A stretch of 60,478 bases of DNA from the NCBI RefSeq assembly GCF_000379525.1, contig NZ_KB902430.1, positions 1 to 60,478 on the forward strand, read 5' to 3'. The notes below the pieces were generated by a model. That model saw only the letters and a program-made list of their open reading frames with translations, ran no database searches and was not told where the DNA came from. The position numbers and the translations under genes are program-made. Shown piece by piece: positions 1 to 60,478 of the stretch; the stretch's first letter is position 1; each line of letters begins with the position of its first letter. The DNA comes from Lamprocystis purpurea DSM 4197. Its GTDB lineage: Bacteria; Pseudomonadota; Gammaproteobacteria; Chromatiales; Chromatiaceae.

Positions 1-441
1 GGGCGCGTTGCCCCCACCTTGCCCACACTCATTCACCCTTTGCCCACACTGCGCCGCACGGCCGCCGGAGCTGGCTGAGAACGCCTGCGGCGCAACAGCA
101 ACAGATCTTTTCTTAATCGCTGCGCGGATGCCGTCTTAACGACCGCTCCGCGGTGGCTGGGGCAGCGCCAAACCGCTGCGATGAACGTCGGCACGACAAC
201 TTAAATTCGGGGGAAAACTGTCCTGGACATGGGGTCCACTATAATATAGCCTTCGAACGTGATTACCTGACGTAGGGGCGGGTTTCAAACCCGCCCCTAC
301 ACGAAAATCCGTCTGGATATCAGGTGCGAACGCTATAACAGGGCATGGCGCGCCGCGGGTGACAATCGGAAACCCAGGTGCTTCAGGTCCAGCAGATTTC
401 GCTGAAACAGGTATTGGATCGGCGAGGTATCCGCGATGACC
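1..441. other. Non-coding stretch with one MITE-like repeat
   Basis: I see no credible gene here. The only clear structure is a 93-bp element at 245-337 (separate entry). The rest has no RNA gene, hairpin with a U-tract, or reading frame with protein-like composition that I could recognise. Confidence 0.5.
245..337 (+). repeat. Dispersed MITE-like repeat, family A copy 1
   Basis: A 93-bp element begins TATAGCCTTCG and ends CGAACGCTATA, so its ends form imperfect inverted repeats. At its centre (272-300) lies a perfect 14-bp inverted repeat, GTAGGGGCGGGTTT, with a 1-nt loop. Two related copies lie at 31533-31618 and 41550-41642; the latter is exactly 93 bp and in the opposite orientation. No coding capacity. 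A non-autonomous mobile element or REP-like unit is the likely nature; no transposase for it was recognised. Confidence 0.8.
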
Positions 442-561
442 TCACACATTGGCGAAATCGTGCGCCAGTTCGTCCGCGGTCAGATCAAAGGTAGCGACGC
501 CGTAGTCGGCCAGCCTGGCGAGGAACAGGGGCCGCGGCACGTCGGCCAGTTCCGCCGCGGC
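442..561 (-). pseudogene. 3' fragment of a small antitoxin-like gene (possibly UPF0175)
   Basis: Read on the minus strand, about 39 codons ending in TGA at 442 give a protein-like C-terminus containing PRPLFLARLADYGVATFDL and TADELAHDFANV. This resembles the helix-turn-helix end of UPF0175-type antitoxins, though I am not certain of the family. No start codon of its own remains: upstream the frame runs directly into the opposite-strand antitoxin fragment at 563-721. It looks like a relic. Confidence 0.35.
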
Positions 562-562
562 C

Positions 563-721
563 CCGGAGGTCGTGCTCCTGTCCGTGGAAGAGTACCACCG
601 CTTGAAGCAGCGCGACCGGCAGGTGTTGCGGCTGGAGGACTTCACCGAGGATGACCTGAAGGCCATCTTGGCGGTTGAGCCGTCGCCCGCCGCCGCCTTT
701 GACCATGAAGTGAACGGGTAA
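563..721 (+). pseudogene. 3' fragment of a Phd/YefM-type antitoxin gene
   Basis: The plus-strand frame ending TAA at 719-721 encodes a typical Phd/YefM C-terminal half: VVLLSVEEYHRLKQRDRQVL followed by LEDFTEDDLKAILA and an acidic tail. The N-terminal DNA-binding half is missing. The 5' end abuts the 5' end of the opposite-strand fragment at 442-561, so two antitoxin relics are joined head to head. Function is presumably lost. Family assignment is from motif resemblance only. Confidence 0.5.
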
Positions 722-1075
722 CGCGGTGTCGTTGCCGCAACCCGTTCCGGGTTGGTGGTGCAAGCACTGACGGCCCGCCTGGTGCGGGTCGTCCCGCGCA
801 CCGAATAAGGGGGCTATCCTCCCACGCCCGCGCTTGGGCCTCGGTCAGGGACGTACCACGGAGATGTCGCATCGCTAGCGAAACGATGCGCAGCATGAGC
901 CGGTTCGTTCGCTGCCGAGCGGCGCGCACTCCGACCGCAGGCGTCGGGCATACCCTTGATCGCCGACCTCCACCCGGTCGGGCATCCGCCGCCCGCTAAA
1001 GCGTCGGCCTCCGGTCGCGCCGCCCCGGTTACTGGAGGTTGAGTCCGCGCGGCCTTCAGGGCCGCGCGAATGACC
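722..1075. other. Non-coding stretch with degenerate family B repeat
   Basis: No gene recognised. Around 990-1015 and 1030-1043 there are degenerate inverted arms of the dispersed repeat seen better at 2127-2222 and 19826-19900 (core GGAGGTCGAGGCTTTAGCC). The repeat sits just beyond the 3' end of the truncated coiled-coil gene and may mark the event that removed that gene's tail. Confidence 0.4.
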
Positions 1076-1426
1076 TCAGGGAGTGCTGTGCCCGCGTTCG
1101 ATCGCGGTCGTGACTTCACCCCGCAATTGCTCGACTTCGGCTTTCGCCTCGTCGCGCATCTGCTCGACCTCGGTCCTTGCCTGGCCGCGCAGTCCCTCAA
1201 GCTCGGTCTTGACCGCGCAGCGGGTCTGTTCGATGCGCACCGCCAAGTCCGCCCGCGCCTGTTCGATCTCTTTACGGAGTTTCAGGTCGGTCTCGCTCGA
1301 CCCGTCCTGGGCGTCCGGGTCCGGCACGCCAGGAGCCGATTCGTGCCGGCCGATGGCATCCGCGACGCTGGCCCGCTCCTGCGCCGCCTTGGTAAGGGCT
1401 TGAAAGCGTTCTAAGGCAGATGTCAT
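1076..1426 (-). CDS. Coiled-coil protein, probably 3'-truncated paralogue of the gene at 9551-10075
   Basis: A 116-residue protein whose residues about 45-108 are a charged amphipathic coiled coil (repeating units such as LRKEIEQARADL and EVEQMRDEAKAEVEQ). The start is supported by GGGAGGA a few bases upstream of the ATG at 1426. The paralogue at 9551-10075 has the same MTS-type start and coiled coil but ends in a hydrophobic membrane segment; here that segment is absent and the frame ends near dispersed repeats. It may be a truncated, non-functional relative. Such DUF1640-like coiled-coil proteins are common in sulfur bacteria and their role is unknown. Confidence 0.6.
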   Translation of the reverse strand: MTSALERFQALTKAAQERASVADAIGRHESAPGVPDPDAQDGSSETDLKLRKEIEQARADLAVRIEQTRCAVKTELEGLRGQARTEVEQMRDEAKAEVEQLRGEVTTAIERGHSTP

Positions 1427-1459
1427 AGGATTCCTCCCAATAGTGCGACAAGACGTTGG

Positions 1460-1930
1460 TTAAGGTACCAGCCCCAGCGCGGCACGCAAGGTCGCAACGT
1501 CGGCGATGAACCGCACGGCGAGGATGCGACCGTTCGCCGACTCGATCAGCGTCACCTTGCCGGGCTCACGCGGCAGCATGGACGTCGCGTCCGCGCTACG
1601 CCCCAACAACATCGGGTAGGGACGCTTGCGCATCTGCGGCAGCGCGATCACCGTGGTCACGATCCCCGGCATGGCGCTGATGTCGGCAACGTAACGCACC
1701 TTCGCGGCGGCGAGCGTGGTCGCGGTCTGGCCCTCGAGCGCGGTCTCGACCACCGTCGAGGCGGCGCGTTCGGCGACGAAGATCAGAAAGCGGGTGTCGG
1801 TTGTGATGGTCGCAGACACATCGTGCTGGTCCTTGAAGGTCAGCGCGGGCAGCGGGGCACCGACCTGCACCGTGGCGGCAGCGAGGAGCGGGGAAAACAG
1901 AAGGAAGGCGACGAGCACAACGGATTTCAT
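1460..1930 (-). CDS. Putative periplasmic thioredoxin-fold-like protein
   Basis: I start at the ATG at 1930 because it opens a clear signal peptide (MKSVVLVAFLLFSPLLAAA); the frame stays open further upstream but that part lacks protein character. The mature part, about 135 residues, begins VGAPLPALTFKDQHD, as in redoxin-like YtfJ-type proteins, and has a predicted strand-helix pattern, but there is no CxxC redox motif. Similar small secreted proteins in proteobacteria are annotated as hypothetical, or wrongly as FAD/FMN-containing dehydrogenase. Its neighbours, a coiled-coil relic and repeats, give no functional hint. A role in redox or stress is only a guess from the fold. Confidence 0.6.
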   Translation of the reverse strand: MKSVVLVAFLLFSPLLAAATVQVGAPLPALTFKDQHDVSATITTDTRFLIFVAERAASTVVETALEGQTATTLAAAKVRYVADISAMPGIVTTVIALPQMRKRPYPMLLGRSADATSMLPREPGKVTLIESANGRILAVRFIADVATLRAALGLVP

Positions 1931-2502
1931 GGCAACATCATACGCCTTGGCCATGACGAATAGGTGAGGCGTGAGGCCCGCCCAACCCGCTCGAACTACT
2001 CGATCTGGCTGCTCGGCGAAACCCTGCTGCGCGACGTACCGGGCTGTGCCCATCGCTTCCGGATGCGCGACGAACAGGGCCGCGGAGGCCTTGATCATCG
2101 TTCCGGCCAGCGACCGCCTGTCCGCAACTGGAGGTCGAGGCTTTAGCCGGTGGCGATTCCCGAGATCTCAAAAAAAATCAGTGGTGCCTGCGCGCCGGAC
2201 CGGCAAAAGCCTCGACTTCCGGTTTTCTTGCGGCCACTATCATCGCGGCGCCCATCGTGTTCGGCAGCGACAAATTGCTTTGGTCCCGACAAGGCCAGAG
2301 AATGATGGGCTTGCTGCGCTTCCCGTACGGCCTGAAATCATCTGCGCACTTGCATTGGTGCCCGCCGAAGAATACGCGGGGTTCCAGGACCCGCGTAGCG
2401 CTTTGCTCGACCTATCCCCGGCTTCTCCGCGATAGCAGAGAACATTTTTTTGTCAAAGGTTTACGGGCGTGACGTATGCCACGTCCGCGGTCCGCGCCGG
2501 AT
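1931..2502. other. Repeat-rich stretch without an intact gene
   Basis: The segment holds a composite dispersed repeat: a GGCCTTGATCATCGTTCCGG box at 2087-2108, then an inverted pair built on GGAGGTCGAGGCTTTAGCC (2127-2150) and GGCAAAAGCCTCGACTTCC (2201-2220). A plus-strand frame from about 2233 to 2435 has protein-like composition (it contains LVPAEEYAGFQDPRSALLDL) but no convincing start; it may be the tail of a lost gene that I do not recognise. Confidence 0.45.
2087..2222 (+). repeat. Composite dispersed repeat, family B copy
   Basis: Two parts occur in the same order here and at 19787-19900: a box GGCCTTGATCATCGTTCCGG, then about 20 bp later ACTGGAGGTCGAGGCTTTAG, followed after 50-75 bp by an inverted arm (GCAAAAGCCTCGACTTCCGG). 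The first box also occurs at the 3' end of the RND pump gene (18838-18857) and inverted at 51808-51831. It is probably a non-coding mobile or recombinogenic repeat. Confidence 0.6.
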
Positions 2503-2640
2503 TTACAGAAACTCGATCTGACCTGCCATCTCATCGCCGTCCAGCACGCGGTAAATCAGCATTAGTCCATGAATCATCGCGCGAATCGACGTATGTTGCG
2601 CGGCATAGACGATGCCGGCATGCGGTTCTCCTTTAGACCA
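2503..2640 (-). pseudogene. C-terminal fragment of a PIN-like/DUF5615-type protein
   Basis: The minus-strand frame ending at 2503 gives HAGIVYAAQHTSIRAMIHGL and a tail ending MAGQIEFL, which resembles the C-terminal end of DUF5615-type PIN-like proteins that pair with DUF433 antitoxins. Upstream, the same frame continues to 2838 but its composition no longer resembles that family, so the catalytic N-terminal part seems lost. Relic; family assignment is tentative. Confidence 0.35.
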
Positions 2641-3127
2641 GGACGTGGCACATGCGCTGCCCGGCTCCGGCACCCCGCGGGGCCGGCCTTCAGGCCGCCG
2701 CCCCCTGTCATCCGTTGTGGGGTTGGAGGCTGCCGGTCCTGCATCCTCTTTGTCCAGCAGTTCTTGCAGCACCGTGATCGCCCTCTTGATGCAGGTAATC
2801 GTGGTCGGTCCCTGATTTTTTTTGGCAGCGTGAATCAAATAAACTGCCCCCGGAACTCCGGGCCGTCTCGGTCGTTGTCGTTGTCGTAATCGAGTTGATG
2901 ATCCCCGCGAGGATGCGTTGGTCCCGTGCGTGGCGATCGAAGCCTTTCAAACGCTCGGCGGCCTTGTACGCCCAGGCTGTGTAGCGAATCGAAATCCGAC
3001 AGACAGCGGGCTGCTCATGCCAAACTTGAATCGCTTATCCGATTACGACAACGACAACGATTTTATTCATTGTTTAACCTATTTCTGACTCGTTACTTAG
3101 TGACAGGGACTCACGCTCGCTTGCGTT
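2641..3127. other. Non-coding stretch with two short hexamer-type repeats
   Basis: No intact gene. Two copies of a dispersed sequence ending in two ACAACG hexamers occur: on the minus strand at about 2866-2892 and on the plus strand at about 3035-3065 (ATTACGACAACGACAACGAT). A minus-strand frame between them, about 2890-3000, contains AWAYKAAERLKGFDRHARDQ and looks protein-like but is unrecognised and has no clear start. Confidence 0.4.
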
Positions 3128-3871
3128 TCACCGCAAGTCAGATTCCAAAATCCCACAGGCGCCTTGAACATATTCATAGCCAGGCAGATAGATCCTGAAT
3201 TTGTTATTACGAAAATCCCATGTCGCCAAGGGAATTGTCGAGATAACCGTTCCAGGCTTATCGCTCAGGCAGGTGCCGTTCGAACCAACGAACGGGCTGT
3301 TCTCCATCGGACATTGGCAAGTCAAGGGCCGTTCCGGATCGGTCGGGCGCGCAGTTTCAGTACAGGGTGCAGCCATACAGTCAGCCCATGGGCCTGTGCT
3401 ACAGCCCACCGGCTGCCAATTATCGCACCAGCCCCGATAAGAATAGGTCGAGACCCACGGATACTTGACATTGTTCACCGTATATTTGCCGGTCTTGATG
3501 GCGACGCAAACCGGGGCCTGGTCCACTGCACAAGGATGGGCGTCCGTACAGACGGCTTGGGTCATGCGCTTGACCTCCAGGTCCTGAATTTTGCTGGGGA
3601 ATACGATATGCTGCTCGTCGACTGACCAGCAGGCGCAATTGGCCGTGTTGCCGGAAACCTTACAGTCCCTGGAGAAATCGCAGAGTGCATGCTTACCGGT
3701 ACACACGACCGCGGCCTGTGGCGAGACGGCGGCTGCAAGAACGCTGCCGTCAGCATTGGCGGCGACGACACCTGCGACAGACTCGGGGTTCCCCCCTTGG
3801 GCCCAGTCGATTAGAACGAATGACAAAGCCAACATGGACACAGACGCGAGCGCGATCATTCGAAGTCTCAC
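3128..3871 (-). CDS. Secreted cysteine-rich protein of unknown function
   Basis: A 247-residue protein with a Sec-type signal (hydrophobic stretch MIALASVSMLALSFVLIDWA). The mature part has 16 cysteines, an even number, many in close pairs (CAC, CQC, VCTDAHPC), which suggests a disulfide-stabilised extracytoplasmic protein. Several short motifs (CxxxxxxC, WCDNWQPVGC) look like small repeated Cys modules. I recognise no family. It is transcribed in the same direction as the helicase-like gene upstream but is separated from it by about 80 bp and may be independent. AT content is a little higher than in its neighbours, so it could be acquired. Confidence 0.6.
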   Translation of the reverse strand: MRLRMIALASVSMLALSFVLIDWAQGGNPESVAGVVAANADGSVLAAAVSPQAAVVCTGKHALCDFSRDCKVSGNTANCACWSVDEQHIVFPSKIQDLEVKRMTQAVCTDAHPCAVDQAPVCVAIKTGKYTVNNVKYPWVSTYSYRGWCDNWQPVGCSTGPWADCMAAPCTETARPTDPERPLTCQCPMENSPFVGSNGTCLSDKPGTVISTIPLATWDFRNNKFRIYLPGYEYVQGACGILESDLR

Positions 3872-3952
3872 TTTATTCTCCTGTCAGTACAGTTGCATAA
3901 CCGGCAATGATGAAACATTGCCACGAAACCCTGGAATCGATTCCGTCAATCA

Positions 3953-6900
3953 TCAATCCCCCAACACCTGCCGCAACACCTCCACCGCCTCGCGCCGACT
4001 CAAGTGGCGGTCGACTGAATAGCGGGTCGCGGCGATGGACGGCGGTGATTGCAGACAGAGCGGGCAACCTGCCTCGCTGGCGCAGGGGCATTCGGCGAGC
4101 CAGTCGCGGGTGTGCTCCAACATGCGGCGCAACAGGGCGTCGTCGTCATTCAGGGCATCGATCAGGCCGATGCCGTGCGGATAGAGATCGAGGATGACCA
4201 GACCCGATTCGCGGCGGCGGCCGACCTTGAGGTTCTCCGCCGCCATGACGCGCACCGCGTCCTCTTCGACACCGACATGCACCGCCAGGACCTGGCTCAA
4301 GGCCAGCGCGATGGAATGCAGGGCGGCGGTGCGCTCGGCCAGGTCTTCTTCGAGAAAGCGCAGCATCAACCCCTTGGTCGGAAACGTCAGGCTCTCGATG
4401 GGTTCGCCCCAGTCGGTCTCGCTTTGGCGCGGCGCGCCTGACTGTGCATCGAACTGGCCCTCGCGCCGGACCTCGATGAGACCGCTGACCTCCTCCGCGT
4501 ACTGCGTCTGGATGACGACCTTATTGAGCGTATTGTTGGCGAAGAACGCCTGGTTCTGACTGGGGTCGACCAGGGTGCGGCGCAGCCGCGGTTCACTCAC
4601 CCGCCAGGTCAGCACCGGGTCATCGGTGCGGGTGCAATAGAGCACGCCGCGGCGCTTGATCTCCTGCGCATCGGTGCTGGGCCAGGCGTTGATACGGAAG
4701 GTCTGGCCCTTGACCTGAAAGACGCGCCGCGGATAGGCGACGATAGTCACCCGCTCCGGGTCGATGCGCAGCAGCAGTTGCTCGGCCTCACCGGCCTCGC
4801 GCAGAATGATCGAGACCAATTGATCACCGACGGTGTCCAGCGGACCGGGGCGATATTCGGCGACCGAACTGGTGTAGCCGGTATCGACCTTGAGCCGATT
4901 GTCGTGGTCGAGAAAGCGGACGTCACGGCGCTCGATCTGGTGATGGTTGGCCAGGTCTTCCAAGACTGGATCGAGGATGCTGTCGCGCCATTGGAAGGTG
5001 GTGAGCAGGCCGTTGGCCACCGCTTCCATCTCGCGCAAGGCCAGCAGCAGATGACGGCGCACGATCGCCGGCTGCGGCACACCGGGGACCAGCCGGCGCA
5101 CCAGGCGGAAGAAGGCCGCGGGGTCCCGCTCCAGGCGCAGCAGCAGCCGGCGCACATAGGGGTTCCCCGGCGGCAGGAACACACCGACATGGTGGGCCGG
5201 CAGGTACTCGAGACAGCGTCCGCCCTGGGAGAGCAGATGACCGAGCGAGAGCACGTCCTCGGCGCGCACTTCCATGATCCGCGCCCCGGCGTCGGCCGGC
5301 CCCGGCGGCAGCCACTGCGCCAGGCGGCGGCCGTCGATCCGCTGTTGCAGGAAGTCGGCGGCCTTGATCCGATCCAGGCCCCGCGGCGGCTCGAAGCGGG
5401 TGCGCCAGCCGGCCTCCACCGAGGTCCGGGCGGCCAGCAGGCTGGGGTCCCAGTGATCCTGTGCGACCAGATCCGCGGGCTTGAGGTCGGCCGTCGGCTC
5501 CAGCAGGTGGATGCAGAGCGGATGGCGGCGGCGCTGGGCGACCACCACCCGATCCTCGGCCTGGTAGTCATAGGGCAGCGTCTGCGCAGCGAAGGCGGCG
5601 AAATTGGCCTCGTGACTCTGGTGATAGCGGGCGAAGGTGAGCGAGCGGGTCTCCTGCCGGCCCTTGCCCTTGATCAGCCGGTGCAGCCGATGGGAGACGG
5701 CCCAGAAGTTGGCGGCCATGACACCGGAATAGGCGTCCAGATCCCACCAGGCAACGAGACCGATGCGGTTGAGCAGCAGCGGATGATCGGACAGGTCGGC
5801 CAACTGATCCGACAGGGTGCCGGCCGTGAGCACCCAAACCATGGCCGTGGTGTCGATCGGCGCATTGGCCCGCGGCAGATGGATCAGCTCGCGGCCCGGC
5901 AGCCAGGGCGCGAGACGCTCCGCGAGCGCGGTCGCGCCCCGCGGACAGATCACCAGGGTAACCAGTTCCAGACGCAGGTGAGTGAGCCGGATGGCCGCGG
6001 CCAGGGCCTCCAACTGGCCGGCATCGTCCGGAGCCAGGATCAGCCGGTCCAGCCCATGGCGGCGCCGGCCGGCACCGGCGCCGAACAGATCGGCGACGGC
6101 CTCGACCAGCTCCGGGGCCACCTGGCGCTCGCGCAGGAAGGGCCATTGGTCGAGCAGTGCGCGGGCACCGGGGTCCTGGGTCTGGGCCCCCTCAAGACTG
6201 GGTTCGAGCCGCGCGAGCGGCGTGACGGCAAAGCCGCGGCGGCGCAGCGCGTCCACCCAATCGTCGGCATCGGTTTCAGGCGCCGGCGCCGCCGCCGCGG
6301 TTGCCGCCGCCGCATCGCCCGCCCGGCCGCGGCTGAAAGCAAGGACGATGAGGGTGACGGCGAGGACGGCCAGGGTCCCCCAGAGTGCGGCACGCGCCTG
6401 GATCGGCCCTTCGCCGAGCTGATCGGCGCTCCAGGCCAGCAGCAGCAACAGGGGCGAGGCCAGGGCGTACCCCACCCAGTGCCGCGAACACGCGAACCCG
6501 GCGGAACCGGCCAGCCAACCGCCGGGGCGCGGCTGCTCCGGGCCGCGTCGCGCCGCGGGCACCAGGAGCCGGATCAGGATCGCGGCGAACCAGACGGCGA
6601 ATGGACTGGCGAGCGCCCACCATTCGGGATGCGCCAGCCGCTGCCCATCCGCGCCCAAGGGCGCCGGCACCGGCAGCACCAGGGCGGGCAGCCCCGGCAG
6701 ATCGACTTTGAGCCCGGTCTCGTCGAACAAGGGGTGCCACCCATTGAACCACCAGGCTGCCCCGAACCATTGGAGGGTCCAGGCATAGAGCAGCGACAAT
6801 GCCAGCAGGCCGCCGCACCAGACCAGGACCGGAGTCCAGAAGGCGCCGCTGTCCCGGTCCGGCCGCCGTGCAATGACCAGGGCATTGATCGCGAATGCCA

Positions 6901-6967
6901 GCCCCAGCGGGCACGCGAAGGCCGCGACCGGGATCAGCCAGGCCGGCAGCGCGGCGATCTGGTTCAT
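3953..6967 (-). CDS. Membrane-anchored degenerate helicase with DUF1998 C-terminus
   Basis: A 1004-residue protein from the ATG at 6967. Residues 1-210 hold about five membrane segments (near 11-33, 45-66, 117-137, 165-181, 193-211). The middle resembles a superfamily 2 helicase of the MrfA/YprA kind, but the motifs look dead: the Walker A position reads APDDAGQLEA (312-321) instead of a GKT/S loop, and the DEAH position reads WWDLDAYSG (407-415). The C-terminus is DUF1998-like with CPCASEAGCPLCLQSP, the usual Cys cluster. It lies 67 bp downstream of the tubulin-like membrane protein gene, so the two are probably co-transcribed. A structural or nucleic-acid-sensing role at the membrane, rather than unwinding, is my inference. 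Confidence 0.7.
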   Translation of the reverse strand: MNQIAALPAWLIPVAAFACPLGLAFAINALVIARRPDRDSGAFWTPVLVWCGGLLALSLLYAWTLQWFGAAWWFNGWHPLFDETGLKVDLPGLPALVLPVPAPLGADGQRLAHPEWWALASPFAVWFAAILIRLLVPAARRGPEQPRPGGWLAGSAGFACSRHWVGYALASPLLLLLAWSADQLGEGPIQARAALWGTLAVLAVTLIVLAFSRGRAGDAAAATAAAAPAPETDADDWVDALRRRGFAVTPLARLEPSLEGAQTQDPGARALLDQWPFLRERQVAPELVEAVADLFGAGAGRRRHGLDRLILAPDDAGQLEALAAAIRLTHLRLELVTLVICPRGATALAERLAPWLPGRELIHLPRANAPIDTTAMVWVLTAGTLSDQLADLSDHPLLLNRIGLVAWWDLDAYSGVMAANFWAVSHRLHRLIKGKGRQETRSLTFARYHQSHEANFAAFAAQTLPYDYQAEDRVVVAQRRRHPLCIHLLEPTADLKPADLVAQDHWDPSLLAARTSVEAGWRTRFEPPRGLDRIKAADFLQQRIDGRRLAQWLPPGPADAGARIMEVRAEDVLSLGHLLSQGGRCLEYLPAHHVGVFLPPGNPYVRRLLLRLERDPAAFFRLVRRLVPGVPQPAIVRRHLLLALREMEAVANGLLTTFQWRDSILDPVLEDLANHHQIERRDVRFLDHDNRLKVDTGYTSSVAEYRPGPLDTVGDQLVSIILREAGEAEQLLLRIDPERVTIVAYPRRVFQVKGQTFRINAWPSTDAQEIKRRGVLYCTRTDDPVLTWRVSEPRLRRTLVDPSQNQAFFANNTLNKVVIQTQYAEEVSGLIEVRREGQFDAQSGAPRQSETDWGEPIESLTFPTKGLMLRFLEEDLAERTAALHSIALALSQVLAVHVGVEEDAVRVMAAENLKVGRRRESGLVILDLYPHGIGLIDALNDDDALLRRMLEHTRDWLAECPCASEAGCPLCLQSPPSIAATRYSVDRHLSRREAVEVLRQVLGD

Positions 6968-7034
6968 TGACCCTGCCCCCGTGAGCACGTCGTTCCGCCG
7001 CACTGCAACCCGGCCGTTAACCGCACGGCTGAAC

Positions 7035-9467
7035 TCATGTCTGCTCCCGCTCCAGGTTCGCCGCCGCCACCCCGGTTTGCAGCACCAGCAGATAGACCCG
7101 CGCGTGATCGCGGGCCGGGATGATGTCCTCGGCGACGATGCCGAGCCGGTTGTTCAGTTCTTCGACCATGCCCGGCACCCTGCGCCAGCGCTGCGCGGTG
7201 ATGCACCAGCGCTGCTCATCGGTGACGCCGGTGTCCTGCATGAAGCGGCAGGCCGGCGTGAGCCGGCTATGGTCGATAAAATCGATCAGTTCGCGGCGGC
7301 GCAGCGGCAGATCCTCACCGGCATCACGCCGTTGCAATGCGTGCTCATAGCCGTCCGCATAGGGCTTGCTCAGGCTGTCGATGAAGCGCAGCGGGTCAAG
7401 GAAGGCATCACAAAAGTGCGCGTTCCAGCCGGCGAAGGGCTGTGGCAGCGCCTCCTGTCGATAGCAGATGCGGTCGCGGATCGGCGGATTGGCCTCCAGC
7501 ATGGTCTCCAGCGCGCCGTCGCGGCTGACCCATTTGCGCACCGGGGTGGTCGGCTGGCTGCTGAGCCGCAGAAACTCGTTGAGCTGACGGCGCAGCCAGT
7601 CCATCTCCCGCCCACGCTCGGCGAGCCGCTCGCCGATGCGGCTCAGGGTCTTCTGCACATCGTTGGCGAGACTGGAGCGGATGTTGCGGCGCACGCGCTC
7701 CAGCAAGGACTCGCGCAGCGGCGCCAGCAGGTCGCGGATATGGTCGTGAAAGCGTCCGCGCTCGGCACTGGTGAAAAAGCGCTGGGCGCGCGCGATGCGG
7801 GCGGTGATCAGCGGTTGAATCAGCAGCGCCAACAGCAGCCACACCAGCGGCAGCCACACCAGCGTCCAGAGCAGCGGCTGGTTGACCGTGTGCAGCGCGG
7901 TCACCGCCTGATCGACCCAGCCGCCCAGCCAGGTCGGGCCGGGCGGTTTGAGCTGGCCGGCCACCCGCACCGACAGGGGCGCCAGGCCGAGTGCGAGCAC
8001 CAGTGCGAACAGCGGCCAGAACCATTGCAGCGCGCGGCCCTGACGGGCGAGCCATTCGTCAGATTGATCGCGGTAGCGCCGGTGCAGCAGCCGCAGGCGC
8101 CGCAGCGGATCGGCGTCGACCGCGGCCACTGGGGACAAGCCATCGGGCCCCAGGCGGCCCTCATCGTGCAGACTGTCGATCGCCTCGCGCACCAGCCGCA
8201 GCGAGGCCGGGGCGCGCGCGTCATGCAGATCGGCCTCGACCGCCGCCGCGACCTGCTGATCCAGGTCCTGAAAGTGCGCCTTCTTGAGCGCGCTGACGAT
8301 CTCCCAGCCGGCACGATCCAGCGTCTGCGCCAGGGCTTGGCGCTCGCGCTCGAAAACAGCCTGGAGGCGCTCCGGCCAGTCCGCCGCCTGCCGATCGGGC
8401 ACCGCCATCAGCGCCTGGGTCAACCGGGTGCCGCCGGCCGCGAACAACTGTTCCAGACGGGCATCGTCGATGCCCTGTTCGATGGTCCGGCGGCGATAGG
8501 GTTCCAGGGTCTCCTGCACCCGCCGGGCCGCGCGGTCCGGGCACTGCTCCTGATCGCCGATCAGGGCATCCAGCCAGCGCCGTCCGAAGGTCGCCGCCGC
8601 CTCGCGGCTCAGCACCAGGGTGCTTTCCTCCAAGAGGCGGATACCGAAGGTGGCGGTGATGGGCGCAGCCAGTGACTGCTGCTGAAAGAGCCCCTGCCGG
8701 GCGGCGCGCAGCCCCTCGAACAGCAGCAGCTCGAGAAACAGCACCACCTCGTCGAGCCGCACCGGCGGCGGGCGATGACCCATCGCCGTGCGGCCGTCCA
8801 CCAGATAACAGCGGTCGACCGCCGCCAGCCGCTGGGCCTGTCGGCGCTCCCAGCCCAGCATGGAATTGCGCAAGGCCGCGCGCAGCCCTTCGGCAGCGGC
8901 GACCGCCTCCGGCGCGCCGGCGCCTAGCCAGTAGTCGTCGAAGTCCAGCATCAGGATGCAGTTGAGATTCTCCGCGCCCTGCACCGCGACCTGAAAGAAG
9001 CGCGAGTCGGCGAGTGTCTTCAGGATGTCCTGGAGCAGGATGTCCAGATGGGGGATGGTCTCGGGGACGGTCGGACGCGCCAGGACGATCAGGTCGAGCC
9101 CCACCAGGTCGCCCTGATCGAAGGCGCCCTGCGCCATGAGCGCATCGGCCGCGCGCCGCACCCAGTGCGCGACCCCGCCCTCGGCGACCGCCGCGTCGGC
9201 CGGCAGCACCTTGATCTGGCGGTAGAGGTCGGTCAGGAACTGGGGCGCACCGGCCGCCGACTGGGCGGCGCTGCCGGCCGCGCCGTCGAATGGGTCGGGC
9301 AGCGCCAGCAAACCCAGATCTTCGAGCTGACGCTGGGCCGAGGCGACCCCGCCGGTCTGAGTCTCACGCCACCGCAGCACGCCGCGCAACGCGGATTGGT
9401 GCAGCAGCCGCTGCATGGCGTCCAGACCGAATCCGCCGTAACCAATCAAGAGTGTGCGTCTGGGCAT
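7035..9467 (-). CDS. Tubulin-like N-terminal domain membrane protein
   Basis: An 810-residue protein. The N-terminus, LLIGYGGFGLDAMQRLL (6-22), matches the first glycine-rich nucleotide loop of bacterial tubulin-like proteins (compare FFLGVGGVGSRIIDRI in the gene at 20058-23372). I see no GGTGSG signature loop, so GTP hydrolysis is doubtful. Residues 375-480 are helical and charged, two membrane helices lie at about 483-503 and 532-554, and a long helical cytoplasmic tail follows. The ATG at 9467 is preceded by a weak AGGGA. It lies between the coiled-coil gene (84 bp upstream) and the helicase-like gene (67 bp downstream), all on the minus strand. Function unknown; a membrane-bound scaffold is a reasonable guess. 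Confidence 0.6.
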   Translation of the reverse strand: MPRRTLLIGYGGFGLDAMQRLLHQSALRGVLRWRETQTGGVASAQRQLEDLGLLALPDPFDGAAGSAAQSAAGAPQFLTDLYRQIKVLPADAAVAEGGVAHWVRRAADALMAQGAFDQGDLVGLDLIVLARPTVPETIPHLDILLQDILKTLADSRFFQVAVQGAENLNCILMLDFDDYWLGAGAPEAVAAAEGLRAALRNSMLGWERRQAQRLAAVDRCYLVDGRTAMGHRPPPVRLDEVVLFLELLLFEGLRAARQGLFQQQSLAAPITATFGIRLLEESTLVLSREAAATFGRRWLDALIGDQEQCPDRAARRVQETLEPYRRRTIEQGIDDARLEQLFAAGGTRLTQALMAVPDRQAADWPERLQAVFERERQALAQTLDRAGWEIVSALKKAHFQDLDQQVAAAVEADLHDARAPASLRLVREAIDSLHDEGRLGPDGLSPVAAVDADPLRRLRLLHRRYRDQSDEWLARQGRALQWFWPLFALVLALGLAPLSVRVAGQLKPPGPTWLGGWVDQAVTALHTVNQPLLWTLVWLPLVWLLLALLIQPLITARIARAQRFFTSAERGRFHDHIRDLLAPLRESLLERVRRNIRSSLANDVQKTLSRIGERLAERGREMDWLRRQLNEFLRLSSQPTTPVRKWVSRDGALETMLEANPPIRDRICYRQEALPQPFAGWNAHFCDAFLDPLRFIDSLSKPYADGYEHALQRRDAGEDLPLRRRELIDFIDHSRLTPACRFMQDTGVTDEQRWCITAQRWRRVPGMVEELNNRLGIVAEDIIPARDHARVYLLVLQTGVAAANLEREQT

Positions 9468-9550
9468 GGTCCCTGGTCTGGCTCGTCATCTGATACCGGC
9501 GGGGGCTGGTTCCGCGTCAGGCGGCCCGAATGCGCACCTGGAGCCTCAAT

Positions 9551-10075
9551 TCAAAGGAGCTTCACCAAGGCAGCGATGGCGGCCACTTGCGCAAACATCA
9601 GCGGAACGATCCATTTCAGCAAGTCGATCTTGGTGCGCGCCACCTCGCCACGGACCCGCTCGATATCGAGCTTGAGCTCGGTACGGACCTGCTCGATGTC
9701 CGCCTTGAGCTCGGCCCGTAACTGCTCGATGTCCTTTTTCAGGCTCAGTTCAGTGGCCCGCAGATCGCTGCGTACCTGCTCGATGTCGCGTTTCAACTCG
9801 GCACGCACCTGCTCAATGTCGAGTTTCAACTCGGCACGCACCTGCTCGATCTCTTTTTTCAGACGTAATTCAGTGGCCTGGAGATCGCCGCGCACCTGCT
9901 CGATCTCCTTCTGCAGACGCAACTCAGCCTCACGCACATGGCCTTGGGTGGCCAAGTCCGGCAGGTGGGGATAGCGTTCTTCCAGACGCTCGAACGCCTC
10001 GGCGATCACCCGGGCACGGGCGCGATCGTCGGGGGCCGAGGTCAGGGCATCGTAGAGTGCGACAACAGAAGTCAT
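9551..10075 (-). CDS. Coiled-coil protein with C-terminal membrane anchor (DUF1640-like)
   Basis: A 174-residue protein. Residues about 45-150 are a coiled coil made of 11-residue units of the type ELKLDIEQVRA, visible in the DNA as repeats of a 33-bp unit. The last about 20 residues (LLKWIVPLMFAQVAAIAALV) form a membrane segment. It is the first gene of a possible operon with the tubulin-like and helicase-like membrane proteins. The paralogue at 1076-1426 lacks the anchor. Proteins of this shape are abundant in Chromatiaceae and uncharacterised; oligomerisation at the membrane is inferred from the architecture. Confidence 0.65.
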   Translation of the reverse strand: MTSVVALYDALTSAPDDRARARVIAEAFERLEERYPHLPDLATQGHVREAELRLQKEIEQVRGDLQATELRLKKEIEQVRAELKLDIEQVRAELKRDIEQVRSDLRATELSLKKDIEQLRAELKADIEQVRTELKLDIERVRGEVARTKIDLLKWIVPLMFAQVAAIAALVKLL

Positions 10076-10437
10076 AGCGGTACTATGAAACCATTCATGT
10101 CACCGGGCAAGCCCCGCCGCGGCGGAAGCCGATCCTCAGCCGCCTGTGAGCTGGACAGGGCCTGGTGACGGAACCCATGGCAAAGCCTGATTGCGGCGAT
10201 CACCGCTAAACCGCGCCCAGCGCGGTATGCGATGTTTTTGGATTGGCTCGGCCCCGGCAGACTCGACAATTGATGGAGTTGGCGCGGTTTAAAGTTTTGA
10301 AGAGCATCAATTTTAAACCCCGTCTCCACCGAGGTTGGTTAAATCCCCAAGGCCGAACACACAATGAAAATTACGCATTTCGCGCCGGACGCGGTTTAAC
10401 CCCAAGAAAATCGACGACCGACAGCGCTTCAATCAAC
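10076..10437. other. Intergenic region with family D repeats
   Basis: No gene recognised between the divergent coiled-coil and LysE-type genes. Family D repeat occupies 10209-10290 and an inverted partial copy lies at 10371-10399. Any promoter for the LysE-type gene would have to lie inside or next to these repeats. Confidence 0.5.
10209..10290 (+). repeat. Dispersed repeat, family D copy 1
   Basis: An 82-bp unit beginning TAAACCGCGCCCAGCGCGGT and ending GGCGCGGTTTA, so its ends are inverted. A second copy lies at 42098-42180 with the same internal words (ATGCGATGTT, TCGGCCCCGGCAGACTC). A partial inverted copy of its end is at 10371-10399. Non-coding. Confidence 0.65.
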
Positions 10438-11052
10438 ATGTTCGCGATGACTCTGCAAGCAGTCCTGCTCGGCCTCGGCGCGGGACTCGCGCCCGGCCCC
10501 CTGCTCGCCCTGGTGATGACCGAGAGCCTGCGTGGCGGTGCGTCCGCCGGAATCCGCGTGGCGCTCGCCCCGCTGCTCACCGACACGCCGATCGTCACAC
10601 TCAGTTGGGGCCTGGCCGGCAGCCTAGACCCGCAATCTCCCTGGTTGGCCGTACTGTCGTTGGGCGGAGCCCTGGTGGTCGCCCACCTGGCACGCGCGCA
10701 ATGGCGTGCCGTGCTGCCCGAACCGGGCCGCGCCGAAGTCGGCGGCGCGCTCGGGCGGGGCATGGCGGTCAACCTGCTGAGCCCCTACCCCTGGCTGTTC
10801 TGGATCACCCTTGGCGGCCCGCTGCTGGCCGCCGCCGCGGACCGGTCCCCCTGGTTCGCCCTGTGGTTCCTGTTGGCCTTCTATACACTGCTCGTCGGCA
10901 CCAAGGTGGTGCTGGCGCTGCTCACCGCGCGTTGGGGGCGGGGCTTGACCGGCGGGGGATACCGCCTGGTCTGTCGCGCCCTGGGGATCGTCCTCGCGCT
11001 GTTCGCCGTTCAACTCGGCTGGGACGGGCTGGCGCGATTGATGGGGCGGTAA
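10438..11052 (+). CDS. LysE-family transporter (amino-acid or small-molecule exporter)
   Basis: From the ATG at 10438 the product is about 204 residues with five to six hydrophobic segments. It begins with the LysE/RhtB hallmark GLGAGLAPGPLLALVMTESL, the conserved GxxxPGP-type first helix. These inner-membrane exporters remove amino acids or related metabolites; the substrate cannot be told from sequence. The start is uncertain: an ATG three codons later (10447) is possible and no good ribosome binding site is visible. The gene stands alone, just after family D repeats, with a decayed Fic gene convergent downstream. Confidence 0.75.
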   Translation: MFAMTLQAVLLGLGAGLAPGPLLALVMTESLRGGASAGIRVALAPLLTDTPIVTLSWGLAGSLDPQSPWLAVLSLGGALVVAHLARAQWRAVLPEPGRAEVGGALGRGMAVNLLSPYPWLFWITLGGPLLAAAADRSPWFALWFLLAFYTLLVGTKVVLALLTARWGRGLTGGGYRLVCRALGIVLALFAVQLGWDGLARLMGR

Positions 11053-11065
11053 CCTCAAGAACGGG

Positions 11066-11384
11066 TCAGCGGTCGGGTTTGCGAGGCGTTTCGGCGTTCG
11101 GCCCTGCCTGGACCTCCCTTAGCAGAACCTTGATGCCGGAGATTTCGGTCGCGGTTTCAGCCAAAGTTTCATCGAGTCACGCAAACTCCAGTTCCGCCAG
11201 GGCCATCCGGATCACGCCCAGCATGAACTCGATGAGGGGTGTGGCACTGCCTGATACGGCGCAGCCGCAGGAGCGTGGCGCTGTCCGCGGCGGCCTTGAC
11301 TTGACCGACGCGCTCTGAGATTTCAGAAACCAGCGCCAGGATTGGCGGAGAGAGTGCGAAGGGTGGGCGGTACACGGTGGTCAT
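11066..11384 (-). pseudogene. Decayed Fic-family gene with internal deletion
   Basis: The minus-strand frame from the ATG at 11384 reads like the N-terminus of a Fic protein (MTTVYRPPFALSPPILALVS and a LLRLRRI helix). It then shifts frame into a typical Fic C-terminal helix, PLIEFMLGVIRMALAELEF, which is ended by an in-frame TGA at 11177. The same frame resumes as LDETLAETATEISGIKVLL and runs to a stop at 11066. The central catalytic core with HPFxxGNGR is missing. So this relic carries a large deletion, a frameshift and a premature stop, and AMPylation activity must be lost. Confidence 0.6.
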
Positions 11385-11576
11385 TTGAGGGGACTCCGAC
11401 CGGCTTGAATTGGTCATCGTCTGATGTTCCCGCGGGACTCAAGTAACGGTGATCTCGCCGAGAACCGCCACGTTCAAGCCCACAACGCGTTTAAAACCGC
11501 CATCGTTCGTCTTGGGCATGAAAGGGTTCCTTAGCCTAGACGAGATAGATTAGGGCGCAAACATCAAGAAAGAATA

Positions 11577-11816
11577 TCACGATGAAATGTCCCAGGCAGC
11601 GCGCTCAGCCGCCAGGTCGGCATCGATCGCCGCCCGGTCCCGAGTCGCGCAGCTAGGCCGTTCTAGCCAATCCCAAGCGCTCGGACGCGCGGTGAGACGT
11701 TCGCAGTCCTCAGCACGCAGCACGATATAGCGCGTGCGGTCGTTCTCGACAACCTGCACCGGACCCTCTCGAAGCAGTTCGTCTACCGCTGAAATACCGC
11801 GGCATTGAAGCCATTA
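11577..11816 (-). pseudogene. Phd-type antitoxin fragment, 5'-truncated
   Basis: The minus-strand frame reads SAVDELLREGPVQVVENDRT, then IVLRAEDCERL, then an acidic C-terminus ending LAAERAAWDISS. This is typical of a Phd/YefM-like antitoxin that lost its N-terminus: an in-frame stop lies directly upstream of the recognisable part. An internal ATG or GTG (near 11756) could in principle still start a 60-residue peptide. No toxin gene is adjacent. Family call is by resemblance. Confidence 0.4.
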
Positions 11817-11901
11817 CAACTGGGGCAGTTTCGTCCGATAGCCAGCGATCCGGCATCCGGTTACCGCGGACTTTCCGGCCGCGAACGCCTAGAATCCGAT
11901 C

Positions 11902-13452
11902 ATGCGCTGCAAACTTCCCATCGGCATCCAAACGTTCTCGCTGATCCGCGAGGAAGGCCATTGCTATGTGGATAAGACGCCGCTGGTGGCGCGCATGGCG
12001 GCGGAAGGCAAATACTATTTTTTGTCGCGCCCGCGACGCTTCGGCAAGAGCCTGCTGGTCTCGACCTTGGCGGAGGCCTTCGCCGGTCACCGCGCGCTCT
12101 TCGAAGGGCTCTATCTGGCCAATCACTGGGACTGGGAGCGCCGCTCGCCGGTGATTCGGATCGATCTCGGCCAGGGCGTGGTCAGAAGCCGGGAGGATCT
12201 CGAACGACGCCTGATGCGCAATCTTGGACTCTTGGCAGAGACCCACGATCATACCCTCAGCGCCCGGACCCCGGACGAGGCCCTGGAAGAACTGGTCTTG
12301 TTCATGCATCACACCACCGGCGAACGCGTCGTGGTGCTGGTGGACGAATACGACAAGCCGATCCTGGACAACCTGCACGATCCGGCGCAGGCTCGACTGA
12401 TCCGTGATGCCCTGCGCTCACTCTACTCGGTGATCAAGATTCAGGACGCACACCTGCGCTTTGGCTTCCTGACTGGGGTCAGCAAGTTCTCCAAGGTGTC
12501 GCTGTTTTCCGGACTCAACAATCTCATCGACATCACGCTCGATCCGCGCTACGCCACCTTGTGCGGCTACACGCAGCAGGAATTGCAGAGCGTCTTTGCG
12601 GATTATCTTGAAGACGTCGATCTGGAGCAGGTCCGCCACTGGTATAACGGTTACAATTTCCTCGGCGAGCGCGTCTACAACCCCTTCGACGTGCTGCTTT
12701 ATCTCGACTCCCGGCTACTGCGGCCCTATTGGTTCGAGAGCGGCACACCAACCTTCCTGGTGGAACTGATGCGGCGGCGCGGGTTCGACGCCGCCGCACT
12801 GGAGGAGATCGAGGTCACCGACCGCCTGCTCGGCAGCTTCGACGTCGATGCCATCGAGCCCGAGACCCTGTTGTTTCAGACCGGCTATCTGACGATCCAG
12901 GGCGAGCGCGGCATGCCCGGTGCCGCCATCTATCAACTGGGCCTGCCGAACCAGGAGGTCCGCCAGTCACTCAGCGACCATTTCCTCGCCGAGTTGTCGC
13001 GCTCCGGTCAACGCCAGGACCGCAACAAACTGGGTCTCTATGACGCCCTGGAAGCGGACGACCCTGCCGCCCTGGAGCGCCTGTTTCACGCCTTCTTTGC
13101 CGCCATCCCCCACGACTGGTACCGCAACAACCAACTGGCGGGTTACGAGGGCTACTACGCGTCAGTGGTTTACTGCTATTTCGCGGCGCTGGGCATTGAC
13201 CTGATTGCTGAAGACGCCACCAACCACGGGCGGATCGATCTCACCGTGCGCCATCGTGGCCGGGTGTGGCTGATCGAGTTCAAGGTCAACGAAATGACCC
13301 AGCCGGGACGTGCGCTCGACCAGCTCAAGGCGCGCGGCTATGCCGCCAAGTATGCGGGCAGCCCGGTCACGCTGATCGGTATCGAATTCAGCCGCGAGTC
13401 ACGCAATTTGAGCCGCTTCGAGTGGGAGCGGCTGACGCCCGCGCCCGGCTGA
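11902..13452 (+). CDS. AAA-ATPase/PD-(D/E)XK nuclease family protein
   Basis: A 516-residue protein. The N-terminal AAA-ATPase-like domain (PF09820 type) has the family opening, CYVDKTPLVARM, the P-loop variant RPRRFGKSLL (around residues 48-57) and the Walker B stretch VVVLVDEYDKPI (about 145-156). The C-terminal part carries a PD-(D/E)XK-type nuclease signature: GRIDLTV followed by VWLIEFKVNE. Such proteins occur in multiple copies in many bacteria and are thought to be mobile or defence-related, but their role is unproven. Length matches the family. It converges on a truncated paralogue at 13466-14515; the stop codons are only about 13 bp apart. Confidence 0.85.
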   Translation: MRCKLPIGIQTFSLIREEGHCYVDKTPLVARMAAEGKYYFLSRPRRFGKSLLVSTLAEAFAGHRALFEGLYLANHWDWERRSPVIRIDLGQGVVRSREDLERRLMRNLGLLAETHDHTLSARTPDEALEELVLFMHHTTGERVVVLVDEYDKPILDNLHDPAQARLIRDALRSLYSVIKIQDAHLRFGFLTGVSKFSKVSLFSGLNNLIDITLDPRYATLCGYTQQELQSVFADYLEDVDLEQVRHWYNGYNFLGERVYNPFDVLLYLDSRLLRPYWFESGTPTFLVELMRRRGFDAAALEEIEVTDRLLGSFDVDAIEPETLLFQTGYLTIQGERGMPGAAIYQLGLPNQEVRQSLSDHFLAELSRSGQRQDRNKLGLYDALEADDPAALERLFHAFFAAIPHDWYRNNQLAGYEGYYASVVYCYFAALGIDLIAEDATNHGRIDLTVRHRGRVWLIEFKVNEMTQPGRALDQLKARGYAAKYAGSPVTLIGIEFSRESRNLSRFEWERLTPAPG

Positions 13453-13465
13453 GGTCCGCGCTCGG

Positions 13466-14515
13466 TCAAACCACCGCCACCCAATCGGCTTGCGTCAGGT
13501 TGCGCACTTGAGGGTCGAACACCAGTCCAACCTCAAACAAGCCCTTGTTCGACAGACCGCGGTACTTGGCGCTGTAGCCGCGGGCCTGGATTTGGGCCAG
13601 GGCCGGATTGTCGCCCGCCTGAGTCAACACGGGCACGGTCGCGTCGCCAGGGCGCGGCGCGATCCCGGACGGCGCCGCTCCAGCCTGGCCGCGGTGCAGC
13701 TTGATCTCGATGACATAGATGTAGTCGACCAGTTTGATGGTCAGGTCGACTTGGCCCTGATTGCTGATGTCCTCGGGGATGATCTCGGCATTGAGGCTGG
13801 CAAAGAAGGCGTAGAGGACGCTGGCGTAATAGCCCTCGGTCAAGGGCAAATCGTTGGCCGTGAAGTTCCGCCAGGGAATACCGGCGAACAGCCGGCTGAT
13901 TGCCGCCAACAGGCCGGCGACATCACCTTGGGCTAAAGAATCGTAGAGGGTCTTTTGCCAACGCAATCGCTCGCTGGGCAAGCGGGACGTGTAGGCATCG
14001 ACCAATTGGTTGGCAAGCGCTTGACGCACCTCCTGGTTGGGAACACGAAGTGAGAACAGCCATTGATCAAAAATCTGGCGGGCGTGGTCGATCGTCAGAT
14101 AACCGGCTTGGAACAGCAGCGTCACCGGATCGATCCGCTCAAGGTCGAATGAGTCGAGGATTTCCTCGCTGGCTTCAAGGTCTTCCAACTCGGGCAGGAA
14201 GGTGCCGCGGCACTGCAACCGCTTGATCAGAAAACTCGGGCTGCCGGTCTCGAACCAATAGTTGCGGTAAACTTGGCCCTTGTCGACGAACAACAGGATA
14301 TCGAAAGGATTGTAGACCGGCTCGCCGAGAAAGTTGTAGCCGTTGTACCAGCGTTTGAGCTTGGCCCAGTCGACACCCGCGAGATGCCCGCCAAAGGTCG
14401 TCTCCAGATCCGCCTGAGTATAGCCGCAGACCGTGGCAAACCGTGCATCGAGCGTCAGGTCATTGAGCTGGTTCAACCCCGAAAACAGGCTGACCTTACT
14501 GAACTTGGTAACCAG
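13466..14515 (-). pseudogene. 5'-truncated AAA-ATPase/PD-(D/E)XK paralogue
   Basis: The minus-strand frame is homologous to residues from about 190 onward of the intact gene at 11902-13452: it resumes at TKFSKVSLFSGLNQLNDLTL (near 14515) and continues through WYNGYNFLGEPVYNPFDILL to a nuclease end with VDLTIKL and YVIEIKL. The whole P-loop half is missing. The break is at about 14515, where the upstream region of the RND pump begins. An internal ATG at 14476 could start a 336-residue protein, but without the ATPase part it is probably not functional. Confidence 0.75.
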
Positions 14516-14532
14516 GGACGGATTTCAAACTT

Positions 14533-14554
14533 CCAACGCGGTCGACCGCGTTGG
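14533..14554. promoter_or_regulatory. 22-bp perfect palindrome upstream of the RND pump
   Basis: The sequence CCAACGCGGTC followed by its exact reverse complement forms a perfect 22-bp palindrome 110 bp upstream of the membrane-fusion-protein start. Efflux operons of this kind are often controlled by dimeric repressors binding such sites, so an operator is plausible. No regulator gene is adjacent, and a leftover of the recombination that truncated the neighbouring gene is the alternative. Confidence 0.4.
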
Positions 14555-14663
14555 CGCCTGTCGGCCGTTGATCAGGCGTGCACTGGTACTGGCCGGATGG
14601 CGTCTCCATTTTAAGGCAAACGCTGAACCACCAAGCCCCGTCAAGCGTCCGCCAGGTCACTCC

Positions 14664-15740
14664 ATGCCGCTTCGTACCGCTCTGCTCCTCTGCGCCACCC
14701 TGCTCGCGGCTGCCGCCGCGCGGGCGGCGGAGACCCCGCCCCAGCCGGCGACTCCGGTGATCGCTGCCGTGGTGCGCACCCTGCCTTTCACTGACCCGGT
14801 CGAGGCGCTGGGTACCCTGAAGGCACGCGAGTCGGTGGTGGTCACCGCGAACGTGACCGAGACCGTGTCGGCGATCCACTTTGACGACGGCCAGCGGGTC
14901 AAGAAAGGCGATATCCTAGTGGAGATGACCGGGGCCGAGGAGCACGCGCTGATCGAGGAGGGTCGGGCGCGGGTGGCGGAGGCGCAGCGCCAGTATGAAC
15001 GGGTGAAGTCACTGGCCGGGCAGCGCTCGGCGGCCGAGTCGCTGCTCGATGAGCGGCGCCGCGATCTGGAGACGGCGCGCGCGGCACTCGCGGCGATCGA
15101 GTCGCGGCTGGCGGACCGGCTGATCAAAGCCCCCTTCGACGGCGTGCTGGGGCTGCGCAATATCAGCGTCGGCGCCCTGGTGGAGCCCGCGAACCAGATC
15201 ACCACGCTGGATGACCTCAGCACCATGAAGCTCGACTTCTCGGTACCGAGCGTCTTCCTCGCCGACCTCAAACCCGGTCTCGCCGTGACCGCGCGCGCCC
15301 CGGAGTATGGGGACCAGCGTTTTCGCGGTGAGGTGAGCGGGGTCGACAGCCGCATCGACCCCGTGACCCGCTCCATCCAGGTGCGCGCCCTGATCCCCAA
15401 TCCGGATGGCCGGCTGCGCCCCGGACTGCTGATGCAGGTGGAGCTCGAGCGCAATCCGCGACAGGCGCTGGTGATCCCGGAGTCCGCCCTGCTGGCGCTG
15501 GGTCAGGATCAGTTCGTCATGCGGGTGGGCGCCGACGACCGGGCCGAGCGGGTCCAGGTCCGCATCGGCGCCCGCCGCCCCGGCGAGGTGGAGATCACCG
15601 ATGGCCTGAGGGCCGGCGATCGGGTCATCACCCACGGCAGCGACAAGGTGCGCGCGGGCCAGGCGCTGGATCTGGTGTTGGACGACGGTACCCGACCGCT
15701 GAAGGATCTGCTGGGCGCGCGGGAGGCGGTCAAGCCATGA
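14664..15740 (+). CDS. RND efflux periplasmic adaptor (membrane fusion protein)
   Basis: From the ATG at 14664, which opens a signal peptide (MPLRTALLLCATLLAAAAAR), the product is 358 residues. It shows the adaptor layout: lipoyl-like halves (VVTANVTETVSAIHFDDGQ and DRLIKAPFDGVLGLR) around an alpha-hairpin (about 95-140), then beta-barrel and membrane-proximal domains (LRPGLLMQVELERN). It links the inner-membrane RND pump to an outer-membrane channel. Its stop overlaps the start of the pump gene (ATGA at 15737-15740), which shows co-translation. No TolC-type gene is in the window. There is no lipobox, so it is a soluble adaptor. Substrates unknown. Confidence 0.9.
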   Translation: MPLRTALLLCATLLAAAAARAAETPPQPATPVIAAVVRTLPFTDPVEALGTLKARESVVVTANVTETVSAIHFDDGQRVKKGDILVEMTGAEEHALIEEGRARVAEAQRQYERVKSLAGQRSAAESLLDERRRDLETARAALAAIESRLADRLIKAPFDGVLGLRNISVGALVEPANQITTLDDLSTMKLDFSVPSVFLADLKPGLAVTARAPEYGDQRFRGEVSGVDSRIDPVTRSIQVRALIPNPDGRLRPGLLMQVELERNPRQALVIPESALLALGQDQFVMRVGADDRAERVQVRIGARRPGEVEITDGLRAGDRVITHGSDKVRAGQALDLVLDDGTRPLKDLLGAREAVKP

Positions 15741-18700
15741 TCCTCTCCGATGTCGCGGTGCGGCGCCCGGTGCTGGCCGCGGTCCTGTCGCTGCTGCTGA
15801 CCGCCTTCGGTCTGGTCGCCTACGATCGGCTGCCGCTGCGCGAATACCCGGACATCGACCCGCCGGTGGTGTCGGTAGAGACGACCTACCCGGGAGCCGC
15901 GGCCGCCGTGGTGGAGACCCGCATCACCCGGCTGATCGAGGACCGCATCGCCGGCGTGGAGGGCATTCGCACCATCGCCTCGGTGAGCGAGGACGGGCGC
16001 TCGGCCATCACGGTCGAATTCACGGTCGGCCGCGACATCGACGGGGCGGCCAACGATATTCGCGACCGGGTTTCCGGCATCCTCGATCAGCTCCCGACGG
16101 AAGCCGACCCGCCGGAGATCCAGAAGGTCGACAGCAACGATGACGTGATCCTCTGGCTGAATCTGGTCAGCGGCCGGCTCTCGGTCCCCGAACTGACCGA
16201 TTATGCCAACCGCTATCTGGTGGATCGCTTCTCGGTGCTCGACGGGGTGGCGCGCATCCGGGTGGGTGGGGATCAGACCTATGCCATGCGCGTCTGGCTC
16301 GACCGGCAGGCCCTGGCCGCGCGCGGCCTCACGGTCACCGACGTGGAGAACGCGCTGCGGGCCGAGAACCTGGAACTGCCGGCCGGCAGCGTGGAGTCGC
16401 AGACGCGTCAGTTCAGCGTGCGGCTCGACCGCGCATTCGGTTCCGCCGAGCAGTTCGCCCGGCTGGTGTTGGGACGCGGGCGCGACGGCTACCTGGTACG
16501 CCTGGGCGATGTGGCGCGGGTCGAACGGGGCACCGAAGAGGACCGCAATCTGTTCCGCAGCAACGGGGATGCCGTGGTGGGTCTGGGCGTCGCCAAACAG
16601 TCGACCGCCAACACCATCGCGGTGGCCGATGCCGTCAAGGCCGAGGCCGCGCGCATCAATCCGACCCTGCCCGCGGGTCTGGAGATCAAGCAGAGCTACG
16701 ACAGTTCGGTCTTCGTCAAGGGCGCCATCGCGGAGGTTTACAAGACCCTGGCGGTCGCCGTGGTCCTGGTGGTGCTGGTCATCTTTCTCTTTCTGGGTTC
16801 GGTGCGCGCCACCCTGATCCCGGCGGTGACGGTACCGGTGTCGCTGATCGCCACCTTCACCGTGCTGTTGATGTTGGGCTTCTCGATCAACATCCTGACC
16901 CTGCTGGCCCTGGTGCTCGCCATCGGGTTGGTGGTGGACGACGCCATCGTGGTGCTGGAGAACGTGCATCGGCGGATGGCTGAATACGGCGAGACCCGCC
17001 TGGTGGCCGCCTACCGCGGGACCCGTCAGGTGGGGTTCGCGGTGGTCGCGACCTCGGTCGTGCTGATCGCCGTCTTTGTCCCCATCGCCTTTCTCCAGGG
17101 CAGTGTCGGGCGGCTGTTCTCGGAGTTCGCGCTCACCATGGCCGCCGCGGTGGCCTTCTCCACCCTGGTCGCGCTGACGCTCTCGCCGATGATGGCGTCC
17201 AAGATCCTGCCCCAGGGCCATCAGCCGGGGCGGCTCAGCCGGGGCATCGACCGGGTCTTCGAGTCGATCCGCCGCGCCTATCTGGCGGCCCTGGGCTTCT
17301 TTCTGCACCACCGCTGGATCATGGTGCTGGTGCTGCTGGGCACCCTGGGCGCCGCGGCTTGGCTCTATCGCGCGATCCCCCAGGAATACACGCCGAAAGA
17401 GGACCGCGGCGCCTTCTTCGTGCTGGTGGACGGACCCGAGGGCGCCTCATTCGCCTATATGAGCGACTATATGGACGAGATCGAGCGGCGGCTGCTGCCC
17501 TATACGCAGAGCGGCGAGGCAACCCGGCTGCAGATCCGCTCCCCGCGCAGCTTCGGCGGGACCCTGGCCTTCAACACCGGCATGGCGGTCCTGGTCCTCA
17601 ACGACTTCGATCAGCGCCGCTCGGCCTGGGTCATCATGGAGGAAATCCGCAAGCGGCTCGCCGACCTGCCGGGGATCAAGGCCTTCCCGGTGATGCGCCA
17701 GGGGTTCGGGGCGCGCATCCAGAAACCGGTGCAATTCGTGCTGGGCGGCGGGACCTATGAGGAGCTGGCGCAGTGGCGCGACCTCCTGCTGGCCGAGATC
17801 GCCAAGTCCAACCCCGGACTCAGCGGGATCGAGTGGGACTACAAGGAGACCAACCCGCAGTTGCGCGTGGCGATCGACTACGAGCGGGCGGCGGATTTGG
17901 GGGTCAAGGTCGGCACCATCGGGCGCACCCTGGAAACCATGCTCGGCTCGCGGCGGGTGACCACCTACCTGGACGCCGGCGAGGAATACGATGTGATCCT
18001 GGAGGGGAAGCGCGACGCCCAGCGCACCCCAGGCAGCCTCACAAACCTTTATGTCCGCTCCGAACGCAGCGGCGAACTGATCCCGCTCGCCAACCTGGTC
18101 CGCGTCTCCGAGCGGGCGGATTCGCGCAGCCTCAACCACTTCAACCGGCTGCGCGCCATCACCCTGGAAGCCAACCTGGCCGAGGGCCTGGCGTTGGGCG
18201 AGGCGCTGGATTATCTGGAGGGACTGGTGCGCACCCACCTGCCCGCGCAGGCGCAGATCGACTTCAAGGGCCAGTCCAAGGACTTTCGCCAGGCCGGCGG
18301 CGGCCTCCTGTTCGTCTTCGCCCTTGGCATCATCGTGGTCTATCTGGTGCTGGCCGCCCAATTCGAGAGTTGGGTGCACCCGTTCATCATCATGCTCACC
18401 GTGCCGCTGGCCATGGCCGGTGCGCTCTTCGGGCTCTGGATCACCGGCGCGACACTCAACATCTATAGCCAGATCGGGCTCATCATGCTGGTTGGTCTGG
18501 CCGCCAAGAACGGCATTCTCATCGTTGAATTCGCCAATCAACTGCGCGATCAGGGCACGGCCTTTCGCGAGGCACTGATCGAAGCCTCGCGGGTGCGGCT
18601 GCGCCCCATCCTCATGACCAGCTTCACCGCCGCCGCCGGGGCCATCCCGCTGCTGCTCTCCTCCGGCGCCGGCGCCGAGACGCGTGCCGTCATCGGCACC

Positions 18701-18877
18701 GTCATTCTGTTCGGTGTCCTTGCCGCGACCCTGTTCACCCTGTTCGTCGTCCCGGTCGCCTATGACCTCCTGGCGCGGCGCACCGGCTCGCCGGGGGACG
18801 TGGCGCGGCAGTTGGAGCGGGAGGAGGCGGCGCAGGCGTTGATCATCGTTCCGGCCGGCCGCGGACGGTCCGCATAG
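15737..18877 (+). CDS. RND efflux pump, HAE1 family permease
   Basis: A 1046-residue inner-membrane proton-driven pump. It starts ILSDVAVRRPVLAAVLSLLL (first membrane helix) and has the twofold RND layout: two large periplasmic loops and twelve membrane helices. The charged pair of TM4 is visible in GLVVDDAIVVLENVHRRM, as expected for proton relay, and the second half has GLAAKNGILIVEFANQLRDQ. It exports hydrophobic or toxic compounds together with the adaptor encoded just upstream. The last about 12 residues (ALIIVPAGRGRSA) are encoded by a dispersed repeat box that recurs outside genes, so the C-terminal tail was probably replaced or extended by repeat insertion. Confidence 0.92.
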   Translation: MILSDVAVRRPVLAAVLSLLLTAFGLVAYDRLPLREYPDIDPPVVSVETTYPGAAAAVVETRITRLIEDRIAGVEGIRTIASVSEDGRSAITVEFTVGRDIDGAANDIRDRVSGILDQLPTEADPPEIQKVDSNDDVILWLNLVSGRLSVPELTDYANRYLVDRFSVLDGVARIRVGGDQTYAMRVWLDRQALAARGLTVTDVENALRAENLELPAGSVESQTRQFSVRLDRAFGSAEQFARLVLGRGRDGYLVRLGDVARVERGTEEDRNLFRSNGDAVVGLGVAKQSTANTIAVADAVKAEAARINPTLPAGLEIKQSYDSSVFVKGAIAEVYKTLAVAVVLVVLVIFLFLGSVRATLIPAVTVPVSLIATFTVLLMLGFSINILTLLALVLAIGLVVDDAIVVLENVHRRMAEYGETRLVAAYRGTRQVGFAVVATSVVLIAVFVPIAFLQGSVGRLFSEFALTMAAAVAFSTLVALTLSPMMASKILPQGHQPGRLSRGIDRVFESIRRAYLAALGFFLHHRWIMVLVLLGTLGAAAWLYRAIPQEYTPKEDRGAFFVLVDGPEGASFAYMSDYMDEIERRLLPYTQSGEATRLQIRSPRSFGGTLAFNTGMAVLVLNDFDQRRSAWVIMEEIRKRLADLPGIKAFPVMRQGFGARIQKPVQFVLGGGTYEELAQWRDLLLAEIAKSNPGLSGIEWDYKETNPQLRVAIDYERAADLGVKVGTIGRTLETMLGSRRVTTYLDAGEEYDVILEGKRDAQRTPGSLTNLYVRSERSGELIPLANLVRVSERADSRSLNHFNRLRAITLEANLAEGLALGEALDYLEGLVRTHLPAQAQIDFKGQSKDFRQAGGGLLFVFALGIIVVYLVLAAQFESWVHPFIIMLTVPLAMAGALFGLWITGATLNIYSQIGLIMLVGLAAKNGILIVEFANQLRDQGTAFREALIEASRVRLRPILMTSFTAAAGAIPLLLSSGAGAETRAVIGTVILFGVLAATLFTLFVVPVAYDLLARRTGSPGDVARQLEREEAAQALIIVPAGRGRSA

Positions 18878-18924
18878 CGGACCCTACGGTGACACCGTGA
18901 CCTGTAGGGTCCGCTGTGCGGACC
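18838..18924 (+). repeat. Family B box and inverted pair of REP-like family C units
   Basis: A GTTGATCATCGTTCCGGCC box (18838-18857) forms the end of the RND gene. It is followed by two family C palindromes in opposite orientation: GGTCCGCATAGCGGACCCTAC (18867-18887) and GTAGGGTCCGCTGTGCGGACC (18904-18924). The inverted pair can fold into one long hairpin and could serve as a transcription-ending or mRNA-protecting structure behind the pump operon. Confidence 0.6.
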
Positions 18925-19200
18925 GGCGACCGTGCAGATCACGCGGCGGCCGGGTTTATGATCAAGGCCGTGGTGCAGGCCGGTGCGATGACGGCGACGC
19001 CTTGCGGGACGCGCTGCATCCCGGCCCCAAGACCTGGATTTCTTATTCCCCCTTATTTGCTACTGATGATTACCGAGCGGATTTTCTTGAAGAGTACCGG
19101 TCACGTACCAATTCTATTGAGAAGGGAGAGTGCATCGAAACGCTGAGTCGTCTTCCGGATCGATTTTCAACAGACTTGTAATAGACATGAGGTTCTTGTA
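18925..19200. other. Short stretch with an unrecognised coding remnant
   Basis: A plus-strand frame ending at 19181 gives a protein-like tail (GPKTWISYSPLFATDDYRAD, then ECIETLSRLPDRFSTDL), but it has no credible start and begins in repeat sequence. I regard it as the end of a lost gene. The last part contains the leader of the next gene (GAGG about 10 bp before its ATG). Confidence 0.35.
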
Positions 19201-19767
19201 ATGACAAATTCCAGAGCAATCCCGCTCGCGGCTCTACTGGCATTGGGTTTAGCCGTCACTGCTCATGGCGCCGCGGCGGATGACTATCCCTGCCCACCGA
19301 ATCTCGGGGCGGTGACGATCGATGGGAACGTGGTGGTGAATGGCCGCGCGTGCGTGTTGGATAAGACCAGGGTGAAGGGTAATGTCTTGGTCTATTCCGG
19401 AGGGTCGCTCACCGTACGCGACGCATCGATCGACGGCAACATTCAAGCGGAAGGCGCCAAGTTTGTGCGCGTGGTCCGCACCGAGGTTGGAGGCGACATC
19501 CAACTCGATGACTTGCTCGGCAATAGCAGCAATATCGCGCGCAGCACGGTCGGCGGCAATATTCAGTTGAATGGCAACCGCGTGCCGCTCGTCGTACAGT
19601 ACAATGTAGTGGATGCTGATGTGCAAGCCTTCAGCAACACCGGGGGCTTGACCATCCGCTACAACACCATCGACGGTAATCTGCAGTGCAAGAGCAATGT
19701 GCCGGCACCGACCGGTGGCTTCAATCAAGTCTCAGGGAATAAGGAGGATCAGTGCCGGCGGCTGTAA
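19201..19767 (+). CDS. Secreted beta-solenoid-like protein (DUF3060-like repeats)
   Basis: A 188-residue protein with a signal peptide (AIPLAALLALGLAVTAHGAA). The mature part is made of short repeats around GN(V/I)xV/Q: TIDGNVVVNGRACVLDKTRV, KGNVLVYSGG, DGNIQAEGA, GGDIQLDD, GGNIQLNGN, DGNLQCKSN. Such a pattern usually builds a right-handed beta helix. Four cysteines are present, one early, one mid and two late. An AGGTTCTTG leader precedes the ATG. Function unknown; a cell-surface or periplasmic structural role is inferred from fold and export. Confidence 0.7.
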   Translation: MTNSRAIPLAALLALGLAVTAHGAAADDYPCPPNLGAVTIDGNVVVNGRACVLDKTRVKGNVLVYSGGSLTVRDASIDGNIQAEGAKFVRVVRTEVGGDIQLDDLLGNSSNIARSTVGGNIQLNGNRVPLVVQYNVVDADVQAFSNTGGLTIRYNTIDGNLQCKSNVPAPTGGFNQVSGNKEDQCRRL

Positions 19768-19786
19768 CAGCAGCAGTCCCGGCATG

Positions 19787-19900
19787 GCCTTGACCATCGT
19801 CCTTGCCAGTGCCGGGGCGCCGCGCACTGGAGGTCGAGGCTTTAGCCAGAGGAAGGCCTCGCGAATGCGATATCGACCGGCTAAAGCCTCGGCCTCCGGT
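19787..19900 (+). repeat. Composite dispersed repeat, family B copy
   Basis: It has the same order of parts as 2087-2222: a diverged GGCCTTGACCATCGTCCTTG box, then ACTGGAGGTCGAGGCTTTAG (19826-19845) and, inverted, CCGGCTAAAGCCTCGGCCTC (19877-19896). The arms are near-perfect inverted repeats and could form a hairpin. Confidence 0.6.
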
Positions 19901-19943
19901 GCTCTACGGGCTGAGCGAAGATCGAGGCCGAATCGTTTCTTCC

Positions 19944-19998
<55 letters not shown>

Positions 19999-20057
19999 TT
20001 GTCTTCGCTTTTTCACCAATTTCCAACGCTTTCCCAAGCGCTCCAATCGGCTTCCGA

Positions 20058-23000
20058 TCAATAGCGCTTTTTCTCCCTCCGAGTGGGCTCCGCAGCTTCC
20101 TGCTCAGCGGCAATCGCTTTGAGTTCACGCAGCAGCGCGCGCATGATCGGCGCATTGAGGTAATCGTAGGCCGAAACATCCCGGCCCTCGACGCGCTTCA
20201 GGCTGATGTGGTCCAGATCATCGGTGAGCTGACCGATGAGTTCCAGACGACGTGCTTCACGCTCGTCGGCCGCCATTGTCCCCCAATGCTGTTTGATCTG
20301 CTCGGTAAACGAGGCGCTCAGATGCTCGTCGTCATGAATGATGCCGATCTTGGCCAGGGCCGGGGCGAATTCGGCTCCCAGTTCGAATGGCTTGCCCCCG
20401 GCGCGGCGCCAGACGAACAGGTCCAGCGCGTCACCGGGGTCGCCCAGCGTGTCGACCCCGATCACTCGCGTGATCAGCCCGGTGGCGAAGGTCTTCAGCG
20501 CCCAGCCGGTGGACACCTCGGCCTGGCGCGGGTTGAGATTCGGCAGGGCGTCTTCCCAATGGCGGTCGGTGTGCAAGCGGAAACCGCGGCGCTCATCGGC
20601 CGCCAGCTTGAGATACGAGGGCTCGATCTCATCGATCACCGCCTCGAAGTAATAGAGCGGAATAGGCATGACCACGTCATGCACGATGATGATGCGCGGG
20701 TCATGCCACTGGGTGGTCTTGACCTGTCGGCCGCCGTGGCTCAGCACGTCGATCAGGCTTTCTTTGAACGCCTGGGCCCCGCGCCCGCCGGCATCGGTAT
20801 CGACACCGAGCACGACCAGCCGGGTGCGGTTGGTGACGACGCCATCGTCCAGCGCCGCGGATTCAGCCGTGCTGACCCGCGCCATGACACCGGCCAGTTG
20901 CCCCAGGGCGAGCAGCTTGCGCTTGCGGTAGGCGGCAATGGCGTCGTCCGTCACCGGCTCGCCCGGCGCCTGGGCCGACTCCAAGGTCAAGCGCGCCTCC
21001 AGATCCAACCCGGAGATGACATCGAGTCCCGGCTGCCCGTCTGCACCCTTGGCCTGACCGAAGATCCGCCCGCGCAACCGTTCGCGGCCGAGTTGCGTCA
21101 TGGCCCGGCGCAGATCGGCCACGGTCTGATCCACACCCTTGGTGACGACCCGCCCGCCTTCCTGGACCACGGGTTTGAGTTCCTGGGCAATGGCCTGGGC
21201 CAGGGCCTGACGATCGAAGGTACCGACAAAGCGGCCGTCATCGATGAACAGCCGGCGGTAGACCCGATCCCAGATGCGGTGGCGCGGCTCGTCCAGGGAC
21301 TCGAAGACCTCGACCCGCATGCTGTAGGGCGGGACCACGGCCGTCTCACCGGCCATCAGGCGCGCGGCATCCTTCTCCAGTTCCTTGACCAGGCCGTCCA
21401 TCCGGGTGGCCAGGCGGACATATTGGCGTGAGCGGTCTTGCAGGAAGTCCATCAGACCGCGCAACTGCATCAGCCGGACCCGCGCATCCAGATAACGCAA
21501 GGCCGCGCCCTTGGCCTGGGTATAGACGGCCTGCGCCTCCTCCCTGGCCTGTAGGAAGTCCTGATCGCGATTGAACAGCCGCCGGCTGGCGGCGGCCTTG
21601 CGCAGATTCTCATAGGTCAGGTCACGCAGCTCGGAGCGTTTCTTCGGCGACTTGACGATATCCTTCGCCTCGGTCGCTTGTTCGTCCTGCCGCGCCTCGA
21701 TCAGCCAGGTCTTGGCGCAGACCTCCAGCACGCGCACCACGAGATAACGCTCCTGAATCGGATCGAGTTTGAGGCCGGTGATGGCCTCGCCCTCGCGGGC
21801 CGCCATCACCAGCCCCGGCGCATCGCTATCCACCAGTTGGTGACCCTGGCGGACCTCCTCCTCCAGCTTGGAGACCATGTCGATATAGGCATTGGCCTGC
21901 TCTTTCTGGAAGAACATGGTGCGGTCCTTGATCGTGATCCGGTTGATCAGGACCTCGCGCTGCTGCGCGAGTTGCCGCGCCACTTGTTGAATCAGCGTGT
22001 CGGCATGGACAGGTTCGCCTTTGTCGCTGGTGCCGGTCAGGGCACCCGTATCCACCGACTCCACCAGCCGGTACCAATAGCCGTCGAACAGCTCTTCATT
22101 GGCATCCTGACGCGCCAGTTCGCGCACGGAGGCGACAAAGGCGGCATTGATCAGCTCCTCGCGGCCCTCGTCCGACAGCTGCGCAAAGCGCGGGCTGTTG
22201 TAGTCCACCGCGAGCTTGGCCAGCGCGCGGGCGCGCTCGTCCGCGGGATCGCTCTCGCCGACGCCGAAGGTGATCTGGGCGCGCAGCGCCGCAGCGGCGA
22301 AGCGCAGTGCGCAGTATTCCAGCAGATCCTGACCCGGCAGGACCATAGCGACCGCACCGCAGGTGCCGTAATTCTTGGTGAAGCCCTCGCCCACATCACG
22401 CAAGTCGCCGGGAAAGCGGGTCAGCGCTTCCAGGTGCTGCTCATAATTATCGTATTCGCCGGCCAATTCATTGATGACCGGGGTGAAGACCTGCATGAAT
22501 GCGGTATCGGCGATGACCTTTTCCGGATCGCGGGTGCCGACATGCGGCGGGCGGTCCATGACAAAGGAGACGAAGAACGGCCGGGCGCTGACGCTGAGCG
22601 TTTCACGCGCGTTCTCATTGCGATAATACTGAAAGGGCTCGCTGGTCCGCCCGGCCTGCCGGACCTGGCTGTAATCGAGCTTGGTGAGGTTCTCCAATTC
22701 CTTGAGCGCCGCATAGGTGTTGGCGTGGATATTGGCGTGCAGTTCCGGGCCGACCTTGTCCGTCAGGAGGGTCGACAACAGCAGATTCGCGATCACGCGC
22801 GGCTGCCAACCGGTCCGGTCGATAATCTCGTCGATCAGATAAGCCAACGACAGAAAGCTGCCGGAGCCGGTGCCGCCGGCCAGGGTGCAAAACAGATAGA
22901 TATTGAACTTGCCCTGTTTGCGCCAGGTCACGCCCGGGGCCAGCGCCTGATTCACCAGATCGGTCAGCCGCTGCCGGATCGTCGGGGAATGGAAAAAAAA

Positions 23001-23372
23001 GCCCAGCCGCGACTCGATGCGAATCTGCCCGGCGCCCGGCTTGACACCCTCCCGCGGGGTATAGGTCGACGGCAGCCATTGCTCGGTCTGCGGGTCATTG
23101 GAGCGGCGCAGATGCGCGACGACCTTCTGTTTATCGAAGGCCGCGATATTGATGCGGTTCCCCTTCGGCACCTGCTTCAATGCATCCTGATCCAGGTCAT
23201 TGGTGTCGATGGAGATGAAGGCCGTCAACGGCCGCAGTTGACTCTCCCAGTTCGGCAGGCCGGCGGCCCGCGCCGCGATGCGGTCGATGATCCGTGAGCC
23301 GACCCCACCGACCCCGAGGAAAAACGTCGGAGTGATGGTACCCTGATCCGCGCGATAGTCATTGTCTGCCAT
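20058..23372 (-). CDS. Tubulin-like GTPase protein (Tubulin_2 type)
   Basis: A 1104-residue protein from the ATG at 23372, chosen because TAGGAG lies 7 bp upstream and the conserved part begins soon after. The first nucleotide loop reads FFLGVGGVGSRIIDRI (17-32) and the tubulin signature loop reads FCTLAGGTGSGSFLSL (161-176), so GTP binding is likely. The first about 480 residues match the PF13809 tubulin-like fold; the rest is mostly helical with coiled-coil stretches (about 560-720) and no membrane segment. These proteins are far larger than FtsZ or TubZ and their role is unknown. It is alone on this strand here; a second protein with a tubulin-like first loop is encoded at 7035-9467, and a shared system is possible but unproven. 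Confidence 0.75.
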   Translation of the reverse strand: MADNDYRADQGTITPTFFLGVGGVGSRIIDRIAARAAGLPNWESQLRPLTAFISIDTNDLDQDALKQVPKGNRINIAAFDKQKVVAHLRRSNDPQTEQWLPSTYTPREGVKPGAGQIRIESRLGFFFHSPTIRQRLTDLVNQALAPGVTWRKQGKFNIYLFCTLAGGTGSGSFLSLAYLIDEIIDRTGWQPRVIANLLLSTLLTDKVGPELHANIHANTYAALKELENLTKLDYSQVRQAGRTSEPFQYYRNENARETLSVSARPFFVSFVMDRPPHVGTRDPEKVIADTAFMQVFTPVINELAGEYDNYEQHLEALTRFPGDLRDVGEGFTKNYGTCGAVAMVLPGQDLLEYCALRFAAAALRAQITFGVGESDPADERARALAKLAVDYNSPRFAQLSDEGREELINAAFVASVRELARQDANEELFDGYWYRLVESVDTGALTGTSDKGEPVHADTLIQQVARQLAQQREVLINRITIKDRTMFFQKEQANAYIDMVSKLEEEVRQGHQLVDSDAPGLVMAAREGEAITGLKLDPIQERYLVVRVLEVCAKTWLIEARQDEQATEAKDIVKSPKKRSELRDLTYENLRKAAASRRLFNRDQDFLQAREEAQAVYTQAKGAALRYLDARVRLMQLRGLMDFLQDRSRQYVRLATRMDGLVKELEKDAARLMAGETAVVPPYSMRVEVFESLDEPRHRIWDRVYRRLFIDDGRFVGTFDRQALAQAIAQELKPVVQEGGRVVTKGVDQTVADLRRAMTQLGRERLRGRIFGQAKGADGQPGLDVISGLDLEARLTLESAQAPGEPVTDDAIAAYRKRKLLALGQLAGVMARVSTAESAALDDGVVTNRTRLVVLGVDTDAGGRGAQAFKESLIDVLSHGGRQVKTTQWHDPRIIIVHDVVMPIPLYYFEAVIDEIEPSYLKLAADERRGFRLHTDRHWEDALPNLNPRQAEVSTGWALKTFATGLITRVIGVDTLGDPGDALDLFVWRRAGGKPFELGAEFAPALAKIGIIHDDEHLSASFTEQIKQHWGTMAADEREARRLELIGQLTDDLDHISLKRVEGRDVSAYDYLNAPIMRALLRELKAIAAEQEAAEPTRREKKRY

Positions 23373-24081
23373 GATTGCTCCTATGCCAGCGTCACGATGC
23401 CCTGGACCAAGCAGCCGCCGCACCTGGAAGCGGTCTCGCGAACCCTGCCCGGCGGCTGAAAATAGGACAGGATTAGCAGAGTTTTTCCTGATTATCAATC
23501 TCGAAACAGTTGTACTGTGGCGCTTTTCGCAGGCGCAGCAGGGCCAGAACGGCTTCAGGCGGTCCTGACGCGCGGGACTTTCTCGCGAGCGCGCGAAAAA
23601 ATTCGGGTCGCGGCAGCATCACAATAGGAATGCTTCTCAACACCGCCTCCCGGCGGACAGCCAAACCCGGCTCATGCTCGGTGTCGGCGATCAAGTGGAC
23701 GCCGTAGCCGAATCCCTCCCTTGAGCGTCGCAAAGCGCCTCGATCTTGAACCGGACGCGGGAAAACCTTCACGTCCGGTTGCCAAGGAGCGGGTCCGTGG
23801 CAACACCTTCCAGCGACCCGACTCGACTAGCCCGAGCGGATCCCTTGTCCGATTGGACACTGGCCCCCAGCTTCCGCTATGAAAGTCGCCGTTTTCTATG
23901 AAGTCGAGGAGCTCGGCCGCGAGTTCGCTAAGCAATAGCGGGACAACAACTTCAGCCAGCACTAACCCTTGAATAAGGCTGATGGTACCAAGATCCAATA
24001 ACCAACAAGGGAAAGCCCTCCCGGACTGGGTTCCCTGCCAATGCCGATGACAAAGCCAGCGTCATCGGGCGGAATACGCAA
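23373..24081. other. Gene-poor stretch with a possible transposase remnant
   Basis: The first about 60 bp hold the leader of the tubulin-like gene. On the minus strand a frame at about 23500-23760 contains GFGYGVHLIADTEHEPGLAV, reminiscent of the central part of IS4/IS1182-type transposases, but frames change and no ends of an insertion sequence are visible. The rest, up to the truncated DUF1800 gene, has no recognisable gene. Confidence 0.3.
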
Positions 24082-25341
24082 ATGATGAGGCTCACGGCTA
24101 CGCCCGCTGCTCAGGCGATGTCCGAATATCGCCAAAGGAGCGCTGAAATCACCGCCATCCAAGATGCCGACCAGCGTCGGCTCGCGGAAAGCGAGTTGCG
24201 TGAGGCACGCCGCCTGCTCGTCATGGAGTATTCGGGCGGCTTTTTTCGCCGCCTGGTCAGTCAGCCAGCCGATGGAGTCGAGGCCTTGGTCTGGTTCTGG
24301 TTTAATCACTTCAACGTGCTCTGGCAGAATGACCTGGTCGGCGCCGCCCTCCCCAGCTACATCGACGAAGTATTGCGGCCCAACGCAGAGGGGCGGTTTC
24401 GTGATCTGCTGCTCGGCACCATGACGCATCCCGCCATGCTGGTGTACCTGGACAACACCCGCAACGGCTCCGGTAAGATGAACGAGAACTACGCCCGGGA
24501 ACTCCTGGAACTCCATACCCTGGGGGTGAACGGCGGCTACAACCAGGCGGACGTCCGCGAGACAGCGCGTATCCTCACCGGCGCTGGCCTGCGGCCCTTG
24601 GAGCCCGTACAGTGGGCGCCCAAGCAGGTGCCCCACCTGGTTCAACGCGGGGAATTCCTGTTCGATCCCAGGCGCCACGACTTTGGCCGCAAGGACCTCC
24701 TCGGGCAAACGATCCCCGGCAAGGGCTTTGGGGAGCTTGAAGCCTTGGCCGATCGTCTGTCCCGGCATCCGGCAACCGCGCGCCATCTGGCGGGAAAACT
24801 CTGCCTCTTTCTGGTTGGCGAAGGATCTCCTCCTGCCCTTGCAGAGGAGGCCGCCCGGATCTTCCGAGAAACCAGTGGAAATCTCGCCGCTGTCCTAGGT
24901 CCCATTCGGGAGCGCCTGAACCGCCGGGACGCCCCCGGCCTCAAGACATTCAAAGAGCCTCAGCGCTGGCTCACTTCCGCCCTGGCCTTGCTGAGTGGCG
25001 GAGTGCCTGTCAAGAATGCCCAGTTGCCGCTCGGCTGGCTCTCTGCTCTTGGGCAGGGTTTGTTTAGCTGCCGCACACCCGATGGCTATAGCCTACGTGG
25101 AGGCGACTGGCTTAGCGCCGGCCAATTGGCGCAGCGGTTTGAACTGGCACCTCAGATCGTCAACACGCTGCCCCGCCTGGCAGAAACCGCGATGCCGCCG
25201 GAGCAGATTCGGGCCAGCCCGGCGGTGGGCGCGCTGGAGGCCACACTCGGCCCGAAGTCCAGACAGGCCCTGACGAGGGCGAAGGGTGACGCGGGGCGGC
25301 TGGCGCTGTTGATCTCCAGCCCTGAATTCATGTACTGGTGA
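24082..25341 (+). pseudogene. DUF1800 family protein, apparently 5'-truncated
   Basis: The frame (419 residues if started at 24082) contains the core DUF1800 signatures: LVWFWFNHFNVLW, HPAMLVYLDN, MNENYARELLELHTLGVNGG and ARILTGAGL. Family members normally have about 60-100 more residues at the N-terminus, including an export signal and an ALNRLG-type opening; these are missing and the upstream DNA has no matching frame. The protein would therefore stay in the cytoplasm if made. Its partner, DUF1501, follows after 3 bp and is intact with a Tat signal. DUF1800/DUF1501 pairs are widespread secreted proteins of unknown function. It may be a decayed gene or use an unrecognised start. Confidence 0.6.
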
Positions 25342-25344
25342 ATC

Positions 25345-26571
25345 ATGCGTGCATACGGGATGGATCGGCGGCAATTTCTGCGTCTGGCGCTGGGAGCCGG
25401 AATAATGCCCGTGGCCTGGCGGCTCTGGGCAGCCCCGGCGGTGCGCCCCAGGCCCAGGTTCGTCTTCGTCTTCTTGCGCGGCGGCTACGACGCACTGAGT
25501 GCCCTGGTACCCTACGGCGAGCCCTTCTATTACGAGGCGCGTCCGAACATTGCCCTCGCGCCGCCGGACCCGGCCAACCTGGAGGCCGCCGTGCCGCTGG
25601 ATCACCGCTGGGCGCTGCACCCGTCCGTGAGCGACGCCCTGATGCCTTTCTGGGACGCCAAACAACTGGCCTTCGTGCCCTTCACGGGCACGGGCTTCGT
25701 CTCCCGCAGCCACTTCCAGGCTCAGGACTGGGTCGAGCTTGGCCAGGCCCCGGAGGCGCGTCCCGCTTCCGGCAGCGGTTTTCTGAATCGCCTGCTGACT
25801 GAACTGGATGATGCTCGTGGGCCCGCAACGGGCGTGAGTTTTACCCCCACCTTGCCGCCGAGCTTCCATGGGCCCATGCCGGTCGCGAACTGGCCCCTGA
25901 GCGGCTCGCGTCGGGGCAAGATCAATCCGGGCCTCGAGGAGTTGATCCTCGCGATGTACGACGAACATGCCCTTGAAGATCTGGTCAGAGACGGTCTGGG
26001 GCTTAGGCGGGAGGTCTCCCTTCAGTTGCAGCAGGAAATGCAGGAGGCCTCCCGCGCAGCCCTTCCAGCCGGCAGCTTTGCTCTGGAGTCGGCGCGCATG
26101 GGACGCTTGCTGTGCGACCATCCCGAGTACTTGCTGGGCTTCGTGGACGTCGGCGGATGGGACACTCACGCCGGACAGGGAGCAGCGCGCGGTGCGCTCT
26201 CCAGCCGGCTGCGGGATCTCACGGAGGGACTCCAGGCCCTGGCCCAGGAACTCGGCTCGGAATGGCAACGGACCCTGGTGGTCGTGATGTCGGAGTTCGG
26301 CCGCACCTTCCGCGAGAACGGCAGCCGCGGCACCGACCACGGTCACGGAACCACCCTCTGGGTGCTGGGGGGCGGCATCCAAGGCGGGGCCATCCGCGGT
26401 GAACAGGGGGGTCTCGGCTCCGGCGATCTGCACCAAGACCGGGACCTGCCGGTGCTGAACGAATACCGGGACGTCTTGGCCGGTCTATTGGCTCAACACT
26501 ATGGTCTTGGGCGCGAGGCGTTGGCGCGTGTCTTTCCCGCAGCCAGCGCAAGGAATCTCGGTCTGCTATAA
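25345..26571 (+). CDS. DUF1501 family protein, Tat-exported
   Basis: A 408-residue protein beginning MRAYGMDRRQFLRLALGAGI, which contains the twin-arginine motif DRRQFL of Tat substrates; the ATG at 25360 is an alternative start. Typical DUF1501 motifs follow: FVFVFLRGGYDALSALVPYG, a GWDTHAGQ metal-site-like motif (about 272-279) and VVMSEFGRTFRENGSRGTDHGHG. The fold is alkaline-phosphatase/sulfatase-like. It lies 3 bp after the DUF1800 gene, the usual pairing. The role of the family is not established. A strong bidirectional terminator follows. Confidence 0.85.
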   Translation: MRAYGMDRRQFLRLALGAGIMPVAWRLWAAPAVRPRPRFVFVFLRGGYDALSALVPYGEPFYYEARPNIALAPPDPANLEAAVPLDHRWALHPSVSDALMPFWDAKQLAFVPFTGTGFVSRSHFQAQDWVELGQAPEARPASGSGFLNRLLTELDDARGPATGVSFTPTLPPSFHGPMPVANWPLSGSRRGKINPGLEELILAMYDEHALEDLVRDGLGLRREVSLQLQQEMQEASRAALPAGSFALESARMGRLLCDHPEYLLGFVDVGGWDTHAGQGAARGALSSRLRDLTEGLQALAQELGSEWQRTLVVVMSEFGRTFRENGSRGTDHGHGTTLWVLGGGIQGGAIRGEQGGLGSGDLHQDRDLPVLNEYRDVLAGLLAQHYGLGREALARVFPAASARNLGLL

Positions 26572-26616
26572 GGCGACTGCCGGAAAAGCCTGTACCGGAT
26601 CGCAAAGGCTATTGCC

Positions 26617-26648
26617 AAGGCCCGGGCGCCTTACGGCGCCCGGGCCTT
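26617..26648. terminator. Bidirectional terminator hairpin
   Basis: A perfect 14-bp stem (AAGGCCCGGGCGCC) with loop TTAC lies between the convergent DUF1501 and aprA genes. AA at one end and TT at the other side of the stem suit termination in both directions, although there is no long U-tract. Confidence 0.75.
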
Positions 26649-26682
26649 CCTCCGCGGTCTCCAAACGGGACCGCTCAGCGCA

Positions 26683-28668
26683 TCACTTGTAGGAGACGGC
26701 CTTGTCGATCAGGTCGACGTGCTTGCGCTTGAACACGGTCCAGGACTTGCTGGACTTGTCATAGACCGAGTTGACGAAGCACTTCCAGTTCTGGTCGTCC
26801 ACCGTGTTGAAGTCCATCCGGTAGTAGAAGCCCGGATAACGGGACTCCTCGCGGAACTGGATGTGCTTCATGTGGGCTTCGGCGGCCAGGATACGATGGT
26901 AGTTCTCCCAGGCGCGCAGCAGTTCGTGCAGGTCCTTGGCACGCATCTTCAGCGCGTCTTCCTTGAGCATGCCGAGCTTGTGCTCGGCCACTTCCATCAT
27001 CTTGGCATTGGTGCGGTAGTAGGTCGCGACACCGGCCACGTACTCGTCCATGATCTTCTGCAGACGGAACTGCAGCATCCGCGGGGTGATGTAATTGGGA
27101 TTCACATCGATCGCGGTGGTGTAGTCCTTGTTCTCCAGGAAGTTACGCACCGGACGGTAGATCTCTTCCATCAGTTGGTCGACTGACGTATCGAGCTCCG
27201 GCTTGTGGTCCTTGTTGTCCATGACGAACTTGATCATGGCCTTCATGGCCAGACGGCCTTCGGCATGGGAGCCGGAGGAGAACTTGTGCCCGGAGGCACC
27301 GACGCCGTCGGCGGCGGTGAACAACCCCTTGACGGTGGTCATGGAGCGGTAGCCCCAGTTCCAGCCGGAGGGCAGATGACCCGGCACCTTGTCGGCCTCG
27401 GCATGGCCTTCGCTGGTCGGCGCGCCCAGGTCGGTCGGACCCGACACCCAGATGCCGCAGCAGCCCGAATGCGAGCCGAGCAGGTAGGGCTCGGTGGGCA
27501 TCAATTCGGAGTTCTTCTTCTCCGGCTCGATGTTCTCACCCGCCCAGACGCCGGCCTGGCCGATGCACATATCCAGGAAGTCTTCCCAGGCCTCGGCCTC
27601 CAGATGCTTGATCTCCTTGGGGGTCATGGTCTCGGCGAGCTTGCCCAGGGCGCTGACGGTGTCCATGTAGATGGGCCCGCGGCCTTCCAGCATCTCGTTG
27701 AGCATGACGTGGTTACGCAGACAGGAGGGCGTCACGTAGGCACGGTTGTAGGGGCCGTAGGGCTCCAGCAGCGCCTGCGCCTCGGGCTTGGAGAGATACT
27801 CCTCGCCGTAGGCATTGATGGCCTTGGACTTGAACAGCAGGAACCAGGCGCCGACCGGGCCGTAACCGTCCTTGAAGCGGGCCGGGACGAAGCGGTTTTC
27901 CATCATCGTCAGTTCGGCGCCGGCCTCGGCGGCCATGGCGTAGGTCGAACCGGCGTTCCACACCGGATACCAGGCGCGGCCCGTGCCCTCACCGACCGAA
28001 CGCGGACGGAAGATGTTCACGCAGCCGCCGGCCACCAGCAGGCAGGCCTTGAACTTGTAGACGAACAGCTTGTGGTCGCGAGTGGAGAAACCGACGGCAC
28101 CGGCGATGCGGTTGCTGTCGTTCTTGTCGTTGACCAGCTTGACGATGAAGACGCGCTCCTGGATGCGCTCGGTGCCCAGCGCCTTCTTGGCGGCCTCGGC
28201 GACGATCCACTTGTAGGACTCGCCGTTGATCATGATCTGCCACTTGCCGGAACGCACCGGCTTGCCGCCCTCGACCAGGGGCTTGCCCTCGTCGCCCGGC
28301 TGCTTCCAGATCGGCAGACCCCACTCCTCGAACAGATGCACCGAGTCGTCGACATGCCGGCCCAGGTCATAGGCCAGGTCGTCGCGGGTGATGCCCATCA
28401 GGTCGTTGGAGACCATGCGGGCATAGTCGGCCGGGTCATTCTGACCCAGATAGGTGTTGATGGCGGAGAGGCCTTGCGCCACGGCGCCGGAGCGATCCAT
28501 GGCGGCCTTGTCGACCAGCTTGATCTTGATGTCGAAACCGGCCTTCTTGGCCTGGTCCAGCCAGGGACCGGCCTCGAAGGCGGCACCGCACGCGCCCATA
28601 CCACCGCCGATGAGGAGGATGTCGACCTCTTCTTCGACGACTTCGGGATTTCCGAATACACCTGCCAT
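26683..28668 (-). CDS. aprA: Adenylylsulfate reductase, alpha subunit
   Basis: A 661-residue FAD flavoprotein. The N-terminal dinucleotide loop reads VDILLIGGGMGACGAAFEAG (about 14-33). Further marks are the substrate-pocket stretch AINTYLGQNDPADYARMVSN and the late GVGASGHKFSSGSHAEGRLA. In sulfur oxidisers the enzyme runs in reverse, joining sulfite and AMP to adenylylsulfate with electron release. AprB, encoded 97 bp upstream on the same strand, carries the electrons. Length is as in other AprA. The pair is the best marker in the window for dissimilatory sulfur metabolism. Confidence 0.97.
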   Translation of the reverse strand: MAGVFGNPEVVEEEVDILLIGGGMGACGAAFEAGPWLDQAKKAGFDIKIKLVDKAAMDRSGAVAQGLSAINTYLGQNDPADYARMVSNDLMGITRDDLAYDLGRHVDDSVHLFEEWGLPIWKQPGDEGKPLVEGGKPVRSGKWQIMINGESYKWIVAEAAKKALGTERIQERVFIVKLVNDKNDSNRIAGAVGFSTRDHKLFVYKFKACLLVAGGCVNIFRPRSVGEGTGRAWYPVWNAGSTYAMAAEAGAELTMMENRFVPARFKDGYGPVGAWFLLFKSKAINAYGEEYLSKPEAQALLEPYGPYNRAYVTPSCLRNHVMLNEMLEGRGPIYMDTVSALGKLAETMTPKEIKHLEAEAWEDFLDMCIGQAGVWAGENIEPEKKNSELMPTEPYLLGSHSGCCGIWVSGPTDLGAPTSEGHAEADKVPGHLPSGWNWGYRSMTTVKGLFTAADGVGASGHKFSSGSHAEGRLAMKAMIKFVMDNKDHKPELDTSVDQLMEEIYRPVRNFLENKDYTTAIDVNPNYITPRMLQFRLQKIMDEYVAGVATYYRTNAKMMEVAEHKLGMLKEDALKMRAKDLHELLRAWENYHRILAAEAHMKHIQFREESRYPGFYYRMDFNTVDDQNWKCFVNSVYDKSSKSWTVFKRKHVDLIDKAVSYK

Positions 28669-28765
28669 ATCAAATTACCTTTGCGTTCTCAACTGGGTTC
28701 GCGGCGAGACCTGAGCGGGTCCGGAAACGGGCATCAGGTAGGGGCCGCACGCTGCCGGACTCGCG

Positions 28766-29236
28766 CTACTTGGCGATGAGCTGGGTTGCGTCTGCCGCGT
28801 GCAGACCGTCGGTGCCGGTGGTGAAGAAGCCGGCCTTCTCGATGTTGGCGATGTCGGCGGTGGGCTTGTTGCCGTAGGGGTCGATCGAACCCTCCGGGGT
28901 GGTGCGGATCGGGAACTTGAAGCGCTTCATGGTCCCGTTGCGGAACTTGATGGTCCACATGATGGAATCAGTGCCGCGCAAGGGCTGCACGGAGGCGCCC
29001 ATGGGCACGACGTCGGCGTAATGACGGCACTCGATCGCCTGCTGCGGGCAGATCTTGACGCAGGAGTAGCATTCCCAGCACTGCTCGGGCTCCTGGTTGA
29101 ACGCCTTCATGGCGTGGCCGGTCTCGGAGCCGTCCTGGTCCAGCTTCATCAGGTCGTGAGGGCAAATATACATGCAGGCGGTCTTGTCCTGTCCCTTGCA
29201 ACCGTCGCACTTGTCGGTACGCACAAACGTGGGCAT
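28766..29236 (-). CDS. aprB: Adenylylsulfate reductase, beta subunit
   Basis: A 156-residue ferredoxin-like subunit, started at MPTFVRTDKCDGCKG (ATG at 29236) because this is the conserved AprB N-terminus. Two [4Fe-4S] motifs are visible: CDGCKGQDKTACMYICPHD and CWECYSCVKICPQQA. The C-terminal tail (residues about 100-156) wraps AprA in known structures. First gene of the aprBA operon. A possible promoter and inverted repeat lie about 290 bp upstream. Confidence 0.97.
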   Translation of the reverse strand: MPTFVRTDKCDGCKGQDKTACMYICPHDLMKLDQDGSETGHAMKAFNQEPEQCWECYSCVKICPQQAIECRHYADVVPMGASVQPLRGTDSIMWTIKFRNGTMKRFKFPIRTTPEGSIDPYGNKPTADIANIEKAGFFTTGTDGLHAADATQLIAK

Positions 29237-29644
29237 CGCGATAAATCTCCAAACATTCACTGCGGTGATGTGCCGCCATCGGGGTCAAGGCGCGGGGCGA
29301 GGCGCCGGCAGCACGGGAAGACGCTCCACTGAAAACCGCCGCGCCGCTGTACGCCCGCGGTGTTCAACCCAGTCCGCGCCGCGCATCCCGGCCGAGTACG
29401 GCTCGGCGCCGACGATGTCCGGCGGGCTGACTCGCGTTCTGCCCCTGGCGTCCGACTGATTCCGACGATGGGTTCCGACGATGCTGCCGAGGGAGTCCGG
29501 ATCACGCGAGTGCGGCAGAGTAGTGACAGGTCCATGTCACTGTCAAAACAGTATTTCGGTTTGCTTTCATAAATTCGCTTTATTAGCAGATTCCGGAATC
29601 CTTGAAGTGACCCAGATCGGCAGCTGTCCGTTCCTCACCGCATC
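29237..29644. other. Intergenic region upstream of aprBA
   Basis: No gene recognised. The part nearest the Uma2 gene is AT-richer than the surroundings and holds the promoter candidate of aprBA. The long distance to aprB (about 290 bp) would allow an untranslated leader. Confidence 0.5.
29517..29546 (-). promoter_or_regulatory. Candidate aprBA promoter with inverted repeat
   Basis: On the minus strand a TTGACA (29546-29541) is followed after 18 bp by TACTCT (29522-29517), a poor -10 box. The spacer is almost filled by the inverted repeat GTGACA-6 bp-TGTCAC (29523-29540), so a dimeric regulator could sit across the promoter. Position and orientation fit aprBA, but the -10 is weak. Confidence 0.3.
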
Positions 29645-30655
29645 CTAACCCTGCGCGAGGCGTTCACGCAGGGCCGCCAGCTCGTGCTCCAGGCGCTGCC
29701 GTGCCTGGGCCTCGGCGTCGGCCCGCCGGGTTTGCTCGACCGCCCGCTGCGCCTCGGCCTCGGCCCGCTGCGCCTCGGCCTCGGCCCGGTCCACGGCCTC
29801 GCGCTTGGCCTGCGCTTCGGTCTCGGCCCGCTGCGCCTCGGCATCAGCCCGCCGCGCCTCGGCGTTGGCCCGGTTCACTGCCTCGCGTTTGGCCTGCGCC
29901 TCGGCCTCCGCCCGTTCCCGATCCGCGCGCCAGCCGGGCAGGACGAAGCCGGCATAAACCGGATCGTCGCGCAACGTCTCCAGGTCCGGTCGGCGCGCCA
30001 GGTCGGTCGGGCGGAATTGCAGCCCCGGCAGCACCCGCGAACAGATCACCCCGGCCTGCGGTGCGATGGGCGTATAGAACCCGGCCGGGGTGCGGGTGTA
30101 GAACGCCTGGTGAGCGGGGTTCTGGTGCAGGATGTAATACTCGGGCACGCCCCCGGCGGCGTATTCGGCCTTCTTGATGACGGTATCGCGTTCGATGCCG
30201 CTACGCTCCTGGTCGGACAGGGCCTCGATACAGAGGTCGAAGACCCCGTGGTAGGAGCATGCCAGGGGCAGCAGCGGCTGGGGATTGTCGTTGCGCACCA
30301 CGCCGAAATCGGGCTTGCGGATGACGGTGCCGCCCGGCAGCGGCAGTCGGAAACCCATCTCCAGGCCGACCAACTGCGCGCAGGGGTGGGTGCGCAGGAA
30401 GTGCCGCACCAGTTCGCCGAACCAGGCATAGACCAGAAAGGTCTCGTAATCGGACACCGGTTTCTCCTCCAGGCGGCCGTTATTCCACTCGTAATGGTGG
30501 TCCGACTCCAGGTAATACGTGGTCCAGTAGATCGCCTCCGAGACCAGGAGGCCGTCCGCGGAGCGCGGTGTGGGGTCCGCCGCGGGCAGGCGCCGGGGCG
30601 GCGGGGCCGGGACCTGCGACGCGGGTGCGGGCTGGGGGGCAGCGATGGATGACAT
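29645..30655 (-). CDS. Uma2 family (DUF820) putative nuclease with coiled-coil tail
   Basis: About 336 residues from the ATG at 30655, chosen over an upstream ATG because the paralogue at 48980-49831 starts equivalently (MS-x-APxPA, Pro-rich). The Uma2 domain (about 45-235) contains YYLESDHHYEWNNGRLEEKP, the RKPDFGVV restriction-endonuclease-like strand and VPEYYILHQNP. The rest (about 245-336) is an Ala/Glu/Arg-rich coiled coil of repeated 7- or 11-residue units (AEAQRAETEAQAKREAV). Uma2 proteins share a PD-(D/E)XK fold, occur in many copies in phototrophs and have no settled role. Monocistronic by spacing. Confidence 0.8.
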   Translation of the reverse strand: MSSIAAPQPAPASQVPAPPPRRLPAADPTPRSADGLLVSEAIYWTTYYLESDHHYEWNNGRLEEKPVSDYETFLVYAWFGELVRHFLRTHPCAQLVGLEMGFRLPLPGGTVIRKPDFGVVRNDNPQPLLPLACSYHGVFDLCIEALSDQERSGIERDTVIKKAEYAAGGVPEYYILHQNPAHQAFYTRTPAGFYTPIAPQAGVICSRVLPGLQFRPTDLARRPDLETLRDDPVYAGFVLPGWRADRERAEAEAQAKREAVNRANAEARRADAEAQRAETEAQAKREAVDRAEAEAQRAEAEAQRAVEQTRRADAEAQARQRLEHELAALRERLAQG

Positions 30656-30770
30656 GGGCGACAGGCGTCCGAATCTTGGGATCGCAAGAACGAAGGCTAG
30701 CACGAATCCGGCGGCGCCGTGGTGGGTGCCGCCGGCCCCCAGCGGATTCGGGCCGGCCGGCCTGGCGGCA

Positions 30771-31334
30771 TCAGTGACCCATGGCCGCGCTTTGATATTC
30801 CATCAAGGCCGGCATGGCGATGGCGGCGATGATTCCGCCCACTAGCCCTACCACCGTGAAGACAATCGAAATAATGCCCACCACGCGCTCCCAGCTTGGC
30901 GTGGGGCGTGGTGGTCCGAACCGGTTGGCCATCGCGTCACCGCGCTTGAAGGCGAGCACGAGCACCGCCACCAGATTGGCCAGCGGGACGATCAGGAGGA
31001 TCGACCACCAGCCGGCGGCATTGATGTCGTGGAAACGGCGGATGGCCAGCAACAGATAGACGACGAGGAACAGAATCTGCGGGATCAGCAGGCCGATGCC
31101 CATGAACACGGGTACCGCCTCATTCGCCTCGGGTTCCGGCACGGCGATCACGCCGAGTGCCATCAGTCCGAAGACAGCGCCCATCATCAGGACCCCGAGC
31201 ACCAGGTTCCAGGCCAGCCAGCTCAGCCGGGTGAAACGGCCCTTGGGATCGAACGGGTTGGTGGTGTCGACTAGGCCGGCGACGGGTCGGCTCAGATCAC
31301 TGCGGGGACTGGAGTAGGGATTGCTTTGTTCCAT
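30771..31334 (-). CDS. DUF805 family membrane protein
   Basis: A 187-residue protein. An N-terminal soluble part with NPFDPKGRFTRLSWLAWNL, the usual DUF805 opening, is followed by membrane helices (about 46-66, 77-96, 112-130) and a final hydrophobic segment (about 150-178) that is not part of the family core. It also has the conserved RRFHDINAAGWW motif. Inner membrane; function unknown. The C-terminal helix, with IIAAIAMPALMEYQ, resembles pilin-like hydrophobic tails, a loose similarity only. Confidence 0.8.
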   Translation of the reverse strand: MEQSNPYSSPRSDLSRPVAGLVDTTNPFDPKGRFTRLSWLAWNLVLGVLMMGAVFGLMALGVIAVPEPEANEAVPVFMGIGLLIPQILFLVVYLLLAIRRFHDINAAGWWSILLIVPLANLVAVLVLAFKRGDAMANRFGPPRPTPSWERVVGIISIVFTVVGLVGGIIAAIAMPALMEYQSAAMGH

Positions 31335-31730
31335 GGTCGGTTGCCTGTGTTGCGGTTTTCAGTGGAATGCTCCGCGCCGGGAGTGTGCGGTCCGCGGCCG
31401 GTCAACACACACCAGCGCCTGGGTATTTAGCCGGATCGGCGCCGTTGGCGCAAGTCAAGATATACTTGGGGTGAATCCGGATCAAACAGTCAATCCGGAC
31501 CCGACAGGCATTCGCTGGACATCGGGCTGCTGATAGCCCTCGGCCGTGATAACCGGACGTAGGGGCGGGTTTTAAACCCGCCCCTACTCCAGAGTCTGTC
31601 ATCAGGTACGAAGGCTATGTGCCCAACTGTAGTTTGCTTGTCCGATTACGACAACGACAACGATTGTATTTTTTAAGTTATTGCCGACTCGCTACCTTTT
31701 CAGGATTCAGTGCCCGCGAGGTCTCTTGCC
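31335..31730. other. Intergenic region with family A repeat and hexamer repeat
   Basis: No gene recognised. Family A copy 2 lies at 31533-31618. A copy of the ATTACGACAACGACAACGAT sequence follows at about 31644-31663, flanked by an AT-rich stretch that could hold the promoter of the next gene. Confidence 0.5.
31533..31618 (+). repeat. Dispersed MITE-like repeat, family A copy 2
   Basis: An 86-bp copy in the same orientation as the element at 245-337. The central perfect inverted repeat (31559-31587, GTAGGGGCGGGTTT arms) is fully conserved while the outer arms have diverged (ATAGCCCTCGG at the left, CGAAGGCTAT at the right). Confidence 0.75.
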
Positions 31731-32519
31731 ATGTCACAAACCGCCGAGGATTTCTACCTGGCCTTCGCGCAAGGCCGCGAGCCCGACAGCGATGAACCCG
31801 AGATGGAAAGTTCCCTGCACTATGATCAACTGGCCTTGCTGGTCAGCACGCTGGATTGGTACTGGCGCGACCGGGACGATTTCTTTATCGGCGCGAACCT
31901 CAGTGTCTATTTCCGGCGTGACCAGTTCGCCCCGCGGGAACTGCGCGGACCGGATTTTTTTCTGGTGCGCGGCGTGGCGCGTCGGCCGCGGCGTTCGTGG
32001 ACCGTTTGGCTGGAGCAGGGGCGGTACCCGGATCTGATCATCGAACTGCTGTCCGATGAGACCGCCCGCACGGACCGGACGGCCAAGAAGTCGCTCTACC
32101 AGGACGTTTTCCGTACTCCGGAGTATTTCTGGTTTTCACCCGACACCCACGATCTGGCTGGCTTCCACCTCGTGGATGCGCGGTATCAGCCCATCGCGGC
32201 GGACCCGGCAGGCCGGCTACCCAGCGCCATGCTCGGCTTGCGCCTTGGGGTGCATGAGGGTCTGCTGCGGTTTTTCACCCCGGATGGTGCCCTGGTCCCG
32301 ACCCTGGCCGAATCGGTGGCTCAGGAGCAGGCGCGAGCGGCTCAACAATGGGCCCGCGCCGAGCAGGAGCGCGCACAGGCCGAGCGGGAGCGAGGTCGGG
32401 CCGATCAGGAGCGGACGCGGGCCGATCAGGAGCAGGCCCAGGCCGCGCAGGCGCGGGCGCGCGCGGATCAACTGGCCGCGCGCCTGATGGCGCTCGGTAT
32501 CGACCCTGAGGCGCTTTGA
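31731..32519 (+). CDS. Uma2 family (DUF820) putative nuclease, shorter subtype
   Basis: About 262 residues from the ATG at 31731 (MSQTAEDFYLA). The Uma2 fold is shown by FIGANLSVYFRRDQ, RGPDFFLVRGV, PDLIIELLSDET and KKSLYQDVFRTPEYFWF, which include the acidic and lysine positions of the PD-(D/E)XK-like core. Residues about 192-245 form a charged coiled coil (EQERAQAERERGRADQERTR). It is a different subtype from the two longer paralogues in the window. Role unknown. Confidence 0.8.
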   Translation: MSQTAEDFYLAFAQGREPDSDEPEMESSLHYDQLALLVSTLDWYWRDRDDFFIGANLSVYFRRDQFAPRELRGPDFFLVRGVARRPRRSWTVWLEQGRYPDLIIELLSDETARTDRTAKKSLYQDVFRTPEYFWFSPDTHDLAGFHLVDARYQPIAADPAGRLPSAMLGLRLGVHEGLLRFFTPDGALVPTLAESVAQEQARAAQQWARAEQERAQAERERGRADQERTRADQEQAQAAQARARADQLAARLMALGIDPEAL

Positions 32520-32530
32520 CGGAAATCGCT

Positions 32531-32959
32531 TCAGCGCGTGTTCTGCACCTGGACCCCATGATCCGCCAGCCACTGCACATCGAGCCCCCAGGTCACGGAT
32601 TTGACGTCAGGCAGTGCCTCCACCACCTCCATCGCGCGTTTCTGGTGATCCACCAGGGACTGCTGGGCCTTGACCATGGCCGGATGGTCATCACTCAGGC
32701 CCGCCAGTTCCGGATACACGATCGGCAGGAATTGGATGGCGGGAAAGGCTGCCGACCGTGGTGTCGATATCGTTGCAACGCCGTTTTCCAGGGAGAGGAC
32801 GCGGAACTGGTAGGGGTAATCGGACACGGCCGGATCCGATTCGAGAACTTGATTGATCTCCCACACCCGTGGTTGCCAGGTCGAGCGCATCCACATGACA
32901 AAAACGGCAATGACGATGATGCCAAGGACGACGCTATAATTTCGGGTAAAGCGATCCAC
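32531..32959 (-). CDS. Small membrane-anchored protein of unknown function
   Basis: A 142-residue protein with one N-terminal membrane helix (YSVVLGIIVIAVFVMWM, about 8-24) and a periplasmic part starting RSTWQPRVWEINQVLESDP. The pattern PYQFRVLSLENGVATISTPR and a late WGLDVQWLADHGV look conserved-type, and I believe similar proteins occur in other purple sulfur bacteria, but I know no function. It is divergent from the PBP1A gene, sharing a 268-bp upstream region with it. Confidence 0.65.
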   Translation of the reverse strand: MDRFTRNYSVVLGIIVIAVFVMWMRSTWQPRVWEINQVLESDPAVSDYPYQFRVLSLENGVATISTPRSAAFPAIQFLPIVYPELAGLSDDHPAMVKAQQSLVDHQKRAMEVVEALPDVKSVTWGLDVQWLADHGVQVQNTR

Positions 32960-33227
32960 GAGTGATATCCTCCGCGAAGGGGTTTGGGCTGGGTTTGGAT
33001 GATGGGGCCGTCGGGAGACCGGCCGACCGACTGTACAAGGCTATTGAAGACGGGGTGCCACCGCATTGCGTATCCGCAGGCAAGCGCCGGGATGTGGCGC
33101 GGGGGCCACTGGCGCGGATCGTGGGCCCGGCCTTATCATCGTGTAGAATCGCGGTTTTACCACCACACGAGTGAGGCTCGTCCCGGCGGTGCGCCCACGT
33201 GCGTGAACCGGGCGGCCGGAGTTGAGC

Positions 33228-35879
33228 GTGCCAAGAGTGAGCGATAACGACGCGCCGCGCAGGGGTGACAACATCCCTGTTGGTGAAAGATCCTCGACGA
33301 CCGGAGTTCCCAGAATCGGGCCGGGAGCTGACGGGGCGGTGGCCGCGGAACCGGCGCGCCGGTCGCGGGCGGCCCCATCGGCTGCCGCACCGGCGCGGCG
33401 TCGCACGCCTCGCGCCCCGCGATCCGTCGGCGGGTGGTTCCTGCATTATCTGGCGCCTTTGGGAACGCCGCTGCAATTCCTGACCTTGGGTCTGTTCGGG
33501 GCGGCCCTCTTCGTCAATGTGACCCTGCCGGAGCTGCCGGATGTGAAGCAGGGGTTGAGCGAGGTCCAGCTCCAGGAGCCGTTGCGGGTCTATAGTGCCG
33601 ACGGTGCCCTGATGGCCGAGTTCGGCGTGGAGCGGCGGCAACCCATGGCCTTCGACAAATTTCCGCCGCTGCTGATCAACGCCTTCCTGGCGACCGAGGA
33701 CAGCCGCTTCTTCGAGCACGGCGGTATCGACGTGGTCGGGATGGGCCGCGCGCTGATCAACTACGCCTCCACCGGCATCAAGGCGCAGGGCGGCAGCACC
33801 ATCACCATGCAGGTCACCCGCAACTTCTTCCTGTCCCCGGAGAAGACCTTCCGACGCAAGCTCGCGGAAGTGCTGCTCGCCCTGCATGTGGAGAAAACCC
33901 TCAGTAAAGAAGAGATTCTGGAACTCTATTTGAACCAGATCTTCTTCGGCCATCGGGCCTATGGCGTCGCGGCGGCCGCCTCGCTCTACTATGGCAAGGA
34001 CCTTTCCGAACTCAGTGTTGCCGAGATGGCGATGCTCGCCGGGGTCCCGAAGGCACCCTCGTCCAACAACCCGATTTCCAATCCGGAGCGCGCGCTCGAG
34101 CGGCGCGACTACATCCTCGGTCGCATGCTGGAACTGGGCTTCATCGATCAGACCCGGTTCGACACGGCCGTGCGGACGCCAGATCTGGCCAAACTCCATG
34201 GCCAACAGGTGGATCTCGAAGCCGGCTATGTTGCGGAAATGGTGCGCCGGGAGATCCAGAGCTATTACGGCGAGGCAGCGGCCAAGCAGGGCCTGCGGGT
34301 GACCACGACCATCGATTCCCGTCTGCAAACCGCGGCCCAGGAGGCCTTGCGCAAGGCCCTGCGCCAGTATGAGCGGCGCCATGGCTATCGTGGTGCCGAG
34401 GCGAAAGTCGATCTGGCCGGGGCCTCCGAGGCGGACATGGACGCCTACCTGGAGGGGGTGGCGCGGGTGCCAAGCCTGGAGCCTGGGCTGGTGACCGGCA
34501 TCGAGTCAGGAACTGCCCAAGTCTACATGGGCGGGGGCCGCTGGACGACCCTGGGGCTCAGTCAGGTGAGTTGGGCACGGCAGTTCCGCAACGCCGGTTG
34601 GCGCGGCGGGGTGCCGCGCCGGGTCGCCGACGTGGTGGCCAAGGGTGACCTGATCCGGTTGCGTCTTGATCAAAAAGGCCAATGGGAATTGAGTTCCATC
34701 CCGGCGGTTACCGGCGTGCTGGTCACCCTCGCACCCCGCGACGGGGCGGTGCAGGCCATGGCGAGCGGTTACGCTTACACGGAAAGCCAGTTCAATCGCG
34801 CGGTGGACATGCGTCGGCAGCCGGGGTCGAGCTTCAAGCCTTTCATCTATGCCTCGGCCCTCAACGAGGGCTGGACCCCGGCGAGCCTGATCAATGACTC
34901 GACGGTCAAGGGTGTCGGCAATTGGAGCCCGCAGAATTCGGATGGCCGTCAGATGGGGCCCATTCGGATGCGCAAGGCACTGGCCTTGTCGCGCAACCTG
35001 GCCTCCATCAACCTGCTGCAGAGCGTCGGTCTCGACGACGCGAGCCGCTTTATCCGTCGTTTCGGCTTCGAGGTCGATCCGAAAGTCCTGGGTCCGACCA
35101 TGGCCCTGGGTACCATCGAGACCTCGCCGATGAAGATGGCGGAGGGGTATGCCATCTTTGCCAACGGCGGTTATCACGTCCTGCCCTATTTCATCGCGCG
35201 TATCGAGAACGCCAACGGGGATGTCATCTACGAGGCATCGCCGCCGCGGTCCTGCTCCGATTGCTGGTACCGCTACGGGAAGGACAAGCCCGCGCGGACC
35301 GAGGCCGTCTCGGGTGAACATCTGGCCGAACAGGTCATAGATCCGCGCATTGCCTATCAGATGACGTCCATGATGCGGGATGTCATCGAGCGGGGGACCG
35401 GCACCCGTGCCCTGCGCCTCAACCGTAAGGATATCGTCGGCAAGACCGGCACCACCAATGATGTTCGCGACTCCTGGTTCTGCGGCTACCAAGCCGATTT
35501 CGTCACGGTCGCCTGGCTGGGCTTCGATAACAACGAGAAGCTCGGCCGCGGGGAGGAGGGCGGTCGGGCGGCCCTGAGCATGTGGACCGACTACATGGAC
35601 GATGCGTTACAAGACAAGGCCGTTGCCCAGCTCGACATGCCGCCCGGGATGGTCCGGGTGCGTGTCGATGGCAATCGCGGTACCGAAACCAAGTCCACCG
35701 GGGGCCTGACCGAGGCGGTGATGGAGGAATACCGGCTGATGCTGATGGGACCGGAACCGGTGGGCGCCGGTGGCCTGGCAGCGTCGGGCGCAAAGAAAAA
35801 GACCGCCGCCGTCAAGCCCAAGGCCCAGGCCGCCAAGCCCGCACGCGCGGCGCCCAAGGTTGTGGACGATCTCTTCTAG
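33228..35879 (+). CDS. mrcA: Penicillin-binding protein 1A, bifunctional
   Basis: About 883 residues from the GTG at 33228, preceded by GGAG at 33218-33221; an earlier TTG (33222) would leave no room for that site. A cytoplasmic Arg/Pro-rich tail of about 85 residues and one membrane helix are followed by a glycosyltransferase domain (LATEDSRFFEHGGIDVVG with the catalytic Glu, then GGSTITMQVTRNFFLS). The transpeptidase domain has the SSFKP active-site serine motif, SRN and KTGTTND. It builds and cross-links septal and side-wall peptidoglycan. The C-terminus is an Ala/Lys-rich tail. The divergent neighbour is a small membrane protein. Confidence 0.93.
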   Translation: MPRVSDNDAPRRGDNIPVGERSSTTGVPRIGPGADGAVAAEPARRSRAAPSAAAPARRRTPRAPRSVGGWFLHYLAPLGTPLQFLTLGLFGAALFVNVTLPELPDVKQGLSEVQLQEPLRVYSADGALMAEFGVERRQPMAFDKFPPLLINAFLATEDSRFFEHGGIDVVGMGRALINYASTGIKAQGGSTITMQVTRNFFLSPEKTFRRKLAEVLLALHVEKTLSKEEILELYLNQIFFGHRAYGVAAAASLYYGKDLSELSVAEMAMLAGVPKAPSSNNPISNPERALERRDYILGRMLELGFIDQTRFDTAVRTPDLAKLHGQQVDLEAGYVAEMVRREIQSYYGEAAAKQGLRVTTTIDSRLQTAAQEALRKALRQYERRHGYRGAEAKVDLAGASEADMDAYLEGVARVPSLEPGLVTGIESGTAQVYMGGGRWTTLGLSQVSWARQFRNAGWRGGVPRRVADVVAKGDLIRLRLDQKGQWELSSIPAVTGVLVTLAPRDGAVQAMASGYAYTESQFNRAVDMRRQPGSSFKPFIYASALNEGWTPASLINDSTVKGVGNWSPQNSDGRQMGPIRMRKALALSRNLASINLLQSVGLDDASRFIRRFGFEVDPKVLGPTMALGTIETSPMKMAEGYAIFANGGYHVLPYFIARIENANGDVIYEASPPRSCSDCWYRYGKDKPARTEAVSGEHLAEQVIDPRIAYQMTSMMRDVIERGTGTRALRLNRKDIVGKTGTTNDVRDSWFCGYQADFVTVAWLGFDNNEKLGRGEEGGRAALSMWTDYMDDALQDKAVAQLDMPPGMVRVRVDGNRGTETKSTGGLTEAVMEEYRLMLMGPEPVGAGGLAASGAKKKTAAVKPKAQAAKPARAAPKVVDDLF

Positions 35880-35936
35880 TCCATCAGACTGATTTGACTT
35901 GGTCGGGAACCGTACCTTTATGTCAGGCTGCGGCAG

Positions 35937-36848
35937 TTATACCGTTGGCTCGATGCCGGCGGCCGGGCAACCGACAGGCACCAGCCGCGGTGCCTGCTGC
36001 AGTTGCATGAGATCATCCCGCAGCGACTCCAGCCGGCTGTTGAGTCGTTTGCGCTGGGCTTGATCCAGGGTCGCCCCGAGCCGGATCAGCAGTTCACCCA
36101 TGCGCTCACCGATCGCGTCCCCGGCCGCGGCCAAGGCCGGGGGCAGGTCCTGATAATCGACCAGCCAGGCGCTCAGGAAGCGCTCGATGTTGGTCGCGTT
36201 CGCGTCGGCGCGCAGCAGCGCGATCAATCGCTCCCGTTTGCGCGTGCGGTAGTCCAGGAGCGCCTGGGTCGTGTCCGGCATCCGGCCGGTCACGTCGGCG
36301 ACCAGCGTGCGCTGGGCGGCGCTCAAGGGGCCGGTCCACTCCTCGATCGATTCGACATACCGCTTGGTGCGCTTGCGCAGTTCCCGCCGCAGATCGCGGG
36401 TCCCGGGCTCGATCCGGTCGTCCGCGTAGTCGGCCGCGAAGCGCTGCTCCAACGCCTGCACTTGCGCGGGTGTCAGCCCCGCCAGCAAGGGTGCCGTCGC
36501 CGCGGTTGCGAGTCGGGCGTGACGCAGGTAAAGGGTACGGAACGCGGCGGTCAGGCAGCGGGTATTGGTCTGGTCGAATCCGTTGACACTAGCCGTGTGC
36601 AAAGCGTCGAACAGGCCCGCGAGACCCGGCAGCTCCTCCGCCCGATGCGTCTTGAGCGCGGCCTTCAGGCTCGGCTCCCAGCGCGCCAGTTGCTCGCTGT
36701 CCAGCTTCAGGTAGTCATCGGCGTAACGCTTGATGAGGAACTCGGAGGTGCCGTAAGCAATTTGCAGTTGACTGCAGCCGGCAAGGGCGGCACCGACCAG
36801 TATCCCGAGCAGGATCAGCCGGGGTACGCGAAGACAAAGATCTTTCAT
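35937..36848 (-). CDS. DUF6279-type lipoprotein
   Basis: 303 residues from the ATG at 36848; the frame is open further upstream, but this start opens a lipoprotein signal with lipobox LAGC (LILLGILVGAALAGCSQLQI). The mature protein is helical, with SEFLIKRYADDYLKLDSEQL and repeated Arg-rich helices. This matches small outer- or inner-membrane lipoproteins of the DUF6279 kind found in many gammaproteobacteria; no function is known. Monocistronic and convergent with PBP1A. Confidence 0.7.
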   Translation of the reverse strand: MKDLCLRVPRLILLGILVGAALAGCSQLQIAYGTSEFLIKRYADDYLKLDSEQLARWEPSLKAALKTHRAEELPGLAGLFDALHTASVNGFDQTNTRCLTAAFRTLYLRHARLATAATAPLLAGLTPAQVQALEQRFAADYADDRIEPGTRDLRRELRKRTKRYVESIEEWTGPLSAAQRTLVADVTGRMPDTTQALLDYRTRKRERLIALLRADANATNIERFLSAWLVDYQDLPPALAAAGDAIGERMGELLIRLGATLDQAQRKRLNSRLESLRDDLMQLQQAPRLVPVGCPAAGIEPTV

Positions 36849-37028
36849 GTGCAAGCGCTGCCTCTGTAGGTTCAACGGGACGTCCCCAACCATTGACGCG
36901 CGCCCTGGGCTGGGCCAGGATTCACGGCTGGAATCGAACTGGAATCCGGACCATGATTGCGAACTCCATTGTTGGAGACAGGGTTCCCATTGGCGAGGAC
37001 CGAACAAATGACAAGGACAGGGGCGGCC

Positions 37029-37511
37029 ATGGTTGATCTCATGGAGCACTTCCCTCGTGTCGGTCGGGTGGTGTGGATCGGCGTGCGGTCCAAGCGCCGC
37101 GGCACCGTGCTGGAGCTGCCGGAGGTCCGTGCGCTGGTCGGTGCCGGTCTGCACGGCGATCACTACGGCAGCGCCGGCGGGTCCCGCGGGATCACCCTGA
37201 TCCAGTACGAACATCTGGCCGTGATCGGCTCCCTGCTCGGCGAACCCCCGCTCGAACCCGCGCGGCTGCGTCGTAATCTTGCTATCAGTGGGATCAATCT
37301 GACCGCACTCAAGGGCCGCTGTTTCACGGTCGGTGAGGTTCTGTTGGAAGGCAGCGGCCTCTGCCATCCCTGCGCGCGGATGGAAGAGGCGCTCGGCCCG
37401 GGAGGTTACAACGCCATGCGCGGCCATGGCGGGCTGAACGCCCGCGTGCTGCAAGGCGGCCTGATTCGACTCGGAGATGCGCTGCGGGCCGTCGCCGCGA
37501 CGGTCGATTGA
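37029..37511 (+). CDS. MOSC domain protein
   Basis: 160 residues from the ATG at 37029; a longer start at 37008 is possible. The MOSC beta-barrel signatures are present: GAGLHGDHYG, RGITLIQYEHL, RRNLAISGINLTAL and the conserved cysteine region GSGLCHPCARMEEALG. MOSC proteins carry sulfur or ligands for molybdenum-cofactor enzymes, or act as small sulfur carriers (as YiiM does). Substrate not predictable. It precedes the FBPase gene by about 130 bp and is likely separate. Confidence 0.85.
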   Translation: MVDLMEHFPRVGRVVWIGVRSKRRGTVLELPEVRALVGAGLHGDHYGSAGGSRGITLIQYEHLAVIGSLLGEPPLEPARLRRNLAISGINLTALKGRCFTVGEVLLEGSGLCHPCARMEEALGPGGYNAMRGHGGLNARVLQGGLIRLGDALRAVAATVD

Positions 37512-37639
37512 TCGCCCGTCGGCGGATGGGCGGAGCGCAGCATGCCGATCCTCTCAACCCGGTTGCCGGAGGCGAGGTAGCGACTGTCCCCATGAACCAA
37601 GGGTGCCAGGCATCTTGCCTGACCGAATCTGAGTAAACC

Positions 37640-39625
37640 ATGCCCATGCCCAAGAACGCTCCCGATGTCACACAGAAATACCTGAACCTGCTGGCGGAGA
37701 AGTATCCGTCGATTCAGGCTGCATCGACGGCCATCATCAACCTGACGGCCCTGCTGCAACTCCCCAAGGGAACCGAGCATTTCCTCTCCGATGTCCATGG
37801 TGAGCATGAAGCCTTCGAGCATGTCATTCGCAATGGTGCCGGATCGATCTGGCGTAAGATCGACGCGATGTTCGGCGACGCGATGACGAAACCCGAACGG
37901 CGCAACCTGGCCACGCTGATCTACTATCCCGAGCTGAAAGCGCCCATGATGCTGCGCTGCGTCGCCGACAAGGACGAATGGAGCCGGTTGACGCTGATCC
38001 GCCTTGTCAAGTTCTGCCGCAGTCTCACCGCGAAATACCGTCGGGAAACGGTGCGCGGCTTTCTGCACAGTCATGTTGCCGACACCATCGAGGAACTGCT
38101 GTACGATCAGCAGGGCGTCGAGTCCAAGACGGCGTATTATCAGAGCCAGATCGATACCATCGTGTCGACCGGCAGCACCCTGACCTTCATCACCACCCTG
38201 GCGGAACTGATTCAGCGCCTGGCCGTGGCGAAACTCCATATCATCGGCGACATTTATGATCGCGGCCCGGGCGCCCACACGATTCTCGATCTATTGATGC
38301 AATACCATCAGGTCGACATTCAATGGGGCAATCACGACATCCTGTGGATGGGGGCGGCGGCGGGCAGTGAGGCCTGTATCGCCAACGTCATCCGTTTCAG
38401 CCTGCGTTACGGCAACATGGAAACGCTGGAGAACGGCTACGGTATCAGTATGTTGCCGCTGGCCTCGTTCGCGCTTGAAACCTATATGGATGACCCCTGT
38501 GAGCTCTTCGCTCCCAAGCTGCCCAAGGAACACAGCTTCACCAGTCAGGAAATCCGCCTGTTGGCGCAGATGCAGAAGGCGATCACCATCATCCAGTTCA
38601 AGCTGGAGAGCCAGGTGATCAAGCGCCGTCCACACTACCTGATGAACGATCGTCTGCTGCTCGATCAGGTCGACTATGAACGCGGCAGCATCAGGCTGGA
38701 CGGGGTGGATTATCCCCTGCTGGACCACCTGTTCCCCACGATCGACCCGGCCAATCCGGATGTCCTTACGCCGGAAGAGCAGTCGGTGATGGACAAGTTG
38801 CTGCAGTCCTTCGTCAACAGCCGCAAGTTGCAGCAGCACACGCGCTTCCTCTTTGCCAACGGCAGCCTGTATCTGGTCCATGACGGCAATCTGCTCTATC
38901 ACGGCTGTGTCGCCATGAACGAGGACGGCCAATTTCGCGCCTTCAACGTCGATGGCGAGTCCTTTACCGGGCGGGCGTTTCTCGATCGGGTGGACCGGCT
39001 CGCGCGGCAAGGCTATTTCGCGATCGATAACCCGGCGCAGAAGCAGTACGGCATGGATGTCATGTGGTTCCTGTGGTGCGCGCCCCAGTCACCGCTCTTC
39101 GGCAAGGAGAAGATGGCGACCTTCGAGCGTTGTTTCATCGCCGACAAGGCGACCCATGCCGAGAAGCGCAATCCCTACTACGCGCTGCGTGACACGGAGG
39201 ACAGCGCGCGCAAGATTCTTGCCGAATTCGGGCTCGACCCGGACCGCGGCTGCATCATCAACGGTCATGTACCGGTGAAGGTCGGCAAGGGCGAACGGCC
39301 GATCAAAGCCAACGGCAAACTGATCGTCATCGATGGCGGCTTCTCGCGCGCCTATCAGAAAGAAACCGGTATTGCCGGTTATACGCTGATTGCCAATTCA
39401 CGCTACCTGCTGCTCGCCGCGCACCAACCCTTTGAGTCGACGCACAAGGCCGTGTCGGAGGAACTCGATATCGACACCGAGACCGAGGTCATCCACACCT
39501 ATCCGCGCCGGATGTTGATCGGCGATACCGACCGCGGCCGTGAAATCCAGGAGCAGATCGATGAACTGCATGCGCTGCTGCATGCGTATCGCGAAGGGTT
39601 GATCAAGGAACATCGTCTCGACTGA
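37640..39625 (+). CDS. fbp: Class III fructose-1,6-bisphosphatase
   Basis: A 661-residue protein of the large FBPase type first known from Firmicutes (PF06874). It belongs to the metallophosphatase superfamily, with HFLSDVHGEHEAF (D-x-H), IIGDIYDRGPGAHT and IQWGNHDILWM motifs. The C-terminal half has the family stretch GCIINGHVPVKVGKGE and KLIVIDGGFSRAYQ. It removes the C1 phosphate of fructose 1,6-bisphosphate in gluconeogenesis and the Calvin cycle. Gammaproteobacteria normally use class I or II enzymes, so this gene may have been acquired. Base composition does not differ visibly from its neighbours. Confidence 0.9.
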   Translation: MPMPKNAPDVTQKYLNLLAEKYPSIQAASTAIINLTALLQLPKGTEHFLSDVHGEHEAFEHVIRNGAGSIWRKIDAMFGDAMTKPERRNLATLIYYPELKAPMMLRCVADKDEWSRLTLIRLVKFCRSLTAKYRRETVRGFLHSHVADTIEELLYDQQGVESKTAYYQSQIDTIVSTGSTLTFITTLAELIQRLAVAKLHIIGDIYDRGPGAHTILDLLMQYHQVDIQWGNHDILWMGAAAGSEACIANVIRFSLRYGNMETLENGYGISMLPLASFALETYMDDPCELFAPKLPKEHSFTSQEIRLLAQMQKAITIIQFKLESQVIKRRPHYLMNDRLLLDQVDYERGSIRLDGVDYPLLDHLFPTIDPANPDVLTPEEQSVMDKLLQSFVNSRKLQQHTRFLFANGSLYLVHDGNLLYHGCVAMNEDGQFRAFNVDGESFTGRAFLDRVDRLARQGYFAIDNPAQKQYGMDVMWFLWCAPQSPLFGKEKMATFERCFIADKATHAEKRNPYYALRDTEDSARKILAEFGLDPDRGCIINGHVPVKVGKGERPIKANGKLIVIDGGFSRAYQKETGIAGYTLIANSRYLLLAAHQPFESTHKAVSEELDIDTETEVIHTYPRRMLIGDTDRGREIQEQIDELHALLHAYREGLIKEHRLD

Positions 39626-39637
39626 GTCACCGTCACC

Positions 39638-40390
39638 ATGCTTGTCTATCTCCACGGACTCAACAGCTCCGGCCAGTCGGTCAAGGCGCGGATGCTGCGC
39701 GAGGGTCTTTCGCCCCACACTGTATTGGCACCGGACTATCCGGCCCATCGACCGGCCGCGGCGGTGCAGCGGCTGGGTGATTTCTTCGCCGATCTCGGGG
39801 ACGTGCGTCCCGCCGTCATCGGCAGTTCCATGGGCGGCTTTTACGGCCAATGGCTGGCGCGTCGTTTCGCCTTTTCGCATGTCTTTCTGATCAACCCCGC
39901 GCTGACGCCTTGGGACCTGCTGCTGTCCCATCGCGGCGAGACCATGACCACGGCGCAGGGGGAGTCCTATCAGATCACCGCGGAGTTGATCGAGGCGACC
40001 CGCCTCTACGGCATTGTGAACCCGTGCGACGGCGTGCCGACCACGGTCTTCCTGGACCGCGGCGATGAGCTCATCGACTACCGCATCGCCCGGACCTGCT
40101 ATCTGGACTGCGGCCGGCTGATGATGTGGGACGGCGGGGATCATGCCTTCCAGCATCTGGACGCGGCGATGGCGGTGATCCGTGAGCATCTGGATAGAGT
40201 CCTGGTGTCACCCCAGCAATTTCCCGGCGATGTGGAAGCCGCCGATATAGGTGCCGATGCCGGCCCCCAGGGTGCTCAGCAAGAATACGACGAAGACGCG
40301 CGCGACCCGATTGCGCCACCAGCCGCGAATCGTGGCGACGTCACCGCGCAGGGTGCCGAAGTCGCCGACACTCGGTTTGCGCAGGGATAG
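39638..40390 (+). CDS. YqiA/YcfP-type alpha/beta hydrolase with antisense-derived tail
   Basis: The first about 188 residues are a YqiA-like esterase: MLVYLHGLNSSG, the nucleophile elbow GSSMGGFYGQWLARR, and an acid/His end in FLDRGDELID and MWDGGDHAFQHL. The family usually stops there (about 190 residues, near 40205). Here no stop occurs, and the frame runs a further about 60 codons as antisense of the TraB-like gene, giving a Gln/Ala/Asp-rich tail with no domain. The FBPase gene ends 12 bp upstream, so both may be co-transcribed. The tail may be neutral. Confidence 0.8.
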   Translation: MLVYLHGLNSSGQSVKARMLREGLSPHTVLAPDYPAHRPAAAVQRLGDFFADLGDVRPAVIGSSMGGFYGQWLARRFAFSHVFLINPALTPWDLLLSHRGETMTTAQGESYQITAELIEATRLYGIVNPCDGVPTTVFLDRGDELIDYRIARTCYLDCGRLMMWDGGDHAFQHLDAAMAVIREHLDRVLVSPQQFPGDVEAADIGADAGPQGAQQEYDEDARDPIAPPAANRGDVTAQGAEVADTRFAQG

Positions 40391-41416
40391 TTCAACCACC
40401 CCGGTGACCATCCCGGCGCCGATGGCCGGGTGGAGTGTCGTTAACGGTGCGGCCAGAAAGGCCGCGAGCACGGTCAGGGGGTGGCCGCCGGCGATCAGGG
40501 TGCCCAGTGCGCAAAGCCCGCCGGTGATCAGGATCCAGGAGACCACCAGGTCGAAGCCCAGCGCGGGGCTTTGCACGAATCCGTAGGCCAGTCCGCCGAT
40601 GATCAAGAGCAGGAGCAGCCAGGGCAGGACGGACGGCCAGCGGCGCGGTTTCGGCACCTGCTCCAGCGCCGTCAGTCGCGCCTGGCAGTCATCGCAGCCC
40701 GCGTTGAGCTCCCGGGTGATGCCCTTCAAGTGGCCGACCCCCACGACCACCAGCACCCGCTTGACGCCGTTGCGCTCGGCCTCTAGGCGGAGCTTGGCAG
40801 CCATATAGCGGTCGCGCTCGTCGATCAGCGGGGCGTACAGGTCCTGACGGTCGTGGGCGAACTCGGCAAAAGCGGTCTCCAGTACGTCGCCCTCCTTGAG
40901 CCGTTCCACCTCATCCTCGGTCACATCGTCAGTCGTCAGCAGCGCGGCCAGGAGGCCGACGAACAGGCTGTAACGTTTCCACCAGCTCAAGCTCGCCGAG
41001 ATCCGCCGCAGCGTGATGCCGATTTCGCGATCGATGAGGAGCACGGGCAGACCGCGCTCGCGGGCGAGGCGCACCGCGGCCCGCTGCTCGGCCCCGGGCT
41101 CGATGCCGAACTGATCGGCGAGGCGTTGCTGATAGGCCGCCAGCGCCAGGTTGGCCACCACCATGTAGACGCGTCGCTGCCGGATGACCGAGAACAGGTC
41201 CATCTGCGCCAGAGACTTGGGGTCCATGAGGGCAGCGTAGCGGCTGCGGCACAACTCCACCGCGACGGCGTCATAGTCCCCGCTGCCGATCAACTGCTCG
41301 ACTTGCTCGACGCTGATGCGTGAGACATGGGCGGTGCCGAGCAGGGTGATGCGGGTCTCGCCAAGTGCAACTTCACTTTGGGGTTCATCGGATGGCGAGA
41401 CGATGGGTGGCAACAT
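40208..41416 (-). CDS. TraB family protein (TraB/GumN-like, membrane)
   Basis: 402 residues from the ATG at 41416. The N-terminal TraB/Tiki-like domain shows ITLLGTAHVSRISVEQVEQL, YDAVAVELCRSRYAALMD, a VLLIDREIGITLRRI stretch and VVVGVGHLKGI, which carry the conserved GxxH and Glu residues thought to form the metal-dependent protease-like site. Residues from about 262 form four or so membrane helices, as in the archaeal and bacterial TraB subgroup. The original relatives were linked to pheromone shutdown in Enterococcus; the role here is unknown. Its 3' end overlaps the hydrolase gene by 183 bp in antisense. Confidence 0.85.
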   Translation of the reverse strand: MLPPIVSPSDEPQSEVALGETRITLLGTAHVSRISVEQVEQLIGSGDYDAVAVELCRSRYAALMDPKSLAQMDLFSVIRQRRVYMVVANLALAAYQQRLADQFGIEPGAEQRAAVRLARERGLPVLLIDREIGITLRRISASLSWWKRYSLFVGLLAALLTTDDVTEDEVERLKEGDVLETAFAEFAHDRQDLYAPLIDERDRYMAAKLRLEAERNGVKRVLVVVGVGHLKGITRELNAGCDDCQARLTALEQVPKPRRWPSVLPWLLLLLIIGGLAYGFVQSPALGFDLVVSWILITGGLCALGTLIAGGHPLTVLAAFLAAPLTTLHPAIGAGMVTGVVELSLRKPSVGDFGTLRGDVATIRGWWRNRVARVFVVFLLSTLGAGIGTYIGGFHIAGKLLG

Positions 41417-41549
41417 GGGGCAGGTCCTGCGGCGGTCGCTCACGAGGCGTGGGCGAGCATCATAACCCAGGGCGGGGGATCGGGGCGCCGTTGGTGGCCG
41501 TCGGAAGATCCCGTAGAATCCTGGAGAGTGGTGCCGCGCGCTCGCCCTT

Positions 41550-41642
41550 TATAGCGTTCGCACCTGATATCCAGACAGACCTTCGTGTAGGGGCGGGTTT
41601 GAAACCCGCCCCTACGTCCGGTTATCACACCCGAAAGCTATA
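41550..41642 (-). repeat. Dispersed MITE-like repeat, family A copy 3
   Basis: A 93-bp copy in inverted orientation relative to the element at 245-337, with ends TATAGCGTTCG and GAAAGCTATA and the perfect central inverted repeat at 41587-41615. It ends 13 bp before a lipoprotein start codon, so it replaces the expected promoter area of that gene and leaves only GGAG as leader. Confidence 0.8.
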
Positions 41643-41655
41643 TACCGGAGTCAGG

Positions 41656-42078
41656 ATGAAGTACAGGCCTTTTCGCGGTCGGGTCACGGCAGTTGTCCTC
41701 GCCGGTCTGCTGCTCGCCGGATGCGGCACCATCGAGAAAGACAAGCGGGCGCTGGGTCTTCAGGCGGCGACCGCAGCCTATCAGTCCGCCCTGCGCTGGG
41801 GTTATTTCGAGACCGCGTACGGATATGTACATCCGGATCAGCGTAAGGGCAACAGCAAGGATCTGCCGGCGGTCTTCAAGGATCTGCGGGTTGCAGGCTA
41901 TGACGTCGTGCAGCCGTCGCTGATGCAGAGCCCGGGGGAGGCCGTCCAGGTCGCCACGATCGAGTACTTCTACGAGGATCGGCAGGTGGTGAAGACGATC
42001 ACCGATCGTCAGACGTGGAACTACGACCCGAAACTCGAAAGTTGGTGGCTCTCCTCCGGCTTGCCGAAGTTCAGGTGA
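41656..42078 (+). CDS. Small lipoprotein of unknown function
   Basis: A 140-residue protein with a lipobox (VVLAGLLLAGCGTIEKDKRA). GGAG at 41647-41650 supports the ATG at 41656. The mature part has AAYQSALRWGYFETAYGYVH and a DRQTWNYDPKLESWWLSSGL end, features of a small NTF2-like/SnoaL-shaped fold found in hypothetical lipoproteins of gammaproteobacteria. Family A repeat lies directly upstream. No functional context. Confidence 0.75.
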   Translation: MKYRPFRGRVTAVVLAGLLLAGCGTIEKDKRALGLQAATAAYQSALRWGYFETAYGYVHPDQRKGNSKDLPAVFKDLRVAGYDVVQPSLMQSPGEAVQVATIEYFYEDRQVVKTITDRQTWNYDPKLESWWLSSGLPKFR

Positions 42079-42097
42079 GCGACGACGAATCGACTCT

Positions 42098-42180
42098 AAA
42101 CCGCGCCCGGCGCGGTATGCGATGTTGTTGGATCGGATCGGCCCCGGCAGACTCCACGCTTGCTGAAACCGGCGCGGTTT
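42098..42180 (+). repeat. Dispersed repeat, family D copy 2
   Basis: Begins TAAACCGCGCCCGGCGCGGT and ends CGGCGCGGTTT; it matches the element at 10209-10290 over its full length with scattered changes. Located between the lipoprotein and cytochrome b561 genes. Confidence 0.65.
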
Positions 42181-42317
42181 CGGCCCTAGGGGGACCAGCG
42201 CCGGCGCAGTCCACCAGCGTGTCGCGCCTGTCCAGGGCATTGAAACCGCGGTCGAGACTCACCACTATGTGGACGTGATAAAAACCAACGGTCAGGCACC
42301 GTCAAGGACCACCCGTC

Positions 42318-42878
42318 ATGATTCCAGCGACCCCGTACTCCGCTACCGCCAAGCTTGCCCACTGGCTGATCGCGGCGTTGATTCTGGCCGCTTTCCCGCT
42401 CGGGCTCTATATGCACGAATTGTCGCTGTCGCCCGAGAAGCTGCGCCTGTACTCCTATCACAAGTGGATCGGCATGACCGTGTTGTTGCTGTTCATGCCG
42501 CGGCTGCTGTGGCGCCTCGTGCGGCCGCCGCCGGCACTGCTGCCGGGTCCCGCCTGGCAACTCAAGCTGGCCGAGGCCACCCACTGGCTGCTCTACCTGC
42601 TGATGGCGGCCGTGCCGCTGTGCGGCTGGCTGATGAGTTCGGCCAAAGGGTTCCAGGTCGTCTATCTGGGACTGGTGCCGCTGCCCGATCTGGTCGGCAA
42701 AGATCAGGCGCTGGGCACGCTGTTGGCGGATCTGCACAGCAGCCTCGCCTGGGCGCTCATGGTGTTGATCGTGGTGCACGCCGCCGCGGCGCTCAAACAT
42801 CATCTGATCGATCGGGATGACACGCTGCGCCGGATCTTGCCCTTCGTCAAATTGCCCTCCGGAGACACTCGCCCATGA
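42318..42878 (+). CDS. Cytochrome b561 (CybB type)
   Basis: A 186-residue inner-membrane protein with four membrane helices. Heme-ligand histidines are seen in AKLAHWLIAALILAAFPLGL, YSYHKWIGMTVLLLFM, ATHWLLYLLMAAVPLCGW and LIVVHAAAALKHH. CybB-type proteins pass electrons between quinol and superoxide or periplasmic partners. The stop overlaps the start of the first YceI gene (ATGA, 42875-42878), a common cybB-yceI arrangement that suggests a link to isoprenoid or quinone handling. Confidence 0.9.
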   Translation: MIPATPYSATAKLAHWLIAALILAAFPLGLYMHELSLSPEKLRLYSYHKWIGMTVLLLFMPRLLWRLVRPPPALLPGPAWQLKLAEATHWLLYLLMAAVPLCGWLMSSAKGFQVVYLGLVPLPDLVGKDQALGTLLADLHSSLAWALMVLIVVHAAAALKHHLIDRDDTLRRILPFVKLPSGDTRP

Positions 42879-43456
42879 TCAGTCCGCGCATCGCCGGGGT
42901 GGCCGTCCTGCTCCTCGCCGGGGCCGCCCAGGCCGTCGAGTTCAATCAGGTGCAGCCCGAGAAAACCAAACTCGTTTTCACCTCCAAACAGATGGGGGTG
43001 CCCGTCGACGGCGGTTTCGGCCGACTCACCGGCCAGATACGCTTCGATCCGGCCGAGCCGTCGGCCGCCAGTGCCCGGCTGGAGATCGACCTTTCGAGCA
43101 TTGATGCCGGCTCAGCGGAGGCCACCGAGGAAGTGGTCGGCAAGCAATGGCTCAACGTCAAGGCGTTCCCGACCGCCGGGTTCCAGTCCACCAGCGTCAA
43201 GGCGCTGGGCGGCGACCGCTTCGAGGCCGTTGGTCAGTTGACCATCAAGGGCCAGACCCGCGAGCTGACCGCTCCCTTCACCTTCAAACAGGAGGGCGCC
43301 GCCGGGGTGTTCGACGGGGTCTTTGTGCTCAAGCGCCTTGACTTCGGCATCGGCGAGGGCACTTGGTCGGATGTAAGCACGGTCGCCAACGAGATTCAGA
43401 TCAAGTTTCACGTCGTCGCCGCTTCGCAGCACGAAAACGTCTTGCAACCCCATTGA
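42875..43456 (+). CDS. YceI family periplasmic protein, copy 1
   Basis: A 193-residue protein with a signal peptide (GVAVLLLAGAAQAVEFNQVQ). The YceI lipocalin-like pattern is present: KLVFTSKQMGVPVDGGFGRL, SSIDAGSAEATEEVVGKQWL and LTIKGQTRELTAPFTF. YceI proteins bind long isoprenoids such as polyprenol or quinone-like molecules in the periplasm. Co-translated with cytochrome b561 and followed after 10 bp by a second YceI gene, so the three form an operon. Confidence 0.9.
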   Translation: MISPRIAGVAVLLLAGAAQAVEFNQVQPEKTKLVFTSKQMGVPVDGGFGRLTGQIRFDPAEPSAASARLEIDLSSIDAGSAEATEEVVGKQWLNVKAFPTAGFQSTSVKALGGDRFEAVGQLTIKGQTRELTAPFTFKQEGAAGVFDGVFVLKRLDFGIGEGTWSDVSTVANEIQIKFHVVAASQHENVLQPH

Positions 43457-43466
43457 GAACACCCCT

Positions 43467-44054
43467 ATGAACAGACTGATCGCCCTGGCCGTCACCGTCA
43501 CCCTGTCCGGCGCCGCCGCAGCGGCCCCCGAGACCTACATCATCGAAGGCAGCCACACCTTGCCGCGTTTCGAATACAACCACTTGGGATATTCCAACCA
43601 GGCCTCGCGCTTCGACAAGACCACCGGCACCATCGTCATCGACCGCGTTGCCAAGACCGGCTCGGTCAATGTGAGCATCGACACGACCTCGGTGAACACC
43701 GGGTCCGCCAAGTTCGACGAGCACATCCAGGGCGAGGACTTTTTCGACACCGCCAAGTACCCGACCATCACCTACACGTCCGACACACTGCGGTTCAAGG
43801 GTGACACCCTGGTCGGCGTTGACGGCAACCTGACCATCAAGGGCATCACCAAGCCGGTGGCGCTCAAGGTCGAATCCATCCTGTGCAAGCCCCACCCGAT
43901 CATGAAGAAGGCGGCTTGCGGCGCCAATGCCGTCGCCAAGATTCAGCGCTCTGATTTCAATCTCGGCAAGTACGCCCCCGCCGTGAGCGATGAGGTGACC
44001 CTGATCATCCCGGTCGAGGCCTTCAAGGAAGAGGAAGCAGTCATCAAGCCGTAG
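43467..44054 (+). CDS. YceI family periplasmic protein, copy 2
   Basis: A 195-residue protein with a signal peptide (MNRLIALAVTVTLSGAAAAA). It has YIIEGSHTLPRFEYNHLGYS, SIDTTSVNTGSAKFDEHIQG and the YceI strand NLTIKGITKPVALKVE. Two cysteines (CKPHPIMKKAAC) may form a disulfide. It differs clearly from copy 1, so the pair is an old duplication or has specialised roles. Last gene of the cytochrome b561-YceI operon; a family C palindrome covers its stop codon region. Confidence 0.9.
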   Translation: MNRLIALAVTVTLSGAAAAAPETYIIEGSHTLPRFEYNHLGYSNQASRFDKTTGTIVIDRVAKTGSVNVSIDTTSVNTGSAKFDEHIQGEDFFDTAKYPTITYTSDTLRFKGDTLVGVDGNLTIKGITKPVALKVESILCKPHPIMKKAACGANAVAKIQRSDFNLGKYAPAVSDEVTLIIPVEAFKEEEAVIKP

Positions 44055-44071
44055 GGTCCGCTGCGCGGACC
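44051..44071 (+). repeat. REP-like palindrome, family C
   Basis: GTAGGGTCCGCTGCGCGGAC (44051-44070) begins at the stop codon (TAG) of the second YceI gene. The same unit occurs singly or in clusters at 18867-18924 and 59431-60478. Confidence 0.7.
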
Positions 44072-44293
44072 CAGCCCCTTAGAGCGGCAGGGTTCTCCAC
44101 ATCCGCTGTGGTCCCTTCTGTGGATAGCTTGTGATCAACCGGCCTGAGCCTCAGCCGGACAGTGCCTTAGCGATGCCGGCTAACATTTGGCCGGCACCTC
44201 CCCGGTCGGCGCCCGGCGTCGCCGCTTCGGGTTGCGACCGCAGGCCGCAACCCCCAATTGACCCTGACGAATTCATCTCCGCGGAGGCCGCCG

Positions 44294-45112
44294 GTGCAGC
44301 ATCAGCTTAGGGTCATCAAGCCCGAAGACTATTTCATCCTGGAAGAGCCCTACTACGAACCGGTGGGCGACGAGATCGCGGTCTTCGAGGCGGCCTACCG
44401 TAATGGTCTGCCCATCCTGCTCAAGGGTCCGACCGGTTGCGGCAAGACCCGCTTCATGGAGCACATGGCTTGGCGGCTCAAACGGCCGCTGATCACCGTG
44501 TCCTGCCACGACGATCTGACCTCCTCCGACCTGGTCGGCCGCTTCCTGGTCAAGGGCGGGGAGACCATCTGGGTCGACGGGCCGCTCGCGCGCGCCGTGC
44601 GGGCCGGCGGAATTTGCTATCTCGACGAGATCGTCGAGGCGCGCAAGGACACCACGGTGGTCATCCACCCGCTGGCGGACGACCGGCGCTGTCTGCCCAT
44701 GGAAAAGGTCGGCGAACTCCTGGAGGCCCCGACCGAATTCTGTCTCGCCATCTCCTACAATCCCGGCTATCAGTCGGTCCTCAAAGACCTGAAACAATCC
44801 ACCCGCCAGCGCTTCGTCGCCCTCGAGTTCGACTACCCCGGCGCGGCCCTGGAGCAGCGCATCGTCGAGAAGGAGTCCGGTATCGATGCCGGCCCCGCCC
44901 GCCAACTGGTGAAGTTCGCCCACATGACCCGCAATCTGAAAGGGCAGGGGCTCGACGAGGGCGCCTCCACCCGCCTGCTGGTCCATGCCGCCAAACTGAT
45001 GGTGGCCGGCGTCGCCCCGGTGGTCGCCTGCAAGAGCGCTGTCGCCCAGGCGCTGACCGATGACCCGGATATGCTCACGGCGATCAACGAGTTGTCGGGG
45101 TCATTGTTTTAG
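44294..45112 (+). CDS. cbbQ: Rubisco activase ATPase subunit CbbQ (MoxR-type AAA)
   Basis: 272 residues. I start at the GTG at 44294, preceded by GGAGG at 44283-44287; an upstream TTG is less convincing. Walker A is [13 protein letters not shown], Walker B is [20 protein letters not shown], and the arginine-finger region is [17 protein letters not shown]. The near-identity of motif order ([30 protein letters not shown]) with CbbQ/NirQ/NorQ identifies the family; the companion CbbO-like vWA protein at 46814 and the autotrophic context favour CbbQ. It remodels inhibited Rubisco by pulling on its large subunit. The usual direct contact with cbbO is broken by an inserted module. Confidence 0.87.
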
Positions 45113-45122
45113 CCAAAGGACC

Positions 45123-45232
45123 CGCGAAGTCGCTTGGAAAACTGATGCGGGCGCGACGGGGTGGGGTGGGTATTCGTTGGACATACTTAGGCCCCACCGC
45201 GGAGTCGCTTGGAAAACTGATGCGGGCGCGAC
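45123..45232 (+). repeat. Two 35-bp direct repeats downstream of cbbQ
   Basis: Two copies of a 35-bp sequence (45123-45157 and 45198-45232), starting CGCGAAGTCGCTTGG and containing AAAACTGATGCGGGCGCGAC, differ at one base. They are 75 bp apart and sit between cbbQ and the promoter of the inserted two-gene module. They may be a trace of the insertion or regulatory sites. Confidence 0.8.
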
Positions 45233-45260
45233 CCCGCCGTCAGATGTTCTTGAAAAATAT

Positions 45261-45289
45261 TTGACAAGCCCGTCTCGATTTTTTAATTT
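45261..45289 (+). promoter_or_regulatory. Sigma-70 type promoter of the inserted module
   Basis: TTGACA (45261-45266), 17 bp, TAATTT (45284-45289). A perfect -35 box with best spacing in an AT-rich stretch that contrasts with the GC-rich surroundings. It precedes the wHTH/nucleotidyltransferase pair. Confidence 0.7.
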
Positions 45290-45290
45290 T

Positions 45291-45316
45291 GTCCCTCTGT
45301 CCCGGGACAAAGGGAC
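45291..45316. promoter_or_regulatory. 26-bp palindromic operator
   Basis: GTCCCTCTGTCCC followed by GGGACAAAGGGAC: an inverted repeat in which only one base pair does not match (24 of 26 bases). It starts 2 bp after the -10 box, across the expected transcription start, and 18 bp before the ATG. It is a strong candidate for self-repression by the helix-turn-helix product of the first gene. Confidence 0.7.
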
Positions 45317-45334
45317 ATTAAAAAAGCTGATCTA

Positions 45335-45997
45335 ATGAAAAGTCAAGATATCGTTGTTCTTTTTAAGCTCGCGAGCCTTGATCTTGCCGAGCGCCGTGTC
45401 GCCGAGCGGCGCCAACGGGATATTGAGCAGGGATTGGCAGCCAAGCTCTTCGATTGGTACGGATGGGAACCCGTCGAGGAGAGTGAATTTGGAGCGGAAG
45501 AAGCCAAGTCAAAGGACGACCGATCCGCCGAGCGCTACTCGGTCCGGGGGCTGGCGGCATCGCTGGGTATTAATAAAAACGAGGTGTCCGCCTCGCTGAA
45601 CCGAAGTGTCGATGCGGATCTGTTGCGCCGCGAGCGTGTCACTCGGCATTTGCGGGTCAACAACCGTGTTCTATTGGACTTGGCTGAGCATTGTCTTAGA
45701 TATGTCTTTCCCGTCAAGCCGGGTCCTTTGATGCGCGGCATACCTACCGGATTTGCTGCCCCGGTCTTGGCTGACGACATCGCAAGCGCTGGCGAGACGA
45801 TCCCTGTTTGGCCTTACGCGCGAGGGAGTCGACTTGGGCAAAGTGTATTACCTTTGCACCGGGCGGTGCCCGAGGCAGTGCAAAAGGATCAGGACCTATA
45901 TGCGATGTTAGCGCTGGTCGATGCCTTGCGGTTAGGCAACCCACGCGAACGAACTGCAGCCCGTCAGCGCCTTGAGCAGATCCTGGATGTTCTGTGA
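45335..45997 (+). CDS. Winged helix-turn-helix protein, probable antitoxin/repressor
   Basis: A 220-residue protein. The HTH is around 90-125 (YSVRGLAASLGINKNEVSAS, then LNRSVDADLLRRERV). The C-terminal part has RYVFPVKPGPLMRGIPTGFA and IPVWPYARGSRLGQSVLPLH, a pattern I associate with HTH partners of nucleotidyltransferase-type toxins. GTGA at 45994-45997 couples it to the next gene. Together with the operator it forms a self-regulated two-gene module of toxin-antitoxin or defence type. It has been inserted between cbbQ and cbbO. Function inferred from context. Confidence 0.65.
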   Translation: MKSQDIVVLFKLASLDLAERRVAERRQRDIEQGLAAKLFDWYGWEPVEESEFGAEEAKSKDDRSAERYSVRGLAASLGINKNEVSASLNRSVDADLLRRERVTRHLRVNNRVLLDLAEHCLRYVFPVKPGPLMRGIPTGFAAPVLADDIASAGETIPVWPYARGSRLGQSVLPLHRAVPEAVQKDQDLYAMLALVDALRLGNPRERTAARQRLEQILDVL

Positions 45998-46689
45998 GCG
46001 GTGAGGCCCAAGCGCATCGCGCGATGATTGCAACGGTCGCTCGGGCTTTAGGTGCAGAACTCCTTGAACGGGTGGCTTTTTTGGGGGGGTGTGCCACGGG
46101 GCTCTTGGTAACGGACGAGGTGACGCGCGAAGCGATCCGACACACTCAAGATGTTGACTTGATCATCGGGGCAGTTACGCTCGGCGAGTGGACCCGTTTA
46201 AAGCGAAAACTCGAGCTACGCGGTTTTCGCTGTTCTCCAGAGGATGACATCATCTGCCGCATGCGCCTCGACACCCTAATCGTCGATTTCATGCCTCAGG
46301 ATGAGCAAGTGTTGGGTTTCACCAACCGCTGGTACGCGTTGGCACTAGAAACCGCTCAGTCCTACCGCCTGACCAGTGAACTGACTATCCCCCTGGTTAC
46401 TCCGGCCTTGTTCGTCGCGACCAAACTAGAGGCGTACCGGGGCCGGGGTAGGAATGATCCTCTGGCGAGCCACGATTTGGAGGATTTAATAAACCTCTTC
46501 GACGGCCGCGCAGATATTGTCGAACAGATCGCTGCGGCTGATGCGGAGGTTCGTCGATTTATCGCCATCGAGATTGCTGCATTGCTCCAAAACCGCGATT
46601 TCTCGAACGCAGTTTCAGGCAACCTCCGCGATTCGGATCGAGAGGATATCGTCGTCGACCGACTGGAGTCCGTCGCTGTACTCGTTTGA
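45994..46689 (+). CDS. Nucleotidyltransferase-fold protein (AbiEii/MNT-like), probable toxin
   Basis: A 231-residue protein started at GTG 45994, overlapping the previous stop. The nucleotidyltransferase fold shows FLGGCATGLLVTD (GG motif), then TQDVDLIIG (the DxD catalytic pair) and LDTLIVDFMP. It also has KLEAYRGRGRNDPLASHDLE, a stretch shared by AbiEii-like and related proteins with lysine and DLEDL motif. Such proteins modify tRNA ends or other targets by adding nucleotides. Paired with an HTH protein, it likely forms a toxin-antitoxin unit. The target is unknown. Confidence 0.7.
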   Translation: MSGEAQAHRAMIATVARALGAELLERVAFLGGCATGLLVTDEVTREAIRHTQDVDLIIGAVTLGEWTRLKRKLELRGFRCSPEDDIICRMRLDTLIVDFMPQDEQVLGFTNRWYALALETAQSYRLTSELTIPLVTPALFVATKLEAYRGRGRNDPLASHDLEDLINLFDGRADIVEQIAAADAEVRRFIAIEIAALLQNRDFSNAVSGNLRDSDREDIVVDRLESVAVLV

Positions 46690-46813
46690 CGGGATTGCCG
46701 TCATGCGTTTGCGTAACCCAGAGATGGGCGTTGCTGCCAAACTCAAGGGTGCTCCCAAGAGGTGATCGCGGACTCACGTGAGTTGCAACCCGCTTTACCC
46801 AGGCAAAGAAGGC

Positions 46814-48967
46814 ATGAAATCCGCTACCCCACTCACCGCCGCCGAACTTGAAGACCGCATGGACCGCTATCTGGACCCGGTGCTGTCCTCCCGGCGCACG
46901 GCCGCGCGCCCGGCGGCGGACCTGGCCGGCTTCGGCGCCGCCGAGCAGGGGTTCGTACTGCATTGGGGTGCGGTGATCGCCAAGGATAACGCCGAGCTGG
47001 CCTATCAGTTCACCGCCTTCGCCCCGCGGGCCATGGGGCTGATGAATCTGGAATCGGTGCAGTCCTGGCTGCTGTACGCCATGGATCTGTATGACAAGAA
47101 AGGCCAACTGCCGGCCATCCGCGCTTTCCAGGAGGTGGCCGCCTTTGCGGCCAACCAGCAGGAGAAGCTGGCCGGCCGGGCGCTGGAGGATTGCGCCGGG
47201 GTGCTGGAGCGCTTCGTCTGCGGTCTCAACGGCCGGCCGCTCAAGATCGCCGCCGGCGACCGGCATTTCACGGACACCGAGCAGTGCTTGCTGCCGCCGG
47301 TTATCGGCCGCTTTGCGGACCCGGCGGCCAACTTCCGGCTCTATAAGGCGATGGTCGTCCATCAATGGGCGCAGAACTGGTACGGCACCTGGCGCGGCGG
47401 CGTGCTGCTGGAAGCGGCGGCAACGCGCGGCCTGACCGGGGCCGGGCTTGAGCTGTTCCACGCGCTGGAGCAGGTGCGGCTGGACGCCTGCATCGCCCGC
47501 GATTTCCCTGGTCTACAGCGCGACATGGCGGCCCTGCGGCACGCGTTGGACCCCGGCGGGGAGGGCAGGGACCCGGACTGGGCTGCGGCCGTCGCGGGGC
47601 TGGCCGACCCGGCCGTCGGCGTGGCCGACAGCCTGAATCTCGCGGCGCGGCTCCACGGCCGCCGCCCCGACACCTGCTGCTACCGCGGCGCGCTGGACCC
47701 GGACGCGGTGCGCGCCTGTCTGGAGTCCCGTGCCGCCCTGGAACGGGATCTGTTCCGCATCGCTCTGGCCCGGCTGGTCGAGGATCAGGACGGCCGCCCA
47801 CCCGGCGCGGAGCAGCCCGAAGCCCTGACTTTGCCCGAGACCGCCGCGCGTCTGGAGGCGCAGCGCCACGCCGATCCGGACCGCCCCACCGGCGTGCGCT
47901 TCGAACTGTTGCTGGACGGCAAGCCGGTCGCCCCGCCGGACGATGTCCGCTCCGTGATGGAGAGCATTCTCCAGGACCATGGCGAGATTCCTCCCGAGTA
48001 CCTGGTGGCCGCCGGCCCCGGACTCTATCGGCGCGCCGCGGCGGACACGGGGCGCGATCCGGACGCGGTCTGGGCCGGCACCTATCATGAGGAGGGCGCC
48101 TTTCTCTATGACGAGTGGGATCACGAGCGCCGTCACCACCGCAAGGGCTGGTGCGTGTTGCGGGAGCACGCGGTGCCGCCCGCGTCCCTGGACTGTTATC
48201 ACCAGACCCTGGCCAAGTACCGCGGCCTGATCAAGTCCATCCGCCGCACCTTCGAGGTGCTGCGCGGCGAGGAACGCATCGCCCGACGTCAGCCGCACGG
48301 CGAGGACGTGGACATCGACGCCCTGGTCGATGCCTATGCCGACTGCCGCGCCGGCCTGGAGCAGACCGACCGGCTCTTCACCCGGCGCCACCGGGACGAG
48401 CGGAACATCGCCGTCCTGTTCATGGTGGACATGTCCGGCTCCACCAAGGGCTGGATCAACGACGCGGAACGCGAGTCGCTGATCCTGCTGGCCGAGGCCC
48501 TGCACACCCTGGGCGACCGCTTCGCCATCTACGGCTTCTCGGGCTGGACGCGCAAACGCTGCGAGTGCTACCCGGTCAAGCGCTTCGCCGAGCCCTACGA
48601 CGACAGCGCCAAGGCGCGCATCTGCGGCATCGCCCCGCGCGACTACACCCGCATGGGCGCCCCCATCCGACATTTGACCAAACTGCTGCGTGAGCAGGAC
48701 GCCCGCACCAGGCTCCTGATCACCCTGTCGGACGGCAAGCCCGACGATTATGATCACCAGTATCGCGGTGTCTACGGCATCGAGGACACCCGCGCCGCAC
48801 TCTTCGAGGCCCGCCGCGACGGCATCCACCCCTTCTGCATCACCATCGACGAGCAGGGCGCCGACTACCTGCCGCACATGTACGGTCCGGCCAACTATGC
48901 CGTCATCGCCGACGTGGGCAAACTGCCGCTGAAAGTGTCGGACATCTATCGCAAGTTGACCTCCTGA
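46814..48967 (+). CDS. cbbO: Rubisco activase vWA subunit CbbO
   Basis: 717 residues from the ATG at 46814; an upstream GTG at 46778 is possible. The C-terminal vWA domain has an intact MIDAS: LFMVDMSGSTKGWINDAERE, the later threonine and aspartate in RDYTRMGAP and LITLSDGKPDDYD. The N-terminal half is helical and follows the CbbO/NorD layout. With CbbQ it forms the Q2O2 motor complex in which CbbO recognises Rubisco. NorD is the alternative reading, but no nitric-oxide reductase genes are seen. Separated from cbbQ by 1.7 kb containing an inserted module, so it probably now depends on another promoter or on read-through. Confidence 0.85.
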   Translation: MKSATPLTAAELEDRMDRYLDPVLSSRRTAARPAADLAGFGAAEQGFVLHWGAVIAKDNAELAYQFTAFAPRAMGLMNLESVQSWLLYAMDLYDKKGQLPAIRAFQEVAAFAANQQEKLAGRALEDCAGVLERFVCGLNGRPLKIAAGDRHFTDTEQCLLPPVIGRFADPAANFRLYKAMVVHQWAQNWYGTWRGGVLLEAAATRGLTGAGLELFHALEQVRLDACIARDFPGLQRDMAALRHALDPGGEGRDPDWAAAVAGLADPAVGVADSLNLAARLHGRRPDTCCYRGALDPDAVRACLESRAALERDLFRIALARLVEDQDGRPPGAEQPEALTLPETAARLEAQRHADPDRPTGVRFELLLDGKPVAPPDDVRSVMESILQDHGEIPPEYLVAAGPGLYRRAAADTGRDPDAVWAGTYHEEGAFLYDEWDHERRHHRKGWCVLREHAVPPASLDCYHQTLAKYRGLIKSIRRTFEVLRGEERIARRQPHGEDVDIDALVDAYADCRAGLEQTDRLFTRRHRDERNIAVLFMVDMSGSTKGWINDAERESLILLAEALHTLGDRFAIYGFSGWTRKRCECYPVKRFAEPYDDSAKARICGIAPRDYTRMGAPIRHLTKLLREQDARTRLLITLSDGKPDDYDHQYRGVYGIEDTRAALFEARRDGIHPFCITIDEQGADYLPHMYGPANYAVIADVGKLPLKVSDIYRKLTS

Positions 48968-48979
48968 CCACCTGAGCGG

Positions 48980-49831
48980 TTAGCCCTCCGGCGGCCGACC
49001 CGCCAGTTGAGCGCGCAACTCCGCCAGCGCTTGCTCGGCCTCTCGGCGCGCCTGCGCCTCGGCGTCAGCCCGCCGCGTCTCGCTTGCGGCCTGCAATTCA
49101 GTCTCCCGCCACTCGGGGAGCACGAACTCGGCATACACCGGGTCGCGATACATGGCGCTGGGCGCGGGTTGCGCGCACAGGTCGGTCACTCGGAATTGCA
49201 GTCCCGGCAGCACGCGCGACCGGATCACGCCGTTCTGCGGTGCGATGGGCACATAGACACCCTCTGTTGTGCGGGTGAAGAACGCCAGTCGCTCGGGGTC
49301 GCGGTGCAGGATGTAATACTCGGGGACCCCGGCGGCGGCATACTCGGCCTTTTTGGTGACCGTGTCGCGCTCGATTGCGCCGCGCTCGGTCGTCGACAGG
49401 GCCTCGATGCAGAGGTCGAAGACGCCGCGATAAGAGATATCCAGGGGTAAGAGCGGCTGGGGGTTATCGTTGCGCACCACGCCGAGATCGGGCTTGCGGA
49501 TCACGGTCCCGGTCGGCAGCGGCAGCCGGAAGCCCATCTCCAAGGCCACCGTGCGGGCGATCGGGCGGGTATCCAGAAAGAGCTGCAGGAGCCGGACGAA
49601 CCAGGCATGGACCAGATAGGTCTCGTAGTCGGACACGGGTTTTTCCTCCAGACGACCGTTGTTCCATTCGTAATGGACGTCCGACTCCAGGTAATACGCT
49701 TTCCAATAGGTCTCTTCCGAGACCGGCAGGGCGTCGGCGGCGTGCGGTGCGGCAAGCCGCTGCGTCAAGGGTTCGGGCGGGCGCGCGACCGCGGGGAGCG
49801 GCGCGCAAAGTGTGGCGGAAGTTGGGCTCAT
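48980..49831 (-). CDS. Uma2 family (DUF820) putative nuclease, paralogue of 29645-30655
   Basis: A 283-residue protein very similar to the Uma2 protein at 29645-30655 (shared YYLESD-HYEWNNGRLEEKPV, ALEMGFRLPLP, RKPDLGVVRNDNPQPLLPL, YYILHRDPE). The coiled-coil tail is short here (about 245-275, RRADAEAQARREAEQALAEL) against about 90 residues in the other copy, so the tail length varies by repeat number. Convergent with cbbO, with only 12 bp between the stop codons. Confidence 0.8.
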   Translation of the reverse strand: MSPTSATLCAPLPAVARPPEPLTQRLAAPHAADALPVSEETYWKAYYLESDVHYEWNNGRLEEKPVSDYETYLVHAWFVRLLQLFLDTRPIARTVALEMGFRLPLPTGTVIRKPDLGVVRNDNPQPLLPLDISYRGVFDLCIEALSTTERGAIERDTVTKKAEYAAAGVPEYYILHRDPERLAFFTRTTEGVYVPIAPQNGVIRSRVLPGLQFRVTDLCAQPAPSAMYRDPVYAEFVLPEWRETELQAASETRRADAEAQARREAEQALAELRAQLAGRPPEG

Positions 49832-50192
49832 GGCAGTCGACTGGGCCGTGAAATGGCGTACTTAAGCTGAAGCTTAGCACAGGGTCGCCGCGCGACTTGC
49901 ACGGTCGTCCGGGTGCGACGGGCGTGCCCTGAGCCGCCATCCTGCGGTCGCTCGCCCAACCGTGGACGTAGGTGCGACTTCAGTCGCATCGACAGAAAGA
50001 GAAGAAATCCTCTCACAAAGACACAAAGACACAAAGATAGAGAAGCCTTTCATGGCTTCTTATCTCTCTTTCCTGCTTCGTGGCTTTGTGTCTTTGTGAG
50101 AGCATCTTCGTTTTCGGTGAGAGCCGGTAGGTTGGGGTGAGCGAGAGCGAACCCCAACGCTCCCCCTCATTTTCCTGACGCATTTTCCTGAC
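49832..50192. other. Intergenic region with a long inverted-repeat element
   Basis: No gene recognised. It contains the 93-bp inverted-repeat element at 50010-50102 and a hairpin at 50131-50158 (GTTGGGGT/ACCCCAAC arms around GAGCGAGAGCGA), a type of dispersed repeat often seen in bacterial genomes, lying downstream of abiEii. Confidence 0.5.
50010..50102. repeat. Long inverted repeat of the CACAAAGA type
   Basis: The left arm CTCTCACAAAGACACAAAG (50010-50028, continued by a third CACAAAG unit) and the right arm 50084-50102 are exact reverse complements over 19 bp. The arms consist of 7-bp units. The centre has a smaller imperfect inverted repeat (AGAAGCCTTTCATGGCTTCT). Non-coding; probable mobile or regulatory RNA-hairpin repeat. 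A similar element with a different arm sequence is at 51932-52056. Confidence 0.75.
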
Positions 50193-51053
50193 TCAGCGCA
50201 GCCCGTCGGCAAAACGCATCCGCGCCACCTTATCGGTAAAAAACCGCGCGCTCCATAACCTGAGCCCGGCCTGTTGCGCCGCGCCGAGGAATGGCTGGAC
50301 ATCGCGCGCCGCCGCGGGCCAATCGATCGATCCAATCCGTTCGAGCAAGGCCGTCTGCAGCCAAGCCTGGTCGAGGTTCAGCGTCACCCCTTGCCAGGGA
50401 CCCTGTTGGAACAGGGCAGCCGCGAGGTGCGGCAGATTCGGCGCCACCCCTTGGGTGATATACCAACCGAAATCGAACCAATCCCGCCCTTTGATAGAGG
50501 GCCGGCACAGCAACGCGTGTAGCTTCAGCGCCAGATTGCTCGGGAGATCCTGAGTGCACAATTCAAAGTCGAGCGGAAAATCCAGATAGTGATAACTGAA
50601 TCCCGAACCGCCCGGCGGACCGGTGTCGACCTCCAGTTTCACCTTGAGCTTGCGTCCGGTATCGCCGCGGTAGAATGACAGATCGAGCTGGCGGCCGATG
50701 GAACTGTCTTTGATCATCGCCTGGCGCACGGCGCGGTCCATCTTGCCGCGATCGACCAGTTCGCAACGCACCCCGAACTCGGCAAGCACATCGACCAAGG
50801 TCGTGAAATAGGGCTGCCATGCGAAACCCGCATCCGCCTCGCGCAGAATAAAGTCGAGATCCTCCGAGAAACGGCGCAAACCATGCAGCAGGCGCAGGCT
50901 GGTGCCGCCCTGAAATGCCGCCACCGCGAAAAAACCGGCGCGCCAGAGCCCGTACAAGGCGAGTTCCTGCAGAATCTCCTTGAGTGCCTGCTCTTCCTGC
51001 CGCGCATCGGCTGCCGCATCGCTCTCCAACCGCCGACGCAGCAGATCGATCAT
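50193..51053 (-). CDS. AbiEii/AbiGii-type nucleotidyltransferase toxin
   Basis: A 286-residue protein. Motifs of the AbiEii family: FQGGTSLRLLHGLRRFSEDLDF (GGTS and the DLD catalytic acids, around 49-70), KVKLEVDTGPPGG and LALKLHALLCRPSIKGRDWFD. AbiEii transfers nucleotides, preferably GTP, to block growth in phage-infected cells. Its start overlaps the stop of the antitoxin gene (51050-51053). The last 148 bp of the gene are duplicated at 52151-52298. Confidence 0.88.
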   Translation of the reverse strand: MIDLLRRRLESDAAADARQEEQALKEILQELALYGLWRAGFFAVAAFQGGTSLRLLHGLRRFSEDLDFILREADAGFAWQPYFTTLVDVLAEFGVRCELVDRGKMDRAVRQAMIKDSSIGRQLDLSFYRGDTGRKLKVKLEVDTGPPGGSGFSYHYLDFPLDFELCTQDLPSNLALKLHALLCRPSIKGRDWFDFGWYITQGVAPNLPHLAAALFQQGPWQGVTLNLDQAWLQTALLERIGSIDWPAAARDVQPFLGAAQQAGLRLWSARFFTDKVARMRFADGLR

Positions 51054-51706
51054 AGCGCCGCCAACTCCTGCTGCATCCTGTCGATCAAGGTTCGCATGCG
51101 CGCGTGTTGATAGACGGACCGAAACGGTTCCAAGGCGTCGGGGCGGAGCGCGGCAAGCGCTTCAGGCGCCAGGCGCATGCCTTCCGCCAGACGCGTCAAG
51201 CCCGGCCACTCCTGCTTATTCAGGCACAACAGATCGAGCAAGCCGCGCAACGGCTGAGCCACCAGCGCCGCTTGCCCATCCAACAGCCGCCGATCGACAC
51301 CTTCGAGAAAAAAACCGCGATTGAGCGCCAGCGGCAAGAAACGAAACTGACCGAGCCCCGGCACCGTCAGTTCATCACGCCGTCGCCCCGGTATCGTACA
51401 CAAGATTGCCGGCACCGCTTCCGGAATCCAGCCGTGGTCACTCAAGGCCGTCTCGAACGAGACGTAAGAGCCCGGGTGCAGCCCTTGCGCGATCAAAAAG
51501 GGCTGCGGCAGCCGCCCGGACACCGCGGCGGCGAGTCGATAGCGACCGCGCCGCAGCCGCAGCAACGCGCCCTGCCGCAGAGCGCGATTGACCAGATTGT
51601 AGCGCCGCTGTGCCGAGCCGCCGAGCAGCCGGGCCAGTTGCGACTCGGTCAGCACGCGGTCCTGCCAGCCCGCCCCGGTAATGGCTTCAGCGAGTGTTCC
51701 CATCAA
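51050..51706 (-). CDS. AbiEi-type antitoxin/transcriptional repressor
   Basis: A 218-residue protein with a winged-helix N-terminus (LTESQLARLLGGSAQRRYNL, then LVNRALRQGALLRLRRGRY) and the AbiEi domain (YVSFETALSDHGWIPEAVP). It neutralises AbiEii in type IV toxin-antitoxin systems without direct binding and represses its own operon. A 25-bp perfect palindrome lies 6 bp upstream of the start (51712-51736), as expected for AbiEi operators. First gene of the module. Confidence 0.88.
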   Translation of the reverse strand: MMGTLAEAITGAGWQDRVLTESQLARLLGGSAQRRYNLVNRALRQGALLRLRRGRYRLAAAVSGRLPQPFLIAQGLHPGSYVSFETALSDHGWIPEAVPAILCTIPGRRRDELTVPGLGQFRFLPLALNRGFFLEGVDRRLLDGQAALVAQPLRGLLDLLCLNKQEWPGLTRLAEGMRLAPEALAALRPDALEPFRSVYQHARMRTLIDRMQQELAAL

Positions 51707-51711
51707 TGTAC

Positions 51712-51736
51712 GATACTTTCACTAAGTGAAAGTATC
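51712..51736. promoter_or_regulatory. 25-bp perfect palindrome, AbiEi operator
   Basis: GATACTTTCACT-A-AGTGAAAGTATC: perfect 12-bp arms around one central base, just upstream of the AbiEi ATG on the minus strand. Negative autoregulation through inverted repeats is known for AbiEi, so an operator is likely. Confidence 0.75.
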
Positions 51737-51931
51737 CAGCATTTTTTGTGCGCAGGTCGAGCGGGTATGACCGGCTGTGATGTGGTTTGGCCGGGCCGTG
51801 CGCATCGCTGGCCGGAACGATCATCAAGGCCCGCGCGATAACCGGCCGGACGGATTCACGATCGTAGGATGCGGTGAGGCACGGACACTGGCGGCGAATT
51901 CTCCCGACCGCGGAGTCTGGAAAGAATTTAT

Positions 51932-52056
51932 CTCACGCCAAGGCGCCAAGCGCGCCAAGAAGAGCGCAATCCTGCGGTGCCCCCAGTCACCCCGCGAGCG
52001 CCTCCGGTTTCGATAGCGCCTTGAAGAACCTTGGCGTCTTGGTGCCTTGGCGTGAG
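51932..52056. repeat. Long inverted repeat of the CTCACGCCAAGG type
   Basis: The left arm CTCACGCCAAGGCGCCAAG (51932-51950) and the right arm (52038-52056) are reverse complements with one mismatch in 19 bp, with about 87 bp between them. The same architecture as the element at 50010-50102 but with GC-richer arm units. Confidence 0.75.
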
Positions 52057-52150
52057 ACATTCCGGATCTGAGCCAAGCCGGTGCGGCGGATACGCCCGTT
52101 TGAGCGCAATTCGCCACCAGTGTCAGGCACGAACCGCATCAAGTTTTCCT

Positions 52151-52298
52151 CACTCAGCGCAGCCCATCGGCAAAACGCATCCGCGCCACCTTATCGACAA
52201 AAAACCGCTCGCTCCATAACCTGAGCCCGGCCTGTTGCGCCGCGTCCAGGAATGGCTGGACATCGCGCGCCGCCGCGGGCCAATCGATCGATCCAATC
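52151..52298 (-). pseudogene. Duplicated 3' end of the abiEii gene
   Basis: This 148-bp segment matches 50192-50339 with only a few substitutions. It encodes IGSIDWPAAARDVQPFLDAA and the abiEii C-terminus ending MRFADGLR. No start or upstream part is present. It lies 52 bp before the first gene of the conflict operon and marks a recombination boundary. Confidence 0.85.
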
Positions 52299-52350
52299 CC
52301 GGTTGCAACCGCCGGGCCGCATTGGTTAGTCTGCCCGGAAACCAACGACG

Positions 52351-55266
52351 ATGGAGCGCGCTCCGGTGACCACGACCCCCGCCGATTCTCCGATCCGGAT
52401 CCTGCACCTGTCGGATTTCCACTTCAGCACCCGCTCACAGTGGGACGCCGACCCGATCCTGCGCGCGCTGGCCGGCTTCATCGCCGACGATGCCGCCGAG
52501 AACGACCTGTACCCGGACCTGGTGATCATCACCGGCGACCTCGCCCAATCCGGCAAGCGAACCGAGTACGACTTCGCCCGCCGTTGGCTGAAGGACCTCT
52601 GGCCGCGTCTAACCCGCGACCCGGCGACGCCCTTGCCGCTGGACCGTCTACTGCTGGTGCCGGGGAATCACGACGTCGACTGGAACCTGATCGAGCCGGG
52701 TGCCCGCGATGCCCACCAGGCACTGCTTGCCGCCAAGACCCAGGCGGCGGTGACCGAGCGACTCAAGTCCAAAGCGACGCGGGAGCTGCTCTTCAAGCGA
52801 CACGCCGCCTACCTCAAGTGCTACGGCGACTGGCTCGGCCAGCGCCAAAGCCTCCCTTGGTGGCAGCGCCGGATCGTCATCCGCGATCAGCGCCTGCATG
52901 TTGCCGGACTCGACTCCGCCTGGCTGGCCGGCGGTGACGACGACAGCCGGCTGCTGCTCGGCACCTATCAGATCAACCAGACCGTCCTGCACCGGGACGG
53001 CGAGGGCGACTGCGACTGGCGCATCGCCCTGCTGCACCACCCCTGGGCGTCGCTGGCCGAATTCGACCGCAACGACGCCCAACGCACACTGCACCGCCAT
53101 CGCGATCTCATCTTGCGGGGCCATCTCCATCAGCCCGACCTTTTCCGTATCGTCCCCGCGGATCCGCGGCGCTCCTGCATCGAGGCCGCCGCCGGGTGCT
53201 GCTACTCCGGCAAGCCTTATCCGAATGCCTTCCAGTGGATCGAACTCTTTCCCGATCCACGCCGGGTGCGGTTCCATTTCCGCTGTTGGCATCAGGATGA
53301 TTGGCAGGTGGATCGGAATCAGCCGGAGTGTCGGGAGGGGATGCACAGCATCGACTTGCCAGCTGGCGACCATGCACCCGCGGTGAAGCCGCAAAGCCAA
53401 AAAAAATCCAAGACAACGGGTTCCGACCGCGATGACCCCGGACAAGTGACGGGTGTCCCTCAACCACCAGCCCGCCAAGTTGCTGCCTCGGTCGCTGCGG
53501 GCCCTGCCGTGCGCCGCGCTAGTAGCCGCTGCGACGTGCTCTTGCTGTACGTGAACGACAAGGAGAAGCAGGCCATTATCGAGACCTTCAGGGGGCCCCG
53601 CGGCGGTCTCCCGAAGCCGATGTCCGTCCAGGGGCTTGCATGCCTGGACCTGCGAACCATCGGCGGCCGGCGAATCCTGGCAATGGCCACCAACATGGGT
53701 AGCGCAACACCTGGCGGGACGGCGACCCTGACCCTTGATGCCATCACCGGGCTCGACCCGGAATGGATCATCGCCGTAGGGATCGCCTTCGGCATGGACC
53801 CTGACAAGACCCCGATCGGCACCATTCTGGTCTCCGACCGGGTGTCATGTTATGAGCCCCAGCGCATGGGCAGGACCAAGACCATTTCCCGCGGCGATAC
53901 GGTGTCGGTCCATCCGCATCTCAAGCAGCATCTTCAAACCGTGTCGGCGGCGCCTTACTGGAGCGGTGCCGAGGTGCGTTTCGGCGAACTCCTCTCCGGT
54001 GAGAAACTGATCGACGAGCCGGCATTCAAGGGCAAATTGCGCAAGCACTACCCCGAGGCCATCGGCGGCGAGATGGAGGCTGCCGGGATCTACAGCGCCG
54101 CCATGCTCAAACAACGCGCCTGGATCGTCGTCAAGGCGGTGTGCGATTTCGCCGATGGGAACAAGGGCGATGATAAGGACGCCCGCCAGACCCTGGCCGC
54201 GCTCAATGCGGCGACCTTTGTTCGTCATTGTCTGACCGCTTACGGTGGCGAACGCGGCGAGCGGCACTCGAAGTCTCGCCCCATCCCCGGGTCGGGTTCT
54301 GTACCAGCCCCAGACGCGCCGGCTGACTTGCGGAGTGGCGGCTCCGCGCTGTCTGCCAAGGAGCCGCCGGCAACCTCGATTCGCGCCGATGCCGTGGCCG
54401 GCATTGCTGAAGCGCTGGACCTTGTTGTACCGCTTCGCGACGCGTTGTCGCGGCCCGTGGCCGGTGTTCCGGCGGCGTCGGCCGCGGTGATCGCCGAGCG
54501 GCTCTGTGCGTCTGAGCCAGTGGCGTTCGGGCGGGCATTGAGCCATTTCCGACTGGCGCTGGGTGACGCCAGACGTGCGATCCGACAACGGCAGGGCGAC
54601 CTCCGGGATCTGCGCAACCGCGCCCACGACATCCTGGGCTGGATGGTCGTCACCACGGTTGTGGATGGTTACGACGAGAAAGAGGCCCCGGCGGTCCGGG
54701 CCTGGTTTGATGGTGCAGCCTTTTATGTCCCCATTGGCAGTAGCCTCTGTTTGGAAGTGCTGTCGGCACGGTGGTTGAAGCGCGAGGCCAGATTCGGGGT
54801 CGAGCGCACGCGCCGCCAAACTGGAGAGGACGACATCACGCCGGTCCGGCTCGGCGAGACCGGTTTCGACGACCCCTTCAAGATCACGCAGGGGCATGTC
54901 GTCAACGAGGTTTGGCGTCTGATCTTTCAGCAGTTGTATAAGGAAACCGCGCCGGCGACGGTCGATAGCGAGTTGCGGGATCGACTGCGCAAACGACTCG
55001 ACATCCAGTTGAATGAGCGCAAGCGCTGGCTCCGGCTGGTGATCGATCGAGCGGATCTACACAACCCGCTGAACCTCCCGGCGGCCTTGCAGGCGGTCAG
55101 CCAGGCCATTCCCTGGCTGCACCTGATCGTGATCGATGCGGCCGACCGGGCCGCGGCCGGTGTCTTCCTCCTGCCGGCGGGTGAGTTGGCGGGCGACATC
55201 GAGGAATGTCTGCAGACGATCGATGCTATTCAATTGCCGGAACTGACGCACGGAACAACCAGATGA
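52351..55266 (+). CDS. Metallophosphoesterase-nucleoside phosphorylase fusion, conflict-system protein
   Basis: A 971-residue, three-part protein. Residues 15-345: calcineurin-like phosphoesterase with all motifs present (LHLSDFHF, ITGDLAQSG, VPGNHDVDW, LLHHPW, LRGHLHQPD). Residues about 388-635: nucleoside phosphorylase/MTAN-like domain, with GGEMEAAGIYSAA (near 570) and AVCDFADGN holding the likely catalytic Asp. Residues about 680-971: unidentified helical-then-alpha/beta domain (HDILGWMVVTTVVDGYDEKE, WLRLVIDRADLHNPLNL). Phosphorylase domains are known in NTP-dependent conflict systems as sensors or effectors that cleave nucleosides. The stop overlaps the MoxR gene start (ATGA at 55263-55266). 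Effector or signal-processing role inferred. Confidence 0.8.
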   Translation: MERAPVTTTPADSPIRILHLSDFHFSTRSQWDADPILRALAGFIADDAAENDLYPDLVIITGDLAQSGKRTEYDFARRWLKDLWPRLTRDPATPLPLDRLLLVPGNHDVDWNLIEPGARDAHQALLAAKTQAAVTERLKSKATRELLFKRHAAYLKCYGDWLGQRQSLPWWQRRIVIRDQRLHVAGLDSAWLAGGDDDSRLLLGTYQINQTVLHRDGEGDCDWRIALLHHPWASLAEFDRNDAQRTLHRHRDLILRGHLHQPDLFRIVPADPRRSCIEAAAGCCYSGKPYPNAFQWIELFPDPRRVRFHFRCWHQDDWQVDRNQPECREGMHSIDLPAGDHAPAVKPQSQKKSKTTGSDRDDPGQVTGVPQPPARQVAASVAAGPAVRRASSRCDVLLLYVNDKEKQAIIETFRGPRGGLPKPMSVQGLACLDLRTIGGRRILAMATNMGSATPGGTATLTLDAITGLDPEWIIAVGIAFGMDPDKTPIGTILVSDRVSCYEPQRMGRTKTISRGDTVSVHPHLKQHLQTVSAAPYWSGAEVRFGELLSGEKLIDEPAFKGKLRKHYPEAIGGEMEAAGIYSAAMLKQRAWIVVKAVCDFADGNKGDDKDARQTLAALNAATFVRHCLTAYGGERGERHSKSRPIPGSGSVPAPDAPADLRSGGSALSAKEPPATSIRADAVAGIAEALDLVVPLRDALSRPVAGVPAASAAVIAERLCASEPVAFGRALSHFRLALGDARRAIRQRQGDLRDLRNRAHDILGWMVVTTVVDGYDEKEAPAVRAWFDGAAFYVPIGSSLCLEVLSARWLKREARFGVERTRRQTGEDDITPVRLGETGFDDPFKITQGHVVNEVWRLIFQQLYKETAPATVDSELRDRLRKRLDIQLNERKRWLRLVIDRADLHNPLNLPAALQAVSQAIPWLHLIVIDAADRAAAGVFLLPAGELAGDIEECLQTIDAIQLPELTHGTTR

Positions 55267-56237
55267 TTGCCGACATCCCCATCGACACCCGTGTCGAGCT
55301 TCCCCGCTGCGGCACCTGGCCCGCGTCGGTGCACCTGTTCGACCAGGACAGCGCCGATGCGGTGCTCGCCGCCCTGGCCGCCGAACGGCCGCTGCTGGTG
55401 CGCGGTGAGCCGGGTTCGGGCAAGAGCCAACTCGCCCGCGCCGCCGCCCAGGTACTGGGTCGACTCTTTGTCTCCACCGTGGTCCATTGCCGCAGCGAGG
55501 CTCAAGACCTTCAGTGGGAATACGACGCGGTTGCCCGCCTGGGCGAGGCCCAGGTCCTGGCTGCGGTGCGCTCGGACCTGGATCATCGCGAGCGGCTCGA
55601 CCCCCGTCGCTTTCTGATTCCAGGCCCGCTCTGGTGGGTCTTCAACTGGGCCTCCGCCCAGGCCCAGATCGCCGACTTCAGCCTGTGCAAGGTCAAATCC
55701 CCCGCCACGCCGGCCGGCTGGACACCCGACCAGGGCGCCGTGCTCCTGATCGACGAGATCGACAAGGCCGAGGCGGACCTGCCCAACAGCCTGCTCGAGA
55801 CCCTGGGCAACGGCGCCTTCCCCGTGCCCTGGCTCGATGAACCGGTGGGGCTGTGTCCCGAAGTACCGACGCCCCTGGTGGTCATCACCACCAACGAGGA
55901 GCGCGAACTCCCGGCGGCCTTCCTGCGCCGCTGCATGGTGCTGAAGCTTGAACTGCCCACCACCACGGACGCGCTGATCGCCTGTCTCGTCAAGCGTGGC
56001 GGGGAGCATTACGGCACGCACTGTACCGAAGCCGTCCGCACCCTGGTGGCCCGGCAGCTCGCCGAGGACCGCGCCCGCGCCCGTGACCTGGGCCGCCCGG
56101 CGCCGGGTCAGGCCGAGTACCTGGACCTCCTGCGCGCCTTGGTGAACGCGCGCGGGGCGAGCGAGGCCAAGCAGAAGGCGCTGTTCCAGCGCATTGCCCA
56201 CTTCGCCTTGGACAAGACCGGAGCCCGTGGTTCGTGA
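55263..56237 (+). CDS. MoxR-type AAA ATPase of the conflict operon
   Basis: 324 residues from the ATG at 55263, which overlaps the previous stop. Walker A is VRGEPGSGKSQLARAAAQVL; Walker B is GAVLLIDEIDKAEADLPNSL; sensor 1 is PLVVITTNEERELPAAFLRR with the arginine finger. MoxR ATPases act as chaperone-like motors together with vWA proteins. Here the next gene has a probable vWA-like region, so the pair resembles the MoxR-vWA core of ternary conflict systems. It is different from cbbQ (low similarity outside the motifs). C-terminal 40 residues are Lys/Ala-rich helices. Confidence 0.88.
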   Translation: MIADIPIDTRVELPRCGTWPASVHLFDQDSADAVLAALAAERPLLVRGEPGSGKSQLARAAAQVLGRLFVSTVVHCRSEAQDLQWEYDAVARLGEAQVLAAVRSDLDHRERLDPRRFLIPGPLWWVFNWASAQAQIADFSLCKVKSPATPAGWTPDQGAVLLIDEIDKAEADLPNSLLETLGNGAFPVPWLDEPVGLCPEVPTPLVVITTNEERELPAAFLRRCMVLKLELPTTTDALIACLVKRGGEHYGTHCTEAVRTLVARQLAEDRARARDLGRPAPGQAEYLDLLRALVNARGASEAKQKALFQRIAHFALDKTGARGS

Positions 56238-56325
56238 CCGGACGGTCGCTTCCGTACCCTCCCGGCGCTGTGCGAGCCCCGCCGTGCCCTTCGGTCGCAA
56301 GCCGACCGACACGTCCGCCGGCGCC

Positions 56326-59241
56326 ATGAACCGCGCCGCGCTGGGTCGCGCCGATTTCATCCGCTGGGCTGTTAGTCTGGACGATGCCCGTCTCGGTCGG
56401 CTCGCGCAGGTTCTTGGCTACGCGGACCTGCCGGAGCACGCGGCCGAAGACGCGGCTGACAGCGCCGGGCAGTCCAGCCTTCCGCTCTCCGCCCCCGCCG
56501 GCGAGCAGCCCGTGACGACCAGGGTTCGACACCGCCAGTACCGCGTCATCGCGCGCCGCGTGCTCGCCCCGCCGCCCGCGATCACCGAGCCCCAGCCGCC
56601 GCCCGAGCCCGCGTCGCCGGTCGCGCCCCTGGGTCCGGCGCCGCCCCTGATTCCCTGGCCGCGGCTCTGGCCCTTCCTGCGCGCGGCCCTGGGTGAGCTG
56701 GCCGAGCGTCACCGCATCGACCTCCGGCAGGTGGCGGCGGCCTGTGCGCGCATCCAACCCCTGCGCCGACTGCCGCGACTCAAGGGCGAACGCTGGGCCG
56801 TCGCGGGTGAGCTCATTCTCGATCTGCACCCGCGGCTCTACCCCTTCTGGGATGACTTCAATGCCCTCAAGGCAGCTTTGCCGCGCCTGCGCGGCGGCAC
56901 CGGGTTGCGTATTCTGCGCATGGATCAGGGGCCGGATGGCCTGGTACACGTCTGGGAGGCCGGGACCTGGGGTCCGCCGCGTCCCTATACCCCGCCCGCG
57001 GCAGGCCAGCCCGTACTGATTGCCGGTGACCTGGGTTGTCTGGGTACGCCGGCGCAGCGTCAGGCCTGGGTTCGGCTCGGCCGGCGACTCGCGGGCAGCG
57101 GTCGGCCGCCGGTTGTCCTCACCCCCTGTCCGCCCCGCTGGTGGGACCCGACACTGGCCGGTCTTTACTTTCCGGTTTTTCTCGACCGCGGCGCACAAAT
57201 CCCGCCCCGGCCGGCCGGTCCCCGCCCCTGGCCGGCCTGGGCGGTCGATTTCGAACAGGCGATCCGGGACGATCAGGGGGCGCATCGCCTCCTCGCGTTG
57301 CTCAGCGCCTGTGTCGCTATTCGCCCGGTGTTGCTGCGTCAGTTGCGTCACCGGCTGCCCGTGGGTCTGGCGGATACCGGCAGCGAGGCGGCGGCCTGGC
57401 AGCATCCCGCATTCGTGGCCGGGGACTTCGCATTGCTCCCCGGTGCCCCGGAGGCGGTCGAGCAGTTGCGCCGTGCCTTCCCCGAGACTGGCGACGAGGC
57501 CCAGCGCCGCTTGGCCTGGGAACTCATCCGCGCCCAGCAGCAGGCGGGTGCCAGGCAGTCGGACTGCATGGAGGAGCGGATTCTCCATGCCGCCATGCTG
57601 GGGCTGACCGATCCCGCGGCCGAGATCTTTCTCGACCAAGTGGCGAAGGCACTGGACCATGCAGGCAGACCGGACGATGCCGAACGTGCCGGGTATCTTG
57701 CAGCCTGGGTCAACCGCCGTGCCGCTCGGATGCACCAGGATGCCTGGCGGTACAGCCCGCGTTCGGAGGCCCTGTGGCTCAAGGTCAATCCGCGGGCCTT
57801 GGAGGAGGGGGCAACGCTGCCGCTTGGTTTCGACATCCACCGAGCGCTCGCGGCTGCCGGAACATCGCGGAAGCGGCAAGACTGGCGCCTGATGCAGCGC
57901 GGTGACTGGCTGGAATGGGAACCGGCGGCGGCGCCCGCCGGGGCCATCGTCAGCGGCAGCCCGGTGATCGCGGAAATGCCCACCGGCCGCCCCGTGATTG
58001 CGGTGCAGGAGCAGCGGGCCGGTGCGCCATGGATGAGTCTGGGACTGGACCCGGCCGCCGGCGGCGCGGGTGCACTGCCGTTGGGCGAGCACGGCTGGCG
58101 GCTGCGCACCGATTTCGAGGAACTGCTCATCACCCTCATGGAGCGGCCCCCCTGGGCGCAGACCCTGGGGCGGGATCAGGACGGCCTGTTTGTCGGCGTC
58201 GCGGCGGGTCAGGGCGAGCGGCGCGCCTCCTGGTGCACCCCGCTGGAATGGCTGCGCTGGCCCGGCTTGCCCGTGGGTCCGGCGGTGGACTCGCCCTGGG
58301 ACGGTCACGGCGCCTTTGTCGATGCGGACCAATTCAAGGCGCTGCGGTCGTTTGGACTGGTCCCGGCGGGCGCCGGCTGGACCCTGAGCCGTGATCGGTA
58401 TGGGCTGCGTGCGGAGATCAGCATCAAAGGCGTCGCCATCGGGCTGCGCTGGATTTGGCCAGGCGTTTTTCAGATGGGTTCGCCGCCGACAGAGCAGGGT
58501 CGCGACAGTGACGAGACGCAACATGAGGTCATCCTCACCCGCGGTGTCTGGCTGGCGGAGACTGCCTGCACCCAGGCGTTGTGGGAGGCGGTGATGGATA
58601 AGAACCCCAGCTACACAAAGGGGCCACAGTTGCCGGTCGAGCAGGTCAGTTGGGAGGACATCCAGGTATTCATCGGGCGTTTGAATACCTGGCTGGGCGG
58701 GTCGGTCGAGCGGTCTGCGCGGCCGACCCAAGGGTTTCGCCTCCCGACCGAGGCGGAGTGGGAATATGTCTGTCGGGCCGGGACCACCACGGCGTATTCT
58801 TTCGGTGATGTGTTCGATTCCAAACTGGCGAATATCGGCAGCAAGACGGTTGCTGTCTGTTCATTGCCGCCTAACCCCTGGGGGCTCTACGAGATGCACG
58901 GCAATGTCGATGAATGGTGTCAGGACTGGTTCGGTGACTATTCCGCCGGGCCGGTGATCGACCCCGCGGGGGCTGATTCAGGCGATAGGCGTGTGCGGCG
59001 CGGCGGCGGTTGGGTCTACCGGGCGCACTCCCTGCGCTCCGCGTGCCGCTTCCACGGCGCTCCCGGCTTCCGCGGCCACTACTGCGGTTTCCGGCTTGCC
59101 CTAGGTCCCGAGCCCGGCCAGGCAGGAAATGGCCAGCCGGTAGGGAGCGGGGCCGGACTGCCCGCGCAGGGAGCGAGCGGGAGCGATCGGAAGGCGCGGG
59201 CGGTCCGGCCCCGCGGGGGCAAGGGGAGCACAAAAACATGA
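56326..59241 (+). CDS. vWA-like/FGE-fold sensor protein, probable DGR target
   Basis: About 971 residues; start uncertain (ATG 56326 used; GTG 56227, which would overlap the MoxR gene, and GTG 56284 are in frame). Residues 5-35 (RADFIRWAVSLDDARLGRLA) form a small helical domain, then a Pro-rich linker. Residues about 150-330 look like a vWA fold without a MIDAS (GELILDLHPRLYPFWDDFNA, VLIAGDLGCLG). Residues about 700-930 are a formylglycine-generating-enzyme/C-type-lectin domain (WIWPGVFQMGSPPTEQGRDS, FRLPTEAEWEYVCRAG, GNVDEWCQDW). Its end, residues 890-925, has the features of a DGR variable region (separate entry). Likely a ligand-binding sensor working with the MoxR ATPase and the phosphorylase protein. 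Confidence 0.8.
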   Translation: MNRAALGRADFIRWAVSLDDARLGRLAQVLGYADLPEHAAEDAADSAGQSSLPLSAPAGEQPVTTRVRHRQYRVIARRVLAPPPAITEPQPPPEPASPVAPLGPAPPLIPWPRLWPFLRAALGELAERHRIDLRQVAAACARIQPLRRLPRLKGERWAVAGELILDLHPRLYPFWDDFNALKAALPRLRGGTGLRILRMDQGPDGLVHVWEAGTWGPPRPYTPPAAGQPVLIAGDLGCLGTPAQRQAWVRLGRRLAGSGRPPVVLTPCPPRWWDPTLAGLYFPVFLDRGAQIPPRPAGPRPWPAWAVDFEQAIRDDQGAHRLLALLSACVAIRPVLLRQLRHRLPVGLADTGSEAAAWQHPAFVAGDFALLPGAPEAVEQLRRAFPETGDEAQRRLAWELIRAQQQAGARQSDCMEERILHAAMLGLTDPAAEIFLDQVAKALDHAGRPDDAERAGYLAAWVNRRAARMHQDAWRYSPRSEALWLKVNPRALEEGATLPLGFDIHRALAAAGTSRKRQDWRLMQRGDWLEWEPAAAPAGAIVSGSPVIAEMPTGRPVIAVQEQRAGAPWMSLGLDPAAGGAGALPLGEHGWRLRTDFEELLITLMERPPWAQTLGRDQDGLFVGVAAGQGERRASWCTPLEWLRWPGLPVGPAVDSPWDGHGAFVDADQFKALRSFGLVPAGAGWTLSRDRYGLRAEISIKGVAIGLRWIWPGVFQMGSPPTEQGRDSDETQHEVILTRGVWLAETACTQALWEAVMDKNPSYTKGPQLPVEQVSWEDIQVFIGRLNTWLGGSVERSARPTQGFRLPTEAEWEYVCRAGTTTAYSFGDVFDSKLANIGSKTVAVCSLPPNPWGLYEMHGNVDEWCQDWFGDYSAGPVIDPAGADSGDRRVRRGGGWVYRAHSLRSACRFHGAPGFRGHYCGFRLALGPEPGQAGNGQPVGSGAGLPAQGASGSDRKARAVRPRGGKGSTKT
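58993..59100 (+). other. Candidate DGR variable region (VR)
   Basis: It encodes VRRGGGW..., RSA-R...P..R....GFRLA, the conserved frame of FGE/C-lectin DGR targets. The positions that vary in this family are here encoded at 59014, 59017, 59026, 59029, 59044, 59050, 59053, 59056, 59065, 59068, 59074, 59077, 59080 and 59083 by GTC, TAC, CAC, TCC, TGC, TTC, CAC, GGC, GGC, TTC, GGC, CAC, TAC and TGC. All end in C, as expected if AAC, GAC or ATC template codons were mutated at adenine. The template repeat is not in the window. Confidence 0.75.
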
Positions 59242-59504
59242 AATACCATTTCTTCCACATTCCGGCCCTGGAGCCGGAGGCCGCGACCGAGGAGCTCAAT
59301 CGCCTGCTCGCTCAATACCGCATTCTGTCGGTCGACCGTCATCTGGTCGCCGACGGCTGGAGCAGCTTTTGGGCGCTGTCCGTCTGCTACGCCGACACCG
59401 AGACCGCCCCCGGCGCGCCGGGCGCAACCCGTAGGGTCCGCTGCGCGGACCACCCCGTCGCCTATCCAACGACCCGGACCGCGGCTCATCCCCCGGATGT
59501 ATAA
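59238..59504 (+). pseudogene. DGR accessory gene (HRDC type), truncated by a REP-like unit
   Basis: Starts at ATG 59238, overlapping the target gene's stop (ATGA). The first 60 residues, MKYHFFHIPALEPEAATEEL, NRLLAQYRILSVDRHLVADG and WSSFWALSVCYAD, match the N-terminus of a protein encoded next to DGR reverse transcriptases in Chromatiaceae, which normally continues into an HRDC domain. Here, after ETAPGAPGAT, a family C palindrome (59431-59451) follows and the frame ends at 59504 in unrelated sequence. The HRDC part is lost. Identification is from memory of the family and should be confirmed. Confidence 0.6.
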
Positions 59505-59613
59505 CCCGTAGGGTCCGCTTCGCGGATCATCCCCCAGCCCATCCCCCAGCCCCTCCCCCCGAATCAAATCGCGAACGTTCATTGAGGTTCTCGGTCCGCG
59601 GAGCGGACCCTAC
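59431..59613. repeat. Three REP-like family C palindromes upstream of the RAYT gene
   Basis: Units at 59431-59451 (GTAGGGTCCGCTGCGCGGAC), 59508-59527 (GTAGGGTCCGCTTCGCGGAT) and, inverted, 59593-59613. A last inverted unit lies 45 bp before the RAYT start. This is the usual arrangement of REP sequences flanking their transposase. Confidence 0.75.
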
Positions 59614-59657
59614 GGTAGACTACGCAAACCGGCTCTCCCACTTAAATGGTTCAGCGG

Positions 59658-60227
59658 ATGTCCAATTGGCGGCGCGTCTTGGTGCCCGGCGGTACCTACG
59701 CCTTTACCCTGGTCACTGAAGGCCGGGCCCCGATTCTGACCTCGCCCGTGGGTCGGTCCATCCTGCGCCAAGTGCTGTGCGATTGTCGGCGGACCTGGCC
59801 TTTCGATATCGTCGCCGTGGTGCTGTTGCCCGACCATCTGCATACCTTATGGCGGCTGCCGACGGGCGATTGCGCCTACCCGCGGCGCATCGGTTGGATC
59901 AAGAAGGAGTTCACCAAGGCCTGGCTGGCGGGCGGTGGTGCGGAACAGCCGGTCTCGGCCTCGCGGCAGCGCCACCGCCGCCGCGGCGTGCTGCAACGCA
60001 AGTTCTGGGAGCACTGCATCCGGGGGGAGGCGGACCTGTGCAGCCATTTGGATTACATCCATTACAATCCGGTGAAACACGGCTATGCGACCTGCGCGCG
60101 GGATTGGCCCTGGTCGTCGTTCCACCGCTATCGGCAGGCCGGCGTTTACCCCGAGGATTGGGGGTGTATCGCCCTTGAATTCGGGGATTTGTCGGATGGT
60201 TGCGGAGAACCGGGAGGTTTTGGTTGA
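59658..60227 (+). CDS. REP-associated tyrosine transposase (RAYT, Y1_Tnp)
   Basis: 189 residues from the ATG at 59658 (MSNWRRVLVPGGTYAFTLVT), the standard RAYT opening; an ATG at 59646 is also possible. The HUH motif is VVLLPDHLHTLWRLP; the catalytic Tyr region follows in the helix YPRRIGWIKKEFTKAW, and the C-terminal signature is DYIHYNPVKHGYA. RAYTs cut and move short REP palindromes. Family C palindromes flank the gene on both sides (59431-59613 and 60232-60478), so they are the likely substrates. The protein looks complete. Confidence 0.9.
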   Translation: MSNWRRVLVPGGTYAFTLVTEGRAPILTSPVGRSILRQVLCDCRRTWPFDIVAVVLLPDHLHTLWRLPTGDCAYPRRIGWIKKEFTKAWLAGGGAEQPVSASRQRHRRRGVLQRKFWEHCIRGEADLCSHLDYIHYNPVKHGYATCARDWPWSSFHRYRQAGVYPEDWGCIALEFGDLSDGCGEPGGFG

Positions 60228-60231
60228 GCCC

Positions 60232-60478
60232 CGTCGGGTCCGCTGCGCGGACCGGCCGCGTACGGGAACCTGCGGCGTCGGGGTTGACTGCGAGGGGGGT
60301 GGTCCGCACAGCGGACCCTACGAGCCCGCGTGCTTGGGCAGGTCCCGTAGGGTCCGCTGCGCGGGCCAGGTACGTACGGGAACCTGCGGCGTCGGGGTTG
60401 ACTGCGAGGGGGTTGGTCCGCACAGCGGACCCTACGAGCCCGCGTGCTTGGGCAGGTCCCGTAGGGTCCGCTGCGCGG
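60232..60478. repeat. REP-like cluster with 114-bp tandem unit, cut by window end
   Basis: Family C palindromes at 60232-60253, 60301-60321, 60347-60366, 60415-60435 and 60461-60478 alternate in orientation. The block starting TACGGGAACCTGCGGCGTCG at 60261 repeats at 60375 (period 114 bp), so at least two tandem copies of a REP pair are present and a third begins at the window edge. Typical of BIME-like clusters next to a RAYT gene. Confidence 0.8.

Follow-up and report, generated by a model that had tools for sequence, protein, structure and literature searches.

Is the 3′ end of an FGE-type gene in Lamprocystis purpurea DSM 4197 the variable repeat of a diversity-generating retroelement (DGR), and if so, is that DGR still rewriting it? 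By the window we mean the whole stretch of 60,478 nucleotides analysed here, with which contig C69 (NZ_KB902430.1; 101,171 bp) begins; coordinates prefixed C69 continue past it. The draft genome spans 6.9 Mb over 211 contigs, with completeness rated 100%. The original prediction, made from the letters alone, had read a run of NNC codons as the footprint of adenine-directed hypermutation in an FGE/C-lectin sensor. We consider it very probable that the locus (Table 1) is a DGR with VR1 at 58980-59107 which has lost its reverse transcriptase (RT), leaving the template repeat (TR) and two variable repeats (VR1 and VR2) as a probably frozen relic. This explanation is supported by i) the asymmetry of the TR/VR differences; ii) intact orthologous loci; iii) truncation of the HRDC-type accessory gene; iv) a search of the genome that found no intact RT; v) a VR-linked hairpin; and vi) hypervariability among relatives.

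Table 1. Features of the L. purpurea locus, in the window and just beyond it
Feature	Position	Strand	Basis or remark
Phosphoesterase gene (calcineurin-like and nucleoside-phosphorylase-like domains)	52351..55266	+	Pfam PF00149, E 1.7e-14; PF01048, E 2.3e-8
MoxR-like AAA ATPase gene	55206..56237	+	Pfam AAA_5, E 2e-12
DGR target 1 (C-terminal FGE/C-lectin domain, long N-terminal extension)	56326..59241	+	ORF; G007 orthologue aligned
FGE-sulfatase (C-lectin fold) domain of target 1	58453..59100	+	PF03781, residues 754-969, E 2.5e-34
VR1	58980..59107	+	Homology to TR (C69:60597-60726), 81% identity
VR1 variable core	59014..59085	+	24 codons, 15 with a TR adenine (codon tables)
VR-linked hairpin	59145..59215	+	Stem 59147-59167 paired with 59194-59214; fold z -8.1
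Truncated HRDC-type accessory gene	59238..59435	+	First 66/167 codons; 79% identity over residues 1-66 of the accessory protein in G005
REP-associated tyrosine transposase, at the place of the missing RT	59646..60227	+	NCBIfam NF047646, E 5.8e-50
Period-114 tandem array, start	60230..60478	.	Extends to C69:60552
TR	C69:60597-60726		Outside the window, 119 bases beyond its end
Target 2, short FGE gene	C69:60879-61766		Outside the window; PF03781, E 1.7e-38
VR2, in target 2	C69:61614-61740		Outside the window

The reading frame, its C-terminal FGE domain, and the codon pattern sit where they were predicted to be. An alternative start for target 1 is a TTG at 56194, and Pfam finds no domain in the protein besides PF03781. 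That all variable positions are NNC codons is true of 13 of the 15 codons with a TR adenine but not of CGG (59020-59022) or GCT (59059-59061), and the list of residues held to be fixed fails at the same two places, since R at 59020 and A at 59059 both fall on TR-adenine codons. The binomial P for at least 13 NNC codons among 15 is 1.8e-4, for positions picked post hoc. Because 38.5% of target 1's codons end in C, and because some invariant VR1 codons are also NNC, we regard the NNC pattern alone as weak evidence for hypermutation of this gene; the decisive evidence, in our judgment, is the TR outside the window.

A search of the genome with VR1 returned two strong matches beyond VR1 itself, C69:60597-60724 and C69:61614-61753, the next best having an E of 0.24. 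The former is the predicted template repeat, a unit of ~130 bp found close by, rich in AAC codons and joined to no FGE gene, its homology confined to those ~130 bp; the latter covers VR2. Over 126 bp, VR1 differs from the TR at 17/26 adenines against 6/100 other bases (Fisher p = 4e-10), and VR2 at 17/26 adenines against 4/100 other bases (Fisher 3e-11); read in the opposite direction, from VR to TR, the adenine bias is absent (0/9 adenines for VR1 and 1/10 for VR2). Within the 72-base core, 16/21 TR adenines are changed in VR1 and 15/21 in VR2, as are 3/51 other bases in each. This asymmetry bears out the adenine-directed hypermutation claimed for the FGE/C-lectin domain, and on comparison of the sequences 58980-59107 is a genuine DGR variable repeat. 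The non-adenine core differences in each VR count against a perfect fit, and imply that the present TR is not an exact template. The TRs of L. purpurea and of an uncultured Thiodictyon MAG (G005; contig NZ_CAIKKU010000746.1) differ at four non-adenine core sites, where VRs match the TR of their own genome in 15/16 cases; counting against this, at a fifth difference just upstream of the core, both L. purpurea VRs have the GGC of the G005 TR while their own TR has GCC. An attempt to use TR-private bases to date VR rewriting after the split between L. purpurea and its congener G007 was dropped, since other congeners often have these bases (?TC, G?T) as well, which leaves their polarity unclear.

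Could the pattern have arisen with no DGR at all? The frequency of C-ending codons and the NNC codons at invariant VR positions would both be expected if the NNC pattern were merely the codon bias of a GC-rich gene, a reading to which we give almost no credence: the TR comparison is independent of codon use, and codon bias as the whole cause is ruled out by the TR/VR asymmetry together with a control in which 27 FGE 3′ ends from the L. purpurea genome were compared as 702 ordered pairs, TR to VR1 and TR to VR2 being the only pairs with p<1e-6. (The 27 ends were drawn from 32 places, of which two had no locus, one was a partial end and was omitted, and two lacked the motif; two of the 27, L191 and L192, were extracted out of frame.) Hardly more credible is the idea that FGE paralogues simply diverged by selection or swapped 3′ ends through gene conversion. 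The genome does contain 53 FGE matches, FGE 3′ ends are alike, and recombination between relatives seems to have affected both the N-terminal portion of target 1 and the block with the transposase; but exchange of 3′ ends yields no bias in one direction and at adenines alone, the only 2 of the 702 pairs to pass p<1e-6 both run from TR to VR, the TR is attached to no FGE gene and is homologous over just its own length, and intact orthologous loci have both an RT and a TR.

We also compared the repeats with those of congeners, whose genomes are labelled G004 to G007. In G004 ("Chromatiaceae bacterium isolate ppb02", a MAG), the copies compared were VR1 on G004:C224 (L157) and VR2 on G004:C297. 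Variation between relatives proved to be limited to the predicted codons: ppb02 has in common with L. purpurea 0/15 residues at the TR-adenine codons of VR1 and 1/15 at those of VR2, with 9/9 residues elsewhere in both, and the flanks are identical at 905/1000 and 352/384 positions (VR1) and at 647/700 and 172/200 (VR2). Base differences from ppb02 fall on 18/21 (VR1) and 17/21 (VR2) TR adenines, and on 3/51 other bases in each. With G005, 1/15 residues are in common at the TR-adenine codons of either VR, and with G007, 6/15 (VR1) and 4/15 (VR2); elsewhere the count is again 9/9 in both genomes.

The TR/VR unit was matched in 10 of the 55 genomes searched, including all 8 from the genus in that set (L. 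purpurea counted). In G005 the order is target 1, an HRDC-domain gene (HRDC domain at residues 83-149 of the protein), RT, TR, and target 2, with the TR no more than 20 bases from the end of the RT; the RT carries LPIGSLTSQ and YMDD, which we take to be the mark of DGR RTs. TR and VRs in G005 differ at 15/20 and 16/20 adenines, and each VR at 0/52 other bases. The genes of Ca. Contendobacter (L158) are arranged alike, with the TR again following the RT, and its proteins are 61% (HRDC) and 75.5% (RT) identical to those of G005; its VR departs from its TR at 13/23 adenines and 0/85 other bases, and upstream of its target 1 lie genes which by eye are phosphoesterase-like and AAA-ATPase-like. The operon in L. 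purpurea is likewise of the MoxR type, with the AAA ATPase gene upstream of target 1, the name MoxR-like being taken from a weak NCBIfam MadB-family match and from the published operon type. In comparison with MoxR-vWA-VMAP ternary conflict systems, the AAA ATPase is there, and Pfam shows neither vWA nor VMAP in target 1 or the phosphoesterase protein; a vWA-less variant has been described. The phosphoesterase gene is a possible candidate for the effector of the operon.

The L. purpurea locus departs from this order in that its accessory gene stops before the HRDC domain, and REP-like repeats, the REP-associated tyrosine transposase, and the period-114 array separate the gene from the TR. A DGR reverse transcriptase had also been expected in the genome, and here the expectation failed: one search with RVT_1 and three with DGR-RT proteins found no intact DGR RT, only i) an RVT_1 piece at C179; ii) an N-terminal fragment (C1:267786-268127) 87% identical to residues 1-114 of the G006:C480 RT; iii) a C-terminal DGR-RT fragment (C157:44944-45039; 97% identity, residues 261-292); and iv) two further weak matches (35-36%, E 0.006 and 0.02). 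The C1 and C157 fragments adjoin FGE genes whose 3′ ends are VR-like. In G003-G007, by contrast, several RTs come up when RVT_1 and the G005 RT are used in the same way. A tblastn search of the window and of C69:56000-101171 with the G005 RT and HRDC proteins found only the truncated HRDC start, and no intact accessory gene was found in the genome, where one other match (36%, C1:7592-7885, within a 770-residue frame) is probably a different HRDC protein. L. purpurea thus seems to have lost the RT. Decay at this locus extends to relatives: ppb02 has the same HRDC junction and transposase (568/582 identical, 97.6%), with the gene 16 bases longer, and in G007 the accessory gene stops after 37 codons and a related transposase is present. 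At the G007 locus and on G004:C297 the array continues into post-TR sequence, so no TR is seen at either place; in G004 a break in the assembly separates the two contigs.

We think it unlikely, though far less so than the readings that dispense with a DGR, that the system still works in this strain, with its RT hidden where the assembly has a gap, or with the TR and VRs served in trans by an RT encoded elsewhere. A single N at C69:60479, within the repeat array, makes misassembly possible; the TR has been kept, matching that of G005 at 122/130 positions, as compared with 124/145 for post-TR sequence and 572/700 and 770/994 for the target genes; trans diversification of RT-less loci has been reported from Thiohalocapsa (PMC10907252, excerpts); and ppb02, despite having the broken HRDC junction and transposase in common, has wholly different VRs, which counts against a simple freeze when the junction broke. 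Either an RT in trans would have kept rewriting the VRs, or recombination would have spread the transposase block, whose identity between ppb02 and L. purpurea (97.6%) exceeds that of its surroundings, after the VRs had diverged. On the other side, a genome rated 100% complete yielded no intact DGR RT where G003-G007 yielded RTs, it yielded no intact accessory gene, and the RT remnants on C1 and C157 point to real deletion. Further TRs that adjoin RTs in G004 and G007 may still act in trans, although those inspected are by eye of different sequence classes, in a set of RT loci that leaves aside, for example, G004:C311 and G005:C725. The predicted diversified receptor surface should accordingly be divided: the surface was diversified, but continuing diversification in this strain is doubtful.

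Downstream of VR1 is a hairpin of 71 bases with a stem of ~20 bp, whose GGACTG arm lies 41-55 bases past the VR. The fold has a z of -8.1 at VR1, -3.8 at VR2, and -1.6 for a longer G007 stretch, and is thus less exceptional in the last two, which counts against it. At E <= 0.001 the hairpin has two copies in its own genome, one after each VR (that of VR2 at C69:61768-61838), and none after the TR; copies follow an FGE-type 3′ end in 2/2 cases in L. purpurea, 2/2 in G005 (both VRs), and 5/5 in G007. The left arm is found in 17/28 TR/VR copies from the genus and G012, and is absent from 6 VR-like and from 5/5 template-like copies. Stem cells pair in 92.7% of cases, as against 31-45% when the arms are slid, among 16 aligned copies, of which 15 are distinct (the 17th left-arm copy lacks a right arm and was omitted); no stem covariation was seen in the aligned copies (0 pairs changed on both sides), so sequence conservation alone could explain the pairing. 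In the phage BPP-1 DGR a hairpin/cruciform downstream of the VR is required (PMC3240598, excerpts), and we propose that the hairpin described here may mark the recipient site, making it a concrete candidate recipient mark for this cellular DGR group.

VR1 and VR2 may not be the only such ends in this genome. When 23 of its FGE 3′ ends (TR omitted) were compared with 13 TRs, one from L. purpurea itself and 12 from relatives, and an end was called VR-like if it had at most 10% non-adenine mismatches to its best TR and a p below 1e-4, 13/23 qualified; they fall into six template classes and comprise VR1, VR2, and 11 further ends. The clearest of these 11, C157:45294-45404, differs from the G006:C480 TR at 19/26 adenines and 0/70 other bases. 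Three of the 10/23 ends that failed also have p below 1e-4 yet 23-26% non-adenine mismatches, so a low p is not by itself discriminating. As the best TR was picked among 13 for each end, and for the 11 comes from another species, these ends look like leads rather than proofs. The genome contains one recognisable TR, no intact DGR RT, and RT fragments beside some genes with VR-like ends. This lineage may have used DGRs to assemble its sensors, after which the machinery disappeared and the set became fixed, whereas sister species still have RT, TR, and VR together; we offer this tentatively, and would lean slightly against it.

The history that we favor for the locus is as follows. Behind genes for a phosphoesterase and a MoxR-like ATPase, the ancestral locus would have held target 1 with VR1, an HRDC gene, the RT, the TR, and an FGE-only target 2 with VR2; the RT would have reverse-transcribed the TR RNA, inserting random bases at its adenines, and the resulting cDNA would have taken the place of the VRs, presumably by retrohoming, the hairpin downstream of each VR probably marking the recipient; and the resulting protein, a putative sensor, would have displayed a C-lectin surface on which as many as 15 residues were randomised. 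In L. purpurea the accessory gene was then truncated and the RT would have been replaced by the transposase and repeat array, with the TR and both VRs retained and the VRs now presumably frozen. Intact in G005 and Ca. Contendobacter, without RT but with TR in L. purpurea, and without either in G007, the locus forms a graded series which lets one ask whether bacteria retain DGR-made receptors after losing the mutator.

Known systems, here compared through excerpts of the cited papers, resemble this one in several respects. Closest, by gene order rather than by an RT tree, is the Thiohalocapsa DGR 8 / clade 5A type (PMC10907252), which differs in that the HRDC gene is truncated here, the entire assembly lacks an intact RT, the TR is retained, and a phosphoesterase gene lies upstream where DGR 8 is given a helix-turn-helix gene; at some DGR loci of Thiohalocapsa PB-PSB1, repeat arrays have replaced the RT or TR (Dore et al. 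2024, PMC10907252). The closest solved structure to the FGE domain is the DGR variable protein TvpA (2y3c, E 3.1e-25), to whose C-terminus the VR aligns, and Treponema denticola likewise combines an FGE-type C-lectin variable protein with an HRDC accessory gene and has isolates in which target genes remain after loss of RT and TR (PMC4891356); unlike that DGR, ours belongs to relatives among the purple sulfur bacteria, lies in a MoxR operon, has two targets per locus, and has kept the TR without an RT. BPP-1 shares the adenine-directed transfer from TR to VR and a hairpin/cruciform downstream of the VR, but the hairpins of the phage DGRs compared in that paper have stems of 7-10 bp lying 4-34 bp from the VR, against a stem of ~20 bp here (PMC3240598), and its accessory protein, Avd, forms a helical bundle (cited in PMC7159879) instead of being of the HRDC type. 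Cyanobacterial DGRs too have CLec targets that retain remnant TR-VR homology without an RT close by, as well as transposases of the IS200/IS605 type in the vicinity of variable proteins (PMC7517822), in other hosts and with other target architectures, as set apart by descriptions rather than sequences. The conflict link of such systems is due to Kaur et al. 2020 (PMC7159879), also the one paper that a search of the DGR literature for Lamprocystis returned; the same search for Thiodictyon returned none, and this locus surfaced in neither. The kind of system is thus already known, and what is new is this member of it, its decay with the TR kept, and a likely RT-less repertoire: a hypermutated, antigen-sensor-like protein was recognised from raw sequence, and its template, orthologues, and relatives agree.

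Two loci on contigs C157 and C1 of the L. purpurea genome (see table) carry pieces of diversity-generating retroelements (DGRs) and, judged from their sequence, would be the second and third DGR relics in this genome, respectively. On C157, two FGE (C-lectin-type domain) genes have 3′ ends oriented toward one another; both ends are VR-like and resemble VRs of the class defined by the template repeat (TR) of G006 contig C480, with 0/70 and 5/70 non-adenine mismatches, and between them lies a reverse transcriptase (RT) C-terminus of 32 residues (97% identical). On C1, a DGR-RT N-terminal fragment, 87% identical to the G006:C480 RT over 114 residues, adjoins an FGE gene with a 3′ end that matches the same template class, differing at 3/70 non-adenine and 14/26 adenine positions. 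Additional FGE 3′ ends are VR-like, some of them belonging to large multi-FGE proteins.

Candidate DGR relics and other VR-like FGE 3′ ends in the L. purpurea genome (G000)
Feature	Position	Loci	Resemblance
DGR relic	G000:C157:44106-46097	L072, L079, L189, L194	G006:C480 template class
DGR relic	G000:C1:267786-269079	L139, L193	G006:C480 template class
VR-like FGE 3′ ends	G000:C69:93194-95140		VRs of G004 and G006 templates
VR-like FGE 3′ ends	G000:C183:2926-14844		VRs of G004 and G006 templates
VR-like FGE 3′ ends	G000:C111:130915-132547		VRs of G004 and G006 templates

Within the window, the VR1-bearing gene, target 1, is a mosaic between L. purpurea and the Chromatiaceae isolate ppb02 (56326-59013 compared with locus L157): identity is about 50-81% for windows in 56300-57899, and about 88-94% for those in 57900-58999. 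Pfam and NCBIfam searches with the 729-residue protein at 46778-48967 gave no match at E 0.01; by eye, its DMSGST stretch looks like a vWA metal site.

Turning to related genomes, a copy of the VR hairpin (L156:3074-3144, equivalent to G007:C1:4019073-4019143) lies 3′ of an FGE 3′ end with weak TR similarity (70.7% over 75 bases), which is perhaps an old VR. At ten RT loci from congeners and G012 (L135, L142, L147, L118, L148, L131, L137, L138, L144, and L112), an AAY-rich template-like repeat and at least one VR-like copy are found near the DGR-type RT.
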